DNA from: Oceanococcus sp. HetDA_MAG_MS8
Lineage (GTDB): Bacteria > Pseudomonadota > Gammaproteobacteria > Nevskiales > Oceanococcaceae
Direction of reading: 5' to 3'
DNA length: 64,000 nt
Assembly (NCBI GenBank): GCA_019192445.1
Contig: JAHCMK010000008.1
Location: forward strand, 62,001-126,000
Part shown: in pieces, positions 1 to 64,000 of the stretch
Position numbering within the stretch: position 1 is the stretch's first letter
How the letters are laid out: the number at the start of each line of letters is the position of its first letter
The notes under the pieces: model-generated
Database searches by the model: none
What the model saw: the letters and a program-made list of their open reading frames with translations, nothing else
Told to the model about the DNA's origin: nothing
Made by a program: the position numbers and the translations under genes

Positions 1-65
1 CGGGACTCGAACCCGCGACCCCCGGCGTGACAGGCCGGTATTCTAACCATCTGAACTACCGCTCC
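1..65 (-). tRNA. tRNA-Asp (GTC), 3' end cut by window edge
   Basis: Read on the minus strand, the 5' acceptor strand GGAGCGG ends at position 65. It is followed by a normal D arm, an anticodon loop CTGTCAC carrying GTC, and a T arm with GGTTCGAGTCC. The last nucleotides of the 3' acceptor strand lie outside the window. It sits 4 bases downstream of the encoded CCA of tRNA-Val, so the two are very probably one transcript. Confidence 0.95.
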
Positions 66-69
66 GCGG

Positions 70-145
70 TGGTGGGTGCTGACGGGATCGAACCGCCGAC
101 ATTCGCCTTGTAAGGGCGACGCTCTACCAGCTGAGCTAAGCACCC
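70..145 (-). tRNA. tRNA-Val (TAC)
   Basis: A complete 76-nt cloverleaf with encoded CCA. The 5' strand is GGGTGCT and the 3' strand AGCACCC followed by A and CCA. The anticodon loop CTTACAA carries TAC, and the T arm has GGTTCGATCCC. It is the first gene of a Val-Asp pair read leftwards. Confidence 0.96.
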
Positions 146-192
146 AAGCTCAGCCTAGGGAAGCTTTCGTTGCCGCCCTGGTGAAGACGACC

Positions 193-221
193 ATTCTAGA
201 CTACTTTGAAACCACCAACAA
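193..221 (-). promoter_or_regulatory. Candidate sigma70 promoter for tRNA-Val/tRNA-Asp
   Basis: On the minus strand, TTGTTG (216-221) is followed by a 17-nt spacer and TAGAAT (193-198), about 48 nt upstream of tRNA-Val. The -10 matches consensus at 5 of 6 positions and the -35 at only 3, so the call rests on the spacing, the -10 and the position. Confidence 0.45.
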
Positions 222-282
222 GTATTTTTAACAATTTATTTGCTGGTGAGTTGCCTAACGAAACGCCTCCCTGGCAAGCCCC

Positions 283-555
283 TTAGTTTACTGCGTCTTT
301 CAGCGCTTTGCCAGCTTTGAAAGCCGGCGTCTTGCCCGCAGCAATCTTGATGATTTCACCGGACTTGGGATTGCGGCCTTCACGGGCTGCACGTTCACGC
401 ACCATAAAGGTACCAAACCCAATCAGCGAAACCTTGTCGTCCTTAGCCAGAGCCTCGGAAATGCTATCGACGACCGCGTCAACGGCACGCGCAGCATCTG
501 CTTTGCTCAGCCCGGCGCGCTCGGCGACATCTTCGATCAGTTCCGTCTTATTCAT
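283..555 (-). CDS. hupB: DNA-binding protein HU-beta
   Basis: A 90-residue histone-like nucleoid protein of normal family length. The start [12 protein letters not shown] is the classic HU N-terminus (dimerisation helices). The body carries GFGTF near residue 46 and the beta-arm signature RNPKSGE near residue 61, with the arm proline present. HU dimers bend and compact DNA without sequence specificity. It lies downstream of lon in the same direction across a 155-base gap, the arrangement known from Pseudomonas and enterics. The gap means it may have its own promoter, but I found no convincing one. Confidence 0.97.
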
Positions 556-710
556 AAAAGTTGTATCCCCTCAAAGCGAGATGGTGTAGTTCTTCAATAT
601 CGTCAACGAATGGGGATCGGCCAAACTGTCCGATCGACCTCCCCTGCGTTACAGACTGCAACGACCCCCGTACTTTGCAGCAAATGTCGCCTGCGGTCCA
701 GTCTTTTCCT

Positions 711-3095
711 TTAATGCGCGCGGGTTTCGGCCGGTTGTGCCTCCGCTCCACCATCCGTTGGTGGTGCCATAGGCTGCAATTCATCCGCCAAAGCCACTTT
801 GAGCACATCTTCAATCCAACGCACTGGCTGGATACTGAGCTGGTCCTTGATGTTGTCAGGAATATCGCTGAGATCCTTTTCGTTCTCGATCGGGATGAGC
901 ACAGTCGTGATACCACCGCGGCTAGCCGCCAGAAGCTTCTCTTTGAGGCCACCGATGGGCAGCACCTCGCCACGCAAGGTGATTTCACCTGTCATGGCCA
1001 CGTCCTTGCGAACCGGCACGCCCGTTAGTGCTGAGACCAGAGCCGTACACATAGCAATCCCGGCACTGGGACCATCTTTAGGAGTGGCCCCCTCGGGCAC
1101 GTGCACGTGAATATCTGCTTTATCAAAGCGCTTCGGGTCGATGCCACAGTGCGCGGCTCGAGACCGCACCACCGTTGACGCCGCCTGAATTGACTCTTGC
1201 ATCACGTCACCAAGACGGCCGGTGTAGGTCAGCTTGCCTTTACCATCGAGAACTGCCGCCTCGATTCGCAAAAGCTCACCGCCGACTTCCGTCCAGGCGA
1301 GTCCCGTGACCTGCCCTACCTTATCTTCTTCGTCCGCACGCCCGAAGCGGTACTGCGGAACGCCGAGCAGCTCTTCGACCATGGCAGCGTCCACCTTGAT
1401 CGTTTTCAGTTCACTGGACTCCAGTATGGATTTCACCGCTTTGCGGCATACCTTGCTCAGCTGTCGCTCCAGATCACGAACACCAGCCTCCCGGGTGTAG
1501 CGACGAATAATCTCCAACAAGGCCTCATCCGACACATCCAGCTCAGACTTGCGTAGGCCATTGAACTCCATTTGCTTAGGCAACAAATAGCGCTTCGCGA
1601 TGGCTGTCTTTTCGTCCTCGGTATAACCCGCCAAACGAATGACTTCCATCCTGTCTAACAGTGGCGCCGGAATGTTGAGCGTATTGGCCGTGGCAACGAA
1701 CATGATGTCCGACAGGTCTAGGTCGACTTCTAGATAGTGGTCGTTGAAGGTGTGGTTTTGTTCCGGATCGAGCACTTCCAACATCGCAGAAGCCGGGTCA
1801 CCCCGAAAGTCCGAAGCCATCTTGTCGATCTCGTCCAGCAAAAACAGCGGGTTCTTTACGCCGACCTTACTGAGGTTCTGGACGATCTTGCCGGGCAATG
1901 AACCAATATAAGTTCGTCGGTGACCGCGAATCTCCGCCTCATCCCGCACACCGCCCAGACTCATACGGGTGAATTTTCGGTTCAGCGAGTGCGCAATGGA
2001 GCGCCCCAAAGAGGTTTTGCCCACACCCGGTGGCCCTACCAGGCACAGGATAGGACCGCGCATCTTCTTCACCCGCTTTTGCACGGCCAAATACTCGATG
2101 ATGCGCTCTTTCACCTTCTCCAAACCATAGTGGTCGGCGTCCAGACGAGCCTGGGCGATCTCCAAATCGATTTTGCTGCGGGTGCGTTTCTTCCAAGGCA
2201 CCTGCAGCATCCAGTCCAGATAGTTGCGCACAACTGTGGCTTCGGCGGACATGGGCGCCATCATCCGCAGCTTATTGAGCTCGGTCGTTGCTTTGTCTTT
2301 GGCGGCCTTAGGCATCCCAGCAGATTCGATTTTTTGCGTGAGCTCGTCGAGCTCGTTCGAGCCCTCTTCGCTCTCACCCAGCTCTTTCTGGATGGCCTTC
2401 ATCTGCTCATTCAGGTAGTACTCGCGTTGACTGCGCTCCATCTGCGACTTCACGCGGCCACGAATCCGCTTCTCCACCTGCATTACATCGATCTCGCCCT
2501 CAACCAAGCCCAGGACCAGCTCGCAGCGCGTGGCGACATCCAGGGTTTCCAACACCCGCTGGCGATCGTCCAGGCGCAAGTTCAAATGCGCCGCAACGGT
2601 ATCTGCTAAGCGGCCCTGGTCATCAATACTGTTCAGCGAGGGCAAAAGCTCCGCCGGGACTTTGCTATTGAGTTTGGAATAGTTTTCAAACTGGGCCAGG
2701 AGCGTTCGCACAATGGCATCTAGCTCAGCCTCCCCATGCTTAACCTCTTCCTCGATGGGCGTGCAGCCTGCCCAGAGCATGTCGTCATCGACACTCCAGT
2801 CTTCGACCTCGGCACGCTCGCCCCCCTCAACAAGCACCTTCAGCGTGCCGTCGGGAAGCTTCAGCAGCTGCAAGATGTTCGCGAGGGTACCCACGGTGTA
2901 GAGATCATCGACACCCGGGTCGTCTACGTCGGCCGCTCGCTGCGCCACCAACAGGATCTTGCGATCGCTTTGCATGGCTTCGCGGAGGGCATTCACTGAT
3001 TTCTCCCGGCCTACAAAAAGCGGCATCGCCATGTGTGGGAACACCACGACATCGCGTAAGGGGAGTACGGGAACCATTACTTCTTTGGAACTCAT
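711..3095 (-). CDS. lon: ATP-dependent protease Lon
   Basis: A 794-residue cytosolic AAA+ serine protease that degrades misfolded and short-lived regulatory proteins. The N-terminal substrate-binding domain (about 1-200) begins with [14 protein letters not shown] helical region follows, then the AAA+ module with Walker A GPPGVGKT (Lys360), and a C-terminal protease domain with PKDGPSAG, whose Ser677 is the catalytic serine. The partner lysine lies in [10 protein letters not shown]. Length matches LonA enzymes. The tail after about residue 775 is low-complexity and Ala/Pro/Glu rich. It sits downstream of clpX, separated by a gap with a possible weak terminator. Confidence 0.97.
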
Positions 3096-3140
3096 GGCGT
3101 TACCAGGCTAGAGGCCGGCCACGCCGACCCGCAAAATGAA

Positions 3141-3157
3141 GCCCCTTCAATCGGGGC
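3141..3157 (-). terminator. Possible weak terminator between clpX and lon
   Basis: A short stem GCCCC/GGGGC with a 7-nt loop is followed on the minus strand by TTCATTTT. The stem is only 5 bp and the T tract is interrupted, so it would at most attenuate read-through from clpX into lon. Confidence 0.3.
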
Positions 3158-3215
3158 AGCCTGGAGATAATCAACCCCCAGGCGCGCATAGCATTGGCGC
3201 CTGTTGCGCCATTCT

Positions 3216-4502
3216 TCAGCCCGCTTTCTTCGCCTCGACGGGCTTTTTGGACTCGGCTTGCCCGTACACGAGGTAGGGCTTGGACTGGCCAAGGACAACA
3301 GACTCGTCCACGACCACTTTCTCGACGTTCTCCAGGGAGGGGATGTCGTACATCACGTCAAGCAAAATACCTTCGAGGATCGTGCGCAGGCCACGCGCGC
3401 CGGTTTTGCGCTCCATCGCTTTGCGCGCCACCGCCTGGAGGGCCTCATCGCGAAACTCCAAGCTGCATTCTTCCATCTCGAAGAGCTTGCGGTACTGTTT
3501 GGTCAGCGCGTTCTTCGGCTCGGTCAAAATGTTGACCAAAGCTTCCTCATCCAGCTCATCTAAGGTGGCGACAACGGGCAGACGGCCGACGAATTCGGGA
3601 ATGAGCCCAAAGCGGACCAAGTCATCAGGCTCAACACGAGCCAGCAGCTCACCAATTTTCTTGCCATCGTCGGGATTGGAGACCTCCGCCTGGAAGCCAA
3701 TGCCACCCTTGCGCGAGCGTTGCGCAATGATGCGATCCAAACCGGCGAAGGCTCCGCCGCAGATGAATAGAATGCCACCCGTATCGACTTGCAAAAACTC
3801 CTGTTGGGGATGCTTACGCCCGCCCTGCGGAGGCACGGAAGCGGTCGTCCCCTCAACAAGCTTCAATAAGGCCTGCTGAACTCCCTCACCGGACACATCA
3901 CGCGTGATGGAGGGGTTTTCACTCTTGCGCGAAATCTTGTCGATTTCGTCGATGTAGACGATGCCACGCTGCGCTTTGTCGACGTCGTAATCACATTTCT
4001 GCAGCAGCTTCTGGATGATGTTCTCGACATCTTCGCCCACGTAACCGGCTTCGGTGAGCGTGGTTGCGTCGGCAATGGCGAAGGGGACATCCAGAAGACG
4101 CGCCAGGGTTTCGGCGAGCAGCGTTTTGCCAGATCCAGTTGGACCGATCAGCAAGATATTGCTTTTGGCCAGTTCGACATCGGCGTTTTGTTCCGCCGCA
4201 TTATTTTCCAGGCGCTTGTAGTGGTTATAAACCGCAACCGCCAGGGCTTTCTTCGCCGCCTCTTGGCCGATGACATACTCATCGAGAACCGCGCGGATCT
4301 CGCGGGGCTTTGGCAGGCCTGCTCGCTCCGGTCGACTTTGCAGCTCCTCGCGGATGATGTCGTTACACAGCTCCACGCACTCGTCGCAAATATACACCGA
4401 AGGCCCGGCAATCAGTTTCCGGACTTCGTGCTCACTTTTGCCACAAAAGGAACAGTAAAGAGTACGGCCTTGGCCGCCGCTGCCGCGCTTGTCTTCGCTC
4501 AT
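3216..4502 (-). CDS. clpX: ATP-dependent Clp protease ATP-binding subunit ClpX
   Basis: A 428-residue AAA+ unfoldase that recognises tagged substrates and feeds them to ClpP. The N-terminal zinc-binding domain has CSFC and, 18 residues later, CDEC. The AAA+ domain has Walker A GPTGSGKT (Lys126), the Walker B segment IVYIDEIDK, and IGF as the tripeptide ClpP-docking loop (in GGIGFQAEV). The ORF is open for 29 codons upstream, but MSEDKRG at 4502 gives the family length and N-terminus, so I chose that start. It lies just downstream of clpP. Confidence 0.96.
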
Positions 4503-4530
4503 TGATCGTCGGAGGACAGTAGGTCCTGAT

Positions 4531-4539
4531 GTTATAGCA
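4531..4539 (-). promoter_or_regulatory. Candidate extended -10 promoter for clpX
   Basis: The minus strand reads TGCTATAAC, an extended -10 (TGN plus TATAAC), about 28 nt upstream of the clpX ATG. No good -35 is visible at the expected distance, which is tolerated for extended -10 promoters. Confidence 0.35.
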
Positions 4540-4575
4540 CCAATCGTGACGACAGGGTTGTACCTGCGCCTAATG

Positions 4576-4607
4576 GGGGACGCTGGCAATATCTATGCCA
4601 GCGCCCC
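4576..4607. repeat. Long hairpin between clpP and clpX
   Basis: Arms of 4 and 8 bp (4576-4579 with 4604-4607, and 4581-4588 with 4596-4603), with one bulged A, close a 7-base loop. It begins 9 bases after the clpP stop. No T tract follows on either strand, so it is more likely an mRNA-stabilising or processing structure that separates clpP from clpX than a terminator. Confidence 0.5.
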
Positions 4608-4616
4608 ACAAGCGAA

Positions 4617-5213
4617 TTACTCGGCAGCGCCTTCGCGCTCAGATACGACTTTGTCGATCAGGCCGTACTCGCTGGCCGCTTCAGCGCTCATGAAGAAGTC
4701 GCGCTCGGAGTCCTTGGCCACTTCGTCCACCGGCTTGCCGCTGTGGTGCGAGAGGATTTGGTTGAGACGCTCGCGCATGAAAAGAATCTCACGCGCATGA
4801 ATCTCGATATCGCTTGCCTGCCCCTGAAAGCCGCCAAGGGGCTGGTGAATCATTACCCGCGCATGCGGTAAGGCGTAACGTTTGTTCGCCGCTCCTGCGG
4901 CAAGCAGCACGGCGCCCATACTGGCCGCCTGCCCAATGCACATGGTGCTCACATCCGGCTTGATGAATTGCATGGTGTCGTAGATCGACAGCCCAGACGT
5001 AATCACGCCACCCGGAGAGTTGATATACAGGTGAATGTCCTTATCGGGGTTATCCGACTCCAAGAACAACAACTGTGCGACGATCACATTGGCCATGTGG
5101 TCATCGATGGGCCCCACGCAAAACACCACACGTTCCTTGAGCAAACGGGAGTAAATATCGAAAACACGCTCGCCGCGTGCACTTTGCTCCAGAACGTAGG
5201 GGACGTAATTCAT
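4617..5213 (-). CDS. clpP: ATP-dependent Clp protease proteolytic subunit ClpP
   Basis: A 198-residue serine peptidase that forms the double heptameric ring capped by ClpX. The catalytic triad is visible: Ser98 in GQAASMG, His123 in MIHQPLG, Asp172 in SERDFF. Near the N-terminus, [16 protein letters not shown] matches the usual processed leader region. The start lies 4 bases after the tig stop, so the two are translated from one message. Confidence 0.97.
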
Positions 5214-5217
5214 AGAT

Positions 5218-6534
5218 TTATCCGCGAACCTTTTGTGTCAGTTCCTCGAAGCTTAACGAAACTTCGGTGGTCTTTGCTTTTTCCGCCAACATATCAACGA
5301 TCTGGTCTTCGAGGACCACCGCCCGCAGGCCTTGCATGAACTGTTGGTTGCCGCGGTAGTAGCTGAGAGCCGCATCAGAATCTTCGTAGTCGCCTGCCAT
5401 TTGCTGCAGGCGTTCTTCGACTTTGTCGTCACTTACGCTCAGCTTTTCTTGCTTGATAATTTCACTGAGCAGCAAACCCAGCGCTGCGCGCTGCTTCGCC
5501 TGGGGCTCCAGCGCGGCGTCAGGAATCATTTGCTCCAGCTGCTCTTCGCTCAGGCCACGCCCGGACATGTTCATGTTGCGCGCCGTTTCCTGGCGCAGGC
5601 GACCCGTTTCTTCCGTGACCAATGCACCTGGCACATCGATGGGGTTGGCTTTGAGTACGCCTTCCAGAATCTGCGACTTGCGCCATTGCGCCTGCAACTT
5701 ATCCCGCTCTTGGGTGAGATTGTCACGGATGCGTGACTTGAGCTCATCCAAGCCTCCCTCCTCGACGCCCAAGCTCTTTACGAACTCCTCGTCCAGTTCA
5801 GGCTTTTCCGGCGACTCTACTTTCTTCAGGTTGACCGCAAAACTCGCCGCTTTGCCCTTGAGATCGTCGTTGTGGTAATCCGCGGGGAAGGTCACGGGCA
5901 CATCGCGTTGCTCGCCAGCGCGCATACCCACAATGCCGTCTTCCAGCTCCTTGAGGAAACGGCCGGCTCCGAGCACGATGGTGGTGTCCTCACCAGCCCC
6001 ACCCGCGAACTCCTCGCCATCGATGGTGCCTTTGAAGTCCAAAGTCACGCGATCGCCATCCTGTGCAGCTTCTGTCGACTCCGGCCAGGTCTGCCGCTGC
6101 TCCAGAAGCCCCTCGATGACACGATCTACATCCGCATCGCCAACCTCTACGGAAGCAGTTTCCAGCGCCAAGCCGTCCAGCCCGGTCAGCGTGATGTCCG
6201 GGAACACATCGAAAGTGGCTGTGTAAACGATTTCCTCACCCTCGAGGGAATCGAAGCTGATCTCGGGCTGGCCCGCAGGCTGCAAGTCGATTTGCTTAAG
6301 AGCTTCGGGGTACGTTTTTTGAAGCACTTGGCTCAGCGCGTCTTGACGCGCCTGACCGCCATACTGCTGCTCGACGATTCGCACTGGCACTTTGCCTTTG
6401 CGGAAGCCCTTCATGGAGACAGTTCGCGATAACTGGCGAACAGACTGCTGATAAGCCTGCTGAAAGTCATCCGAGGGAACGGCAACGCGCATCTTGCGCG
6501 ACAGGCCTTCAAGAGCTTCTACGCTAACTTGCAT
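5218..6534 (-). CDS. tig: Trigger factor, ribosome-associated chaperone and prolyl isomerase
   Basis: A 438-residue chaperone that binds the ribosomal exit tunnel. The N-terminal ribosome-binding domain (about 1-110) contains the signature GFRKGKVP near residue 44. An FKBP-type PPIase domain follows at about 150-245, and the C-terminal helical substrate-binding domain covers the rest. Only 37 bases separate its ATG from tRNA-Leu, leaving little room for a promoter, so it is probably expressed partly from the tRNA operon upstream. Confidence 0.97.
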
Positions 6535-6571
6535 ATTTGATGTGCTGATTTGTGTGCTAATAAATACGGGC

Positions 6572-6657
<86 letters not shown>

Positions 6658-6668
6658 ATGCCGTAACC

Positions 6669-6743
<75 letters not shown>

Positions 6744-6783
6744 AAAAAAGCGTCGGCCTTCCAATGGCGGGAAGGCCGACGCT
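6744..6783 (-). terminator. Rho-independent terminator between tRNA-His and tRNA-Lys
   Basis: A perfect 14-bp GC-rich stem (6770-6783 with 6749-6762) and a 7-nt loop are followed on the minus strand by TTTTTT ending at 6744. This is the textbook form of an intrinsic terminator for the tRNA-His transcript, yet tRNA-Lys starts at the next base. Confidence 0.85.
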
Positions 6784-6792
6784 TGCTATTTG

Positions 6793-6870
6793 TGGGGTGG
6801 ACGATGGGATTCGAACCCACGACCACCGGAATCACAATCCGGGACTCTAACCAACTGAGCTACGCCCACC
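6793..6870 (-). tRNA. tRNA-His (GTG)
   Basis: 78 nt with encoded CCA. The 5' end GGTGGGCG includes the extra G-1 typical of tRNA-His, paired with C73. The anticodon loop TTGTGAT carries GTG. It is first in a His-Lys-Leu-tig series on the minus strand. Confidence 0.95.
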
Positions 6871-6903
6871 ACAATGTTCGTCACCTCAGCGACGAAGCCG
6901 GTA

Positions 6904-6932
6904 ATGATAGCGTCGTTTTTGAATGTGGGCAA
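6904..6932 (-). promoter_or_regulatory. Sigma70 promoter for tRNA-His
   Basis: On the minus strand, TTGCCC (6927-6932), a 17-nt spacer and TATCAT (6904-6909) lie about 34 nt upstream of tRNA-His. The -10 matches consensus at 5 of 6 positions, the -35 at 4 of 6, and spacing is optimal. Confidence 0.6.
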
Positions 6933-6999
6933 AGTCTTTTGTGATTTGCTCTCTCAGGCCGCAGCGCTGAGCGGCAAGCGACTTCCGTAAGAGTGAACA

Positions 7000-7017
7000 A
7001 ACCTACCCCAGTAGGTT
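7000..7017. terminator. Weak hairpin downstream of the acetyltransferase gene
   Basis: A 7-bp stem AACCTAC/GTAGGTT with a 4-base loop lies about 35 bases past the elaA stop on the minus strand. The following bases are TGTTC, not a clean T tract, so termination here is uncertain. Confidence 0.3.
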
Positions 7018-7051
7018 CATCCAACCTGCATCGTTTAGCGCAGTAGGCGGC

Positions 7052-7579
7052 TTAGCGCGTTTCGCTCTCAGTAGCCGGGCTCAACAGCATGTATTGGTGC
7101 AGGATGCCGTCTTCCAAGAATGCCTTGGCTGTTGGAACAAAACCCAAACGGGAGTAGAAGTCCAGCAGGCGCACCTGCGCCCCGATTTGCACGCTCACTG
7201 CGCCACAATGCGCGTAAAGCTGCTGCAGGGTGTAGTGCATCAGCGGTCGACCGAGTCCGCGGCCGCGCGCGCTTGGCGCAGTGACCACCCGGCCAATGGA
7301 CGCCATACCTGGACTCCGGGCGGAGCTCGGCGCTGCCGCCTGTGATGGCTGCGAGTCGGGCCCAAAAAACCGCGCATAAGCCAGCAACTGCCCATCGTCA
7401 GCTGTCCCCAAAACATGCCACGCCTGGGCATCTTGCCCATCCGGGTCGGTAAAAGCACAGCGCTGCTCAGTGACGAAAACGCGCGCCCGTAGGGCCAACA
7501 TTTCATACAGCTCTGCAGTGCTAAGCTCGGCAAAGGTCAGGCACCGCCAGTTCACGCAACTTGGGTCAATTCCGGCCAC
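7052..7579 (-). CDS. elaA: GNAT acetyltransferase, ElaA family
   Basis: A 175-residue single GNAT domain. The N-terminal signature of the ElaA group is clear: LYEMLALRARVFVTEQRCAF followed by DPDGQD. The acetyl-CoA pyrophosphate loop follows as [17 protein letters not shown] near residues 95-111. The substrate of ElaA proteins is not established. The gene overlaps the 3' end of astB by 28 bases and is therefore translationally coupled to it, which suggests a linked role in amino-acid or polyamine metabolism, though this is only an inference. The Ala/Pro/Ser-rich insert near residues 75-92 is longer than usual. Confidence 0.85.
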   Translation of the reverse strand: MAGIDPSCVNWRCLTFAELSTAELYEMLALRARVFVTEQRCAFTDPDGQDAQAWHVLGTADDGQLLAYARFFGPDSQPSQAAAPSSARSPGMASIGRVVTAPSARGRGLGRPLMHYTLQQLYAHCGAVSVQIGAQVRLLDFYSRLGFVPTAKAFLEDGILHQYMLLSPATESETR

Positions 7580-8868
7580 GCCATGATCTCCGCTAAGGCT
7601 TGATGCGCCGTTTCCAGTTCATCTGCAAATGTCACATCTAGCAGATCTCTAGGTTCGAGCCGGTCCCGATAATGGGCGCGCACCCAGCCCTCTAGGGCAT
7701 CCAGCTGCTGTGGACTACATCGTGAGGGCTCACGCACGCTGAGCCAATCCGACTCTGCGAGGGGGACGCGGAGGCGCAAGCAGGCCGGCCCGCCACCATT
7801 GCGCATACTCTGCGATAGATCCAGCGTGCTCCATGCCTCTAATACGCCCTGCTCCACAAGACGGTTCAGCCATGCCATAACGCCTGGGTGCTCCTGAATA
7901 TTAGCCGGCCCCAGCAGATGAATGCCGCCATCCGGCGTATCCAGCAGCTGGCTATTGAACACATAGCTGCGCACGGCGGCATCCAAGCCAAAGTCTTCAG
8001 CCGAGGCCCAGCACAACAGCAACTCTTCGGACTGCGCTCGCTGCAGCGCCAGCTGCAACTCAGAGCACACCCGTTCGGCGTCGGAAAATGCGCTGGCGTG
8101 GGCCAGTAATACACGGCGATGCCCAACGCAGATTACGTCATTGTGGAAAACCCCAGCATCGATGGCCTGCACGGACTGCTCGGCGAGCACCACATGCTCT
8201 GGCGTCAGAGTATGCCGACGTGCAATCGCCTGTGAGGCTGCCTGTGTTTGTCTGGCTCTGAATCTCTGCCCATGGGCCCCGTAGACGAAAAAATGCACTC
8301 CTGGACAATCCCAGCGCGAGCCAAGCCGAGTATGGTTGGCCGCCCCTTCGTCACCTAATTCCTGTACCGCCGGGAGCGGCTCATGGATAGTAAAGCGCTG
8401 CTTGTCCGCGAAGATGCCGCGAAGGTGGTGCGTGGTATGCCGCGCTTCGAGTGCGCGATGCGCCTGACTGACCAAGTTCGCCACCGATAGGTGGACGCGC
8501 CCATCTTCGGTATCGGCAGCGGGTGCAACAGTCGCAGCGTTTGCGGTCCACATGCTCGCAGCGGAATACGCGGCTTGGAGGAGCTGCGGAGCCTCCCGGC
8601 CAGCTTGCTGCAAAACCTGAGCGCGAGAACCACGAAAGCCCAGTGCGTGTAAGAAGCGCCAGTCCGGCCGTAATGGCGGGGGCAACCAGCCCTGCGCAAG
8701 TCCCATGTTCATCACGGTGCGCATCTTGGCCAAACCTTGGAGCGCCGCAGCTCGCGGATTGGCGAGCTGCCCGGCATTTTCAGCAGCAGCAAGGTTCCCT
8801 TGGGCTAAACCGCCGTAATGATGCGACGGCCCCACCAGCCCATCAAAATTGGCCTCAAACACTGTCAT
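7552..8868 (-). CDS. astB: N-succinylarginine dihydrolase
   Basis: 438 residues, the family length. AstB hydrolyses N2-succinylarginine to succinylornithine, CO2 and ammonia in the arginine succinyltransferase pathway. The N-terminus EANFDGLVGPSHHYGGLA and the block NPRAAALQGLAKM are diagnostic. The catalytic cysteine lies in MRNGGGPACLRL near residue 363 and a catalytic histidine in GVFHNDVICVGH near residue 246. Its usual partners astC, astA, astD and astE are not in this window; it is paired with elaA instead. Confidence 0.93.
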   Translation of the reverse strand: MTVFEANFDGLVGPSHHYGGLAQGNLAAAENAGQLANPRAAALQGLAKMRTVMNMGLAQGWLPPPLRPDWRFLHALGFRGSRAQVLQQAGREAPQLLQAAYSAASMWTANAATVAPAADTEDGRVHLSVANLVSQAHRALEARHTTHHLRGIFADKQRFTIHEPLPAVQELGDEGAANHTRLGSRWDCPGVHFFVYGAHGQRFRARQTQAASQAIARRHTLTPEHVVLAEQSVQAIDAGVFHNDVICVGHRRVLLAHASAFSDAERVCSELQLALQRAQSEELLLCWASAEDFGLDAAVRSYVFNSQLLDTPDGGIHLLGPANIQEHPGVMAWLNRLVEQGVLEAWSTLDLSQSMRNGGGPACLRLRVPLAESDWLSVREPSRCSPQQLDALEGWVRAHYRDRLEPRDLLDVTFADELETAHQALAEIMAWPELTQVA

Positions 8869-9004
8869 GCACTACCTATTTATCTGTCTTGTAAGGCCTG
8901 AGCACAGGCCCAATGAGAGGTTCTCCACACGTCGCGAGCATGGCCATAGCCCAGTGCTGGGCCAACGCCCGTACCGGCCTCGCCAAGACTGCGAAGGCTC
9001 TATC

Positions 9005-10075
9005 CTAATCTGCAGACAGCGCTTGCGACAGCGGAAAGCGCGCCAAACCCTCTGCGCTCAGTGAGCCAAACCATAGATGTCTCGGGCCTTCGACCACGCA
9101 GGTGATGGGAGCAAAAACACCTTGCCCTTGGCCTTGCAAAGAACCTTGGATACGGCCTTGCGCATCCAAGTGCAGCACATGGGCCACCGCTGGCGGATCC
9201 GGCTGCAGAAACCGTGGCAGGCGCCATATCACCCGGCGCCAAAATGGCCGCGGGAGCACCCAATCTAACATCGGGTTGCGCGGGGCATACAGGGCCAGCC
9301 AGTAGCCGCCATCGCTTGCGACCCGAATGTTGTCAGGGAAACCGGGCCAGTTACTGGCCCAAACCTCGTCTTGGCCTGCTTGGGGACCACGCAACCATAG
9401 TCGCCGAGTACGGTAGCGCGAGGTTTCATTAATCAACAAAAAATCTTCGCCAGGGCTTAAGGCTAATCCGTTGGCGAAATACAAACCATCGAGCACCACC
9501 CGGGACACACCATTTGCTGGGTCAAAAGCGACCACCCGCCCATTGGCTGCATGCTCGAAGAAGTCGGCACGCACATGATGGTGGTCAAAGCGAACCGAGG
9601 CATCACTCAAATAAATGGTGCCATTGTCAGCAATCACCAAATCGTCAGCGAACCCCAAAGGAACCCCTGCCACTTCACGGAGCTCTACCGTGAGTTCCCC
9701 GTCTGACCAGCGCAGTAAGCCACGCTCCGCGTCGGCAATCCAAAGTTGTTCCTGAGCGTCTAAGGCCAACCCCAAAGGCCGTCCGCCAGTGTTGCCCAAC
9801 AACACATGAACATCCGTCGCAGGATCTAGCCGCACCAGATCACCATTGGCAAAGCCGGTATACACGCGCCCTTGAGCATCGAGTGCGACAGCTTCGCCGC
9901 CAAAGCCCTGCTCGCGCAGTACACGTTGCGCCCCTTCAAGATGGGTGTTTTGCGCCAGCACCCCGCTCCGCGCAGGCGGCTCCGGAGGCTGCCAGGCCTG
10001 CGGCTGGATCGGCACCGGCCAGAACAACAAATACCCCAACAAAATCAGCAGAAGACCCGTAATGATCAGGCGCAT
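9005..10075 (-). CDS. Membrane-anchored SMP-30/strictosidine-synthase-like protein
   Basis: 356 residues. An N-terminal membrane segment (MRLIITGLLLILLGYLLFW) is followed by a periplasmic six-bladed beta-propeller with repeats such as LGLALDAQEQLWIADAERG and FADDLVIADNGTIYLSDAS. The segment PGFPDNIRVASDGGYWLALY is typical of the strictosidine synthase/APMAP-like branch. Members act on lactones or esters, but the substrate here is unknown. A GTG three codons upstream (10084) is possible. I prefer the ATG at 10075 because GGGGAG at 10086-10091 is then placed 10 nt away. The leader carries a strong terminator (see 10093-10125). Confidence 0.8.
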   Translation of the reverse strand: MRLIITGLLLILLGYLLFWPVPIQPQAWQPPEPPARSGVLAQNTHLEGAQRVLREQGFGGEAVALDAQGRVYTGFANGDLVRLDPATDVHVLLGNTGGRPLGLALDAQEQLWIADAERGLLRWSDGELTVELREVAGVPLGFADDLVIADNGTIYLSDASVRFDHHHVRADFFEHAANGRVVAFDPANGVSRVVLDGLYFANGLALSPGEDFLLINETSRYRTRRLWLRGPQAGQDEVWASNWPGFPDNIRVASDGGYWLALYAPRNPMLDWVLPRPFWRRVIWRLPRFLQPDPPAVAHVLHLDAQGRIQGSLQGQGQGVFAPITCVVEGPRHLWFGSLSAEGLARFPLSQALSAD

Positions 10076-10092
10076 AGCCAACACTCTCCCCC

Positions 10093-10125
10093 AAAAAAAA
10101 GACCGCAGGTGAAGTACCTGCGGTC
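10093..10125 (-). terminator. Rho-independent terminator in the leader of the SMP-30-like gene
   Basis: A perfect 10-bp stem (10116-10125 with 10101-10110) with a 5-nt loop is followed on the minus strand by eight T (10093-10100). The ribosome site of the downstream gene begins directly after the T tract. Confidence 0.85.
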
Positions 10126-10218
10126 AATGCTAACCGAGTCTAGAGTGGCTGTTGGCCACGACAGGGGAGGACACTTGGGGATGGTCGACGTCGGTTAGCA
10201 GGAGGACTCTTTGCGAAC
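10093..10218 (-). ncRNA. Candidate structured small RNA or regulatory leader
   Basis: On the minus strand a candidate promoter near 10225-10251 would start an RNA at about 10218. A 10-bp closing stem (10128-10137 with 10191-10200) encloses a 5-bp hairpin (10145-10149 with 10155-10159) and a C-rich unpaired stretch. An intrinsic terminator at 10093-10125 follows. The C-rich stretch includes CTCCCC (10164-10169), which is complementary to the GGGGAG ribosome site (10086-10091) of the next gene. It may be a stand-alone sRNA or a terminating leader that controls that gene. No known family was recognised. Confidence 0.5.
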
Positions 10219-10224
10219 GAGTTG

Positions 10225-10251
10225 AGCATAGGGTGCAACCTCTGCCGTCAA
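10225..10251 (-). promoter_or_regulatory. Candidate promoter for the structured RNA
   Basis: The minus strand has TTGACG (10246-10251), a 15-nt spacer and TATGCT (10225-10230). The -35 matches consensus at 5 of 6 positions and the -10 at 4; the spacer is shorter than optimal. Confidence 0.35.
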
Positions 10252-10567
10252 AAAAACGTCAATGCAGAGAATCAAATGACGAATGCACACAAGCGCCCTT
10301 TCAGCGGCCGAGCCAAGCAACCTTAAAATCCGCTCTTGGTCGGTCTTTCACCGCGCTTAACCGACCACTCTGCGCACTCTCAGGTCCTGTCTCAGATCCT
10401 CAGATCCGCCGCGCTCAACTCCTCTGAGCATATGCTGCTCCCAGGCCCACGCCTGCATGCGCAGCCTGGCTTTGGGGGAGCACGGCCTTTTTCTTAGGAA
10501 TCTGTGGGCTGAGCTTGGCTCCAGACTTCTGCGATAAGGACACTACGCTAAGCTTGCGTATCCATAG
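10252..10567. other. Non-coding stretch upstream of the hybrid histidine kinase
   Basis: No ORF with coding character was seen on either strand. One imperfect hairpin-forming segment lies at about 10441-10469 (CCAGG and CCTGG arms). No convincing promoter for the rightward kinase gene was found. Confidence 0.5.
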
Positions 10568-13135
10568 ATGGGGAGTGATGGCTTGATCCGAACGCTGCTC
10601 AGCGCCTGGACCGGATATCCGGGGCGCTGGTTGATTGGTTTTGCCTTATGTATTGGCCTTGTGATCGGCGGCTGGAACCTGCGCCAAAACTGGCTCGCGG
10701 AAGAGATGCAACTCCGCCTAGAGCTAGCAGCGCAAGCACAACTCGCCACCATGGATCCGGATACCATCAGCCCGGCTCGGCTCATCCAGCACCCGCGCGT
10801 CGCTCAGGCGCAAGTCGCCTATGCGGATGGCTCTTACTCACCTCGCGCGCGCAGTCCCGACTCCATCCCCTTTTGGCTTCCACGCCGAGCATGGTCCGTG
10901 GAACATCAGGGCACCATCGTGGAAATGGTCCTGATCCCGGTCATCACCAGCCAGGCTCCGGTGATGCTGCTCGGCGCCTTAATGCCTCCATTACTCGCAA
11001 GCCTCGCCTTTGCCTTGGTATTCGCCCCGCTACTGTCCCGTCCACTGCGGCGCCTGCAAAGCTGGGTCAGCAGTCTAGATCAAGGTCAACTGGGACAGTC
11101 TCCGCCCCACCTGCCCCAACCGCTGGCTGGCCTCGGCGCTCAGCTTCTGATTCTAGCTGAGCGGCTACGCCACACCCGCAGCGCCCTCCAAGAGCGCCAA
11201 TCCTCCAGCGACCGCCAGTACCTAGCGGAGATACGTGAACTCAAAGCGGCGTTGGCTAAATACGAGCATGAAGATCAAGCCCAATCGGCACTCAGTGATG
11301 GCCGCGGCGATCTTCTACGCACGATGAGCCACGAGATGCGCACCCCATTAACCGCGATCATGGGCTACGCCGACCTCCTACAGCGCAACGATGCCAGCCC
11401 TGAAACCGGCGAATACGCCGGTGTGATCAGCCGCTCCGCGCGCAACTTGCTGGGAATGATCAACAATTTGTTGGACCTTGCGCGGATTGAGGCTGGCGCG
11501 CTTCAGCCTCAAATCACCCAGTTCGACATCACAGAAATCGTCGAAGATACCGTTGCCTTGCTAGCGCCTCTGGCCTTTGAGAAAAGGCTGGAGATCAATA
11601 CCTTGATCTACCACGACGTTCCTGCACGGCTTCGTGGAGACCCGTTACGAATTGCCCAGGTACTCACCAACCTGCTGTCGAACGCGATCAAATACACCGA
11701 GCAAGGCGAAGTTATCGTGCGCCTGCTGCGGGAGAAGAAGGATGGTGATTCTCTGAATCTGCGCCTGGAGGTGGAGGATACCGGGCGTGGCCTAGACTCG
11801 GAGCAGCAGCAAAAGCTCTTTCAGGCCTGGCGCCGATTTGAAGTCGCTGGTAGTAGTGCCGGGGGCTCAGGTCTGGGTCTGGCCATTGTCCATCGGCTGC
11901 TGGATATGCTCGGTGGCTCTATTGAGGTCAACAGTCAGCCGGGATCCGGCTCCACCTTTATCGCTCACCTACCCGTCCAGCTGGACCGCAGCAGCCGCGC
12001 CAACCCTAGCTGGGATGGGCTGCGGGGACAGCGCATTTGGGTCAGCGATAATCACCCAAACTCGGTCAAATCACTGGCCCATTTGCTGACCTTTTGGGAT
12101 GTGGACTTGCGAACGTGGACACACATGGCCGACTTGCACGATGCGCTGGCAGACCCCAACACCCAGTGTCCTGCAGAGCTACTGATTCTTGGCTTAGACA
12201 CTCAGGCCAGCAATGCCACCATCGTCGGCCAAATTTTGGAATTACCGGCGCAGCAGCGCCCCCCGATCCTGGTGCTCACCCCCAGTATCGATGCCAGTGA
12301 ACATGCACGCTGGCAGCGACGCGGCGCCGATGCCGTGCTGGCCAAGGGCGCACCTCGCGCCACACTCTATGACCAGTTAGTGGGCTTGGCGCAGGCACGC
12401 TCTGGAGCTGTACCCAAGCCTCTGGCTCATACGCAGGTGCTAGTGGCCGACAACAACCGCGCAGGCCTACGCATTCTCCAAACCCAACTTCATAAGCTGG
12501 GTGCCCAAGTCAGTTGCGTGGAAACTGGACATCAGGCCTTAGAAGTTTGGCAGGAGCTCAAACCCAGCTTGGTCTTGCTTGACTATCACATGCCGGAAAT
12601 GAACGGTTTGGAATGCGCCAAAGCCCTGCGCGCCAGCAGCAACCATCCGGCCATGCTCATCGGGATGAGTGCTTGGCTGGACACCCGTGAAGAACAGGCT
12701 TGGAAGCAAGCGGGAATCGACGCCATCCTGCTCAAGCCTTTTGACATGGACCAGCTCCTTCGCGTCACGCGCCATAGCCGCCCGGCCAGCCAGCAGGCCT
12801 CCTCTACGCAGCAGCCCAGCAGCGTGCGCCAGCTACTGGATGACCCGGACATGGCCGATCTGCTGCGGGAGGAACTACCGCAGCAATGGCAGGCCTTGGA
12901 CCAAGCATTCATTCGCGGCCAGCTGCGCGATGTACGCGATGCCGCTCACCAGCTCCATGGCACAGCGGCGTTTCTACATCTGCAACCCCTGCAGGGAGAT
13001 TTGGCAGTGTTTGAACGCAGCCTTGCCGACAGTCGCAACTTGGACGACCGCCGGCTAGCCGAGATGATGTCGCGGGTACAGCTCAGCGTGCGTCAACTGT
13101 TAGATGAGCTTGGGGTGGCTCACAAGGCGGAGTAG
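10568..13135 (+). CDS. Hybrid sensor histidine kinase (BarA/GacS-like architecture)
   Basis: An 855-residue inner-membrane kinase. Two membrane segments (about 19-37 and 135-158) flank a short periplasmic part, followed by a HAMP-like linker and coiled coil. The HisKA H box is MSHEMRTPLTAIMGY (His255). The HATPase domain has the N box NLLSNAIKYT and the G box DTGRGLD. A degenerate receiver (about 485-610) is followed by an intact receiver with LLDYHMPEMNG (Asp672) and an HPt domain with HQLHGTAAF (His794). No response regulator is adjacent. The ATG at 10568 has a poor ribosome site; a TTG five codons later has GGGGAG in front and could be the real start. Its 3' end overlaps pdxJ by 16 bases. 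Confidence 0.9.
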   Translation: MGSDGLIRTLLSAWTGYPGRWLIGFALCIGLVIGGWNLRQNWLAEEMQLRLELAAQAQLATMDPDTISPARLIQHPRVAQAQVAYADGSYSPRARSPDSIPFWLPRRAWSVEHQGTIVEMVLIPVITSQAPVMLLGALMPPLLASLAFALVFAPLLSRPLRRLQSWVSSLDQGQLGQSPPHLPQPLAGLGAQLLILAERLRHTRSALQERQSSSDRQYLAEIRELKAALAKYEHEDQAQSALSDGRGDLLRTMSHEMRTPLTAIMGYADLLQRNDASPETGEYAGVISRSARNLLGMINNLLDLARIEAGALQPQITQFDITEIVEDTVALLAPLAFEKRLEINTLIYHDVPARLRGDPLRIAQVLTNLLSNAIKYTEQGEVIVRLLREKKDGDSLNLRLEVEDTGRGLDSEQQQKLFQAWRRFEVAGSSAGGSGLGLAIVHRLLDMLGGSIEVNSQPGSGSTFIAHLPVQLDRSSRANPSWDGLRGQRIWVSDNHPNSVKSLAHLLTFWDVDLRTWTHMADLHDALADPNTQCPAELLILGLDTQASNATIVGQILELPAQQRPPILVLTPSIDASEHARWQRRGADAVLAKGAPRATLYDQLVGLAQARSGAVPKPLAHTQVLVADNNRAGLRILQTQLHKLGAQVSCVETGHQALEVWQELKPSLVLLDYHMPEMNGLECAKALRASSNHPAMLIGMSAWLDTREEQAWKQAGIDAILLKPFDMDQLLRVTRHSRPASQQASSTQQPSSVRQLLDDPDMADLLREELPQQWQALDQAFIRGQLRDVRDAAHQLHGTAAFLHLQPLQGDLAVFERSLADSRNLDDRRLAEMMSRVQLSVRQLLDELGVAHKAE

Positions 13136-13920
13136 CTTTGCGCACTGGCCGCGGGCTGAGCCGGCTCTCGGCCTTGCATCATGCGCGTGCTCACCAAAAG
13201 ATTTTTCATGCGCGCCACGGCCGCCGCCATCCCAATCAAGACAGCATCGGCGACCAAGCTATGGCCGATGTTGAGCTCCTCAATTTCTGGAATATGCGCA
13301 ATCGGCCCCGCGTTCTCCGCAGTAAGCCCATGACCGGCATGCACTTGCAGGCCACGCGCACTCGCCTCAGCGGCGAACTCGACAATCTGCTTAAACAAGG
13401 CCTCATGGCGCATGGGGTCCCGTTCCTCCACCCAGGTTCCTGTGTGGATTTCCACGGCCTGCGCACCCGTCGCCAAAATGGCTTCCAACTGCGCTAAATC
13501 TGGCTCAACAAACAAGGAAACGCGCGTCCCTACCTCACGCAAACGGCCTACGGCCTTGGTAATACGCTCGGCTCCGGCACGTACATCTAGGCCGCCTTCC
13601 GTGGTGAGCTCTTCCCGTTTTTCGGGAACCAAACATGCCGCCTGCGGGCGCCACTGGGTCGCCAGATCGATAATCTGAGCATCGGCAGCGCACTCCAGGT
13701 TCAAGGGCACACTTAAGGAGGCCATGAGATCACTCACATCCTGCTCTTGTATGTGCCGGCGATCCTCACGCAGGTGCACCGTGATACTGTCTGCGCCCGC
13801 CGCCTGGGCAATCAGTGCAGCCGTCAGCGGACTGGGATAAGCCGTGCCGCGCGCTTGGCGCAGTGTGGCGACATGATCAACGTTGACGCCAAGACGTAGA
13901 GGGCGAATAGATTCAGACAT
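13120..13920 (-). CDS. pdxJ: Pyridoxine 5'-phosphate synthase
   Basis: About 266 residues. PdxJ condenses 1-deoxyxylulose 5-phosphate with 3-amino-2-oxopropyl phosphate to form pyridoxine 5'-phosphate. The N-terminal signature RLGVNVDHVATLRQARGT is unmistakable, with SITVHLREDRRHIQ and HAGHGLTAENAGPI further on. An ATG three codons upstream (13929) is also in frame. The C-terminal tail runs into the convergent kinase gene. It follows recO in the usual gammaproteobacterial order but is separated from it by an EamA gene on the other strand. Confidence 0.95.
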   Translation of the reverse strand: MSESIRPLRLGVNVDHVATLRQARGTAYPSPLTAALIAQAAGADSITVHLREDRRHIQEQDVSDLMASLSVPLNLECAADAQIIDLATQWRPQAACLVPEKREELTTEGGLDVRAGAERITKAVGRLREVGTRVSLFVEPDLAQLEAILATGAQAVEIHTGTWVEERDPMRHEALFKQIVEFAAEASARGLQVHAGHGLTAENAGPIAHIPEIEELNIGHSLVADAVLIGMAAAVARMKNLLVSTRMMQGREPAQPAASAQSYSAL

Positions 13921-13965
13921 GCAGTGCAACGTCCTTATACGGTTGAAAAATGGGGGAATAAGGCC

Positions 13966-14862
13966 ATGGGGCTAGGGGAATTTTACTCACTCGCGTGCGC
14001 GATCGCCTGGGCCCTAGCCATCATCGTGTTTCGTAAAGCTGGACAGGGCCTGTCACCCCAGCATCTGAACCTGCTCAAAAACACCGTGATGCTGGCCGCC
14101 CTGACTCCAACGATGTGGGCCTTCGGAAGCCCCTTTAGCTTGCCCCAATCTGCGCTCTGGGCCAGCCTCATTTCGGGATTTATTGGGATTGCCATTGGCG
14201 ATGGCCTGTACCTGCGCGCCGTCCAAATGTTGGGCGCCAGCCGCGCAGGATTGGCTGGCATGCTCTACAGCCCTTGGGTGGTCATACTCTCAGGAATTTG
14301 GTTGGGTGAATCCTTGGCCCGTGGTCAATGGTTAGGCTTGGGCTTAGTTCTCGTGGGCTTGCTTGGCGTAGGCCTATTGCAGCGCAAGGCCGTCGGAACT
14401 GCGGAACATGGCAGCTTTTCCTGGAGTGGGATGGCCATCGCCGGGGCAGCCATGGCCCTCATGGCTGCTGGCGTCGTCATGGTGAAGCCGGCCTTAGAAC
14501 AGCAGTCATTCCTCACCGTCGTTTGGTACCGAGCTATCGCGGGCACCCTACCCTTGCTGCTGTGGCTGGAGCGTCCGGGTGCAGCGCCGCAATTCAGACT
14601 CTGGTCTGCCCAGGCCTGGAGTGGGGTTAAGCACTGGGGACTCCTGCTGACCGGTTGTTTCCTAGGAACCTATGTGGCCATGTTGCTGTGGCTGGCAGGG
14701 TATCGCTATACCCAGGCCTCCGTGGCCGCCGTCCTCAATGAGTCGGCTGCGCTCTGGATCATGGTCTTTGCCTGGTGGTTCCTGGGAGACTCTTTGAGCC
14801 GCCGGCAGCTAGTTTGTGCCGGACTGATCGCCACCGGAGTAATGCTGGTGCTCTTCGCGTAG
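13966..14862 (+). CDS. EamA/DMT-family transporter
   Basis: 298 residues with ten predicted membrane helices in two EamA repeats, typical of drug/metabolite exporters. The segment GIAIGDGLYLRAVQMLGASRAG in the first half is characteristic of a DMT subgroup. The ORF opens at 13924, but MGLGEFYSLACA at 13966, preceded by GGGGGA, is the better start and leaves the first helix at the N-terminus. It is divergent from pdxJ. The last 54 bases overlap recO on the opposite strand. The substrate cannot be told from sequence. Confidence 0.85.
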   Translation: MGLGEFYSLACAIAWALAIIVFRKAGQGLSPQHLNLLKNTVMLAALTPTMWAFGSPFSLPQSALWASLISGFIGIAIGDGLYLRAVQMLGASRAGLAGMLYSPWVVILSGIWLGESLARGQWLGLGLVLVGLLGVGLLQRKAVGTAEHGSFSWSGMAIAGAAMALMAAGVVMVKPALEQQSFLTVVWYRAIAGTLPLLLWLERPGAAPQFRLWSAQAWSGVKHWGLLLTGCFLGTYVAMLLWLAGYRYTQASVAAVLNESAALWIMVFAWWFLGDSLSRRQLVCAGLIATGVMLVLFA

Positions 14863-15552
14863 CCGGCGCGCAGCCAACCATTGCTCTCGACTGCGCAGCC
14901 GGCTCAAGTCGACGATGCTGCCCAGCTGCCCCTGCAAAGGTCGACGTAACTGCTGCGCCGCAGCCTCACTCAGCGCGCCCTGCCCCAGCGCCAGCCAGGT
15001 ATCGCCGCTAAAGCCGCCCCGCGGATCTTGGTACAGGCCCTGTTCAGGCATGAGGCTGTAACACAGCTCGGGACGTACGGCATTTCCATCGCGGTCGATA
15101 TTGAGCGAAAAGCCGTGCCCAAGAGCTTGCAGCAAACCAAACTCGAAGCTTCGCAGCGGAGCCGCCAGAGACTTGGGCTGGTCATGCAAGGAGGCTAAGG
15201 CAGCTGCATACAGATCGAATATTGCCGGCACGGCCTCACCCTCCGGCAATACTTGGAGCAAGACCTCAGCCAAATACTGAGCGGCAAAGTAAGCTTCACC
15301 GGCCAACATAGGCACCGGCGGTGGCAGAAGGTCTAGGCTGAGCAGACGTCCTAACTCCCGGCCGGGGCTCCAGTGCAATAAGGAGCGTTGACCGGGTAGT
15401 ACCGCATGCTTGCGGCGCCCACCGCGCATGCCGCGCGCGACCACACTAATTCGGCCGTGCTCGCGGGTGAGAACGCGCAGCACAAAGCTGCTCTCCTTCC
15501 AGGCGAAACGTTGCAAGATATAGGCATGATCCTCATACGAGGTCGCCGTCAT
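14809..15552 (-). CDS. recO: DNA repair protein RecO
   Basis: 247 residues. RecO works with RecF and RecR to load RecA on SSB-coated DNA at gaps. The N-terminal OB fold contains AYILQRFAWKESSFVLRVLTREHGR and VARGMRGGR. The rest is the helical RecO domain. The ORF runs 32 codons upstream, but the ATG at 15552 overlaps the era stop as TAATG and gives the family length. The 3' end is antisense to the EamA gene. Confidence 0.92.
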   Translation of the reverse strand: MTATSYEDHAYILQRFAWKESSFVLRVLTREHGRISVVARGMRGGRRKHAVLPGQRSLLHWSPGRELGRLLSLDLLPPPVPMLAGEAYFAAQYLAEVLLQVLPEGEAVPAIFDLYAAALASLHDQPKSLAAPLRSFEFGLLQALGHGFSLNIDRDGNAVRPELCYSLMPEQGLYQDPRGGFSGDTWLALGQGALSEAAAQQLRRPLQGQLGSIVDLSRLRSREQWLAARRLREEHQHYSGGDQSGTN

Positions 15553-16442
15553 TAGTCGCTCGCGCCCAAGGTGCGAATCACCGCTTGGTCTTCGGCCCAA
15601 CCTTCCCGCAACTTCAACCACAAATGCAGGCGCACGGGACGGTCCCAAAGCCGGCTTAAATCAGCCTCGGCCGCTTCCCGGACGCGGCGCAGCTGCTGCC
15701 CGCCGCGGCCCAGAATAATAGGCTTATGACTGGCGCGATCCATCCAGATGGTGGCATAGGCGATCAGCGTTGCCCCCTCTTCCTGGGTCTGATCGATGGT
15801 CACCGCTAGCCGATAAGGCAACTCCTGATGCAAGCCCAAGAACAGCTGCTCGCGGATTTTCTCAGCCATCAAAAATTCGCCGCGGTGGGGCGTGAGGGTA
15901 TCAGCCGCATACAGCCAGCCCCCCTCCGGGGCGAGCTTGGTCAGCTCCTCACATAAGCGCGCAGCATCCGCCTCGCGGCGGGCGGACATGGGAAACAACA
16001 AGGCCGGATCGTAGTCCTTTTGCAGCGCCGCAAGCTCCGGAAACAAGCGAGTTTTGTCGCTGTGTTTGTCCACTTTGTTCAAGGCGATGGCCAAACATTT
16101 TGGCTGCCGGGCGACCAGGCGCTCAGCCACAGTCTGGTCAGCGCCAATGCGGCGCCCTGCCTCTAACACCCATAAAACGATGTCGACATCAGCCAGTGCG
16201 GCGACGGCATTACGGTCTAGTAAGCGATTAAGAGTCTGATTCTTTTCCGGAGCCTGACCTGGCGTATCCAAAAACACCAGTTGAGTATCGTCCTGAGTCC
16301 AAACACCAATGACTTGCTGGCGGGTGGTTTGCGCCTTGGGGGAAACCGCTGATAAACCCGCCCCCACACAGGCGTTTAGCAAAGTGGACTTGCCGACATT
16401 GGGCCGACCAACGATCGCGACTGTTGCACAGCGTTGGGTCAT
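15552..16442 (-). CDS. era: GTPase Era, 16S rRNA/30S assembly factor
   Basis: 296 residues. Era binds the 3' end of 16S rRNA and assists 30S maturation. The G domain has G1 GRPNVGKSTLLN, G3 DTPG and G4 NKVD. The C-terminal KH domain includes the loop ILGRGGQQLRRVREAAE. It overlaps rnc by ATGA at its start and recO by TAATG at its end, so the three are translationally coupled. Confidence 0.96.
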   Translation of the reverse strand: MTQRCATVAIVGRPNVGKSTLLNACVGAGLSAVSPKAQTTRQQVIGVWTQDDTQLVFLDTPGQAPEKNQTLNRLLDRNAVAALADVDIVLWVLEAGRRIGADQTVAERLVARQPKCLAIALNKVDKHSDKTRLFPELAALQKDYDPALLFPMSARREADAARLCEELTKLAPEGGWLYAADTLTPHRGEFLMAEKIREQLFLGLHQELPYRLAVTIDQTQEEGATLIAYATIWMDRASHKPIILGRGGQQLRRVREAAEADLSRLWDRPVRLHLWLKLREGWAEDQAVIRTLGASD

Positions 16443-17113
16443 GCCTGACTCTCCTTGAGCTGAGCAAGAATTTTCTCTGCGGCCTTCTGCTCGGCGGCAC
16501 GGCGACTCCGGGCCAAGGCTTGCTCCTGAATCACAGGCTGACCCGTTTGCAGCGCAACTTGCACACGCACGGTGTAGCTGCGCTTGTGCGCCGGGCCACT
16601 TTCATCAATGACGCTGTACTCCGGCCGCGCCAAACTGCGCGCCTGCAGCCATTCCTGTAAGCGGGTCTTGGCATCTTTGAGCGCGTCTGCACTAGGCAAG
16701 GTATCCCAGCGCGGCGCATAAAGGGTCGCCAGTGCCGTATGCACTGCCGCATTACCTCCATCTTCGTAAATGGCACCGATGACCGCTTCCAAAGCATCGG
16801 CCAGCATGGAGTGACGGCGCCAGCCAGCCGCTTTGAGTTCACCCGGCCCCATGCGCAAGTGCTCACCCAGACCCTGCTCCATCGCCAGCTCAGCCAAGGT
16901 TTCGGCACGGACTAAATGCGCTCGCCAGCGGGTGAGCTCCCCCTCGCTAGCCATAGGCTGACGCCGATAAAGCTCCTGCGCGATGAAAGCGCCCAGCAGC
17001 GCATCCCCCAGGAACTCCAAGCGCTCGTTGTGCGGTGATCCGGCACTGCGGTGAGTTAATGCCAGCTCCAACAGCTCAGGCTGCGCGAACTGATGCCCTA
17101 AACAATGGTTCAG
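16439..17113 (-). CDS. rnc: Ribonuclease III
   Basis: A double-stranded RNA endonuclease for rRNA and mRNA processing. The RNase III signature HNERLEFLGDALLG is present, with the second acidic cluster LADALEAVIGAIYEDGG and a C-terminal dsRNA-binding domain ending near QKAAEKIL. The first standard start in frame (TTG at 17071) would cut off LGHQFAQPELL, which aligns without gaps to the conserved N-terminus of RNase III. No ATG, GTG or TTG lies upstream in frame. A CTG at 17111-17113 with GGAGAG in front overlaps the upstream TGA as CTGA and gives 224 residues, near the E. coli 226. I chose it tentatively. Confidence 0.85.
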   Translation of the reverse strand: MNHCLGHQFAQPELLELALTHRSAGSPHNERLEFLGDALLGAFIAQELYRRQPMASEGELTRWRAHLVRAETLAELAMEQGLGEHLRMGPGELKAAGWRRHSMLADALEAVIGAIYEDGGNAAVHTALATLYAPRWDTLPSADALKDAKTRLQEWLQARSLARPEYSVIDESGPAHKRSYTVRVQVALQTGQPVIQEQALARSRRAAEQKAAEKILAQLKESQA

Positions 17114-17490
17114 GAGCCCTCTCCGAGATAGATATCGTTGGTAAAGCGAATGCTAAGAGACCAGTTTGCGAACAGCTCCGTTTGTGCGACATAGTCATAG
17201 CGCATCAAACGGCCCTCGTTACTCCGCACAAATTTGATGTCACTGACTTTGAGGGTGCGCACATCGTCCACATCCCAACGCCGCTGCAACATGCTACGCA
17301 ATTGCCCGACCGATACATTCGCGCTGCGCGCTTCGGGGGTACTGGCAACACCCTTAATGGCGGATTGAACCTTAACCTCGTTGAGATAAATAGGCACCAC
17401 CCTCAAGCCAACGAGCACGGCAGCGCCCAGCATGACAAGTGTAAATAGCTTGCTATACGCGCTACCTCGTTGCGAACGCATGTTTAGCAT
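17110..17490 (-). CDS. DUF4845 membrane-anchored protein
   Basis: 126 residues of unknown function, with one N-terminal membrane helix (about 15-32) after RSQRGSAYSK and an extracytoplasmic domain containing VVPIYLNEVKV. DUF4845 genes commonly sit between lepB and rnc in gammaproteobacteria, as here. The start at 17490 has AAGGAG seven bases upstream; a GTG two codons earlier is less likely. The stop overlaps the proposed rnc start. Confidence 0.85.
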   Translation of the reverse strand: MLNMRSQRGSAYSKLFTLVMLGAAVLVGLRVVPIYLNEVKVQSAIKGVASTPEARSANVSVGQLRSMLQRRWDVDDVRTLKVSDIKFVRSNEGRLMRYDYVAQTELFANWSLSIRFTNDIYLGEGS

Positions 17491-17545
17491 GCCCACGCTC
17501 CTTGCTTGGCAAAAGTCGCCAGATTAGCCCATGCGCGCCTAGCGG

Positions 17546-18331
17546 TCATGGCAGTGTGTTGCCAATGCGTGACCAGTCTGGACGACCTAACTGCGGGTTC
17601 CAGCTCATCCAAATGAAAAAGGCCCGACCAACCAAGCTGCGCTCAGGCACGAAGCCCCAACGGCGCGAGTCATCTGATCCGTCACGATTGTCGCCCATAA
17701 CAAAGTAATGCCCTTCGGGAATAGTCACGCGGGTATCCTCCCCTGGGCGTGGACGCCCCACCAAAATATCGTGGACTCGGCCGGCCAGATTTTCCTCGCG
17801 GCGCTCGAATATCAAGTCACGACCCCGCATGCTGATGGGGTAAGCCCCTAGAGGCAGTTGCTCCATCTTCTGACCGTTGATGTACAGATGCTTATCCATA
17901 TACACCAGCGTATCCCCCGGCATGCCCACGATACGCTTGATGAAATCCTTGCTAGGGTCTTCTGGAAACCGAAAAACCGCAATGTCTCCGCGCTCGGGGC
18001 TGCCAGTAGGCACTAAGGTGAAGTGCAGAGCCGGCATCTTCAGGCCATAGGCGAACTTATTGACCAAGATGAAGTCGCCGACTTCCAGCGTGGGCAACAT
18101 AGACCCCGACGGAATCCGAAAAGGCTCCACCACGAAAGAACGCAGCAACAGTACGAACAGCAATACCGGGAAAAATGAACGGCTGGTTTCCACCCCCCAG
18201 GGCTGCGCCGCACCTGCCTCTCGCCGTGGCGCTAACCAGAAGCGCTCCAGCGCGACAACTGCGCCCGTTATTAAGGTGAGCAGCAGCAATGCTGCTGAGA
18301 AATCGAAATGAATATCCTGGGGCACCGGCAA
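17546..18331 (-). CDS. lepB: Signal peptidase I
   Basis: 261 residues. It is an inner-membrane protease that removes Sec and Tat signal peptides. Two N-terminal membrane helices (about 12-30 and 52-68) precede the catalytic Ser77 in PSGSMLPT and the general base Lys132 in IKRIVGMPGD. The box MGDNRDGSDDSRRWGFVP is present. It lies 19 bases downstream of lepA, the conserved lepA-lepB arrangement. Confidence 0.96.
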   Translation of the reverse strand: MPVPQDIHFDFSAALLLLTLITGAVVALERFWLAPRREAGAAQPWGVETSRSFFPVLLFVLLLRSFVVEPFRIPSGSMLPTLEVGDFILVNKFAYGLKMPALHFTLVPTGSPERGDIAVFRFPEDPSKDFIKRIVGMPGDTLVYMDKHLYINGQKMEQLPLGAYPISMRGRDLIFERREENLAGRVHDILVGRPRPGEDTRVTIPEGHYFVMGDNRDGSDDSRRWGFVPERSLVGRAFFIWMSWNPQLGRPDWSRIGNTLP

Positions 18332-18350
18332 GGTTCCTTTAGTTCAGGGG

Positions 18351-20141
18351 TCAGTCGCGGCGAAGGACTGCTAAAAATGCGTCCTGTGGAATTTCCACTT
18401 TGCCGAACTGCTTCATGCGCTTCTTGCCGGCCTTTTGCTTTTCGAGCAGTTTTCGTTTGCGGCTCACATCACCGCCATAACACTTGGCGGTGACATTTTT
18501 GCGCAATGCCTTGACGGTACTACGGGCAATAATGCGACCGCCAATCGCCGCCTGAATAGCGACATCAAACATTTGCCGAGGGATGATCTCTTTCAGATTT
18601 TCCACCAGATCACGGCCACGGCGCTCCGCGTTGGAGCGGTGCACGATGCTGGCGAGTGCATCCACCCGATCACCATTGATCATCACATCTAATTTGACCA
18701 AATCGGCTGCTTCAAAACGCAAAAAATCATATTCAAAGCTGGCATAGCCTCGACTCACAGACTTCAAACGGTCGAAGAAATCCATGACCACCTCGGCCAT
18801 AGGCATTTCATACTCCATGGAGACTTGCTGACCATGGTAAGTCATCCGTTTTTGCACACCGCGCTTTTCGATGCAGAGCTGCATGACCGCACCCACATAC
18901 TCCTCCGGCAAGAGCAGACGAGCCGAGATCAAAGGTTCGCGTAGCTCTTGGTAGCTACCCGCCTCTGGCAGTTCAGCTGGGTTTTCAATCTCCAGAATGT
19001 CGTCGTCGCGCATCACGGCGCGGTAGATCACCGTTGGCGCGGTGGAAATGAGATCCAGGTTGTACTCGCGCTCTAGGCGCTCCTGCACGATCTCCATGTG
19101 CAGCATGCCCAAGAACCCAATACGAAACCCAAAGCCCAGGGCGCCTGAGGTTTCTGGTTCAAATGCGAGTGCAGAGTCATTCAGGCTGAGCTTTTGCAGA
19201 GCTTCGCGGAAATCCTCGAAATCATCGGAGGAGATGGGGTACAGTCCGGCAAAAACACGTGGCTGTACCTTACGGAAGCCCGGCACACGACTCTCGCAAC
19301 GACGATCTGCCAGGGTGAGGGTGTCCCCCACTGGCGCACCGTCAACGGTTTTGATGCCGGCCACCACAAAGCCAACCTCGCCGCACTCCAATGAGGGCGT
19401 AGACACGCTCTTGGGGCCAAAAAAGCCGACATCACCCACCTCATGGGTTTTGCCGGTACTCATCACCAGCATTTTGTCGCCTTTGGCCAGACGCCCATTG
19501 ACGATCCGGACCAAAGACACCACGCCCAGGTAGTTATCGAACCAAGAGTCCATGATCAAGGCCTGTAAGGGGCCTTCTGGGTCGCCCTGCGGCGCAGGAA
19601 TCGCCGCGACGATTTTTTCCAGCACCGCGTCCACGCCCAAGCCACTTTTCGCACTGCATTGCAGAGCATCCGTAGCTTCAATGCCAATCACATCCTCGAT
19701 TTGCGCAGCCACCCTTGCAGGCTCAGCCGCGGGCAGATCGATTTTATTGAGCACTGGCAACACTTCCAGCCCTTGCTCAATAGCGGTGTAGCAGTTGGCA
19801 ACACTTTGCGCCTCGACGCCCTGCGAGGCATCCACGACCAACAAGGCGCCTTCACATGCGGCCAAGGAGCGTGACACCTCGTAGGAAAAGTCGACGTGTC
19901 CAGGAGTATCAATTAAGTTGAGCTGCCACTCTTCTCCTTGAGGATCCACATACTTCAAGCGCACCGACTGCGCTTTGATCGTGATTCCTCGCTCACGCTC
20001 AATATCCATGGAATCCAGCACTTGCTGGGCCATTTCACGCTCGGACAAGCCTCCACAGACCTGAATGAATCGATCAGCCAGGGTGGATTTGCCGTGGTCA
20101 ATGTGAGCGATGATGGAAAAATTCCGAATCCGGCTTTGCAT
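18351..20141 (-). CDS. lepA: Elongation factor 4 (LepA)
   Basis: A 596-residue ribosome-associated GTPase of normal length. G1 is [10 protein letters not shown]3 is DTPGHVDF and G4 is NKID. EF-G-like domains II, III and V follow, then the LepA-specific C-terminal domain with [18 protein letters not shown]. It is the first gene of a lepA-lepB-DUF4845-rnc-era-recO run, and a 274-base gap separates it from the rse cluster upstream. Confidence 0.97.
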
Positions 20142-20415
20142 AAAGGCCTATGGCTCGCAATAAGGGAGGGAGAATGCGCTGCAACAGCCCTGGGAGCGAG
20201 CTGCGCGAACGCGCGGTAGTTGGTATTCAAACGGCATCCCAACCCACAAGTATATCGTCTTCGGCAGTCCTCGCTGAGCACCAATCAGGCGCGCTGCATG
20301 CTCCGTATCCGCTGGCGACTCGGGTGCGCGTTGGTAAGAGCAGTTACGTCCGCGGGGCACATAAGGATGAATGAACGGGCCAAGCCGGTCGGCCGGCGCG
20401 GTCTAGCTTGTCTAC

Positions 20416-20664
20416 CTATCCTGGCGCTCCCACGATTGACGCCAAAGCTAACTGAGCCGCACGACGCTGCTCAGGGTCGGCCAAACAAAATTCCTGGCCA
20501 TCATTAAGCACTAGCACGGGCACCGACCATCCATAGCGTTGCTCCAAGGCCGGGTCGGCAGATATGTCTCGCCAATCAACCTTGGCCGTACAGCATTGTT
20601 GCAACCATTCCCAAGCGTCGTCGCACAAAGGGCAGTCCCAACGACTGTAAAAAACTATAGACAC
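20416..20664 (-). CDS. Glutaredoxin-like protein, DUF836 family
   Basis: 82 residues with a thioredoxin fold. The active-site-like CPLC is at residues 11-14 after FYSRWD, and the cis-Pro region is WSVPVLVLNDG. Function in bacteria is unknown. It overlaps the 3' end of rseC by 10 bases and so is co-translated with the sigma-E regulators. In Pseudomonas this position holds mucD, which is absent here. Confidence 0.8.
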   Translation of the reverse strand: MSIVFYSRWDCPLCDDAWEWLQQCCTAKVDWRDISADPALEQRYGWSVPVLVLNDGQEFCLADPEQRRAAQLALASIVGAPG

Positions 20665-21116
20665 GCCGAAGCCTGCCCCGCGTCGGCGCTGAGCGTACTG
20701 GCCCGGCGCACCTTCAGCGGCACGGTGCTATTGCGCAGCCCGTAGCGATGCAGGGCTATGACGATTAGCCCTATACCAATACTTATCAGCGCTGCCGGCA
20801 GACCAGACAGAGAAGCCCAGGTGACGGCCACCAGCAGCATACCTAGTAGTGGCAGCCCCCAAACCCAAAGAGACAGATGACTGAGAGCAGTATCGTCGAC
20901 TTCCAGCCAGACCAGCTCGCCGACCTGGAACTGTTCACCCACAACGGGGACCCGCAAGCGCCCACCGCCTCGCCGAACTAACTGATGGAATATGCCTCCG
21001 CCGCAGCCTTCGCCCCGCGCACAGCGCTCGCAGCCTGGAACTGGCGCCATATCCAGCCAAATCGACGTCGGCTCCTGCGCACAAACGCGGGCCGATGCCC
21101 GCACAGCCCGATTCAT
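20655..21116 (-). CDS. rseC: RseC/MucC family membrane protein
   Basis: 153 residues. An N-terminal cytoplasmic part with a cysteine cluster (CERCARGEGCGGG, about residues 29-41) precedes two membrane helices (about 82-98 and 106-123). RseC relates to SoxR reduction and sigma-E control in other species. It overlaps rseB by ATGA. Confidence 0.88.
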   Translation of the reverse strand: MNRAVRASARVCAQEPTSIWLDMAPVPGCERCARGEGCGGGIFHQLVRRGGGRLRVPVVGEQFQVGELVWLEVDDTALSHLSLWVWGLPLLGMLLVAVTWASLSGLPAALISIGIGLIVIALHRYGLRNSTVPLKVRRASTLSADAGQASACL

Positions 21117-22132
21117 CGAGATGACTCAGCTGCCGGGCCCAGAGACTGAGTGAAGCGTCGCGCCGTTTGTAAGGGCACCTCGCCCATCGTTGTCACTGAA
21201 ATATCCTGCATATATCGACGAACTGTACTGACCGCTCCATCTGCCATTTGCGACGGGGGTATAGGCACTTGTTGGTTTCGTGGACTGACGTATATCGATA
21301 CGGTCGCGAGGCCGTCACTGTAGACCCAGTGCGCGACGGCCTGAGGCAGGCCCGGCAGGGTGGTCCAAGTCCGCGTGCTCAAACGAAAGCCGGGAGGGGG
21401 CTGGGCCACATCCCAGGACTGGAACGGAGCGGCTTGCTGCGGGTCTGGAGGTGCGATATCGGCCCGCACAACCTCTAGCTTTTGGTGGTCAATAGCCGAT
21501 TCCAATTCCGCATCAGCGATCATGTCGAGCATGCTCAACTCGACGAACTGCACATGCTCCAGAGTCACACCTTGTGGCCCCAAAACCCTGAGCTCCAAGG
21601 GCATAGCCGTGTCGCGATCCAGTTCCAGCATGTAGCCCCAGCGCCAATTGTCTCGTGGCTCTATACGGAGTTGGCGCGTAGCCCTGGAGGCCACTCGGCC
21701 TGACTGTGCGAGGACAGTAACGGAGTAGTGCTGGTCCAAGTCCTGAACTGCCGCTTCTCCCAGAACCGGCAACAAACCCCGACCGGGATCCGTCTCGACA
21801 ATCATCAAACCCTGGTCAGGCAGCAGCACACGAACTTCGCCATCGCGGCGCAGCACCTCCCTACGCTCCCCCGACAAGGAAACAATGCGCTCCTGCTCAT
21901 CGCCCTGACGGTATCGATGCGCAATACGCAACGTTTCGACGCGATCACCGCTACGCATGAGCGCCGTGCCAGTGTAGGTCTGGGTCCGTACCGCATCATT
22001 CATTCGCGATAGCCATTCCCAGCCCACGCCTGCGGCATACGCGCCCATGCTCGGCGTCAATAGGGCAGCAAGAAGCGTGAGGCGCAGGAACAACAGAGTT
22101 TGGCAACGCAACCAGGCCACGGCGGAGTGCAT
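21113..22132 (-). CDS. rseB: Periplasmic sigma-E regulator RseB/MucB
   Basis: 339 residues from the chosen start. A signal peptide (MHSAVAWLRCQTLLFLRLTL then an Ala-rich end at AYA) is followed by the MucB/RseB lipoprotein-localisation-like N-domain, starting WEWLSRMNDAVRTQTYTGT. The C-terminal domain contains GMPQ-like LPGLPQAVAHWVYSDGLATV. RseB binds RseA and shields it from cleavage until envelope stress. The frame is open for 28 codons upstream; the ATG at 22132 gives the cleanest signal peptide. Confidence 0.9.
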   Translation of the reverse strand: MHSAVAWLRCQTLLFLRLTLLAALLTPSMGAYAAGVGWEWLSRMNDAVRTQTYTGTALMRSGDRVETLRIAHRYRQGDEQERIVSLSGERREVLRRDGEVRVLLPDQGLMIVETDPGRGLLPVLGEAAVQDLDQHYSVTVLAQSGRVASRATRQLRIEPRDNWRWGYMLELDRDTAMPLELRVLGPQGVTLEHVQFVELSMLDMIADAELESAIDHQKLEVVRADIAPPDPQQAAPFQSWDVAQPPPGFRLSTRTWTTLPGLPQAVAHWVYSDGLATVSIYVSPRNQQVPIPPSQMADGAVSTVRRYMQDISVTTMGEVPLQTARRFTQSLGPAAESSR

Positions 22133-22166
22133 TCCTTGGCTTACCGTTGTCTCAGGAAAAAGATGC

Positions 22167-22847
22167 TTAAGGATCGGCTTGTGTAGAAACCTGAGTGGCC
22201 ATGCTGGGCTGCACACCGACTCGGGCGAAGGCCGCTGGCGTACTCAATAAATACCCTCCGCGAAAGCGGGCATGCTGTAAATACAGCTGCTCGATTTCCT
22301 TGGAGTTATCAGGTGCGGGAATAACAAGTTCTCGCGGGGATCCCGCACTCACGGTCATAGTTTGTGAGTTGGCCTGAGCGCTTACCAAGCTCACAGGCAA
22401 CTCATTGGCAGTGGCCAGCGCCGCAACTGGAGCTGAGACGGCAGATGCTGTCTGGTTGCCTACAGCGGTGTTAGCAGGGGTTTGTAGCGGAGCATTCAAT
22501 TGCCAAGCTACGACGCCGACCAGCGCCGAGGCCGCCAGACCACCCGCCGGAATCCACACGGCTGGTTGGAATAAAGCTGCAATGCGTGGCAGCCAGCGCT
22601 GAGGCTGTGACTTGGCAACTTCGGTTGGCGCCTGCAACTGCGGGCGTAAGCGCATACCGAGGTCATCTGCTGCGCTGCGGGGTAGCTGGGCACCTTGTGC
22701 AAGTTGTTCGCGAACGGAGAAACGCAACATTTGCTGCCGACAGGCTGGGTTCTCTAGGGCATCGAGCAGCGCATCAACGTCGGTAGATGCCAACTCATCA
22801 TCCAAAAAAGCAGACAGTCGCTCGGCGTTCTCTAGGGATGCATTCAT
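22167..22847 (-). CDS. rseA: Anti-sigma-E factor RseA/MucA
   Basis: 226 residues. The cytoplasmic anti-sigma domain is MNASLENAERLSAFLDDELA and what follows, to about 85. One membrane helix (about 112-130, PAGGLAASALVGVVAW) leads to a periplasmic domain rich in Ala and Gln that would bind RseB. Regulated proteolysis releases sigma-E. I chose the start at 22847 because it begins the conserved domain; the frame is open further upstream inside rpoE. It lies 10 bases after rpoE. Confidence 0.9.
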   Translation of the reverse strand: MNASLENAERLSAFLDDELASTDVDALLDALENPACRQQMLRFSVREQLAQGAQLPRSAADDLGMRLRPQLQAPTEVAKSQPQRWLPRIAALFQPAVWIPAGGLAASALVGVVAWQLNAPLQTPANTAVGNQTASAVSAPVAALATANELPVSLVSAQANSQTMTVSAGSPRELVIPAPDNSKEIEQLYLQHARFRGGYLLSTPAAFARVGVQPSMATQVSTQADP

Positions 22848-22857
22848 ATTCGGCAGT

Positions 22858-23433
22858 TTAATCAAGGAGCGGAGCAATGTGGTCGTCGATGGCCGCGCGC
22901 GCGCGGAATATTCTTGAGCGCACTGTGCCAATAGGACAGTCCATGGCCTGAGCAATTTCCTCGTAACTCAAGCCATCGAGTTCGCGCAGCGTAATGGCGG
23001 TGCGCAAATCTTCGGGAAGATTCTTCAGCGAGTCCTGCACCTGCTGACGGATTTCATCACTCAAAGCAAGGTGCTCTGGTGTATCTCGTTCCTGCAGCTG
23101 CTCGCTCACGCCAAAGTCTTCGGCGTCTTGCACATCAAAATCCTGTGCTGCTGGCCGTCTAGAGCGACTCACAAGCCAATTTTTAGCGGTATTGATGGCG
23201 ATACGATACAGCCAGGTGTAAAACGCGCTCTGGCCGCGAAATTTGTTAATCGCACGCCATGCTCGCAGAAAGGCCTCCTGGGCCACATCTGGCGCATCTG
23301 CTTCGTTCACAAAGCGCGTAACCAACTGCAGGATACGGTGTTGGTATTTGAGAATCAGGGCATCAAAAGCACGCGGATCGCCAGCCTGGGCCCGCTGGAC
23401 CAAAGCCTGATCGATATCCGAGTCGGTCGTCAT
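22858..23433 (-). CDS. rpoE: RNA polymerase sigma-E factor (AlgU/RpoE)
   Basis: 191 residues, the same length as E. coli RpoE. An ECF sigma factor for envelope stress. Region 2 contains DALILKYQHRILQLVTRFV and QEAFLRAWRAINKFRG. Region 4 contains LRTAITLRELDGLSYEEIA and CPIGTVRSRIFRAR. The frame opens 79 codons upstream, but MTTDSDIDQALVQRAQ at 23433 is the family start. It heads the rpoE-rseA-rseB-rseC cluster and is divergent from nadB. No sigma-E-type promoter with correct spacing was found in the 130-base gap. Confidence 0.97.
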   Translation of the reverse strand: MTTDSDIDQALVQRAQAGDPRAFDALILKYQHRILQLVTRFVNEADAPDVAQEAFLRAWRAINKFRGQSAFYTWLYRIAINTAKNWLVSRSRRPAAQDFDVQDAEDFGVSEQLQERDTPEHLALSDEIRQQVQDSLKNLPEDLRTAITLRELDGLSYEEIAQAMDCPIGTVRSRIFRARAAIDDHIAPLLD

Positions 23434-23563
23434 TGCTCGCCTAGGTGTCGCGTGCGTTGTGACCTCGCGCGCTGTGGCACGACCATTCTCCCTGTTATTG
23501 TTGCCAACTACTCCGGTTGTCTCAGTGTAGCAATCGGCCGGATTTCCAACCAGCACTGCAGTC

Positions 23564-25141
23564 ATGCCTGATACCTCTGTTCCGGTCATTATTCTTGGCA
23601 GCGGCGCTGCCGGCTTAACGGCGGCCTTACATTTGGCCGAACTCGGCTTTGAGAGTGTCGTTATCGCCAAAGGTTCCCTTCAGCACGGAAGTACCTGGTA
23701 CGCGCAAGGGGGCATTTCGGCGGTTCTCTCCGCCAAGGACTCCACCGAAGCCCATGTTCAAGACACATTGATCGCCGGAGGCGGCTTATGTAACGAGGAC
23801 ACCGTCCGCTTTGCCGTAGAAAGCGGCCCCAGCATGATTCGGTGGCTCGATGAACTTGGAGTTCCTTTTACGCGGGATGCCTCCACCAAGGATTTTCATC
23901 TCACGCGCGAAGGCGGACATAGCGCAAGGCGCGTGATTCACGCAGCAGATGCCACCGGGCAGGCTGTAGAAACGAGTTTGGTGGACGCTGCCAAAGCCGA
24001 GCCACGTATCCGACTGCAGCCGCAGCTCACGGCAGTCGATTTAATCTGCCAGAACGGCTTGGTTGAGGGCGTGTGGGTCTATGACCACGGCCAGCATAAA
24101 GTCCACACCCTCCCCGGCCGGGCCGTCGTATTAGCTACCGGCGGAGCGAATCTCGCGTATTTGTATTCCTCGAACCCTGCCGGATCGAGCGGGGACGGTA
24201 TTGCCATGGCCTGGCGGGCCGGGTGTCGCGTGGCGAATATGGAATTTATGCAATTCCATCCCACCATCCTCTATCACCAAAATGCCCAGTCATTCCTCAT
24301 CTCTGAAGCGGTCCGCGGAGAGGGAGGCATCTTGCGTTTACCCGATGGTGAACGCTTCATGCCGCGCTACGACGAGCGCGCCGAGCTCGCGCCGCGCGAC
24401 GTTGTCGCCAGAGCCATCGACGCCGAAATGAAAAGGCTGGGGCTGGATCATGTGTATCTCGATGTCACCCACAAAGACCCCGAGTTTATCCGCACCCACT
24501 TCCCCACGATTCATGCGCGCTGCCTTGAGATTGGCTTAAACATGACACAGGAACCGCTTCCTGTCGTGCCGGCCGCCCATTACACCTGCGGGGGTATTCT
24601 GACCAACCTCGACGGGCAGACCGATATTCCTAACCTATACGCCATCGGCGAAACCGCCTGTACCGGACTGCATGGCGCTAACCGCATGGCAAGTAATTCA
24701 CTGCTGGAATGCTTGGTGTTTGGTCGTGCTAGCGCTCAGCACATTGCCCGTCATTGGTCAGAGGGTCGCCGCGTCAATCGCCTACCGGACTGGGATGACT
24801 CGCAGGTCTCCGACTCCGATGAGGAGGTGGTTGTCAGCCATAACTGGCAGGAAATCCGCCGAACGATGTGGAATTACGTGGGCATCGTCCGCACTGATCG
24901 CCGGCTTGCGCGCGCCGCCCGGCGGGTTGACCTACTCCGCCAGGAGATTCAGGAGTATTACGGCAACTTTAAGCTCACGCCCGACCTCATTGAGCTGCGG
25001 AATTTGTCCCTGGTCGCCGAACTCATCATACGCTGCGCCCAGCAGCGTCATGAATCGCGCGGGCTGCATTTCAACCGCGATTATCCCAACACGCTTGAAG
25101 ATGCTGAAAACACCATCCTTAGTCCCGGCACCCTCTCCTAG
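23564..25141 (+). CDS. nadB: L-aspartate oxidase
   Basis: 525 residues. It oxidises L-aspartate to iminoaspartate with FAD, which NadA (51668-52774) turns into quinolinate for NAD synthesis. The FAD site is IILGSGAAGLTAALHLAE near residue 9. STWYAQGGISAV near residue 44 and GEGGILRLPDGERFM match the fumarate reductase/aspartate oxidase family. The C-terminal helical domain includes HESRGLHFNRDYP. It is divergent from rpoE, as in many gammaproteobacteria. Confidence 0.97.
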   Translation: MPDTSVPVIILGSGAAGLTAALHLAELGFESVVIAKGSLQHGSTWYAQGGISAVLSAKDSTEAHVQDTLIAGGGLCNEDTVRFAVESGPSMIRWLDELGVPFTRDASTKDFHLTREGGHSARRVIHAADATGQAVETSLVDAAKAEPRIRLQPQLTAVDLICQNGLVEGVWVYDHGQHKVHTLPGRAVVLATGGANLAYLYSSNPAGSSGDGIAMAWRAGCRVANMEFMQFHPTILYHQNAQSFLISEAVRGEGGILRLPDGERFMPRYDERAELAPRDVVARAIDAEMKRLGLDHVYLDVTHKDPEFIRTHFPTIHARCLEIGLNMTQEPLPVVPAAHYTCGGILTNLDGQTDIPNLYAIGETACTGLHGANRMASNSLLECLVFGRASAQHIARHWSEGRRVNRLPDWDDSQVSDSDEEVVVSHNWQEIRRTMWNYVGIVRTDRRLARAARRVDLLRQEIQEYYGNFKLTPDLIELRNLSLVAELIIRCAQQRHESRGLHFNRDYPNTLEDAENTILSPGTLS

Positions 25142-25304
25142 GAGGAGTGGCTAGCTCTAGCACAGCCATTGTCGATCGCTCAGGCTTCAACGCAACAACA
25201 TCCTGCATCCAACGCAGGCTATGCGCGAACTTAGGCGCCGGGGCTTGGCTGAGATCGCTGCGCACATCGTCCGCGCCGCGAGGAAAATGCTGTCGCCGCG
25301 GGCA

Positions 25305-25332
25305 TAAAAAACGCGGCCTCTAGGGCCGCGTT
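25305..25332 (-). terminator. Rho-independent terminator of the sdh operon
   Basis: A 9-bp stem (25324-25332 with 25310-25318) with a 5-nt loop and T6 on the minus strand, about 19 bases after the sdhE stop. Being nearly symmetric, it could also stop rightward nadB transcripts, though the plus-strand T tract is short. Confidence 0.8.
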
Positions 25333-25350
25333 CTTAGCTTGGCTCCGAAC

Positions 25351-25605
25351 TTAGTTGGAGCCCGGAAGCTTGGCTCCACATTGGCGCATCAAAGTGACCA
25401 GTTCGAGGTAAGCCTCGGGAACTTCTAAGCGGCCTGAGAGCATCGCGAGTATGTCTGGATCTTGCTCATCACAAAACGCCTCGAAGGTGCTCTGAAAGCC
25501 TTCTCCGCGATATGGATACTCTTCATCAAGAATGTAGTTGAAGGCGCGATCAAGCTCTCGCATCCCACGCCGACAACGCCAACGTAATTGGCCCACTGGC
25601 ATCAT
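25351..25605 (-). CDS. sdhE: FAD assembly factor SdhE
   Basis: 84 residues. SdhE binds the flavoprotein subunit SdhA and promotes covalent FAD attachment. The diagnostic RRGMRELD is at residues 12-19, and the rest is a small five-helix bundle with EEYPYRGEG unusual in its loop. It is 10 bases after sdhB, last in the operon. Confidence 0.93.
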   Translation of the reverse strand: MMPVGQLRWRCRRGMRELDRAFNYILDEEYPYRGEGFQSTFEAFCDEQDPDILAMLSGRLEVPEAYLELVTLMRQCGAKLPGSN

Positions 25606-25615
25606 GCCGACGCCC

Positions 25616-26407
25616 TCAGACCTGCCGCTCCAACATCATCTTCTTCGTCTCCGCAATCGCCTTACCCGGGTTCAAACCCTTAGGACAGGTATTCGCGCAG
25701 TTCATGATGGTGTGGCAGCGATAGAGTTTGAAGGGGTCTTCCAAGGCATCCAAGCGCTCACCAGTGGCTTCATCCCGTGAATCCGCCAACCAACGATAAG
25801 CCTGCAGCAAGATGGCTGGGCCGAGATAACGGTCGCCATTCCACCAGTAGCTGGGGCAGCTGGTCGAACAGCAGGCGCACAGGATGCACTCGTACAACCC
25901 GTCAAGCTTGGCTCGCTCTTCCTTAGATTGCAGCCGCTCCCTCGAGGGTGCAGCAGAATCCGTTTTGATCCAGGGCTCGATTGAGGCGTACTGAGCGTAA
26001 AAGTGAGTCAAGTCGGGAACCAGATCTTTCACCACCGGCATGTGCGGTAGTGGGTAAATCCGGATATCGCCATCGAAGTCCTCGATGGCTTTGGTGCAAG
26101 CCAGCGTATTCGTTCCGCCGCTGCGATCGCCAATATTCATGGCGCAGGACCCACAGATGCCTTCGCGGCAGGAGCGCCTGAAGGTCAGTGTTGGGTCGAT
26201 CTCGTTCTTAATTTTGATCAGGGCATCGAGCACCATCGGCCCGCAGCTATCCAGATCAATGTCGTAGGTATCCGTCCGGGGGTTATCTCCGGAATCTGGG
26301 TCATAGCGGTAGATCTTGAAGGTCTTGATCCGCGTCGCCCCTTCGGGCGCCGGGAAATGTCGACCTGTTTTGATCTTGCTGTTTCCAGGAAGGGTAAATT
26401 TAGCCAT
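25616..26407 (-). CDS. sdhB: Succinate dehydrogenase iron-sulfur subunit
   Basis: 263 residues. It carries the 2Fe-2S, 4Fe-4S and 3Fe-4S centres that pass electrons from FAD to quinone. The ferredoxin motif [14 protein letters not shown] and C for the 2Fe-2S centre are near residues 79-105. [12 protein letters not shown] and [17 protein letters not shown] hold the other clusters. The N-terminal extension with [19 protein letters not shown] resembles the alphaproteobacterial/Xanthomonas type rather than the shorter E. coli form. Confidence 0.97.
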
Positions 26408-26450
26408 GAACTATCCTCGAATGTGGTCGTGATTGATCGCCAGCAGCGCT

Positions 26451-28241
26451 TTAGTAAACGCGCTTCTTCGGCGGAATCACTTCCACATCGTTCGTTAGGG
26501 TTTCCATATGCACCGGCCGGTAATCGATCTTGACCTCTTTGGGTCCGGTCTGCCAGGCCAAGGTGTGCTTCATCCAGTTTTCGTCATCCCGATCCGGGAA
26601 ATCTTCACGGGCTTGCGCACCGCGGCTTTCCTTACGGTTCTGGGCACTTTTGATGGTGACCAGCGCCTGACTTAGCAGGTTGTCCAGCTCCAAGGTTTCG
26701 ATGAGATCGGTATTCCAGACCATAGAACGGTCCTGAATCCCAACATCCGCAAAGGAATCAATGACGTTGTTGAGCTTCTCAACACCCTCGTCGAGGGATT
26801 CACCCGTGCGGAACACCGCGCAATGGGCTTGCATCACTTTTTGCATGTCCAAACGCACGGCGGCCGTAGCATTGCTGCCCTTGGCATGACGGAAGCGATC
26901 CAGGCGAGCGAGCACCTTGTCGTCTGCTTCTTTGCTGGACTCCCGCACCGAGGCGCCGGGTTTGACGATTTCCGCACAATGTTTGGCCGCAGCGCGGCCG
27001 AACACCACCAAATCGAGCAAGCTGTTCGAGCCGAGGCGATTCGCGCCGTGCACGGAGACGCAGCCATTCTCCCCAATGGCCATCAGGCCTGGTACAACAG
27101 CATTGGGGTCGCCGTCGCGGAGCGTCACGACTTCGCCTTTGTAGTTGGCCGGCGTGCCACCCATGTTGTAGTGAACCGTCGGTATTACCGGAATAGGCTG
27201 TTTGGACACATCAACGCCGGCAAAGATTTTTGCGGTTTCCGCAATACCTGGCAGACGCTCTTCAATCACTTCTGGGCCCAAGTGTTCCAAGTGCAGGAAG
27301 ATATGATCGCTTTCGGGACCAACACCCCGGCCTTCCCGTATCTCCATGGACATGGAGCGAGACACCACGTCTCGGGAAGCGAGGTCCTTGGCATTGGGTG
27401 CGTAGCGTTCCATGAAACGCTCGCCTTCAGAGTTGCGCAAAATGCCGCCTTCGCCACGCACACCTTCGGTGATCAGGCAGCCTGCACCGTAAATGCCCGT
27501 GGGGTGGAACTGAACGAATTCCATGTCCTGCATCGCCACGCCAGCTCGCATGGCCATGCCGTTACCATCGCCAGTACAAGTATGCGCGGAGGTGCAGCTG
27601 AAGAAGGCGCGCCCATAACCACCTGTGGCCAAGATGGTTTGTTGCCCGCGGAAGCGATGCAACTCACCTGTAGCCATATCCATGGCGATGACGCCAATGC
27701 ATTCGCCGTCGTCGCTCATCAGCAAATCAATGGCGAAGTACTCTACGAAGAACTGCGCCTTGTATTTCAGAGCTTGCTGATAGAGCGCGTGGAGCATCGC
27801 GTGCCCCGTGCGGTCAGCCGCAGCGCAGGTGCGCTGGGCGGTCCCTTCACCGAAACGTGTGGTCATGCCGCCAAATGGGCGTTGGTAAATACGGCCGTCT
27901 TCCGTACGCGAGAACGGCACGCCATCATGCTCCAATTCAATGATGGAGGGGATGGCCTCACGACACATATACTCAATCGCGTCTTGGTCGCCTAACCAGT
28001 CAGACCCCTTGACGGTGTCATACATGTGCCAACGCCAATCGTCCTCACCCATATTCCCCAATGCGGCGGAAACACCACCTTGTGCCGCCACAGTGTGACT
28101 GCGCGTAGGGAACACTTTAGTGATGCAAGCTGTGGACAAGCCAGCCTGAGCCAAACCGCGGACAGCGCGCAGACCTGCGCCGCCAGCTCCTACGACGACA
28201 ACGTCGTAGACATGATCAGTAATTTGGTAAGTCGAACTCAT
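26451..28241 (-). CDS. sdhA: Succinate dehydrogenase flavoprotein subunit
   Basis: 596 residues. It oxidises succinate to fumarate. The FAD fold begins [18 protein letters not shown]. The covalent-FAD histidine is in [10 protein letters not shown] near residue 48. Active-site segments [18 protein letters not shown] and [14 protein letters not shown] are present, as is [20 protein letters not shown]. It sits between sdhD and sdhB. Confidence 0.98.
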
Positions 28242-28271
28242 ATTTGGTCGTCTTTCCTTAAAAAATGTGGG

Positions 28272-28649
28272 TTAGCGCAAGGCGATAAGCAAAACGCTGA
28301 CAATGCTGGCCAGCGCAGCAGCAGCTGCAAGGAGTTTGATGCCCACTAACGCCGCCACTTTGCGGCCTTCGTGATGAACGTAGTCTTCGATGACAACTTG
28401 GGCGCCAAGCTGCGCGTGATAAAACATCGCCGCGATGAGCCCGATGAGCGTCGTAGCCACCAGCGGCTGCCCGACCCACGCCACCACCTCTGCGTGTGGA
28501 GCGCCTGCCATGCACAACAGCGACCAGACCATCCACAAAATAAGGGGCACCAAGGCCACGGCGGTTAGCCGCTGCATCATCCAATGTTCAGAGCCCGACT
28601 TAGCCGAGCCCAGGCCGCGTGCGCGACCGAGCGGAGAGCGATAACTCAT
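28272..28649 (-). CDS. sdhD: Succinate dehydrogenase membrane anchor subunit D
   Basis: 125 residues with three membrane helices. The start MSYRSPLGRARGLGSAKSG leads to SEHWMMQRLTAVALVPL, and FYHAQLGAQVVIEDYVH holds the conserved His and Tyr near the quinone and heme b. The ORF is open far upstream inside sdhC; the ATG at 28649 gives the proper length and is 11 bases after sdhC. Confidence 0.93.
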   Translation of the reverse strand: MSYRSPLGRARGLGSAKSGSEHWMMQRLTAVALVPLILWMVWSLLCMAGAPHAEVVAWVGQPLVATTLIGLIAAMFYHAQLGAQVVIEDYVHHEGRKVAALVGIKLLAAAAALASIVSVLLIALR

Positions 28650-28660
28650 AGAAATTCCCC

Positions 28661-29047
28661 TCAGGACAGAATGCCAATCCAGGTCAAGGCGGTCAGTACG
28701 GCCGCGCAAGCCAGCATGATTTTGCCGGTGCGGTTCACACTGTCGATGTCGAGTGCTCGGCCGGTATCCCAGACCAAATGCCGGACGCCGTTGCTCAGGT
28801 GATAAAACACCGAGAAGCTCCAGCCCATCAGCAGAAGCTGACCGAACCAGCTTGCGTAGAAGCCTTGCACGGCCGCGAAGGCTTCGGGGCCCTGAGCCGC
28901 AGCAATCAGCCAGCAAACCAAGCCGAAACTTCCCACCGCGTTTGCCACGCCGGTAGCGCGGTGAGAGATGGAGAGAACTGACGCAAGCTGCGGTTTATAT
29001 ACCTGGAGGTGCGGCGATAAAGGCCGCCCTTGGGTGTCAATAGCCAT
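28661..29047 (-). CDS. sdhC: Succinate dehydrogenase cytochrome b556 subunit C
   Basis: 128 residues with three membrane helices. RPLSPHLQVYKPQLASVLSI near the N-terminus and SISHRATGV are family hallmarks. The heme ligand histidine is in FYHLSNGVRHLVWDTG. The ribosome site AAAGGA is 4 bases from the ATG. It is the first of the four structural genes. Confidence 0.95.
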   Translation of the reverse strand: MAIDTQGRPLSPHLQVYKPQLASVLSISHRATGVANAVGSFGLVCWLIAAAQGPEAFAAVQGFYASWFGQLLLMGWSFSVFYHLSNGVRHLVWDTGRALDIDSVNRTGKIMLACAAVLTALTWIGILS

Positions 29048-29100
29048 GTTGTCCTTTTCCGGAAGTTGTAATCAGGTCGGGCAGACCGACGCTGCCGCGA

Positions 29101-30052
<952 letters not shown>

Positions 30053-30122
30053 GCCTGAGCAAGCGCATCCACCAGAGCTCAGGATTTGAGCCCCGGTGGC
30101 AACCGAATTTCACAAGGTGAGG

Positions 30123-31610
30123 TTAACCTGCCGGCTGCTCTGGACGCAGCTGCGGGAACAACAACACATCACGAATGGATGGCGCATCGGTGAGCAACAT
30201 CACCAGACGGTCGATACCGATGCCTTCTCCGGCCGTTGGGGGCATTCCGTACTCCAGAGCGCGAACATAATCGGCATCGAAGTACATCGCCTCATCATCC
30301 CCCGCGTCCTTGGCTTCAACTTGGGCCTGGAAGCGCGCTGCCTGATCTTCGGCATCGTTGAGCTCAGAGAACCCATTAGCGATTTCCCGCCCCGCAATGA
30401 AGAGTTCAAATCGATCCGTCAGTTCGCGGTTGGAATCGGACGAACGGGACAATGGAGAGACTTCAGCCGGGTAGCCATAAACAAAAGTCGGTTGCAACAA
30501 GCGATGCTCTACCGTCTCTTCAAACAGCTCTAGCTGAAGTTTGCCCACACCACCGGAGGGCACTTTCAGATTGCGCTCCTTCAATGCGGCCTCCAAGACC
30601 TCGCGGCTCTCTAAGTCGGCCTGCGCCAAGTCGGGATTAAATTCGCGAATGGCTTCACGTAAGTCCAGCCGCCGGAAGGTCGCGCCAAAGTCGATGGCCT
30701 CGCCCTGGTAATTCACCACCGTGGTGCCAAGCACATCACTACAGATGCGCCGTAATAAACCCTCTGTGAAAGTCATCAGGTCTTCGAAATCGGCCCAGGC
30801 GCAATAGAACTCCACCATGGTGAACTCGGGGTTGTGCCGCGTGGAGAGTCCTTCATTGCGAAAGTTGCGATTGATCTCAAATACCCGATCAAAGCCGCCA
30901 ACGATTAATCGCTTCAAATACAGCTCTGGTGCAATACGCAGGTACATTTGCGTATCAAGCGCGTTGTAATGCGTGCTAAACGGCCGTGCCGCCGCGCCGC
31001 CAGGTAGCGGATGCAGCATCGGCGTTTCCACCTCTAGGTAGCCGGCCTCCTCAAAAATGCGGCGCATGCTGCCAATAACCCGGGAGCGCACCTTGAATTG
31101 ATCCCGAACCTGGGGATTCATAATCAGGTCTACATAGCGCTGCCGGTAGCGCGTTTCGGTATCCGTGAGTCCCGCCCATTTTTCGGGCAGCGGACGCAAG
31201 GACTTCGTCGCGAGCTCCCAGCTCTCGACGCGGAGCGTGAGCTCGCCAAGCTTGGTGCGGTAAAGACTACCGCGCACCCCGATGATGTCACCGATGTCCA
31301 GGGCCTTGAAGGCTTTATAGTTATCGACGCCGAGCTGGTCCCGCTCAAAACTGATCTGCAAGCGTCCGGCGCTATCTTGTAGCTGGCAGAAACTGAGCCG
31401 CCCCATGACGCGTTTAAGCATCAGGCGCCCGGCGAGTGCGAATGTCCCCGCAGCCTCTAGCGCCTCGGCGTCCGCCTCAGAAAACCGTTCACTGAGCTCC
31501 AGCGTGGTTGCATCGGGCCGCCAGCCATTGGGAAACAAAAAACCTTGCTCACGCAACTGGGACAGCTTCTCCCGACGCGCTGCAATGAGTTTATTGTCCT
31601 GTTCGGCCAT
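30123..31610 (-). CDS. lysS: Lysyl-tRNA synthetase, class II
   Basis: 495 residues. It charges tRNA-Lys. The N-terminal OB fold is followed by class II motifs: motif 2 around [20 protein letters not shown] and motif 3 [12 protein letters not shown]. The ORF is open 48 codons upstream across prfB; the ATG at 31610 overlaps the prfB TAA as TAATG, giving the conserved prfB-lysS coupling and the right length. Confidence 0.96.
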
Positions 31611-32705
31611 TACAGGCCCTCCTTTAAACTGGCTTCGAGAAACATATTGAGATCGCCGTCCAACACGGCTTGGGTATTCCCCACTTCTACACCTGTGCGC
31701 AGGTCTTTGATGCGGGACTGGTCCAACACGTACGAGCGAATCTGACTGCCCCAACCAATATCCGACTTACTATCTTCGAGCTCCTGAGCAGCCGAGTTGC
31801 GTTTTTGCATCTCCAGCTCATAGAGCTTGGCCTGCAACTGCTTCATGGCCGAGGCCTTGTTTTTGTGTTGGGAACGGTCGTTCTGGCACTGCACCACGAT
31901 GCCAGACGGCATATGAGTGATCCGCACGGCAGACTCGGTGCGGTTCACGTGCTGACCACCGGCGCCAGACGCCCGATACACATCGATGCGCAGGTCTGAA
32001 GGATCAATGTCGACTTCAAAACTGTCATCGATCTCCGGCGCAACGAATACCGCGGCAAAGGAGGTATGCCGACGAGCGCCGGAATCAAAGGGGGATTTAC
32101 GAACCAAGCGGTGAACGCCTGTTTCCGTACGGAGCCAGCCATAAGCGTAATCCCCGCGCATATGAATGGTGGCGCTTTTGATCCCAGCAACCTCACCGGC
32201 GCTGACCTCAATGAGCTCGACGTCTAAACCTTGGCGCTCGCCCCAGCGCAAGTACATGCGCAGTAGCATCTCCGCCCAATCCTGGGCTTCGGTACCACCA
32301 CTACCCGCCTGAATGTCCACATAGGCACTGGCAATATCCTGCTCGCCGGAGAACATCCGGCGGAACTCTAACTGCGCGACCAAGTTCTCGACCGTATCCA
32401 GCTCAGCGATAACGTCCTCTATGACAGAAGCATCATCGTCCGCCATAGCCATATCGAATAGCTCACTCGCATCGCTCAGGCGCTGAGTGGACTCGCGCAG
32501 GGGCTTGACCTGCGCTTCAACGCGCGCCAGCTGCCGGCCCACCTCTTGGGCTTTGTCGGGATCATTCCAAAGCTCCGGATCACCCTGCTCCGCCTGCAAC
32601 TCTTCCAGCTGTTCGACGAGTTGAGGGTAGTCAAAGGTAGCCCCGCAAGGCGTCTATGCGTCCTTGCAGGGCTGTCATTCTCTCTTTTATCTGGCCGGTT
32701 TCCAT
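31610..32705 (-). CDS. prfB: Peptide chain release factor 2, programmed +1 frameshift
   Basis: 364 residues after frameshift. RF2 reads UAA and UGA. The first 24 codons start at 32705 ([15 protein letters not shown] and so on) and end RGYL followed by in-frame TGA (32631-32633). CTT TGA C is the classic slip site, and the +1 frame continues [12 protein letters not shown] into the main ORF. A GGGG lies just upstream of the slip codon as the Shine-Dalgarno-like stimulator. RF2's recognition motif SPF ([12 protein letters not shown]) and the catalytic GGQ ([15 protein letters not shown]) are present. Confidence 0.96.
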
Positions 32706-32794
32706 GGTCTTCTCAGCTGGAGTCTGGGGTGTGCTGCTGCACCGCCGGCGCATCAACACTGCTCACTGACACCCGCAATATCTGTCAGGCCGCG

Positions 32795-32800
32795 TATAGT
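32795..32800 (+). promoter_or_regulatory. Candidate -10 box upstream of the first OmpA-like gene
   Basis: TATAGT matches the -10 consensus at 5 of 6 positions in the prfB/ompA divergent gap. No acceptable -35 is found at 16-18 nt, so this is weak. Confidence 0.25.
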
Positions 32801-32895
32801 AGGGGAGTGGGCGCCGTTTCGCTGACAATCAGCGGACACTTGGGGGCGCAACGGTCGAAGAATTCGGTGACATTTTGGGGAGCACGACAACAATC

Positions 32896-34248
32896 ATGCG
32901 GCGATTGATTACCCTGATGGGCCTGTGGGCAACAGTGATGAGCGTGCCGCTGTGGGCCCAGGACGAGCAACGTGACCAGCGTTTCTACATCGGTGCACAG
33001 GCACAATATTGGATTGTTGACGAGGATCGGCGCCTTGACGACGCTACAGGGTACTCCCTGAGCCTAGGCAAGATACTCGGACGAGGCAGTAATCTCGAGT
33101 TCAGCGCCGACTTCGTCCGTACATCTCCTGATGCCGACGCTGAGTCCGACACCCTCCTGCAGTCTCTGGGCCTAGGCTTGGTCATGTTTCCTAGCCGCGA
33201 CACTCTTCCCTGGTACGTACTAGCGCGCTATGCCCGCGGCAACACACGCGTCAACGAAGACTCTGCCAATGAAGAGGAATTTGAGTCCGACCAGTTCGAC
33301 CTGGGTTTAGGCTATCTGCTGGGCCTGGGCAATTGGCCAGTTTTCGGCAACGGCCCTGCCCTCCGTTTTGAAGCACGCTACCGCTTCGACAAATATCGTG
33401 AGAGCGAGGCCCGCGGTTACTCTGCCGCAATCGGAATCGACGAGCAGCGCAGCTTCCACGATTATCTTATTGGTGTCGGCATCCAGGTGCCCATCGGCCC
33501 GGACCCAAATGCGCGCAAGCCATTGGAAGAGCGCGAAGCCAGTGAGGTTGTTGTTGTTCCGGTCAGCGATAGCGATGGTGATCAGATACCCGACAACCAA
33601 GATCAATGCCCAAACTCCCCGGCTGGTAGCCGGGTTGACGTCAACGGCTGCGAGCGTGACGATGACAACGACGGCGTAGCGAACTCGGCGGACTCTTGCC
33701 CCAATACCCGTGAAGGCGCGCCGGTAGATGGCCGAGGCTGCGCGCCAGACGCTGACCAAGATGGCATCTTGAACACTCAAGACGCCTGCCCCGACACACC
33801 ACGTGGCGCTCCGGTTCTGGCCGATGGCTGCGCGATTGCCGGTGATTGCCGCACCCCGCAGCCCGGTCAAGCCATTGATGGACGCGGCTGCGCTGCGCAA
33901 GATGGTCTGATACTCAAGGGAGTGAACTTTGTGGTCAATTCCAGTGACCTCACCGCTGCCGCGCAACGTCAACTAGACCGTGTAGCCGGCGCTCTCGCTG
34001 GCAGTCGGGGCCTGAGTTTCGAGGTCGCTGGCCACACGGACAACAGTGGCGATGCTCAAGACAACCTCAAACTATCAGAAGCCAGAGCCATCGCAGTGAA
34101 GAACTACCTCGTTGATCAGGGTGTAAGCGCGTCCATGCTCCGGGCACGTGGCTATGGCGAACAACAACCGATTGCCAGCAACCAAACGGCCCGAGGCCGT
34201 GAGATCAATCGACGAGTGGAATTAAGAACACAACCCGTCAAAAGGTAG
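32896..34248 (+). CDS. OmpA-family outer membrane protein with thrombospondin type 3-like repeats
   Basis: 450 residues. A signal peptide (MRRLITLMGLWATVMSVPLW, cleaved near AQ) precedes an N-terminal beta-barrel (about 25-210) with alternating aromatic strands such as FYIGAQAQYWIV. Then come Asp-rich calcium-binding-type repeats (DSDGDQIPDNQDQCPNSPAG, DDDNDGVANSADSCPNT, DADQDGILNTQDACPDTP) and a C-terminal OmpA peptidoglycan-binding domain with VAGHTDNSGDAQDN and GREINRRVEL. A fourth, degenerate repeat (GDCRTPQPGQAIDGRGC) lacks most Asp ligands. A TTG at 32875 is also in frame. It lies next to a second gene of the same design. Confidence 0.88.
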   Translation: MRRLITLMGLWATVMSVPLWAQDEQRDQRFYIGAQAQYWIVDEDRRLDDATGYSLSLGKILGRGSNLEFSADFVRTSPDADAESDTLLQSLGLGLVMFPSRDTLPWYVLARYARGNTRVNEDSANEEEFESDQFDLGLGYLLGLGNWPVFGNGPALRFEARYRFDKYRESEARGYSAAIGIDEQRSFHDYLIGVGIQVPIGPDPNARKPLEEREASEVVVVPVSDSDGDQIPDNQDQCPNSPAGSRVDVNGCERDDDNDGVANSADSCPNTREGAPVDGRGCAPDADQDGILNTQDACPDTPRGAPVLADGCAIAGDCRTPQPGQAIDGRGCAAQDGLILKGVNFVVNSSDLTAAAQRQLDRVAGALAGSRGLSFEVAGHTDNSGDAQDNLKLSEARAIAVKNYLVDQGVSASMLRARGYGEQQPIASNQTARGREINRRVELRTQPVKR

Positions 34249-34288
34249 GCTTCGATTGGCGAACCATCCACAAAAATGAGTAATGAAA

Positions 34289-34317
34289 TTGGTAAGCGTG
34301 AAAAACAAACGTATACT
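34289..34317 (+). promoter_or_regulatory. Sigma70 promoter for the second OmpA-like gene
   Basis: TTGGTA (34289-34294), a 17-nt spacer and TATACT (34312-34317), 39 nt upstream of the ATG. The -10 matches 5 of 6 and the -35 4 of 6 positions. Confidence 0.65.
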
Positions 34318-34356
34318 CTCCGGCATAGGTCAAAACACACTTGGGAGTTCGAAACC

Positions 34357-35490
34357 ATGATGACGATGCGTGCAGTCCTGCCGTTGGCTGGAGCGCTGCT
34401 AATGACGAGTTTGCCTTCAATGGCGTCGGCTGCGGATGGCGGATGGAGCCTACTGGGCTTTGGACAGTTCACCAATGCAGACGATAGAGGCCCGTCTACC
34501 GACGAGGGTATTGGCTTCCGAATTGGACTGGAAAAAGAAATCTCTTCCTGGTTGGCCTTACAGGGATACATGGGCTACCAGGAATTTGAGGCTGATTCTG
34601 CCGGAGGACTCTCTCAGGATGAGTATGCTGCGGGTCTGGACTACAAGTTCAACGTCATCCCAAAGCTAGGCAAACTTGAGCCTTTCCTCATCGCAGGCAT
34701 CGGGGTTGCAAGAACTGCTGACGTCACAGCGCCGAATTCCGTGTCGAACGATTTATTTTGGCAGGCCGGTGCTGGTGCGAGCTACCGAATCAGTGACTCC
34801 CGGTTCAAGCTCACAGGCGACATCAAACACCGTGCCTTGTACTTTGACGAGAATAGAGGCCAACAAGACCCTCATGAAGAAATTCTGAGCCTTGGTGTTT
34901 CTTACGATCTCGGCGCTCCACCTAAGGTCATCGTGGTTGGCGCTAAAAGCGCAGATGGTGACGCTGACTCGGATGGAGTTCCTGACAGCTTAGATCGCTG
35001 CCCAGGAACAGCTCCAGGGACAGCCGTTGATGCCTATGGCTGCGCCGTTAGCAGTGTCGGTGACTCAGACGGCGACGGCATTCCGGATAACATGGACCGC
35101 TGCCCGAACACTCCTGCTGGAACTCCAGTCGATGGCGAGGGTTGCCCGGCGCCTGAAACCGTAGTCATTTACTTCGCCTTCGATTCTGCCGAACTCAATG
35201 GCGCCGCCCGCAAGGCGCTGGACGTAGTCGCAAGCAACCTCGCCCAACGGAGTTACGTTGTGGCTATTGCAAACGGGCACGCGGACCGTACTGGTACTGA
35301 GGCGTACAACCAAGACCTATCGCAGCGGCGGGCCAAAGCTGTCGCTTCTTACCTCAGTGCTCAAGGCGTTGCAGATAATCAACTCCGTACCCGTGCCTTC
35401 GGTGAAACCCGCCCTGTGAACGCTGGAGAAACGCCAGAACAACGCGCACGCAACCGTCGGGTAGAAATCAACCTGGTTGAAGAGCGCTAG
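34357..35490 (+). CDS. OmpA-family outer membrane protein with two calcium-type repeats
   Basis: 377 residues. A signal peptide (MMTMRAVLPLAGALLMTSLP, ending MASA-A) precedes a beta-barrel (about 26-205) with GFRIGLEKEISSWLALQGYM. Two Asp-rich repeats (DADSDGVPDSLDRCPGTAPG and DSDGDGIPDNMDRCPNTPAG) follow, then an OmpA C-domain with HADRTGTEAYNQDLSQRRAK and ARNRRVEINL. The ribosome site GGGAG is 9 bases before the ATG at 34357; the ORF opens earlier at 34276 without one. It has its own promoter and a strong terminator, so it is a separate unit from the OmpA gene before it. Confidence 0.9.
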   Translation: MMTMRAVLPLAGALLMTSLPSMASAADGGWSLLGFGQFTNADDRGPSTDEGIGFRIGLEKEISSWLALQGYMGYQEFEADSAGGLSQDEYAAGLDYKFNVIPKLGKLEPFLIAGIGVARTADVTAPNSVSNDLFWQAGAGASYRISDSRFKLTGDIKHRALYFDENRGQQDPHEEILSLGVSYDLGAPPKVIVVGAKSADGDADSDGVPDSLDRCPGTAPGTAVDAYGCAVSSVGDSDGDGIPDNMDRCPNTPAGTPVDGEGCPAPETVVIYFAFDSAELNGAARKALDVVASNLAQRSYVVAIANGHADRTGTEAYNQDLSQRRAKAVASYLSAQGVADNQLRTRAFGETRPVNAGETPEQRARNRRVEINLVEER

Positions 35491-35523
35491 TAAACGCTCA
35501 GCGCTAATCAGCGCTCAGATTAG

Positions 35524-35549
35524 AAGCCGCCCCTCGGGGCGGCTTTTTT
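35524..35549 (+). terminator. Rho-independent terminator after the second OmpA-like gene
   Basis: A GC-rich stem AGCCGCCCC/GGGGCGGCT with a tight loop, followed by TTTTTT on the plus strand, 34 bases past the stop. Confidence 0.9.
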
Positions 35550-35737
35550 GTGCGTATCGTTATATAGCTGGCAACTCGGCCCCGCGAAGCTGGCCGCTTA
35601 CGCAAAACCATCCTCCGCGGCATGAGAATGGCCTTCCCTGCTTGAGAGGCAATACGGCGGTGGGCATAGGCGTTTCGCGCAGGGCCACGCGCATGGTCTT
35701 AGGCGTCCTTTGATGCCTGAGCCTGAGTCGTGCTCAC

Positions 35738-35763
35738 AAAAAAGGGGGCCGAAGCCCCCTTTT
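35738..35763 (-). terminator. Rho-independent terminator of the aldolase gene, possibly bidirectional
   Basis: A 10-bp stem (35740-35749 with 35754-35763) closed by a CGAA tetraloop, with T6 on the minus strand side and T4 on the plus side. It sits about 31 bases after the fba stop. Confidence 0.85.
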
Positions 35764-35794
35764 GAGTGTTACTGTAAGATGACAGCAGGCATCC

Positions 35795-36814
35795 CTACTG
35801 AGCAGCCTCCATATCGGCGGAGTATTCGCCGCGAACCGCTGCAGAGTTGCATCTGGCGCGATGCGCAAAGGCCGTTTGTGCTGCCTGCACATTCTCCGAT
35901 TGACCGCACCAAGCCTTGAGGGCACTGGCCTGCAGGGCACGGCCATAAGAGAAGGACAGTACCCAGGGGTGATCCCCAAGCTTGTTCATGGCATCCAAGT
36001 GCGCCGTCGCTAGCTCATCGGACTGTCCACCTGAAAGGAATACGATGCCAGGCACAGCGGCGGGCACATAACGCTTCAAGGTACGTACGGTAGCGGCAGC
36101 GACAGCCTCTACGTCCGCCTGTTCAGGGCAATCACTGCCGCTGATGACCATGTTGGGCTTAAGCAACATGCCTTCTAAAGCAACGCCCTGAGCATCCAAC
36201 TGCGCAAAAACCGCGCCAAGCGTTGCACTGGTGACGTCTTCGCACACATCAATGCTGTGGTCACCATCCATGAGCACTTCAGGCTCCACGATGGGGACAA
36301 TGCCCTGTTCTTGGCAAAGGGCGGCATACCGCGCAAGAGCGTGAGCATTGGCCTCAATACAGGCTCCAGTGGGAAGCTCGTCACTAATGCGAATCACCGC
36401 ACGCCACTTAGCAAACCTAGCGCCGGCCTCCCTGTAGGCCTGCAAACGCTCGCGCAAACCATCCAAACCCTCTGTGATGGTCTCGCCCGGGCATAGCGCC
36501 ATGGGCTTAGCGCCCTTGTCGACCTTAATGCCCGGGATCACGTCACGGCTGGCCAACAGCTTTGGAAAAGGCGTGCCGTCGGAGCTCGCTTGATAAAGAG
36601 TTTCTTCGAACAAGATGACACCGCTGATGGTTGATTCCAAATCGGGAGCGGTGAACAACATATCCCGGTAAGCCCGGCGATTTTCTTCCGTAGACTCAAG
36701 GTCAATACTCGCGAAACGCTTGGTGATGGTGCCGGTGCTTTCATCGGCAGCCAAAATACCGCGCGAAGCATTCACCAAAGCGCGAGCAGTGCTGTTCAGC
36801 TCCTCGAGGTTCAT
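35795..36814 (-). CDS. Fructose-bisphosphate aldolase, class I
   Basis: 339 residues. It interconverts fructose 1,6-bisphosphate with glyceraldehyde 3-phosphate and dihydroxyacetone phosphate by a Schiff base. It is the animal/plant-like class I form: GILAADESTGTITKRF near the N-terminus, KWRAVIRI, VEPEVLMDGDHSI, the Schiff-base lysine in GMLLKPNMV, and FLSGGQSDELAT. Most gammaproteobacteria rely on class II enzymes, so this form may be acquired or lineage-specific. It is monocistronic with its own terminator. Confidence 0.95.
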   Translation of the reverse strand: MNLEELNSTARALVNASRGILAADESTGTITKRFASIDLESTEENRRAYRDMLFTAPDLESTISGVILFEETLYQASSDGTPFPKLLASRDVIPGIKVDKGAKPMALCPGETITEGLDGLRERLQAYREAGARFAKWRAVIRISDELPTGACIEANAHALARYAALCQEQGIVPIVEPEVLMDGDHSIDVCEDVTSATLGAVFAQLDAQGVALEGMLLKPNMVISGSDCPEQADVEAVAAATVRTLKRYVPAAVPGIVFLSGGQSDELATAHLDAMNKLGDHPWVLSFSYGRALQASALKAWCGQSENVQAAQTAFAHRARCNSAAVRGEYSADMEAAQ

Positions 36815-36900
36815 CAGGGCTCTCTCCTAAAAATCGTAGTTGTCGGGCGTGATTCAAAATCGCCAGGCGGTCGCGTTTCACCAGTGGCGCTAAGCCAAAC

Positions 36901-36990
36901 TGGCGGAGAGGGTGGGATTCGAACCCACGAAGGGCGTAAACCCTTGGCGGTTTTCAAGACCGCTGCATTCAACCGCTCTGCCACCTCTCC
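36901..36990 (-). tRNA. tRNA-Ser (TGA)
   Basis: A 90-nt class II tRNA with encoded CCA. The acceptor is GGAGAGG/CCTCTCC with discriminator G. The anticodon loop CTTGAAA carries TGA, and there is a long variable arm. It sits alone between the aldolase and pdxH. Confidence 0.95.
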
Positions 36991-37064
36991 GACCTGGACC
37001 GTAACGGCGCGGTCGCCGTCAGGCGGCATAGAATACCTCTATCGCTCGTAAATTTCGAAGTCTT

Positions 37065-37694
37065 ATGTCCAGAACGATCAACCGCCTGAATGAAGAACGC
37101 TTTGAAAACCCGCCAGAACAGCCGTTTTCATGGGTTCAGGACTGGTTAGAGCAAGCGAAAACCGCAGACCTACTCGAGCCCACTGCGATGAATTTAGCCA
37201 CCTTGGATGCGCAAGGGCGGCCGGCGAACCGGGTAGTGCTGTGCAAAGGCTTTGCCGACAACGAAGTGCACTTCTACACCAATTACAGTGGCCGCAAGGG
37301 TCAGGAGCTGCTCAAAACGCCCACAGCAGCCTTGTGTTTTTGGTGGGATCAATTAGATCGGCAAATTCGACTGCAGGGTCGGGTACGACAACTTCCAGCG
37401 GCCGAGAGCGACGCCTACTTTGCCTCCAGACCCCGTGGCTCTCAGCTGGGGGCATGGGCATCGGATCAAAGCCGGCCCATCGCATCGCGGCGCGCCATGG
37501 AAGAGCGCTACGCGCAGATCGAAGAACGCTTCACTGGGGTGGACTCCATCCCCCGCCCTCCGCATTGGGGCGGTTTTGCGCTGAGCGCAGACTGGGTAGA
37601 GCTTTGGCAAGGCCAGGCCAACCGCTTTCACGACCGCGTAACCTACACACGGCAAAGCGATGCCAGCTGGAGCATAGAACGCCTGCAGCCCTAA
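37065..37694 (+). CDS. pdxH: Pyridoxine/pyridoxamine 5'-phosphate oxidase
   Basis: 209 residues. An FMN enzyme that makes PLP from PNP or PMP, the step after PdxJ. Signatures include EPTAMNLATLDAQGRPANR, FYTNYSGRKGQEL, SRPRGSQLGAWASDQS and the C-terminal ELWQGQANRFHDRV. Normal length. It is convergent with folA. Confidence 0.95.
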   Translation: MSRTINRLNEERFENPPEQPFSWVQDWLEQAKTADLLEPTAMNLATLDAQGRPANRVVLCKGFADNEVHFYTNYSGRKGQELLKTPTAALCFWWDQLDRQIRLQGRVRQLPAAESDAYFASRPRGSQLGAWASDQSRPIASRRAMEERYAQIEERFTGVDSIPRPPHWGGFALSADWVELWQGQANRFHDRVTYTRQSDASWSIERLQP

Positions 37695-37763
37695 TCACGA
37701 TCTAAGCCGCGGCAAAGGCTCGTACACGGGCGAACTGCAATGTCTGGCACGTCACTGGCTGCA

Positions 37764-38255
37764 TCAGCCCCGGCGCAGCCAGGTTTCAAAGTCCATCGCG
37801 TGGGCGTTATTGGCATCGGCCGGATAGTGCTCGCAGCTTAGCCTCTGAAATTCATCCATATTGGGGCGGAACCACGTATCGCCTTCGGGGTTAGCGTGGA
37901 TTCGCGTCCACTCCAAGCGCTGCACCCATGGCCAGAGCTCGCTATAGATTTGGCCACCACCAATGAGAAAAGCGGAATCACCCAGAAGCTCTCCAAGACC
38001 TTGAATGTCACGCACCACATCAACCCCGTCTGCGGACCAGTTCTGTTGACGGGTGAGCACGATGTTGCGCCTGTTCGGCAGGGGCTTACCCAGGCTGTCG
38101 AATGTGTTTCTACCCATCACGACCGTGCCGCCTTGGGTCAAGGCTTTGAAATGCTGAAGGTCGGCCGGTTGGCGCCAAGGCATCTGTCCATTGAAACCAA
38201 TCACATCGTTTTGGGCGCTCGCGACCACAGCGGTCAATGGGGGCAGCTCTATCAT
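37764..38255 (-). CDS. folA: Dihydrofolate reductase
   Basis: 163 residues. It reduces dihydrofolate with NADPH. The N-terminal VVASAQNDVIGFNGQMPW includes the flexible loop and Trp. The catalytic acid position is D in PADLQHFKALT, and VVMGRNTFDSLGKPLPNR and FLIGGGQIYSE complete the NADPH and substrate sites. It is divergent from the photolyase gene. Confidence 0.95.
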   Translation of the reverse strand: MIELPPLTAVVASAQNDVIGFNGQMPWRQPADLQHFKALTQGGTVVMGRNTFDSLGKPLPNRRNIVLTRQQNWSADGVDVVRDIQGLGELLGDSAFLIGGGQIYSELWPWVQRLEWTRIHANPEGDTWFRPNMDEFQRLSCEHYPADANNAHAMDFETWLRRG

Positions 38256-38391
38256 GAGTTTGCTCGGTGTAGGAATAAGAACCCATCCGGGGTGCTCAGG
38301 GTCGCAAGCTTAGACGAGAAGCTCGACAGGGGTCGGGATTTGGTCATCACTATGGGCGTGGACCATCACAATGAACAACGGAGGATCGAGC

Positions 38392-39744
38392 ATGACTGAA
38401 GAGGTAGTGTTGTGGTGGGTTCGGCGCGACATGCGCCTTGACGACAACCCGGCACTGACTTGGGCGGCGCAGCAAGGCTATTGCGTGCAGCCGATCTTTA
38501 TTCATGCACCGCAGGAAGAAGGCGCCGCAGCAGCTGGCGCTGCAGCGCGTTGGTGGCAACATCAGGCACTCCATAGCCTGCAAGCTCAACTTGCGCAGGA
38601 AGATGGGCAGCTTGCCGTGTACTCGGGCGACTCACAATCCTGCTTGCAGCAAGCCATTCGCGACACGGGCGCTGTGGGAGTCATCTGGAATCGGCTCTAC
38701 GAACCCGCCATCGTGGAGCGCGATGCCAAAGTGAAGAGCATGCTCAAAGATGCGGATTTGCTGGCGCGCTCCCATGCGGCCGCATTGCTCTACGAGCCCT
38801 GGACCATACAAACCAAAACAGGAGATCCCTACAAGGTCTTCACCCCATTTTGGAAAGCTTGCATGCGCCTCACAGCGCCCCGCGAGCCCCAGCCCAAAGC
38901 CGCGAACCTTGCCTGGGCCAAGCACCAAGGTGCCTGCACCATCGATGACCTGGGCTTAGACCCACAGCATTCTTGGACCAATAGCCTAGCGGCCCATTGG
39001 GATGTCTCCGAGGCCGCTGCGCAGCAACGCCTGGAGACATTCCTCAATGGCGCTTTGGACGACTACGCCGAAGATCGCAACAGACCGGACCTGGACGGAA
39101 GCTCCGCGCTATCGCCCTATCTCCATCATGGCCAAATTAGCCCCCACCGTGTTTGGGCGCGTGCCCACTCGGCAGACCGCGATGCCGAGAGCACGCGCCG
39201 CTTTGTTGCTGAGCTAGGCTGGCGCGAATTCGCACATCACCTACTGTGGCATTTCCCCGACACCCCCCGCACTAACTTCAACAGTCGATTCAATGCCTTC
39301 CCCTGGCGCGCCGGCGCTGCTTGTGGCGATGACCTCGAAGCTTGGCAAAGAGGGCAAACGGGCATCGATATCGTGGACGCAGGTATGCGCCAACTGTGGA
39401 GCACTGGGTGGATGCATAACCGGGTGCGCATGCTGGTCGGCAGTTTGCTGACCAAGAACTTGGGTATCCACTGGCATGCAGGCGCTGACTGGTTTTGGGA
39501 CACCTTGGTCGATGCCGACTTGGCGAGCAATACCCTGGGTTGGCAATGGGTCGCTGGCTGTGGCGCGGATGCTGCGCCCTACTTTCGCATCTTCAACCCC
39601 GATACTCAGGCTGAAAAGTTCGATCCCGATGGCCGCTACCGTAAACGCTGGCTCAGCCAGCAGCGCCGACCCGACAAACCCATCGTCGATCCTAAGGCCT
39701 CGCGGGCGGGCGCCCTCGAAGCCTATGCCCAGGTAAAGGGCTGA
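38392..39744 (+). CDS. phrB: Deoxyribodipyrimidine photolyase (CPD photolyase)
   Basis: 450 residues. It repairs cyclobutane pyrimidine dimers using FADH- and light. The N-terminal antenna domain starts WWVRRDMRLDDNPAL. FAD-binding segments include LSPYLHHGQISPHRVWARA, WREFAHHLLWHFP, GIDIVDAGMRQLWSTGWMHN and DADLASNTLGWQWVAG. The ATG at 38392 has GGAGG seven bases upstream; the ORF itself opens 7 codons earlier. The antenna cofactor cannot be told from this reading. Confidence 0.92.
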   Translation: MTEEVVLWWVRRDMRLDDNPALTWAAQQGYCVQPIFIHAPQEEGAAAAGAAARWWQHQALHSLQAQLAQEDGQLAVYSGDSQSCLQQAIRDTGAVGVIWNRLYEPAIVERDAKVKSMLKDADLLARSHAAALLYEPWTIQTKTGDPYKVFTPFWKACMRLTAPREPQPKAANLAWAKHQGACTIDDLGLDPQHSWTNSLAAHWDVSEAAAQQRLETFLNGALDDYAEDRNRPDLDGSSALSPYLHHGQISPHRVWARAHSADRDAESTRRFVAELGWREFAHHLLWHFPDTPRTNFNSRFNAFPWRAGAACGDDLEAWQRGQTGIDIVDAGMRQLWSTGWMHNRVRMLVGSLLTKNLGIHWHAGADWFWDTLVDADLASNTLGWQWVAGCGADAAPYFRIFNPDTQAEKFDPDGRYRKRWLSQQRRPDKPIVDPKASRAGALEAYAQVKG

Positions 39745-39807
39745 AACAGCGCTGGCAGCGATAAATAGTAAAATGCGCGGCTTGCTTCCCACATAGTGCT
39801 AGCCAGC

Positions 39808-41475
39808 ATGTCCGTACTGCCCGAACCTCGCCATTTCGTGGAATCCAAAGTTGTTCAGGATATTCAGTCCGGGCAGCTTCCCGAGGGGCCGGTCACGCGC
39901 TTTCCACCGGAGCCGAATGGTTTCTTGCATATTGGCCACGCCAAGTCCATCTGCCTGAACTTTGGCTTGGCCCAGCGCTACGGCGGCCGCTGTCATCTGC
40001 GTTTTGACGATACCAACCCGGAAAAAGAAGAACAGCAGTACTTAGACGCGATTCAAGAAGACATTCGCTGGCTGGGCTTTGCTTGGGACGGCCCGGTGCG
40101 CTACGCCTCTAGCTACTTCGAGCAGCTGTACGCGTGGGCGGAGTACCTCGTCGAACAAGGTTTGGCCTATGTGTGCGACCTGAGTCCGGAGCAGGCACGA
40201 GACTATCGCGGCACGCTCACCGAGCCCGGGCGCAATAGCCCCTACCGAGAACGTTCCACAGCCGATAACCTCGACTTATTGCGGCGGATGCGCGCTGGTG
40301 AGTTCGAAGATGGGGCGCGTGTGCTGCGAGCCAAGATCGACATGGCGAGCCCGAATATGAACATGCGCGACCCTATTCTGTATCGGATTCGGCATGCTGC
40401 ACATCACCAAACCGGAAATGCTTGGAGCATTTATCCCACCTACGACTTCGCGCATGGGCAATCGGATGCCATTGAGGGCATCACCCATTCTTTGTGCTCC
40501 CTGGAGTTCGAGGATCATCGCCCTCTGTACGACTGGTTGATCGCCCATCTACCGGTACCGGCAACTCCGCGACAAACCGAATTTGCGCGCTTGCAGTTGA
40601 ACTACACCATCACCAGTAAACGCAAGCTCAAGGCGCTGGTTGATGGCGGTCACGTAAGCGGCTGGGACGACCCCCGTATGCCCACTCTTGCGGGCATGCG
40701 CCGGCGTGGATTCCCGGCTGCCGGCATTCGCGCGTTTTGCGAATCAGCAGGTGTAGCACGCGCCAACAGCCTTACAGATATCGGCATGCTGGAAGCGGCT
40801 ATTCGCGATGAGCTCAACCGCAATGCTCCTCGCGCCATGGCCGTTCTAGATCCCTTAGAGCTCATTATTGAAGACATGGATGCCGAGGCCTGCGAAACCC
40901 TGCACGCCGCCCATCACCCAGAGCGCGAAGACCTAGGGTCCAGAGATATTCCTTTTGCGCGCCGGTTATTCATCGAGCGCGAAGACTTTCGCCCTGAGGC
41001 GAATAAGAAGTACAAACGTCTGGTACTCGGCAAACGCGTGCGCTTACGTCATGCCTATGTGATTGAAGCCACTGCTATGGACACCGATGATGCCGGCCAG
41101 CCCCTGCGGGTTTATGCTCGCCGCATCCCGAACACATTGGGCTGTGACCCGGAGGATGGCGTCAAACCCAAAGGCGTTATCCATTGGGTTGCCGCCGATT
41201 ACGCGGTGTCAGCACAGGTCCGGATTGTCGATAGGCTGTTCAATGTCGAAAGACCGGATGCCACTGAGGGTGATTTCTTAGAGGCGCTCAACCCCGACTC
41301 TTTAGAGGTGAATACGCACTGCATGGTGGAGCCGGCTATCGCCGGTTGTGGCGCGGAGCAGTCCTACCAGTTCGAGCGCTTAGGCTACTTTGTCGCCGAC
41401 CGCTATGACCATCAGCCGGGGCAGCCGGTCTTTAATCGCAGCATTGCTCTGCGCGACACCTGGAGCCAAAAATAA
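39808..41475 (+). CDS. glnS: Glutaminyl-tRNA synthetase
   Basis: 555 residues. A class I synthetase that charges tRNA-Gln directly. FPPEPNGFLHIGHAKS holds the HIGH motif, and TSKRKLKALVDGGHVSGWDD is the KMSKS-equivalent loop. Two C-terminal anticodon-binding beta-barrels follow. The start MSVLPEPRHFVESKVVQDI at 39808 fits the family; a GTG four codons earlier is in frame. No clear ribosome site precedes either. Confidence 0.95.
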   Translation: MSVLPEPRHFVESKVVQDIQSGQLPEGPVTRFPPEPNGFLHIGHAKSICLNFGLAQRYGGRCHLRFDDTNPEKEEQQYLDAIQEDIRWLGFAWDGPVRYASSYFEQLYAWAEYLVEQGLAYVCDLSPEQARDYRGTLTEPGRNSPYRERSTADNLDLLRRMRAGEFEDGARVLRAKIDMASPNMNMRDPILYRIRHAAHHQTGNAWSIYPTYDFAHGQSDAIEGITHSLCSLEFEDHRPLYDWLIAHLPVPATPRQTEFARLQLNYTITSKRKLKALVDGGHVSGWDDPRMPTLAGMRRRGFPAAGIRAFCESAGVARANSLTDIGMLEAAIRDELNRNAPRAMAVLDPLELIIEDMDAEACETLHAAHHPEREDLGSRDIPFARRLFIEREDFRPEANKKYKRLVLGKRVRLRHAYVIEATAMDTDDAGQPLRVYARRIPNTLGCDPEDGVKPKGVIHWVAADYAVSAQVRIVDRLFNVERPDATEGDFLEALNPDSLEVNTHCMVEPAIAGCGAEQSYQFERLGYFVADRYDHQPGQPVFNRSIALRDTWSQK

Positions 41476-41539
41476 GCGCGGGGCGAACCACATCTCCCTA
41501 TCCTTGAGCAGGTATAGGCTGAGTACAGCAGCAGCTTTG

Positions 41540-42907
41540 CTAAGCCAGAACTAGCATCTCTTTGAGCGGCGCTGTCAGTAGCTTAGCCCCTGGGTCGAGT
41601 TCGGCGCGTAAACGTGCGAAATCCTCAAAACGCGGGTAGCGCTCGGCGAAATCTCGGGCCTTTAGGGTGTGCATCTTGCCCCAGTGTGGACGTCCCAAAT
41701 GCTGTTGTAGCAAAGGCTCTACAGCTTGGAATAAGGGCTTGTGGTCAGCTTGAGCCCACTGGTGTACGGAAATCGCTAATGCGGTGCGCCGATAAAACGG
41801 GCTGATCCAACCGGCGTCCGCCGCCACGCTACGCACCTCCAAGGGAAACATGACGTTGATATCCCGTCGCCGGATGGCATCGATGACCTGTGCCAAGACC
41901 TCTGCCCCCTGCTCTAGAGGCAGCTCATATTCCATCTCGTTGAAACGTGTACTGCGGGCGCTCGGGAAAATTTCATAGGAGGGGCCCACCCTTCTGCTGT
42001 CTGGCAGCACGGCCGTGAGAAGCTGTTGCAGGGGGCCATCCAGGGGACTCACATCGTGGCCCAGCTCTGTCAGCAAAGAGAAAATCTGGTCCTCGGGTAT
42101 TTCGATACGAGGCTTCGGGGTCACCGCTGCAGTTGTTTCATTCAGCCGCTTCACCAACACCCGGTCACTGTAGGGAAATACGAAGAACTCAAAATGACGG
42201 TTATCCCGCAACAGGCTTGATAAATCAGCCAGAACATCTTTGAGGGGGAGGACCTCAATAACCTCCTCCAGCCTGTAGCTAGGGCGGAGCTGTAGCTCTA
42301 GCTCGGTCACAATGCCTAATACGCCCAAATGGCAGCTCACAGCCGGCAACCAGTCTGGGTGATCGTTGGCGTTGATCTCAATGAGCTCGCCCTGGGCCGT
42401 CAGCAACTGCGCCGCCGTCACCATGGACGAAAAGGAGCCCAAGCTGAGTCCGGTCCCGTGGGTGCTGGTGCCAGTAGCACCGGCCAGCGTCTGCGGATCC
42501 ACATCGCCCTGGTTACTCAGGGCTAACCCTTGCTCGGCCAACAAAGGGCCTAATTCACGCACGGTTGTTCCCGCACGCAACCGTGCGCGCTGGCGCTGTG
42601 GGTTGACGGCGACCAAACCGCGCATATTGTCCAAGTGCACCTGACATCCTGAGGTCGGACACAGAGGCGCAAAAGAGTGACTGGCCCCGACCGGACGAAT
42701 CGGCCCCGGAGCATTGCGCATCACGGTGCGCAGCTCGGTGAGCGTTTGGGGGTAGACCTGCCAAGCCGGGTTTGCCTGTAAGTGCCCCGACCAGTTCTGC
42801 CAGCGCGGCGCGGACATGGCGCTCCAGCCAGGTTGCCAGGATATGGCGGCTGCCATACTTCCCAAGCCGCCCTGCAAGAGCTGACGGCGGTCGATTCCCT
42901 TAGGCAT
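41540..42907 (-). CDS. FAD-linked sugar-lactone oxidase (ALO/gulonolactone oxidase family), Tat substrate
   Basis: 455 residues. A twin-arginine signal (MPKGIDRRQLLQGGLGSMAA, Arg7-Arg8) predicts folded export to the periplasm. The FAD PCMH domain (about 45-215) has RPVGASHSF and the GATGTSTHGTG loop. The C-terminal ALO domain ends with RPHWGKMHT, a motif shared by L-gulonolactone, D-arabinonolactone and related aldonolactone oxidases. The true substrate is unknown. A structured leader with a terminator lies 15 bases upstream of the ATG; GAGG at about 42915-42918 is the likely ribosome site. Confidence 0.85.
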   Translation of the reverse strand: MPKGIDRRQLLQGGLGSMAAAISWQPGWSAMSAPRWQNWSGHLQANPAWQVYPQTLTELRTVMRNAPGPIRPVGASHSFAPLCPTSGCQVHLDNMRGLVAVNPQRQRARLRAGTTVRELGPLLAEQGLALSNQGDVDPQTLAGATGTSTHGTGLSLGSFSSMVTAAQLLTAQGELIEINANDHPDWLPAVSCHLGVLGIVTELELQLRPSYRLEEVIEVLPLKDVLADLSSLLRDNRHFEFFVFPYSDRVLVKRLNETTAAVTPKPRIEIPEDQIFSLLTELGHDVSPLDGPLQQLLTAVLPDSRRVGPSYEIFPSARSTRFNEMEYELPLEQGAEVLAQVIDAIRRRDINVMFPLEVRSVAADAGWISPFYRRTALAISVHQWAQADHKPLFQAVEPLLQQHLGRPHWGKMHTLKARDFAERYPRFEDFARLRAELDPGAKLLTAPLKEMLVLA

Positions 42908-42922
42908 GCTGCATCCTCGGCT

Positions 42923-42949
42923 AAAAAAGACGGGGCGCTAGGCGCCCCG
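42923..42949 (-). terminator. Rho-independent terminator in the leader of the lactone oxidase
   Basis: A perfect 8-bp GC stem (42942-42949 with 42931-42938) with a 3-nt loop, then TC and six T on the minus strand (42923-42928). It lies 15 bases before the oxidase ATG. Confidence 0.8.
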
Positions 42950-43022
42950 CAACCTCGCAGTTGGTTGGATCAATAGCGGAGGGCAATCATTGCCGGCGCG
43001 GTGCGCCAGCAACCCAACTGCG
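42923..43022 (-). ncRNA. Candidate structured leader or small RNA upstream of the lactone oxidase
   Basis: On the minus strand a 9-bp closing stem (43014-43022 with 42956-42964), extended by three more pairs past one bulge, encloses two perfect 5-bp hairpins (43003-43007 with 42995-42999, and 42990-42994 with 42982-42986) and the unpaired CTCCGC. An intrinsic terminator follows at 42923-42949. The form is a junction closed by a long stem, then a terminator, then the ribosome site. No family was recognised and no convincing promoter was found. Confidence 0.45.
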
Positions 43023-43228
43023 GTCCCTGCATCACAGCAGTTGCGCTAATGGTAACGGAATCTGTTCTGTGCATGCGCGGGCGAGCCGCCGCACGGAGCG
43101 CTCGCCGAAACTATCATCGGGCCCTTAAGACCACGGAACGCGAGCCAGGCCTTCGCCACGCGCACGAGCAGTGACATACAGCGGCCTATGGAAGCTCTAG
43201 GTCGCCCGAGGGCGCCGCCTGGGAGCGT
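43023..43228. other. Non-coding gap between cysS and the structured leader
   Basis: No ORF of coding character was seen. One 7-bp hairpin (43080-43086 with 43100-43106) and a small CGAG-loop hairpin (43203-43214) near the cysS stop are present. Neither has a T tract. Confidence 0.45.
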
Positions 43229-44614
43229 TTAGCTCTTGCTCCAGCTCGTGCCGTCTGGTCCATCTTTGAGAGTAATACCGGCTTGGCTCAGCTTGTCCCG
43301 AATCGCGTCTGCCTGCGCAAAATCACGGGCGGCCCGCGCATCCTGGCGCGCTTGTATCTGCGCCTCCACCCAAGCCACATCCACCGCCGCCGTGTCGCCC
43401 TGCAAAACATCTTGTGCCGAGCGCTGAAGCAGGCCTAGTCGTTGCCCAAGCGTTTTGAGCGTATGTGCATAGCTGGCAGCCTTGTCAGTGTCGCCCGCAT
43501 CCACCGCCGTATTGAGCTGACGTCCTAACCCATGCAGTACTGCTAAGGCATCGGCGGTGTTGAAGTCATCCGCCATCGCCTTATCAAAGCGAGCAACTGC
43601 GTTTTCGTCCACGGCGGCCTGCTCCTGGTCACTAGCCCGGTCTAAGGCTGCATAAAGGCGGCGCAGCGAGGTCTGCGCAGCATCCATAGCATCTATTGTG
43701 TAAATCAGCGGGCTACGGTAATGGGTGGACAAAATAAAGCTACGAATGGTCTCTCCGTCGTAATGCTCCAAGATGTCGCGAATGGTGCGGAAGTTGCCCA
43801 AAGACTTGGACATTTTTTCCTGACCAACCTGGACGAAGCCATTGTGCATCCAGATTTGCGCAAAGCCCTCGCCATGGGCTCCTTCACTTTGCGCAATTTC
43901 ATTTTCATGGTGCGGGAACTTGAGATCCATACCGCCGCCATGAATATCGAACTGATGGCCCAAGCAGTGGGTGGACATCGCACTGCATTCAATATGCCAG
44001 CCAGGCCGCCCTGCACCCCACGGTGAGTCCCAGGCAGGCTCATCCGGCTTGGAGGCCTTCCACAACACGAAATCTAAGGCATCTCGCTTGGCCTCATCGG
44101 TTGCGATCCTAGCCCCCACGCGTAGCTCATCCAAGCGCTTGTGGGAAAGCTTGCCGTAGCCAGCAAAGGTATCGACGGCGTAATACACATCGCCATTGTC
44201 CGCAGCATAAGCATGGCCACGCTCAATGAGCGTTTGAATCATAGAAATGATCTGCGCCATATGCTCGGTGGCGCGCGGTTCGGCTGAGGCTGGAAGCAAC
44301 CCCAAGGCCGCGCAGTCCTCATGAAAGCGCGCAATATAGCGCTCGGTCAGTGCTTCGATGCTCTCGCCGTTTTCAGCTGCGCGGCGAATAATCTTATCGT
44401 CAATATCTGTCAGGTTGCGGACGTAGCGCACCTTGAAACCCTGTGCTTCTAGCTGCCGAACCACAGCGTCAAAAACCAGCAAAAATCGGGCATGCCCCAG
44501 GTGGCAATCGTCATACACGGTTACCCCACACACATACAGCCCCACTTCACCGGGACGGATTGGCTGCAAGGCCATTTTCTGGCCACTGAGGCTATCGTGA
44601 ATTACTTGCTGCAT
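43229..44614 (-). CDS. cysS: Cysteinyl-tRNA synthetase
   Basis: 461 residues, the E. coli length. Zinc ligand and HIGH regions are [18 protein letters not shown], and [15 protein letters not shown] and the KMSKS motif KMSKSLGNF are present. The ORF begins 9 codons earlier, but the ATG at 44614 ([13 protein letters not shown]) fits the family. It follows pgpA after 38 bases. Confidence 0.96.
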
Positions 44615-44652
44615 GAAAACTGCTAATGGTGTGGTTGGCAAAGCGCGTCAGT

Positions 44653-45147
44653 CTACCCAATCCACTGAAAACACAGCAGGCTGACAGCTGCCGCCATCGC
44701 TGCGGCCAACCAGTCATCCAACATAATGCCTAGCCCGCCATGAACTTTACGGTCTACCGCACCTATGGGCCAGGGCTTGGCGATATCAAACACCCTGAAG
44801 GCCACGCAGCATAGACCTAAGCCTGCGGCAAGGGTGACCCCCTGCGGCAGCCAATACAGCGCTGCGCAGGTGATTAATTGTCCGGAAATTTCATCCCAGA
44901 CTATTCCCCCATGATCGTGCACGCCCAGTCGTTTGGCCGCCTGTCCGCAGATGGGAATGCCGACAACAGCAATAACTACACAAGCTAAGGCGTAGAGCCA
45001 AGGGTCAAACTGGAGTAACCACGCAGCCAGTGGCAAAGCAACGAAGCTCCCCCAGGTCCCAGGCCCATTTGGCATCAACCCCGCACCACCACCGAAGGCG
45101 AGCAACAGTATGGGGTCACGAAAAACTTGCGATGGACGAGGAGTCAT
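44653..45147 (-). CDS. pgpA: Phosphatidylglycerophosphatase A
   Basis: 164 residues with several membrane helices. It dephosphorylates phosphatidylglycerophosphate to phosphatidylglycerol. Signatures are FGGGAGLMPNGPGTWGS, the acidic VWDEISGQLI, and FDIAKPWPIGAVDRKVHGGLG including the catalytic region. It overlaps thiL by ATGA. Confidence 0.93.
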   Translation of the reverse strand: MTPRPSQVFRDPILLLAFGGGAGLMPNGPGTWGSFVALPLAAWLLQFDPWLYALACVVIAVVGIPICGQAAKRLGVHDHGGIVWDEISGQLITCAALYWLPQGVTLAAGLGLCCVAFRVFDIAKPWPIGAVDRKVHGGLGIMLDDWLAAAMAAAVSLLCFQWIG

Positions 45148-46073
45148 GAGAAATGGTTCCAGCCAAGTGGAGAAAGGGAGTCGGTGCGTCCATCAGGCCA
45201 GCGCAGATGAACGCCAGGCTGCGCATGCATGTCGCCAATCCGGGTCCAACCAGCAAAGCTGCAATCCCTGGGCGCTGTGGCCACCAATACATAATCATCA
45301 CCGCCGTGGAGACGGCAATGCCAACGTCGTTGCGGGCTAAGCTGTGGATGCTCCAGAGGCTCCATCGTTTCTAGAACCCGCGCATCCAGGCGCGCTCCGA
45401 GGCCACTGGCGGTACAAATATGGCCTAGATCCGCGCTCAACCCATCCGACACATCAATCATGGCGTGGGCCGTGTCGCGCATAGCAGCAACCGCATCCAG
45501 GTCTGGCTGCGGTCGATGCAGCGCCTGCTGCCATCCAAGCGGAGCGCGATCACCGAGTTCCAGAGCAGCGGCGGCACGTCCCAACGCTCCGCTAATCCAA
45601 ATGGCATCGCCGGCACGCGCTTGGGAGCGGCATGGGGGATGTCGATTCGCAGCAGCCCAGCCCAGTGCGGTGATGCTAATCGTCAAGGGGCCACGTGTTG
45701 TGTCCCCACCCACCAATGTCATTCCGTAGTGATCCGCGCATGCCTGCAGCCCTGTACTGAAGCCGTGCAGCCAATCGTGATCAAGCTCGGGCAGGGACAA
45801 GGCCAGCGTAAAGCCCATAGGTTGGGCCGCCATGGCGAGCAGGTCCGAGACATTGACCGCTAGGCTTTTCCACCCCACGTCTGCAGGCGCCGCCGTTCCA
45901 TCAAAATGGCGACCGCTGACGAGCATATCGCTGCAGATCACCAAGTGATGACCTGCGGGCGGGGCCACCAGCGCCGCGTCATCGCCATTGCCTACAACAA
46001 CCTCAGACGACGCTGCCCAAGACTGTTGAAAGTAGCGCCGGATTATTGCGAATTCATCATCCGTTGTACTCAT
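45144..46073 (-). CDS. thiL: Thiamine-monophosphate kinase
   Basis: 309 residues. It phosphorylates thiamine monophosphate to the active diphosphate. The start MSTTDDEFAIIRRYF leads to NGDDAALVAPP (metal/ATP site), DMLVSGRHFD, GWKSLAVNVSDLLAMAAQP and VGGDTTRGPL. I placed the start at 46073, which overlaps the nusB 3' end by 17 bases; the frame is open further upstream. Confidence 0.93.
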   Translation of the reverse strand: MSTTDDEFAIIRRYFQQSWAASSEVVVGNGDDAALVAPPAGHHLVICSDMLVSGRHFDGTAAPADVGWKSLAVNVSDLLAMAAQPMGFTLALSLPELDHDWLHGFSTGLQACADHYGMTLVGGDTTRGPLTISITALGWAAANRHPPCRSQARAGDAIWISGALGRAAAALELGDRAPLGWQQALHRPQPDLDAVAAMRDTAHAMIDVSDGLSADLGHICTASGLGARLDARVLETMEPLEHPQLSPQRRWHCRLHGGDDYVLVATAPRDCSFAGWTRIGDMHAQPGVHLRWPDGRTDSLSPLGWNHFS

Positions 46074-46536
46074 CGGCCCGCACCCGCCGTGCCCAGCGGT
46101 CCAAGACACCGTTCACGTACTTGTGCCCATCAGTAGCTCCGAAGATCTTCGCGAGTTCCACAGCCTCATTAATGATGACGCGGGCCGGCAAGGTCCGCTC
46201 GTGCTGCAACTCATATCCACCCACCAGCAAAATCGCGCGCTCCATACTGTCCAATTGCACCAGCGGACGGTCCAACTGAGCGTCTAGATCCACTTCTAGC
46301 GGCTGTTGTTGCTCCAAGGCACCATGAATCAGCGTTTGCAGATAGGAGCGGTCGGCGTGCCGGAGATGATCATCTGCCAAGGCTGCCAAGACCAGCTCCT
46401 GAGCCTGCACGGAATTCATCAGCGCGGAGTAAAGATATTGCACGGCGCCATAGCGCGCGCCGCGGCGCCCACGGGTCGGTCCATTTGGGCGCGCAGGGTC
46501 TAAGCCCGGCTCGGAGTTTGTTGTGTTCTCAGTCAT
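46057..46536 (-). CDS. nusB: Transcription antitermination protein NusB
   Basis: 159 residues. NusB with NusE (S10) binds boxA of rRNA operons. RRGARYGAVQYLYSALMNS and the C-terminal VIINEAVELAKIFGATDGHKYVNGVLD are family blocks. The ATG at 46536 overlaps the ribH stop as ATGACTGA; an in-frame start 8 codons upstream lies inside ribH. The first 30 residues are Pro/Gly-rich and longer than in E. coli. Confidence 0.94.
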   Translation of the reverse strand: MTENTTNSEPGLDPARPNGPTRGRRGARYGAVQYLYSALMNSVQAQELVLAALADDHLRHADRSYLQTLIHGALEQQQPLEVDLDAQLDRPLVQLDSMERAILLVGGYELQHERTLPARVIINEAVELAKIFGATDGHKYVNGVLDRWARRVRADEYNG

Positions 46537-47008
46537 CCTGCAGGCTGGCAATAAGTTCAATCATATCGAGCACCGCATTCGCAGCTTCGACACCCTTGTT
46601 TTCCGCATTCGGACCAGCTCTCTCTAGGGCTTGCTCCAGGTCGTAGGTAGCCAATACCCCAAAGCCCACGGGGATACCTGACTGTCGACTTAGCTCTGCC
46701 ACGCCGCGAGCACATTCTCCAGCCACATATTCAAAATGAGCGGTATCGCCCTTGATGACGGCACCCAAAGTGATAACGCCGTCGTAATCTTCATCTTCAT
46801 CCACGAGGTGGCCGAGCAGTGTGGGAATCTCAAAAGCACCGGGCACGACGAAGTGATCAATGCCCTCTTCACTGACGCCGCGCTCAGTACATGTTGCCAT
46901 GGCGGCCTCTACCAAGGAGTCAACGACGGTGGGGTTCCACTGCGTGCTGATGATGGCGATACGCGTATCGGCGTGGAAGCTATTCGACACAGGGCTAGTG
47001 CTCGTCAT
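46529..47008 (-). CDS. ribH: 6,7-dimethyl-8-ribityllumazine synthase
   Basis: 159 residues. It condenses the ribitylaminopyrimidine with dihydroxybutanone phosphate to lumazine. VPGAFEIPTLLGHL, TLGAVIKGDTAHFEYVAGEC and the C-terminal AENKGVEAANAVLDMIEL are standard. The ATG at 47008 has GGAGAA five bases upstream and overlaps the ribB(A) 3' end by 14 bases. Confidence 0.95.
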   Translation of the reverse strand: MTSTSPVSNSFHADTRIAIISTQWNPTVVDSLVEAAMATCTERGVSEEGIDHFVVPGAFEIPTLLGHLVDEDEDYDGVITLGAVIKGDTAHFEYVAGECARGVAELSRQSGIPVGFGVLATYDLEQALERAGPNAENKGVEAANAVLDMIELIASLQDD

Positions 47009-48143
47009 TGGGATTCTCCGGGGCGTGTTGGACATATTCGGTGACCTCAAGGCCAAAGCCAGAGACCGCATGCATACGTTTAGGGGCGGATAGAACCCGC
47101 ATTTTGCGCACACCAATATCGGCCAGTATTTGTGCGCCTATGCCGTAAGTGCGCAGGTCCTGTTCTGGCTCGTCATTGGGCGATTCATCCGCATCCATGG
47201 TGGTGCGACCGCCACTGCGTTGCAGGTTGGAAACCGTCTGCACTAAAGCGTGAGGAGTTTCCCACTTGCGCAACACCACCAAGACCCCGCGCCCAGCTTC
47301 CGCAATGGTATGCAGCGCGTCACGCACCGGCCAGCCAAACTCTGAGTGGGACACACCCACCACATCGGCCAGTGTGTTGCGCAAGTGCACGCGCACGAGT
47401 GTGGGTTCTTCCGGCGAAATTGGCCCTCGCACCAGGGCCATATGGACCGTCTTGTCGACCCGGTCTTCGTACATCATGAGTTCAAAGGGGCCAAACTCGG
47501 TTTCTACTTTGGACTGCACCACACGCTCAACGGTGTGCTCATTCGCTAAACGGTAGCGAATCAGGTCGGCGATGGTGCCCAGTTTGATATCGTGCTCGCG
47601 CGCGAAGACTTCCAAGTCCGGCCGCCGCGCCATGGTGCCATCTTCGTTGAGGATCTCGACGATCACTGCGGCTGACTCTTTCGCCCCTGCCAACCTCGCG
47701 AGGTCGCAGCCAGCTTCCGTATGCCCCGCCCGGTTCAATACACCGCCAGGTTCTGCCATTAAGGGAAAGATATGTCCGGGCTGCACCACATCCTCTGGAC
47801 GCGCTTCAGGTGCGACGGCTGCCTGGATGGTGCGCGCACGGTCATGGGCCGAAATTCCTGTAGTGACACCCTCAGCCGCTTCAATTGAGACTGTAAATTT
47901 GGTGGCATGCGCCGCGCCGTTGTCGTTGACCATCAATGGCAGTCGCAGTTGCCGGCAGCGTTCGCGGGTCAGCGTGAGGCAAATCAGACCGCGACCATAG
48001 CGGGCCATGAAGTTCACATCTTCCGGACGCACCTTTTCGGCCAACATGACCAAGTCGCCTTCATTCTCACGGTCTTCATCATCCATGATGATGACCATCT
48101 TCCCGGCTTTGAGATCGGCAATAATTTCTTCGGTGCTATTCAT
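46995..48143 (-). CDS. ribB: 3,4-dihydroxy-2-butanone 4-phosphate synthase fused to a degenerate GTP cyclohydrolase II domain
   Basis: 382 residues. The N-terminal DHBP synthase domain (1 to about 200) is intact: MDDEDRENEGDLVMLAE, GLICLTLTRERC, HTEAGCDLARLAG. The C-terminal domain has the GCHII fold start (VQSKVETEFGPFELMMYED) but where active enzymes have the zinc cysteines and RCDCG it reads LADVVGVSHSEFGWPVRDAL, with no cysteine. This is the pattern of RibBX-type hybrids, whose second domain is not a GTP cyclohydrolase. A separate ribA should exist elsewhere. It overlaps ribE by ATGA. Confidence 0.93.
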   Translation of the reverse strand: MNSTEEIIADLKAGKMVIIMDDEDRENEGDLVMLAEKVRPEDVNFMARYGRGLICLTLTRERCRQLRLPLMVNDNGAAHATKFTVSIEAAEGVTTGISAHDRARTIQAAVAPEARPEDVVQPGHIFPLMAEPGGVLNRAGHTEAGCDLARLAGAKESAAVIVEILNEDGTMARRPDLEVFAREHDIKLGTIADLIRYRLANEHTVERVVQSKVETEFGPFELMMYEDRVDKTVHMALVRGPISPEEPTLVRVHLRNTLADVVGVSHSEFGWPVRDALHTIAEAGRGVLVVLRKWETPHALVQTVSNLQRSGGRTTMDADESPNDEPEQDLRTYGIGAQILADIGVRKMRVLSAPKRMHAVSGFGLEVTEYVQHAPENPNDEH

Positions 48144-48745
48144 ACCCGCGTCGCCTCCATCAAGCGCTCCAAATAACGCGCTATTTGATCCACTTCCACA
48201 TTAATTTGGGTGCCCACTTCCCAGCTGCCAATGGTAGTGACCTGCGCGGTGTGCGGGATGATGTTGACGGTAAACCGCGCACCCTCCACTTGGTTCACGG
48301 TGAGGCTCACACCGTCCAAACACACCGAGCCTTTAGCAGCGATGTAACGCGCGAGTTCCGTTGGCACCTCAATTCCCAGCACCCAGCTACGCGCCTCAAT
48401 CTCGCGCTGTACGACGGTTCCAAGGCCATCAACATGACCGCTGACCAGGTGACCACCGAGTCGGTCATCCGCGCGCAAGGCACGCTCCAAATTCACCGCG
48501 GAGCCCGTCTCCACGGCACCCAGCGAGGTACAGCGCAAGGTTTCGCTAGACACATCAGCCACGAAACTGCTGGCGGTCCAATCGCGCGCGGTCAAGCACA
48601 CCCCATTGACGGCAATACTTTCACCCTCCTCGCCTGGCTCGCCCTGGGCCAGTAGCTGCGTGGCGTCCAAACGCAAGCTGAGGTCATCGCCGTGTGGCTG
48701 GACATCGAGTAACTGGCCTTGGGCAGCAACAATTCCGGTAAACAT
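48140..48745 (-). CDS. ribE: Riboflavin synthase, alpha subunit
   Basis: 201 residues. It dismutates two lumazines to riboflavin. The start MFTGIVAAQGQL is the family N-terminus. The two lumazine-binding repeats contain SIAVNGVCLTARDW and SVCLDGVSLTVNQVEG, and GGHLVSGHVDG is conserved. The ORF is open 19 codons upstream inside ribD; the ATG at 48745 is correct. Confidence 0.95.
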   Translation of the reverse strand: MFTGIVAAQGQLLDVQPHGDDLSLRLDATQLLAQGEPGEEGESIAVNGVCLTARDWTASSFVADVSSETLRCTSLGAVETGSAVNLERALRADDRLGGHLVSGHVDGLGTVVQREIEARSWVLGIEVPTELARYIAAKGSVCLDGVSLTVNQVEGARFTVNIIPHTAQVTTIGSWEVGTQINVEVDQIARYLERLMEATRV

Positions 48746-48758
48746 ATGTTGTGGTAGT

Positions 48759-49787
48759 TCAGCTAGCAGGAGCGATGGGGTTGGCCATGATACGGCAGTC
48801 ATCCCCCAAGCGACGGATGTCAGTGATTTGTAGTTGCAGCCGCTCTTGTAGGTCGCCTAAGGCGGGCAGTTCCACCAAAGGCCGACCTTCACCAATCAGG
48901 CTGGGATTGGTATAGATCACCAGTTCGTCTACATAACCACCCCGCAGCCAAGCTGCGGCCATCGTCGGTCCACATTCCAGCAAGACCTCATTCGCCGGCA
49001 ACTCAGACAAAAACTGAACCACAGTAGCCACATCCCACTGCGCGCCTTGCAGGTGGTGCGTAGGAGCCTGCGCATCGAACACTTTTTGACTGCCATCCAA
49101 AATCGCCCGTCTATCAACCACGACGCGTTGGGGTTGTTCATCAACGGCGACAGCGCGCACCGTTAATTGCGCACCATCCGCCAGCACAGTTTGGGCGGAG
49201 CTAACGATGGCGCACGCCCGCGCCCTCCAGCGGTGACCGTCACGTCGAGCCGCAGGGCCGGTAATCCATTGACTGCGGCCGTCCGGTAGGGCACTTCGAC
49301 CATCCATGCTGCCGGCCATCTTCAGCCGAATCCAAGGACGGCCCCGGCGCATGCGCGACAAAAAGCCAACCATCTGAGCCTCGGCGCTCGCCGCCAGCAG
49401 CCCGGACTCCGCGCTGAGGCCTGCGGCGCGCAGCGTCGCCAAACCACCACCGGCCTGAGGGCTGGGGTCACGCGCCGCGCAGACCACCCGCGACACACCG
49501 GCCTCAATCAGTGCCTGCGCGCAGGGCCCGGTACGACCAGTGTGATTACACGGCTCCAGCGTCACATAGGCGGTGGAGCCCTGCGCCTGCTTCCCCGCTA
49601 TACGCAAGGCCATGACCTCGGCATGAGGGCCACCCAGGGCTTGGGTTTGTCCCTCACCAACCAAGCGGCCATCAGCAGACACCAAAACGCAGCCCACCCG
49701 CGGGTTTGGCCGCGCAGCCCAGGTCGCAGACTCGGCCAAACGCAGAGCCTGCGCCATCCAGCGCGCATCGGTCGCCGAAAAGGCCAT
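48759..49787 (-). CDS. ribD: Bifunctional diaminohydroxyphosphoribosylaminopyrimidine deaminase / uracil reductase
   Basis: 342 residues. The N-terminal zinc deaminase has PHAEVMAL and TLEPCNHTGRTGPC. The C-terminal reductase has RLKMAGSMDGRSALPDG and ECGPTMAAAWL. It carries out steps two and three of riboflavin synthesis. It is somewhat shorter than E. coli RibD (367). It heads ribD-ribE-ribB-ribH-nusB-thiL-pgpA, with nrdR immediately upstream. Confidence 0.94.
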   Translation of the reverse strand: MAFSATDARWMAQALRLAESATWAARPNPRVGCVLVSADGRLVGEGQTQALGGPHAEVMALRIAGKQAQGSTAYVTLEPCNHTGRTGPCAQALIEAGVSRVVCAARDPSPQAGGGLATLRAAGLSAESGLLAASAEAQMVGFLSRMRRGRPWIRLKMAGSMDGRSALPDGRSQWITGPAARRDGHRWRARACAIVSSAQTVLADGAQLTVRAVAVDEQPQRVVVDRRAILDGSQKVFDAQAPTHHLQGAQWDVATVVQFLSELPANEVLLECGPTMAAAWLRGGYVDELVIYTNPSLIGEGRPLVELPALGDLQERLQLQITDIRRLGDDCRIMANPIAPAS

Positions 49788-49804
49788 AGTGCCCTTGGTA
49801 CGGA

Positions 49805-50308
49805 CTACTGATCGGCCACCGGCAGCTTCAGCTGCCGGCGAGCCAACTCAGGCGATGGAAAGTTATCGAGTTGGTCGAGCTCGCGGCGGAAGGCATCGAC
49901 ATCTTCGAAGTTTTTATATACCGCCGCAAAGCGCACATACGCAATGTGATCCAGGGCTTGCAACTCGTCCATCACCCAGGTGCCGACCTGCCCCGACGCG
50001 ATTTCACGCTCACCCGTTGTCCGCAGCTTATGCATCACATGGTTGATGGCAATTTCTACGTCTTCCGGGCTGACCGTAGTCTTGTAGGTGGCATGCTCAA
50101 TACCACGGCGGAGCTTTTTCTCGTCAAAAGGCTCTGTTTCACCGCCCCGTTTGCGGACCTGAGGCATCACAAGCTCAGCACCCTCGAAGGTCGTGAACCG
50201 CTCTGCGCACTCCGGGCATTCCCGACGGCGCCTAACCTGGTAGCCCTCAGCTGCCAACCGGGAGTCCACCACGCGGGTGTCGGGGGCATTACAAAAAGGG
50301 CATTTCAT
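49805..50308 (-). CDS. nrdR: Transcriptional repressor NrdR
   Basis: 167 residues. An ATP/dATP-sensing repressor of ribonucleotide reductase genes. The zinc ribbon is MKCPFCNAPDTRVVDSR with CPECAERFTTFE. An ATP-cone domain follows (VRKRGGETEPFDEKKLRRGI). A perfect 9-bp inverted repeat overlaps its last codons (49819-49838) but no T tract follows. It sits in the conserved glyA-nrdR-ribD order. Confidence 0.96.
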   Translation of the reverse strand: MKCPFCNAPDTRVVDSRLAAEGYQVRRRRECPECAERFTTFEGAELVMPQVRKRGGETEPFDEKKLRRGIEHATYKTTVSPEDVEIAINHVMHKLRTTGEREIASGQVGTWVMDELQALDHIAYVRFAAVYKNFEDVDAFRRELDQLDNFPSPELARRQLKLPVADQ

Positions 50309-50331
50309 CGGGGCGAGGCTCTAGGTCCGGC

Positions 50332-51597
50332 CTAGCGATAAACCGGGAACTGCCCGCATAGCGCATTCATACGAGCACGAACATCGGTGATCACCGCATC
50401 AGCGTCGCCCTTTTGCAAAGCGTCCAACACATCACAAATGGCTTCGGCCACTTGGACCATTTCCTGCGTGCCGAAGCCGCGCGTAGTGGCAGCCGGGGTG
50501 CCAATGCGCAAGCCCGAAGTCACAAAGGGGGAGCGATCATCGTTAGGAACAGAGTTTTTATTCAGGGTGATATGCGCCGCGCCCAGGGCCTCTTCGGCGT
50601 CTTTGCCAGTGACTTCTAAGCCCAACAAGCTGAGCAGGAACAGGTGATTGTCCGTGCCGCCAGACACCACCTGATAACCGCGTGCAATTACGACTTCAGC
50701 CATGGCGCGCGCGTTTTCGACAACGGCCTGTTGGTACGCCTTAAACTCTGGCGCCAAAGCCTCGGCGAAGGCCACGGCCTTAGCGGCAATGACGTGCATG
50801 AGTGGCCCGCCCTGCTGACCAGGGAACACCGCGCTATTGAGCTTTTTGTAAAGCTTTTCATCGCCGCAAGCCGACAGAATCAAGCCGCCGCGAGGGCCGC
50901 GTAATGTTTTATGCGTCGTGGTGGTGACCACGTGCGCATGCGGCACAGGACTGGGATAAACGCCACCGGCCACCAGACCAGCGATATGCGCCATATCCAC
51001 CATGAAATAGGCCCCAATTTCATCGGCGATAGCGCGCATTTTGGCCCAATCGACCACGCGGGAATACGCGGAAAAACCGCCAATGAGCATTTTGGGCTTG
51101 TGCTCCAGCGCCGCTTCGCGAATGCTGTCGTAATTCAACTCACCCGTAGCCGGGTCCAGCTCGTAGGGAACTGGGTGGTACATGCGCCCCGAAAAGTTCA
51201 CCGGCGAGCCGTGCGTCAAATGCCCGCCATGTGGAAGTGACAACCCCATGAAGGTATCGCCTGGGGCCAGCAGGGCCATAAATACAGCCGCATTGGCCTG
51301 CGCACCGGAGTGGGGTTGGACATTGGCGAAGTCGCAGTCAAACAACTGCTTCACCCGTTCCCGCGCCAAGTCTTCGGCTTCATCCACGAACTCACAACCG
51401 CCGTAGTATCGGCGCCCTGGTAAGCCCTCGGCATATTTATTGGTCAGTACTGACCCCTGGGTCTCCATCACCGCGCGGCTGGCATAGTTTTCCGAGGCGA
51501 TCAGTTCGACATGATCTTCCTGACGCTGCGCTTCGCGCTCAATAATGGCGGCGATATCGGGGTCGGCCTGGCTCAAGCTTTGCTGAAATCTGCTCAT
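50332..51597 (-). CDS. glyA: Serine hydroxymethyltransferase
   Basis: 421 residues. A PLP enzyme converting serine and tetrahydrofolate to glycine and methylene-THF. The PLP lysine is in [15 protein letters not shown], and [27 protein letters not shown] and [12 protein letters not shown] are present. Normal length. It ends 23 bases before nrdR. Confidence 0.97.
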
Positions 51598-51667
51598 GGG
51601 GTCCTGCGATCAAATGCAATAGGGTCTGCCCTTTTACGAAAGGGCAAAGGGAAAAGATGCGAATGGC

Positions 51668-52774
51668 TCAGGCCGAAACCTCGAGCATAAGGTCCAAGGC
51701 GGCCTTGGCCTGGGCAGCCATTTGGGGCTCCACCGATATTTGGTTCACGGTCTGGCCTTGCACCAGGTTTTCTAAGGTCCAGGCCAAGTGTTGTGGGTCG
51801 GTGCGGAACATGGTGGAACACATGCAGATGACCGGACTCATGAATTGCACCTGCACGCCCTTAGGCGCCATTTCATGGTGGAGGCGATTCACCAAATTCA
51901 GTTCCGTGCCCACCAACCAATGCGTGCCAGGCTCCGCGGCCCGTACTGTTTTCAAGATACTTTCAGTGGAGCCCACATAGTCGGACTGCTGACAAACCTC
52001 AAAACTATTCTCTGGGTGGGAAATCACCAGACCATCGGGAACTCGCTCGCGGAACTTCTGGATGTGCTCCGGTTTGAACATCTGGTGTACCGAGCAAAAA
52101 CCTTTCCAGAGAATGAGCTTGGCCTTCTTGACGGCCTCCGGGGTCAAGCCTCCATAGGGTTTGTCAAAGTCCCATACCACCATGTCTTCAAGCGGCATGC
52201 CCTGGCGGTAGGCCGTATTTCGACCCAGATGCTGGTCTGGGAAGAACAACACCTTGGGGCGCTGCGCGTATGACCAGTTCAGCACCGCTTCAGAATTGGA
52301 TGAGGTGCAGACAATTCCGCCATGACGCCCACAAAAGGCTTTTAAATCGGCCGCTGAGTTGATGTATGTGACCGGAGTGACCTGTGCACTGGCGTCCTCT
52401 CCCAGCATCTCGGAGAGCTCCGTCCAGCAGCGCTCCACGTTCACCAAATTGGCCATATCGGCCATGGAGCAACCTGCAGCCAGGTCCGGCAGGATGACGG
52501 TTTGCTCGGGTCGCGAAAGAATATCTGCAACCTCGGCCATAAAGTGAACGCCGCAGAACACAATGTAATCAGCGTCACTTTGCGCTGCTAGGCGCGACAG
52601 CTTCAGCGAATCGCCAGAGATATCTGCATGGGCGAAAACCTCATCACGTTGGTAATGATGGCCCAATATTGTCAGTCGTTCACCCAATGCCGCCTTGGCA
52701 GCCACGATGCGCTGCTCGCATGACTCATCGGACAGCGCGTCAAAATCAGTAATGGACAGGGCTTGTGCGCTCAT
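51668..52774 (-). CDS. nadA: Quinolinate synthase
   Basis: 368 residues. A 4Fe-4S enzyme that condenses iminoaspartate with DHAP to quinolinate. Cluster cysteines lie in IVFCGVHFMAE, ICMCSTM and WKGFCSVHQ. TILGHHYQRDEV and FPDQHLGRNTA are conserved. It pairs functionally with nadB at 23564, 27 kb away. An 8-bp hairpin (51627-51646) without a T tract separates it from glyA. Confidence 0.96.
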   Translation of the reverse strand: MSAQALSITDFDALSDESCEQRIVAAKAALGERLTILGHHYQRDEVFAHADISGDSLKLSRLAAQSDADYIVFCGVHFMAEVADILSRPEQTVILPDLAAGCSMADMANLVNVERCWTELSEMLGEDASAQVTPVTYINSAADLKAFCGRHGGIVCTSSNSEAVLNWSYAQRPKVLFFPDQHLGRNTAYRQGMPLEDMVVWDFDKPYGGLTPEAVKKAKLILWKGFCSVHQMFKPEHIQKFRERVPDGLVISHPENSFEVCQQSDYVGSTESILKTVRAAEPGTHWLVGTELNLVNRLHHEMAPKGVQVQFMSPVICMCSTMFRTDPQHLAWTLENLVQGQTVNQISVEPQMAAQAKAALDLMLEVSA

Positions 52775-52972
52775 GTCGTGATTGCCTTTTTAAGGGCACC
52801 GCAAATGTTCGTATATTGTCGGCGATTCCCGGCCTCGCTGCCATAGCGACGCCTTATGGTGCTCCGGCATCGCTAGGGCATTCTCTATGCTGAGGCCATC
52901 AGTTCACGCGCGAAGAAGACCAAAGCTGACAGTTGCCAAGGCCAATCAATGTGCAAAGCGAAGGAAAAAGGC

Positions 52973-54750
52973 TTATTGCCCACCCTGCTCAGCTTGCGGA
53001 TTCAATTCCAGCTCTAAGCTAGCCGCGATCACCGAGCCCTGAACCTCTGCGGTGAAGTAGCGCGCACGCACCGTCACGGTCACCGTCTGATCTGTGAGCA
53101 CGGTGACCAAGCCTTTACGCCCAGAGCCGTTACTAATCCGCGCGAAATCAGACGGTTGTTCCAATTCCCAGACCACTTGCGCCGAAAGATCCTGAGTATC
53201 GATCAACTGATCCCCTCGGACGAGTTCACCCAATGCCTGGACGAACACAGATTGATTCTGCGTCAACTCTGCATCGCTGTCGCGTAGGACAAGGTTAAGT
53301 GCTCGTAGGGTGACCGCATCTAGAGTTTCTTCACCGTCTTCGGCATCCGGACGACCAATGCTCAGGTCGGTGGTCGCTTCTGGAGGCGTGTCTGCATCCA
53401 CACCTTCGCCACTGAAGCGCCGCGCCGTGATGTCGATATCTCCCAAATTGGTGATGTTTTCAACACTGCCGTCGATCTCCGCCAAGCGCTGTAGCGGCGC
53501 AAAGGCAAAGCCCTTGGAACCAACGGTGTTATTGATGGTAGCGCGCGCCGTGCTGCTGGAAACCCATTGCACATCCTTAGTGACGTCGACATTGCTGAAG
53601 TCTCCACCCGGGCCGGAGAAATCTGCGCTGGCGCTAAAGCTCAAACCGCTACCAGGAAGAATGGTCGGGCTGGTTGGTAGGACACGCAGACTCTCCGCCA
53701 CCAGTTCACTCTCCAATACCCGAACGCTGACCCGGGGCGCGAAGGTCTCATCGCCCTCTTCACTCTCGTCAAGGTTGAATGGTGTGGGGTCGAAGAACAC
53801 TTCTAAATTGACCTGCCGCGGGAAACTGGGCGGGGTTTCCCCATCCGGCGTGTCTGGCCGAGCAAAGGCACTGATGGTGCCGACCCCGCGCACGCTCGCA
53901 AATGCCACGTCTGCGACAGCGTCCCCGTTATCGTCAACGAAGCGATAACCAACCGCCCCTGTGAGGTCGATTTGCGTACCGCTTTCCAAGGTCCCTAAGA
54001 CCGACACGTCCTTAGACTGATCTAACAAAAGCTCGAGATCGGTGAGAGGCTCTTCGGTAGCACGATCGACCACCTGCAACTGCTGCAGCTCCTCGTCCAA
54101 GGCCACGATGGTGCCAGTGGCTTCCTGGCCGCAGAAGTCCACGCTGTAGCGCGCGGTGTATTCCCCAGCCTGGTTAACAGTTGTTGTGCCGAGCACCGGA
54201 TCGATGACAACCGCTGGCTCTTCAGACTCTGTATCCACTCCGTCAATGCTGTAAGTGCCAACTTGGTTAAAGTCCTGACTGAAAAACCGTTCTCGGCCTT
54301 TAATCACCAGGGTATCGACCAACTGGGCATTGCGTCCTACCAAAACGCGGGAGCGAGCCGGGCCCACCTCCAACTGAGTTGGCGTGACGGTGACATCAAT
54401 CTCGTCGCTGAAGTCCAAATAATCCGCGCGTAAGGTCACGGTTCCCGCCCGCTTAGGCAGCAAAGCGCCGGTTACGAAGAAGCCTTGAGGCGCCTCTAAT
54501 GTGCCGTCACTAACCTCTAAAATGTCGGTGTCTGAGGAGCTCCACTCCACGCGGCGGACAAAGTCTGCGGCCTGCCCATCGGTAAAAGTCAGTACGGCCT
54601 GTGGAACCTGACTGGCACAAGCGAACACTTCGGCATCTTCAGTGACGCCATCAATCCGAATTTCCAGCGTTTGAGGCGCACTTCCGTCGCCAATATCGCA
54701 CCCAGCCAGCACGCAGGCACTCGCGGCAATGAGTAGCTTCCGGGTCAAGC

Positions 54751-54754
<4 letters not shown>
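52973..54754 (-). CDS. Large uncharacterised lipoprotein with Ig-like repeats
   Basis: 593 residues. A lipoprotein signal ([19 protein letters not shown]) has its lipobox LAGC with Cys19 acylated; Asp at +2 after Cys could favour retention in the inner membrane by the E. coli rule. The rest is acidic, beta-rich and repetitive, with Ig-like (Big_2 type) strand patterns such as [18 protein letters not shown] and [20 protein letters not shown]. No catalytic motif was seen. The ATG overlaps the aspS stop by 4 bases, so it is probably translated with aspS. Confidence 0.75.
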
Positions 54755-56556
<1,802 letters not shown>

Positions 56557-56642
56557 GAAGTTGTTTTCAGCTTGAGGCCCCGGCGGGACCAGGAAAAAGT
56601 CGCGCATTTTAGCAGGCTCACCCATCCTGCCGAGAGAAGTCC

Positions 56643-57278
56643 TCAGGATTTGCTGCGGGTTGGCGGCGGCGTTTCGGCAGAATGCACCACCCCAAGCGTC
56701 ATCACCAGCTTCAAGGCGTCTTCTACGGTCATGTTCAAAGGGCGCACCTTATCTGGAGTCACGAACACAACAAAACCCGATGTGGGGTTGGGCGTCGTGG
56801 GCACATAGACCGTAATCACGGGCCCCAGTTCGGCACGAACCCGGCTGCTGGGGTCAGCCGTTTGAAAGGCCACCGTCCAAATGCCGTCATTGGGGTACTC
56901 GATGAGCACCACTTTACGGAAGGTCTGTGAGTCCTCGCTCATCAGCGCCTCCGTGAGGCTTTTGACCCCGCCGTAAATCGACTTCACCAAAGGGATGCGA
57001 GCGAGCAGCGTTTCCCCAAAACCGAGCAGCCGTTGGCCTGCAATATTGGCGACGATGGCTCCGGTACCTAGCACCACCACGACGCTGATCAGCACGCCCA
57101 ACCCAGGCAACTCCATGCCCAGCAAATTCTCAGGCCGTAATGGTGGCGGCAACAAGTTCCGGCTCTGGTCTAAGGTTTCAACCAGAAAACGAATCACCAA
57201 ATAGGTGGCGATCAACGGAACCCACACCAGCAGCCCAGCAATGAGCCAAGCGCGCAGGGGCGGCCGCCAGGACCACAT
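56643..57278 (-). CDS. DUF502 family membrane protein
   Basis: 211 residues. Two membrane helices (about 10-30 and 60-82) and a soluble C-terminal part with [18 protein letters not shown] and [12 protein letters not shown]-like [17 protein letters not shown]. Unknown function. DUF502 genes are commonly just upstream of aspS, as here. The ATG at 57278 has GGAG six bases upstream; the ORF itself begins 22 codons earlier. Confidence 0.85.
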
Positions 57279-57400
57279 CAGCTTCTCCGCTGCGGGCGCA
57301 AAACCCCTAGCAGAGTGCTGCCGCAGACTGAGCGCAGCAAGCAACCCCTCATGAGCCGACGACCCCGATCTGCTTTAGCCATCAGCAAGCCGCAATCAAC

Positions 57401-57724
57401 CTAAGCCGCTGGCTTGGACGCACTAGACTTCGCACCAGAAGACTTGGAGGCAGAGGGCTTATCCGCGGCCGCTTTGCTGTCTCCTCCGGATTTTGTGTCG
57501 CTGGAAGGTTTGTTATCTCCACCTGCTAGATTGCGCTTGCCGCCAGACTTGAAATCCGTTTCGTACCAGCCCGAACCAGCCAAGCGAAAACCCGCCGCCG
57601 AGACCTTGCGTACCAGAGTTTCGGCTTGACATGCCGGGCAGGTCGTCAAATGGGGATCCGACATCTTTTGGAGCTGCTCCAGCTCATGGCCACAGGAGCG
57701 GCAGGCGTATTCATAAATAGGCAT
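57401..57724 (-). CDS. FmdB-type zinc ribbon protein
   Basis: 107 residues. The N-terminal zinc ribbon MPIYEYACRSCGHELEQ with CPAC forms a four-cysteine site. The C-terminal third is a low-complexity Lys/Ser/Ala tail. Regulatory roles are proposed for the family but not proven. GAGG seven bases before the ATG at 57724 supports that start. It is upstream of DUF502 and aspS in the same direction, a common arrangement. Confidence 0.88.
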   Translation of the reverse strand: MPIYEYACRSCGHELEQLQKMSDPHLTTCPACQAETLVRKVSAAGFRLAGSGWYETDFKSGGKRNLAGGDNKPSSDTKSGGDSKAAADKPSASKSSGAKSSASKPAA

Positions 57725-57948
57725 AAAACAACCTCGAACTCGGCCAAAATAAATAAAGCGCTGCAGTGGGGGCTGGAACGGGTTTTTCAATATACCCCCG
57801 ATGCCCAAGTATGGCCTAAGGCAGCCCCCCTTATTCGGCCGCTGCCGATGACGCTAGATCGGCTCGGCTAGGGCTGCGCCTTCGCCCGCCAGCCTCAGCA
57901 GACTGGCGGGACAACGAAGGCCTCGTTACGCAAAAAACAGACTACAGC

Positions 57949-59091
57949 CTAGCTCCGTCCGAGCAGCGATCGGGCAATGATTTCCAGCATGATTTCGCTG
58001 GTCCCACCGTAGATGCGCTGAATGCGCGCATCAACAAAATCACGTGAAATCGGATACTCCAGCATGTAACCGTAGCCGCCAAATAGCTGCAAGCACTGGT
58101 CACAGACCCGGTTCTCCAGCTCTGTGGTGGTGTATTTGATCATGGCGGCATCGACGGCCGTGAGCTCGCCCTTTTGGTATTGAGCGATGCCCTTCTCGAT
58201 GAAGGCCCAATGACATTCCACCTCCGCCCTCGCCTTCGCCAAACTAAAGCGCGTGTTTTGGAAAGAGCCGATGGCTTGACCAAAAGCCTGCCGCTCCTGG
58301 ACGTAATTCAGCGTGCGTTCAACAGCTCCACGGGCATGGGCCACCGCGGTGAGGGCCAGGCCCAAACGTTCACGGGGTAGCTCATCCATCATGTGGCCAA
58401 AGCCACCGCCCTCACGACCCAGCAGCTTCCCTGCAGGAATCTTCAAATCCTTGAAGAACAGCTCCGAAGTATCGGCAGCGTGCTGACCAATCTTTTCCAA
58501 ATTGCGGCCACGCTCAAAACCGGGCAGGTCTGTATCCAGCAGCAGCAAGGACACACCCTTGGAGCCTTTATCCGGCGCTGTTTTAATGGCCGCGCAAACC
58601 ACGCCAGCGTTCTGGCCGTTGGTGATAAAGGTCTTGCCGCCATTCACCACCCACCCACCATCCTCAGTGGGCGTGGCCCTAGAGCGAATGTTGGCTAAGT
58701 CAGAGCCAGCACCGGGCTCGGTCATGCCAATCGCACCAATGCACTCCCCGCTGGCCATGCGCGGCAGGTAGTGTTGCTTTTGCTCCTCAGTGCCTAGGTG
58801 CAAAATGTAGGGAGCGACGATATCGGAGTGGACCGTGAGGTTACTGGCCAGCGCCATGTAGCCCGCGCGCGACACCTCTTCCAATACCACCATGGAAAAC
58901 TCGAAGGGCGCACCAATACCGCCGTATTCCTCGGGCTGATCCACGCAGAGCAAGCCGTTTTCGCCCATGGACAGGTAAAACTCTGGAGGAATCCGACCCT
59001 GACGCTCCCAGGACTCGTAATGCGGCTCCACCTCTTCGCGCAAAAAGCGAATGACTGTGTCGCGGAAAAGCTCTAGATCTGATTGATCCAC
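57949..59091 (-). CDS. Acyl-CoA dehydrogenase
   Basis: 380 residues. An FAD enzyme of fatty-acid or branched acyl-CoA oxidation. GAIGMTEPGAGSDLANIRSR and the FAD-binding FITNGQNAGVVC are signatures. The catalytic Glu lies in RIYGGTSEIMLEI near the C-terminus. QRQAFGQ-like QERQAFGQAIGSFQ and QLFGGYGYMLEYPISR are standard. Chain-length preference cannot be read. No partner beta-oxidation genes are adjacent. Confidence 0.92.
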   Translation of the reverse strand: MDQSDLELFRDTVIRFLREEVEPHYESWERQGRIPPEFYLSMGENGLLCVDQPEEYGGIGAPFEFSMVVLEEVSRAGYMALASNLTVHSDIVAPYILHLGTEEQKQHYLPRMASGECIGAIGMTEPGAGSDLANIRSRATPTEDGGWVVNGGKTFITNGQNAGVVCAAIKTAPDKGSKGVSLLLLDTDLPGFERGRNLEKIGQHAADTSELFFKDLKIPAGKLLGREGGGFGHMMDELPRERLGLALTAVAHARGAVERTLNYVQERQAFGQAIGSFQNTRFSLAKARAEVECHWAFIEKGIAQYQKGELTAVDAAMIKYTTTELENRVCDQCLQLFGGYGYMLEYPISRDFVDARIQRIYGGTSEIMLEIIARSLLGRS

Positions 59092-59206
59092 TTGCGCGGT
59101 CTCCTTGAATTGATTCGGCGCCGAGTGTAGCTCGGCCCTCGTGTTGATGTCCGCTCCCGGTGCGCCAATGCGTATTCCTTCTCAGTATCCGCAAGTAGGA
59201 GCCGCC

Positions 59207-59524
59207 ATGAACACGCCACAGACCACACGGGGCCAATGCCTATGGATCGCAATGCTGATTGTGTTGATTGTGAGTTGGCAAAGTCAGGCCCAGGCTCGCT
59301 CAAGCACGAGTTGTAGCCATAGCTTGCGGGTCGGTCAAAAACTGGTGGTTGAGGGCGATGCTGTCAGCCAAGCCGGTGCGCTGCTCCAGGCCCACCACCG
59401 TTGGGAGCTCGTACAGCGCAGTCGCAATCGACAAGTATGGCGCTGGACCGGGATGCAACCCCGAACGGCGCAATTGCATTTAGACGGCGGCCGCGTGCGC
59501 AGAATATGTCAGTCAACCGGCTAA
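59207..59524 (+). CDS. Small secreted protein of unknown function
   Basis: 105 residues. The start at 59207 has AGGAG five bases upstream. The N-terminus MNTPQTTRGQCLWIAMLIVL with an end at QAQA is a clear signal peptide, leaving a mature domain of about 75 residues with two cysteines (SCSHSLRVGQKLVVEG and RRICQSTG) that could form one disulfide. No family was recognised with confidence. Its TAA overlaps the stop of the convergent SIMPL gene. Confidence 0.6.
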   Translation: MNTPQTTRGQCLWIAMLIVLIVSWQSQAQARSSTSCSHSLRVGQKLVVEGDAVSQAGALLQAHHRWELVQRSRNRQVWRWTGMQPRTAQLHLDGGRVRRICQSTG

Positions 59525-60276
59525 TCTGCCCTACGCGCAGGAGGCTGTGGAAGCAGCTCATAATGCAGCTCCACCTGGCTGCGTAGACGAACTTCGCCTG
59601 GAGAGTCGTAGCCCTGAGCTGTCATGGCATCACTTTGGGCGGCCATCATCCGCGCTTCGGCCACTCGGAATTGAGGCTGAGGCTGCCCATGCCGCGCATC
59701 CAAAAAAATGGGCATACCAAGCTGCATGTCTAGCTCGGCGGCTAACTCCTGCGCCTTGCGCCGACCGTCTGCCACGGCTTCGCGCTGCAGTTCACGCTGT
59801 ATCTGCTCGAGGGTAGACACTTGGGGCTGCACGGATTGCACTCGCACGCCCTGGGTTTGGCCTACCGCATCCATGATCGCCGCCAAGCTAGGTATGGGCA
59901 CCTGATTCAGCGACACCCCACGAATCGCTAGCATCTCACGGGGCTCCCCGCGTTCTCGCACCCAACTGCGGCTGGTCCCTTGAACAACTTCACGCAGCTG
60001 AATCTGGAGTGCCTGAATACTGCGATTGGGGATGATTTCCCGCAGCTGTCCAAGCAATGCGCCCACCGCCTCACCGGCTGCAGCGAGCGCTGCATCAGCA
60101 CTCGCTGCGCGCTGCTCCACACTCAATGTGAGCTGTAATTGATCCGGTGCAAGGTCCCGCTGGGCATGGCCCTGCACCCAGATGCCCTGTTGGTCGGCCG
60201 CTACACCCGCCGACAGCAGTAATGCCCAGGCCATAACCGCCGCTTTGCATGCCTGTGTAGTGTTCATTGTTTTCAT
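59521..60276 (-). CDS. SIMPL-domain (DUF541) periplasmic protein
   Basis: 251 residues. A signal peptide (MKTMNTTQACKAAVMAWALL, ending GVAA) precedes a SIMPL/DUF541 domain starting IWVQGHAQRDLAPDQLQLTL. ADGRRKAQELAAELDMQLG near residue 175 is the conserved helix. E. coli YggE, the best-known member, is linked to oxidative stress, but biochemical function is open. An ATG three codons later is also possible. Confidence 0.8.
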   Translation of the reverse strand: MKTMNTTQACKAAVMAWALLLSAGVAADQQGIWVQGHAQRDLAPDQLQLTLSVEQRAASADAALAAAGEAVGALLGQLREIIPNRSIQALQIQLREVVQGTSRSWVRERGEPREMLAIRGVSLNQVPIPSLAAIMDAVGQTQGVRVQSVQPQVSTLEQIQRELQREAVADGRRKAQELAAELDMQLGMPIFLDARHGQPQPQFRVAEARMMAAQSDAMTAQGYDSPGEVRLRSQVELHYELLPQPPARRAD

Positions 60277-60354
60277 AATCACCCGATGTTTTCGCCGTTG
60301 GCAGTCAGAGCCCCCATACGCATTCAAGTTCCCCCAAAAGCCCGAACGCTATGG

Positions 60355-61176
60355 CTAAAAACTCTGTCGCCGGAGCCCCTTCTCCTGCATGATGACTGCC
60401 GCCATCTCCTCAATAGAACTATTGGAAGTATTGAGGAAGTTGATGCCATGTTTGCGGAACAAGGCCTGCGCTTGGGAGAGCTCGAATTGGCACTGAGGCA
60501 TCGAGGCGTAACGGCTCCCAGGCCTGCGCTCAGAACGAATTTGATGCAATCGATCCACGTCACAAATTAGGCCGTAGAGCTTGTCGCGGTGGTTCTTGAT
60601 GGGCGCTGGTAGCGCCAAACTTTCCAGATCCTCTTCAATCAACGGATAGTTGGCGCAAAACAGCCCATGCTGGAGCGCCATGTAAAGACAGGTTGGTGTT
60701 TTTCCGCAGCGCGATGGGGCCACCAAAATCACATCAGCGCGCTCTAAATCGCGCGCAGTTTGGCCATCATCGTGCATCAGCGAGAAATTCATAGCGTCAA
60801 TGCGCGACTCGTAGCGGGTCCGGTCTGGCATCCCATGCGCACGGCCCTCAACATGCAGCGAGGTGCGCTGCAAAGCGCCCTCTAAGCTGGGCAGCCAGGT
60901 GTCGAATGGATCAAAAAACGCACCCTCGACCGTTCGCAAAATGGCCCGGATTTCCTCGTTGACCGTTGTGCTGAATATAATGGGCGGCTGAGTCTTGCTC
61001 GTCATGCGTCCAATCCACGCCACTGTGGACCGGGCTTTGTCGGGCGAGTTGATGAAGGGCAATGTGGTGCGCTGATAGTCAATATCATCAAATTGACTGA
61101 GCAGACTGTTCCCTAGCGTTTCGGCAGTAATGCCGGTGCGGTCGGAAACAAAAAAAACCTGCCTCTGCGTGCTCAT
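60355..61176 (-). CDS. ppsR: PEP synthetase regulatory protein (kinase/pyrophosphorylase)
   Basis: 273 residues. A DUF299 enzyme that inactivates PpsA by ADP-dependent phosphorylation and reactivates it by phosphorolysis. VFFVSDRTGITAETLGNSLL is the family N-terminus, and VAPSRCGKTPTCLYMA carries the P-loop. The start at 61176 (MSTQRQVFFVSD) fits the family; ATGs further upstream are in frame. It is divergent from its target gene ppsA with a 74-base shared control region. Confidence 0.94.
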   Translation of the reverse strand: MSTQRQVFFVSDRTGITAETLGNSLLSQFDDIDYQRTTLPFINSPDKARSTVAWIGRMTSKTQPPIIFSTTVNEEIRAILRTVEGAFFDPFDTWLPSLEGALQRTSLHVEGRAHGMPDRTRYESRIDAMNFSLMHDDGQTARDLERADVILVAPSRCGKTPTCLYMALQHGLFCANYPLIEEDLESLALPAPIKNHRDKLYGLICDVDRLHQIRSERRPGSRYASMPQCQFELSQAQALFRKHGINFLNTSNSSIEEMAAVIMQEKGLRRQSF

Positions 61177-61212
61177 AGGGTCTCTATTCATGACAATTTG
61201 TCGTAAAACCTC

Positions 61213-61229
61213 CGTGGCCAAAAGCCACG
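61213..61229. repeat. Hairpin in the ppsR/ppsA divergent region
   Basis: Arms CGTGGC and GCCACG (61213-61218 with 61224-61229) with a CAAAA loop. It could be an operator or a 5'-UTR hairpin for ppsA; there is no T tract. Confidence 0.35.
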
Positions 61230-61250
61230 CCTGATCAACGAGGGTACGCC

Positions 61251-63632
61251 GTGAGTTCAGCTTCCGTCATCTGGTTTTCTCAGCTCGGCATGGGAGATGT
61301 CGAAACTGTTGGGGGCAAAAATGCCTCGCTGGGAGAAATGATCTCCCAATTAGCCGATGCTGGGGTCAGCGTTCCAGATGGTTTTGCCACCACCGCCGCG
61401 GCCTATCGTGAGTTTCTCAACCACTCTGGCCTAGACCAGCGCATCCATGAAGCCCTGGACCAGCTTGATCCCGAGGATGTGCAGGCGCTCATGACCACGG
61501 GTAAGCAAATCCGCCAGTGGGTCAAAGACCAACCCTTCCCGGCCTCTTTGGAGGCAGATATTCGCGCGGCATTTGACCAACTCGCCACAGATAGCGAAAT
61601 TTCCGTTGCTGTGCGCTCCTCTGCAACTGCCGAAGACTTACCGGAGGCGTCCTTTGCTGGCCAGCAAGAAACCTTTCTGAACGTGCGCGGCATCGATGCG
61701 GTGCTCGATGCCATCAAAGAGGTCTTCGCGTCTTTGTATAACGACCGCGCCATCAGTTACCGGGTTCATCATGGTTTTGCGCACAGCGATGTAGCCCTAT
61801 CAGCCGGCGTCCAACGCATGGTGCGCTCGGACAGCGGCGCCAGTGGTGTGATGTTCACCATTGATACCGAATCTGGCTTTGACCAGGTGGTGTTTATCAC
61901 CAGCGCCTATGGTCTGGGCGAAGGTGTGGTGCAAGGCGCCGTCAACCCGGACGAGTTCTACGTCTACAAGCCCAACCTAGAGCAAAACAAGCCTGCCGTT
62001 CTACGCCGCAATGTGGGCGCCAAAGCCACGCAAATGGTTTATACCCAGGATCGCACCTTGGGTAAAACCGTGGAATTTGTAGACGTTCCCGCTTCGCAGC
62101 GGGTGCTGCTCAGCCTCAGCGATGCTGAAGCTGAAGACTTGGCGCGCCAAGCGGTCATCATCGAAAAGCACTACGGCCGCCCCATGGACATCGAATGGGG
62201 TAAAGACGGCGTAGACGGCAAGCTGTACATTTTGCAGGCCCGTCCCGAAACGGTGAAGAGCCGGGCGGGCTCAGGCACGCTGCAGCGCTATAAGCTCAGC
62301 AAACGCGGCGACATCCTGACTGAGGGCCGTGCGATCGGCCAGAAGATCGGTACCGGTGCGGTGCGCAATCTCAGCAACTTGGACGAAATGAACCGCGTTC
62401 AGCCTGGTGATGTGCTAGTCACTGACATGACCGATCCCGATTGGGAGCCCATCATGAAGCGCTGCTCGGCCATCGTCACCAACCGTGGTGGGCGGACCTG
62501 TCACGCCGCCATCATTGCGCGTGAACTGGGGATTCCGGCGGTGGTGGGTTGTGGTGACGCAACAGAAACCTTGCGCGACGACACTGTGGTCACGGTGTCC
62601 TGCGCCGAAGGGGATACGGGCTACATTTATGCTGGCGATCTGGGCTTCTCTGTGGACGAAGTGCAGTTGGACAACATGCCGCCAGTGCCACTCAAAATCA
62701 TGATGAACGTCGGCAACCCGGATCGGGCATTCGACTTTGCTTCTATTCCGCACGCGGGCGTGGGCTTGGCCCGCTTGGAGTTCATCATCAATCGCATGAT
62801 TGGGGTCCACCCCAAAGCCCTGCTTTACTTTGATGATCAAGCGCCGCAGCTGCAGGCTCAAATCGCCGATCTGGTTGCTCCTTACGACAATCCTGTGGAC
62901 TTTTATGTGAAGCGGCTTGCCGAAGGCATGGCCAGCATCGCGGCCGCCTTCGCCCCCGAGCCGGTCATCGTTCGTTTGTCCGACTTCAAGTCCAACGAGT
63001 ACGCCAACCTGATTGGTGGCCAGCAGTACGAGCCCCATGAAGAGAACCCCATGCTGGGCTTCCGTGGTGCCTCACGCTACCTGGATCCTAGCTTTGCGGA
63101 CTGCTTTGAGTTGGAATGCCGGGCTGTTCACTATGTTCGCGACACCATGGGCTTGCATAACCTCAAAATCATGGTGCCCTTCGTACGCACATTGTCTGAG
63201 GCCGAGGGTGTGATCGAGCTATTGGCCAAGAACGGCCTCAAGCGCGGCGAGAATGGCCTCGAAATCATGATGATGTGTGAGCTGCCCAGCAATGCTCTGT
63301 TGGCTGATCAGTTCTTGGAACACTTCGATGGTTTTTCGATTGGTTCCAATGATATGACCCAGCTCAGCTTAGGCCTGGACCGGGATTCTGGCTTGATTGC
63401 GCATCTCTTCGACGAGCGCAATGAGGCCGTCAAAGCCCTCCTGCATATGGCTATCCAAGCCTGTCGCAAAGCGGGCAAATACGTAGGCATTTGCGGCCAG
63501 GGCCCATCCGACCACCCTGATCTTGCTCAGTGGTTGCTGGACGAAGGCATCGAATCGGTGTCATTGAACCCCGACACCGTGCTTTCGACATGGTTATACC
63601 TCGCGGGTGAAACGGCCCCCGGCGCCGAATAA
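61251..63632 (+). CDS. ppsA: Phosphoenolpyruvate synthase
   Basis: 793 residues. It makes PEP from pyruvate and ATP for gluconeogenesis. The start is GTG with GAGGG upstream. The ATP-grasp domain comes first ([19 protein letters not shown]). The swivelling phospho-His domain has [15 protein letters not shown] with His418. The C-terminal PEP/pyruvate barrel contains [38 protein letters not shown] and CGQGPSDHP. Its last codons form one arm of an 11-bp hairpin (see 63616-63674). Confidence 0.96.
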
Positions 63633-63643
63633 ACCCCGCTTAA

Positions 63644-63674
63644 TCCCGGCGCCGGGGGTCGCCCCGCGCCGGGA
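63644..63674 (+). terminator. GC-rich hairpin after ppsA, possible terminator
   Basis: Arms 63644-63652 and 63666-63674 form 9 bp, and the loop contains a further GGGG/CCCC stem. The tail GTCTGTACTTGCTT is only moderately T-rich, so intrinsic termination is plausible but weak. The 5' part is also complementary to 63616-63626 in the ppsA 3' end. Confidence 0.45.
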
Positions 63675-63751
63675 GTCTGTACTTGCTTCAAGTCACAGTG
63701 ATTCAACGGCCAAGAATGGCTCGTTGAGGCTGGCCGCAACCTAGTGTCCCT

Positions 63752-64000
63752 TAACAGAAGTTCGTCGCACATATGCGGGTCAGCACGGGGTGTGCCGCTA
63801 GGCGCGCTCGCGCAGGAATGGTTGTTCCATTTCAAGCGAGCGCAACACCGCGGAACGCCCCGTGCTGGCTCGCCCGAAGGGAGCCCCTCAAATCGCCTGC
63901 TACGGCGTTGCGCTCCTTGGCAAGGGAATAACCATTCCCGGCGGAGCGCGCCTTGTATCAGACGATTTGAGGGGCTCATATATGCAACGAACTTCTGTTA
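63752..64000. mobile_element. MITE/REPIN-like inverted-repeat element with two hairpin modules
   Basis: Terminal arms of 24 bases (63752-63775 and 63977-64000) are inverted repeats matching at 22 of 24 positions and begin TAACAGAAGTTCGT. Between them lie two modules in opposite orientation that share a core (GGCGCGCTC, about five bases, GGAATGGTT[A/G]TTCC, then GAGCGCAAC). Each is enclosed by its own stem: 63781-63790 with 63858-63867, and 63881-63895 with 63963-63977. No protein of coding character is present. The right end is at the window edge, so it may extend beyond. The left flank CTAG (63741-63744) could be part of a target site, but this cannot be tested here. Confidence 0.65.

Follow-up and report, generated by a model that had tools for sequence, protein, structure and literature searches.

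The window, a stretch of DNA of 64,000 nucleotides, ends within a 265-bp element (63744-64008, flanking TA excluded) whose last 8 nt lie outside it. The element is short, has terminal inverted repeats (TIRs), is multicopy, duplicates TA and is without a transposase, and by these tests it is a MITE. It is quite probably moved by an IS630 transposase and carries twin hairpin modules in inverted orientation, whose fold appears to be selected on one strand and most likely acts at the RNA level. The parts of the element are the following.

63741..63744, no strand: left target site CTAG, with TA at 63742-63743 as the presumably duplicated dinucleotide
63744..63775, + strand: left terminal inverted repeat GTGTCCCTTAACAGAAGTTCGTCGCACATATG, of IS630 type and like the TIRs on IS630 elements elsewhere
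63775..63873, + strand: module 1, sense on +, with the core TAGGCGCGCTCG...CGAGCGCAACACCG within the outer stem 63775-63798/63850-63873
63873..63881, no strand: central linker CCCGAAGGG (other strand CCCTTCGGG), which separates modules 1 and 2
63881..63977, - strand: module 2, sense on -, with the core CAAGGCGCGCTCC...GGAGCGCAACGCCG and an outer stem that contains the perfect 15 bp GAGCCCCTCAAATCG
63977..64000 and on to 64008, - strand: right terminal inverted repeat, followed by TA at 64009-64010 outside the window

Directly outside each end of the element lies a TA within CTAG. The left end begins at G63744 with GTGTCCCTTAACAG... and the right end is GGGACAC at 64008. An earlier note on this DNA had described two paralogous halves, inverted with respect to each other and enclosed by 24-bp inverted termini. 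The paralogy and the inversion were confirmed, as the 24-nt terminal arms 63752-63775 and 63977-64000 are 92% complementary and the core blocks 63800-63850 and 63903-63953 are 78% complementary over 51 nt. The 24-bp arms are present as described, but the real termini are longer, being imperfect TIRs of about 32 nt that reach 8 nt past the window. Each module also has the self-complementary stem that had been claimed for it, with 83% complementarity between the 24-nt arms of the left module and 91% in the right one (63881-63903/63955-63977), the perfect 15-bp part included. A covariance model matched module 1 with 82.7 bits (contig C8 125770-125877, +) and module 2 with 103 bits (contig C8 125876-125982, -). 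Judged by eye, a linker of similar type occurs in the elements of many relatives. The coding capacity over the window copy consists of just two frames of 95 and 150 codons, and a Pfam search with both gave no match at E<=0.1. By eye, the gene upstream is phosphoenolpyruvate synthase-like. Right after its stop lie two overlapping GC-rich inverted repeats (63613-63674), which are probably its terminator, and the element starts about 70 bp beyond them.

A BLAST search with 261 nt against the element's own genome returned 38 rows, eight of which cover at least 244 of the 261 nt; the remainder consists of fragments, of pieces at contig ends and of rows that match the same copies in reverse complement. 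The covariance model found 20 modules in the genome, one of them partial, and the terminus pattern occurs at 35 sites, compared with 2 for the reversed control pattern. The earlier expectation of many copies was thus borne out by eight near-complete copies, their fragments and 20 module matches, and the element is not single-copy. Two subfamilies with the termini TGTCCCTTAACAG and TGTCCTGTCTCCG are present, which are about 91% identical over the element. Contigs C1, C3, C4, C6, C7, C8, C10, C11, C13, C14 and C15 have at least one end inside an element copy, so that the element probably breaks the assembly and its true copy number is uncertain.

One copy, at contig C3 567819-568088, is at least 99% identical to the window copy and sits inside a gene, which we take to be VOC-family-like. 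When this copy was removed and its flanks were joined with one TA, a 141-residue open frame was obtained whose alignment with homologues from four relatives runs through the joint (135-141 residues, 44-50% identity). Three of these alignments are gapless, and the fourth has one single-residue gap away from the joint. Because the single-TA joint restores a frame that aligns with four relatives, the element is inserted in this gene with TA duplication, and the insertion is probably recent. The empty site that the earlier note had proposed to look for was thereby found, for this one copy. The search covered 20 other genomes, of which 4 had a DNA match to the C3 flanks and 16, the close relatives G001-G003 among them, had none. 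Among plasmids, no empty site was found for a copy on a Pseudomonas aeruginosa plasmid. TA or CTAG adjoins the ends of many other copies, and some have changed ends, such as TG in place of TA (locus L007).

Several copies in this genome have features of their own. A copy at contig C11:1-226 (L010, about 55-121) is interrupted in module 1 at GCGCAAC by a stretch of about 70 bp, in which three GC-rich hairpins can be seen by eye; perhaps this is another small mobile palindrome. About 220 bp from the gene-interrupting copy, a lone module (contig C3:568312-568420; L003, about 1960-2110; 52.5 bits) lies between different imperfect ends AATCCCTGRTYCAATC by eye, which suggests a third element family in the genome. 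At contig C1:509138-509407 (L006, 1485-1488) the edge CTAG supplies the stop codon of the upstream open frame, and the insertion may therefore have shortened that gene.

The module has the form stem-CAAGGCG-hairpin-GCAACGC-stem and is about 107 nt long. Folded as single-stranded DNA, positions 63740-64000 (261 nt) reach -90.2 kcal/mol compared with -47.4 +/- 3.9 for 200 dinucleotide shuffles (z -11.0, with 0 of 200 shuffles as good), and the other strand gave z -10.5, so that folding of both strands, a check suggested by the earlier note, was positive. For the consensus, 26 modules from the host genome and eight other holders were aligned around CAAGGCGC...GCAACGC. The consensus fold comprises 29 pairs, of which 24 change on both sides in some sequence, and 88.1% of the cells are paired, whereas shuffled alignments reach 62.6% and slid ones 35-44%. 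For covariation the score is 0.650 as opposed to 0.198. The outer stems are without shared sequence and are still paired. Together with the strand preference described below, these values support the earlier suggestion that the fold itself is selected, and the stems are kept in other copies. In a search of 63600-64000 against Rfam no family reached the gathering threshold; the eight weak matches were all to miRNA models and far below it.

The fold appears to be under selection on one strand, namely the CAAGGCG strand. Mismatches were counted in a loose motif scan of 2.5 Mb of loci, which scored G.T and A.C equally in the arm alignment and returned 283 modules (105 of them non-redundant), whereas decoy motifs returned 5, 2 and 5 matches. 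In the outer stems of the 105 modules the CAAGGCG strand has 113 G.T and 21 A.C mismatches (p 2e-16, an optimistic value as the modules are related by ancestry). Per module, more G.T was seen in 56 and more A.C in 7, the remainder being equal. The modules at loci found without the covariance model show the same direction, with 14 G.T and 4 A.C. If double-stranded DNA or a symmetric cruciform alone were selected, G.T and A.C should be equally common, and the excess of G.T on the CAAGGCG strand thus argues for selection on the folding of a single strand, either RNA or ssDNA. A mutational bias towards C>T does not explain the excess, since the core has 45 G>A and 35 C>T substitutions, a comparison in which the scan motif blocked C>T at one of the four C sites and G>A was possible at all three G sites.

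All 108 adjacent module pairs in the scan, which represent 44 non-redundant double elements, are arranged face to face, each sense strand running inwards from the element's ends. Within these 44 elements the two modules agree by 0.88 over 8 core letters, a figure inflated where modules were picked by their core, and by 0.80 over the 7 letters that the scan left free. The 20-nt stem arms agree by 0.30 within an element versus 0.32 between unrelated elements. Such divergent stems would keep each module folding on itself and not with its partner, and the inverted layout would place one hairpin in the proper orientation on the 5' side of either strand. Two-module rows for which a terminus was found measure 263-285 bp, with L107 as the sole exception, and elements with one module exist as well (e.g. 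L221, L241). The only exception seen to the facing arrangement comes from outside the scan, in Aquisalimonas lutea (G839:C1:519047-519259, L478), where both modules point the same way, as though the second hairpin had been flipped. This tandem element has the ends CTAGGGAAACGCTGAACC, and a renewed search with the model recovers its first module only.

The terminus pattern TAGTGTCC-N2-T-N4-GAAGTTCGT was scanned for in one genome per species, which gave 112 stretches. The partner transposase was then looked for at 98 loci, composed of 80 of these 112 genome stretches and all 18 of 18 viral stretches. Three of the 98 loci, namely L194, L218 and L231, contain an element of 1158-1172 bp in which an IS630 gene is flanked by such termini on both sides. 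They come from one Nitrospira (L218), one Acidobacteria and one Myxococcales MAG, and the second ends of these intact elements have 0, 3 and 2 mismatches to the 16 fixed letters. The IS630 protein P0001 is matched (tblastn) at 11 of the 98 loci, and both P0001 and the Nitrospira protein (L218) belong to IS630 according to Pfam DDE_3 and NCBIfam transpos_IS630. An IS630 on a Streptomycetaceae plasmid has ends similar to those of the element, and the host's own terminus gave weak matches only against plasmids (best E about 1), a second terminus giving nothing useful. IS630 prefers CTAG targets.

In the host genome no IS630 transposase was found (PF13358 at E<=1e-8; NF033545 at E<=0.001), and no module match was obtained in G841-G843, the three genomes whose IS630 of the matching terminus type is intact. 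The partner is accordingly deduced from the ends and the target, and an IS630 transposase probably moved the copies of the host genome. The same ends do exist on a transposase-bearing element, as the earlier note had anticipated, but in other genomes and not in the host. A module-bearing element and an insertion sequence with identical termini were seen together in none of the genomes; for the intact IS630 of G279, the only matches to its termini are its own two ends and not the twin-module elements of that genome. A terminus pair 100-500 bp apart occurs at 28 loci, of which eight match the model and two more (L169, L201) the motif. The remaining 18 have neither a model nor a motif match for the module, and it is therefore not needed for elements with these ends. 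A Myxococcales MAG (nzgw250; L171, L173, L197, L207) has 217-bp elements with the host genome's terminus type, and within L171 and L197 there are additional copies of GGACACTAG, which looks as though elements had jumped into one another. A Gemmatimonadales MAG (L176 6666-7141) has a 475-bp element with the same termini, in which, by eye, a short open frame with a lysine-rich end seems to lie in the module's place.

The module is not confined to the relatives of the host. With strict filters and E<=0.001 it was detected in 123 of the 369 genomes sampled from the class, and at E<=1e-5 in 95 of the 398 sampled from the phylum, the host being included in both. In single-contig genomes the matches number 83 (G205), 58 (G029), 53 (G351) and down to 1 in others. 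Seventeen genomes were reached via the terminus search, of which ten have the module and seven have none. The numbers of module matches in individual holders are listed below; low counts in MAGs are weaker evidence, because foreign contigs can end up in a bin.

Competibacteraceae MAG: 138
Reinekea sp.: 122
Acidobacteria MAG: 85
Aquisalimonas lutea: 35
second Acidobacteria MAG: 21
Natronospirillum operosum: 12
Halomonas elongata: 3
Planctomycetota MAG, Gemmatimonadales MAG and a further Acidobacteriota MAG: two each

The holders thus belong to the four phyla Pseudomonadota, Acidobacteriota, Planctomycetota and Gemmatimonadota. The same architecture is found between differing termini, namely GTGTCC..., GTACTCC..., GTGTAGTGC..., GGGTCTGTTGACG..., GGAAACGCTGATC... 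and TATACCCAAGCC..., in a table in which 21 rows are without a terminus and some others have a short one only. The ends GGGTCTGTTGACG were seen on Azotobacter and Pseudomonas plasmids and differ in one letter from the terminus of an IS5-family element on an Aeromonas caviae plasmid. As ends of both IS630 and IS5 type occur, module-bearing elements use the ends of at least two transposase families, and judged by these ends the module is not bound to a single transposase. Modules also occur on contigs classed as viral, with nine matches in the 80 of 120 loci examined (L316 and L322 of IMGVR_UViG_3300022695_000189, and also L295, L298, L323, L285 and L315), and one viral-classed contig of 16 kb has two twin-module elements. 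The other 40 of the 120 viral stretches (L356-L395) and 32 genome stretches (L244-L275) were covered by the motif scan only.

A mechanism may be proposed on this basis. An IS630-family (Tc1/mariner-type) transposase acting in trans would recognise the terminal repeats of about 32 bp, GTGTCC...GAAGTTCGT, and insert the element at TA, preferably in CTAG, with duplication of the TA. As the modules face sense-first, a transcript or a single strand from either side would meet a correctly oriented hairpin first. The module would fold in read-through transcripts, and a widely conserved host factor could read the conserved bulged core CAAGG.../CAAC. By ending or processing the transcript, this factor would keep the damage to host and terminal repeats within limits. 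The fold most likely acts at the RNA level, in read-through transcripts, as suggested by the strand preference, the orientation-independent layout and the behaviour of Neisseria MITE transcripts described in the available part of PMC2229807.

It has to be considered, however, whether the folded strand is ssDNA, in which case the module would be extruded in replication and aid the gain of copies via fork stalling, repair or end presentation. This is a serious rival to the RNA role, even if on balance unlikely. Any single strand that tolerates G.T better than A.C would account for the strand asymmetry, and the ssDNA folds far better than its shuffles on either strand (z -11.0 and -10.5). Some ssDNA transposases, moreover, read their ends as bulged imperfect hairpins. 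On the other hand, the 18 of 28 same-terminus loci without a detected module indicate that it is not required for mobility, and the termini and the TA duplication are typical of a double-strand DDE transposase. A module without current function, inherited from one ancestor with its termini recombined and its complementarity kept via template switching between the hairpin arms, is improbable. The narrow size range and the uniform layout of 108 out of 108 pairs would fit such common descent, and hairpin arms can stay complementary without selection through template-directed repair. Yet the stems are at background identity (0.30 vs 0.32) while the scan-free core letters stand at 0.80, simple correction of the arms does not predict the direction of G.T over A.C, and the holders are spread over four phyla.

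The paired inverted hairpins with a one-sided bulge have a REPIN-like outline, and the earlier note had offered a REPIN, a MITE or a structured RNA as candidates. A REP/REPIN-type element with a RAYT (HUH/Y1) transposase reading the hairpins is very unlikely and was rejected: the foot of the hairpin in the module consensus is without a GTAG or CGTC tag, the module measures about 107 nt and not 20-40 nt, and the TIRs and TA duplication match DDE elements. Still less credible is a fixed structured RNA gene or riboswitch-like element that is not mobile. The strong covariation and the conserved core would be expected of it, but no Rfam family was matched at threshold, the copies are dispersed between inverted termini, and the empty site largely refutes it for the window element. 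Of the candidates in the earlier proposal the MITE is supported, by its termini, TA duplication and empty site, whereas the REPIN is not supported and a structured RNA that is fixed in place is largely refuted. With the IS630-moved MITE as the preferred reading, a broader one is put forward tentatively: CAAGGCG-hairpin-GCAACGC could be an undescribed single-strand unit, gained by or passed between non-autonomous elements whose ends belong to unrelated transposase families (at least the IS630 and IS5 types) in four phyla, read by a near-universal bacterial factor and usually doubled in inverted form so that it works in either reading direction.

MITEs are usually viewed as worn-down insertion sequences with an unimportant interior. 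In the present case it is the interior that has been conserved across phyla, between differing ends, which reverses this picture. It opens a way to test why small parasitic elements retain hairpins despite their cost and whether these are read by a host factor. With up to 138 module matches per genome and a third of the sampled genomes of the class, the element may affect transcript ends and assembly breaks in many bacteria.

In the literature covered, which leaves out much, no description of the core or the terminus was found, and an earlier description under another name is possible. An intrastrand triplex motif of enterobacteria was rejected as a match, as its consensus CCCTCNCCC...GGGNGAGGG, given in the accessible part of PMC4666352, differs from the module consensus by eye. 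The REP/REPIN sequences are palindromes of 20-40 nt with an unpaired GTAG or CGTC tag (PMC3733652), whereas the element has no tag, and has TIRs and a TA duplication. The nearest described elements, as far as the available portions of the sources go, are RUP, Correia, CIR and MITEPsy1. RUP of Streptococcus pneumoniae, for which movement by IS630-Spn1 is proposed, is likewise a MITE with IS630-similar termini and TA-containing targets and without its own protein; it differs in its 107 bp, in being described from one species and in that the excerpted text of PMC2229807 describes no twin-module interior. Unlike RUP, the module is spread over several phyla and terminus types. The Correia/NEMIS elements of Neisseria share the TIRs and the TA at the ends, and their transcripts form folded structures that RNase III is proposed to cut, but a CAAGGCG/GCAACGC module is not described for them in the same excerpt (PMC2229807). 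CIR of Caulobacter and Brucella resembles the element in its two long arms with a linker and a structure conserved between species; in contrast, it has GANTC methylation motifs, is tabled without a TIR and, within that excerpt, has no described CAAGGCG core (PMC2229807). MITEPsy1 of Pseudomonas syringae, which probably derives from the IS5-family ISPsy2, is also non-autonomous, targets CTAG or YTAA and is thought to be moved by an insertion sequence transposase in trans, but it has 100 bp, an 18-nt TIR and a 4-nt duplication, and no twin module is described in the part of PMC3189936 at hand. Compared with these systems, the element is judged to be a new, widespread variant of the bacterial MITE.
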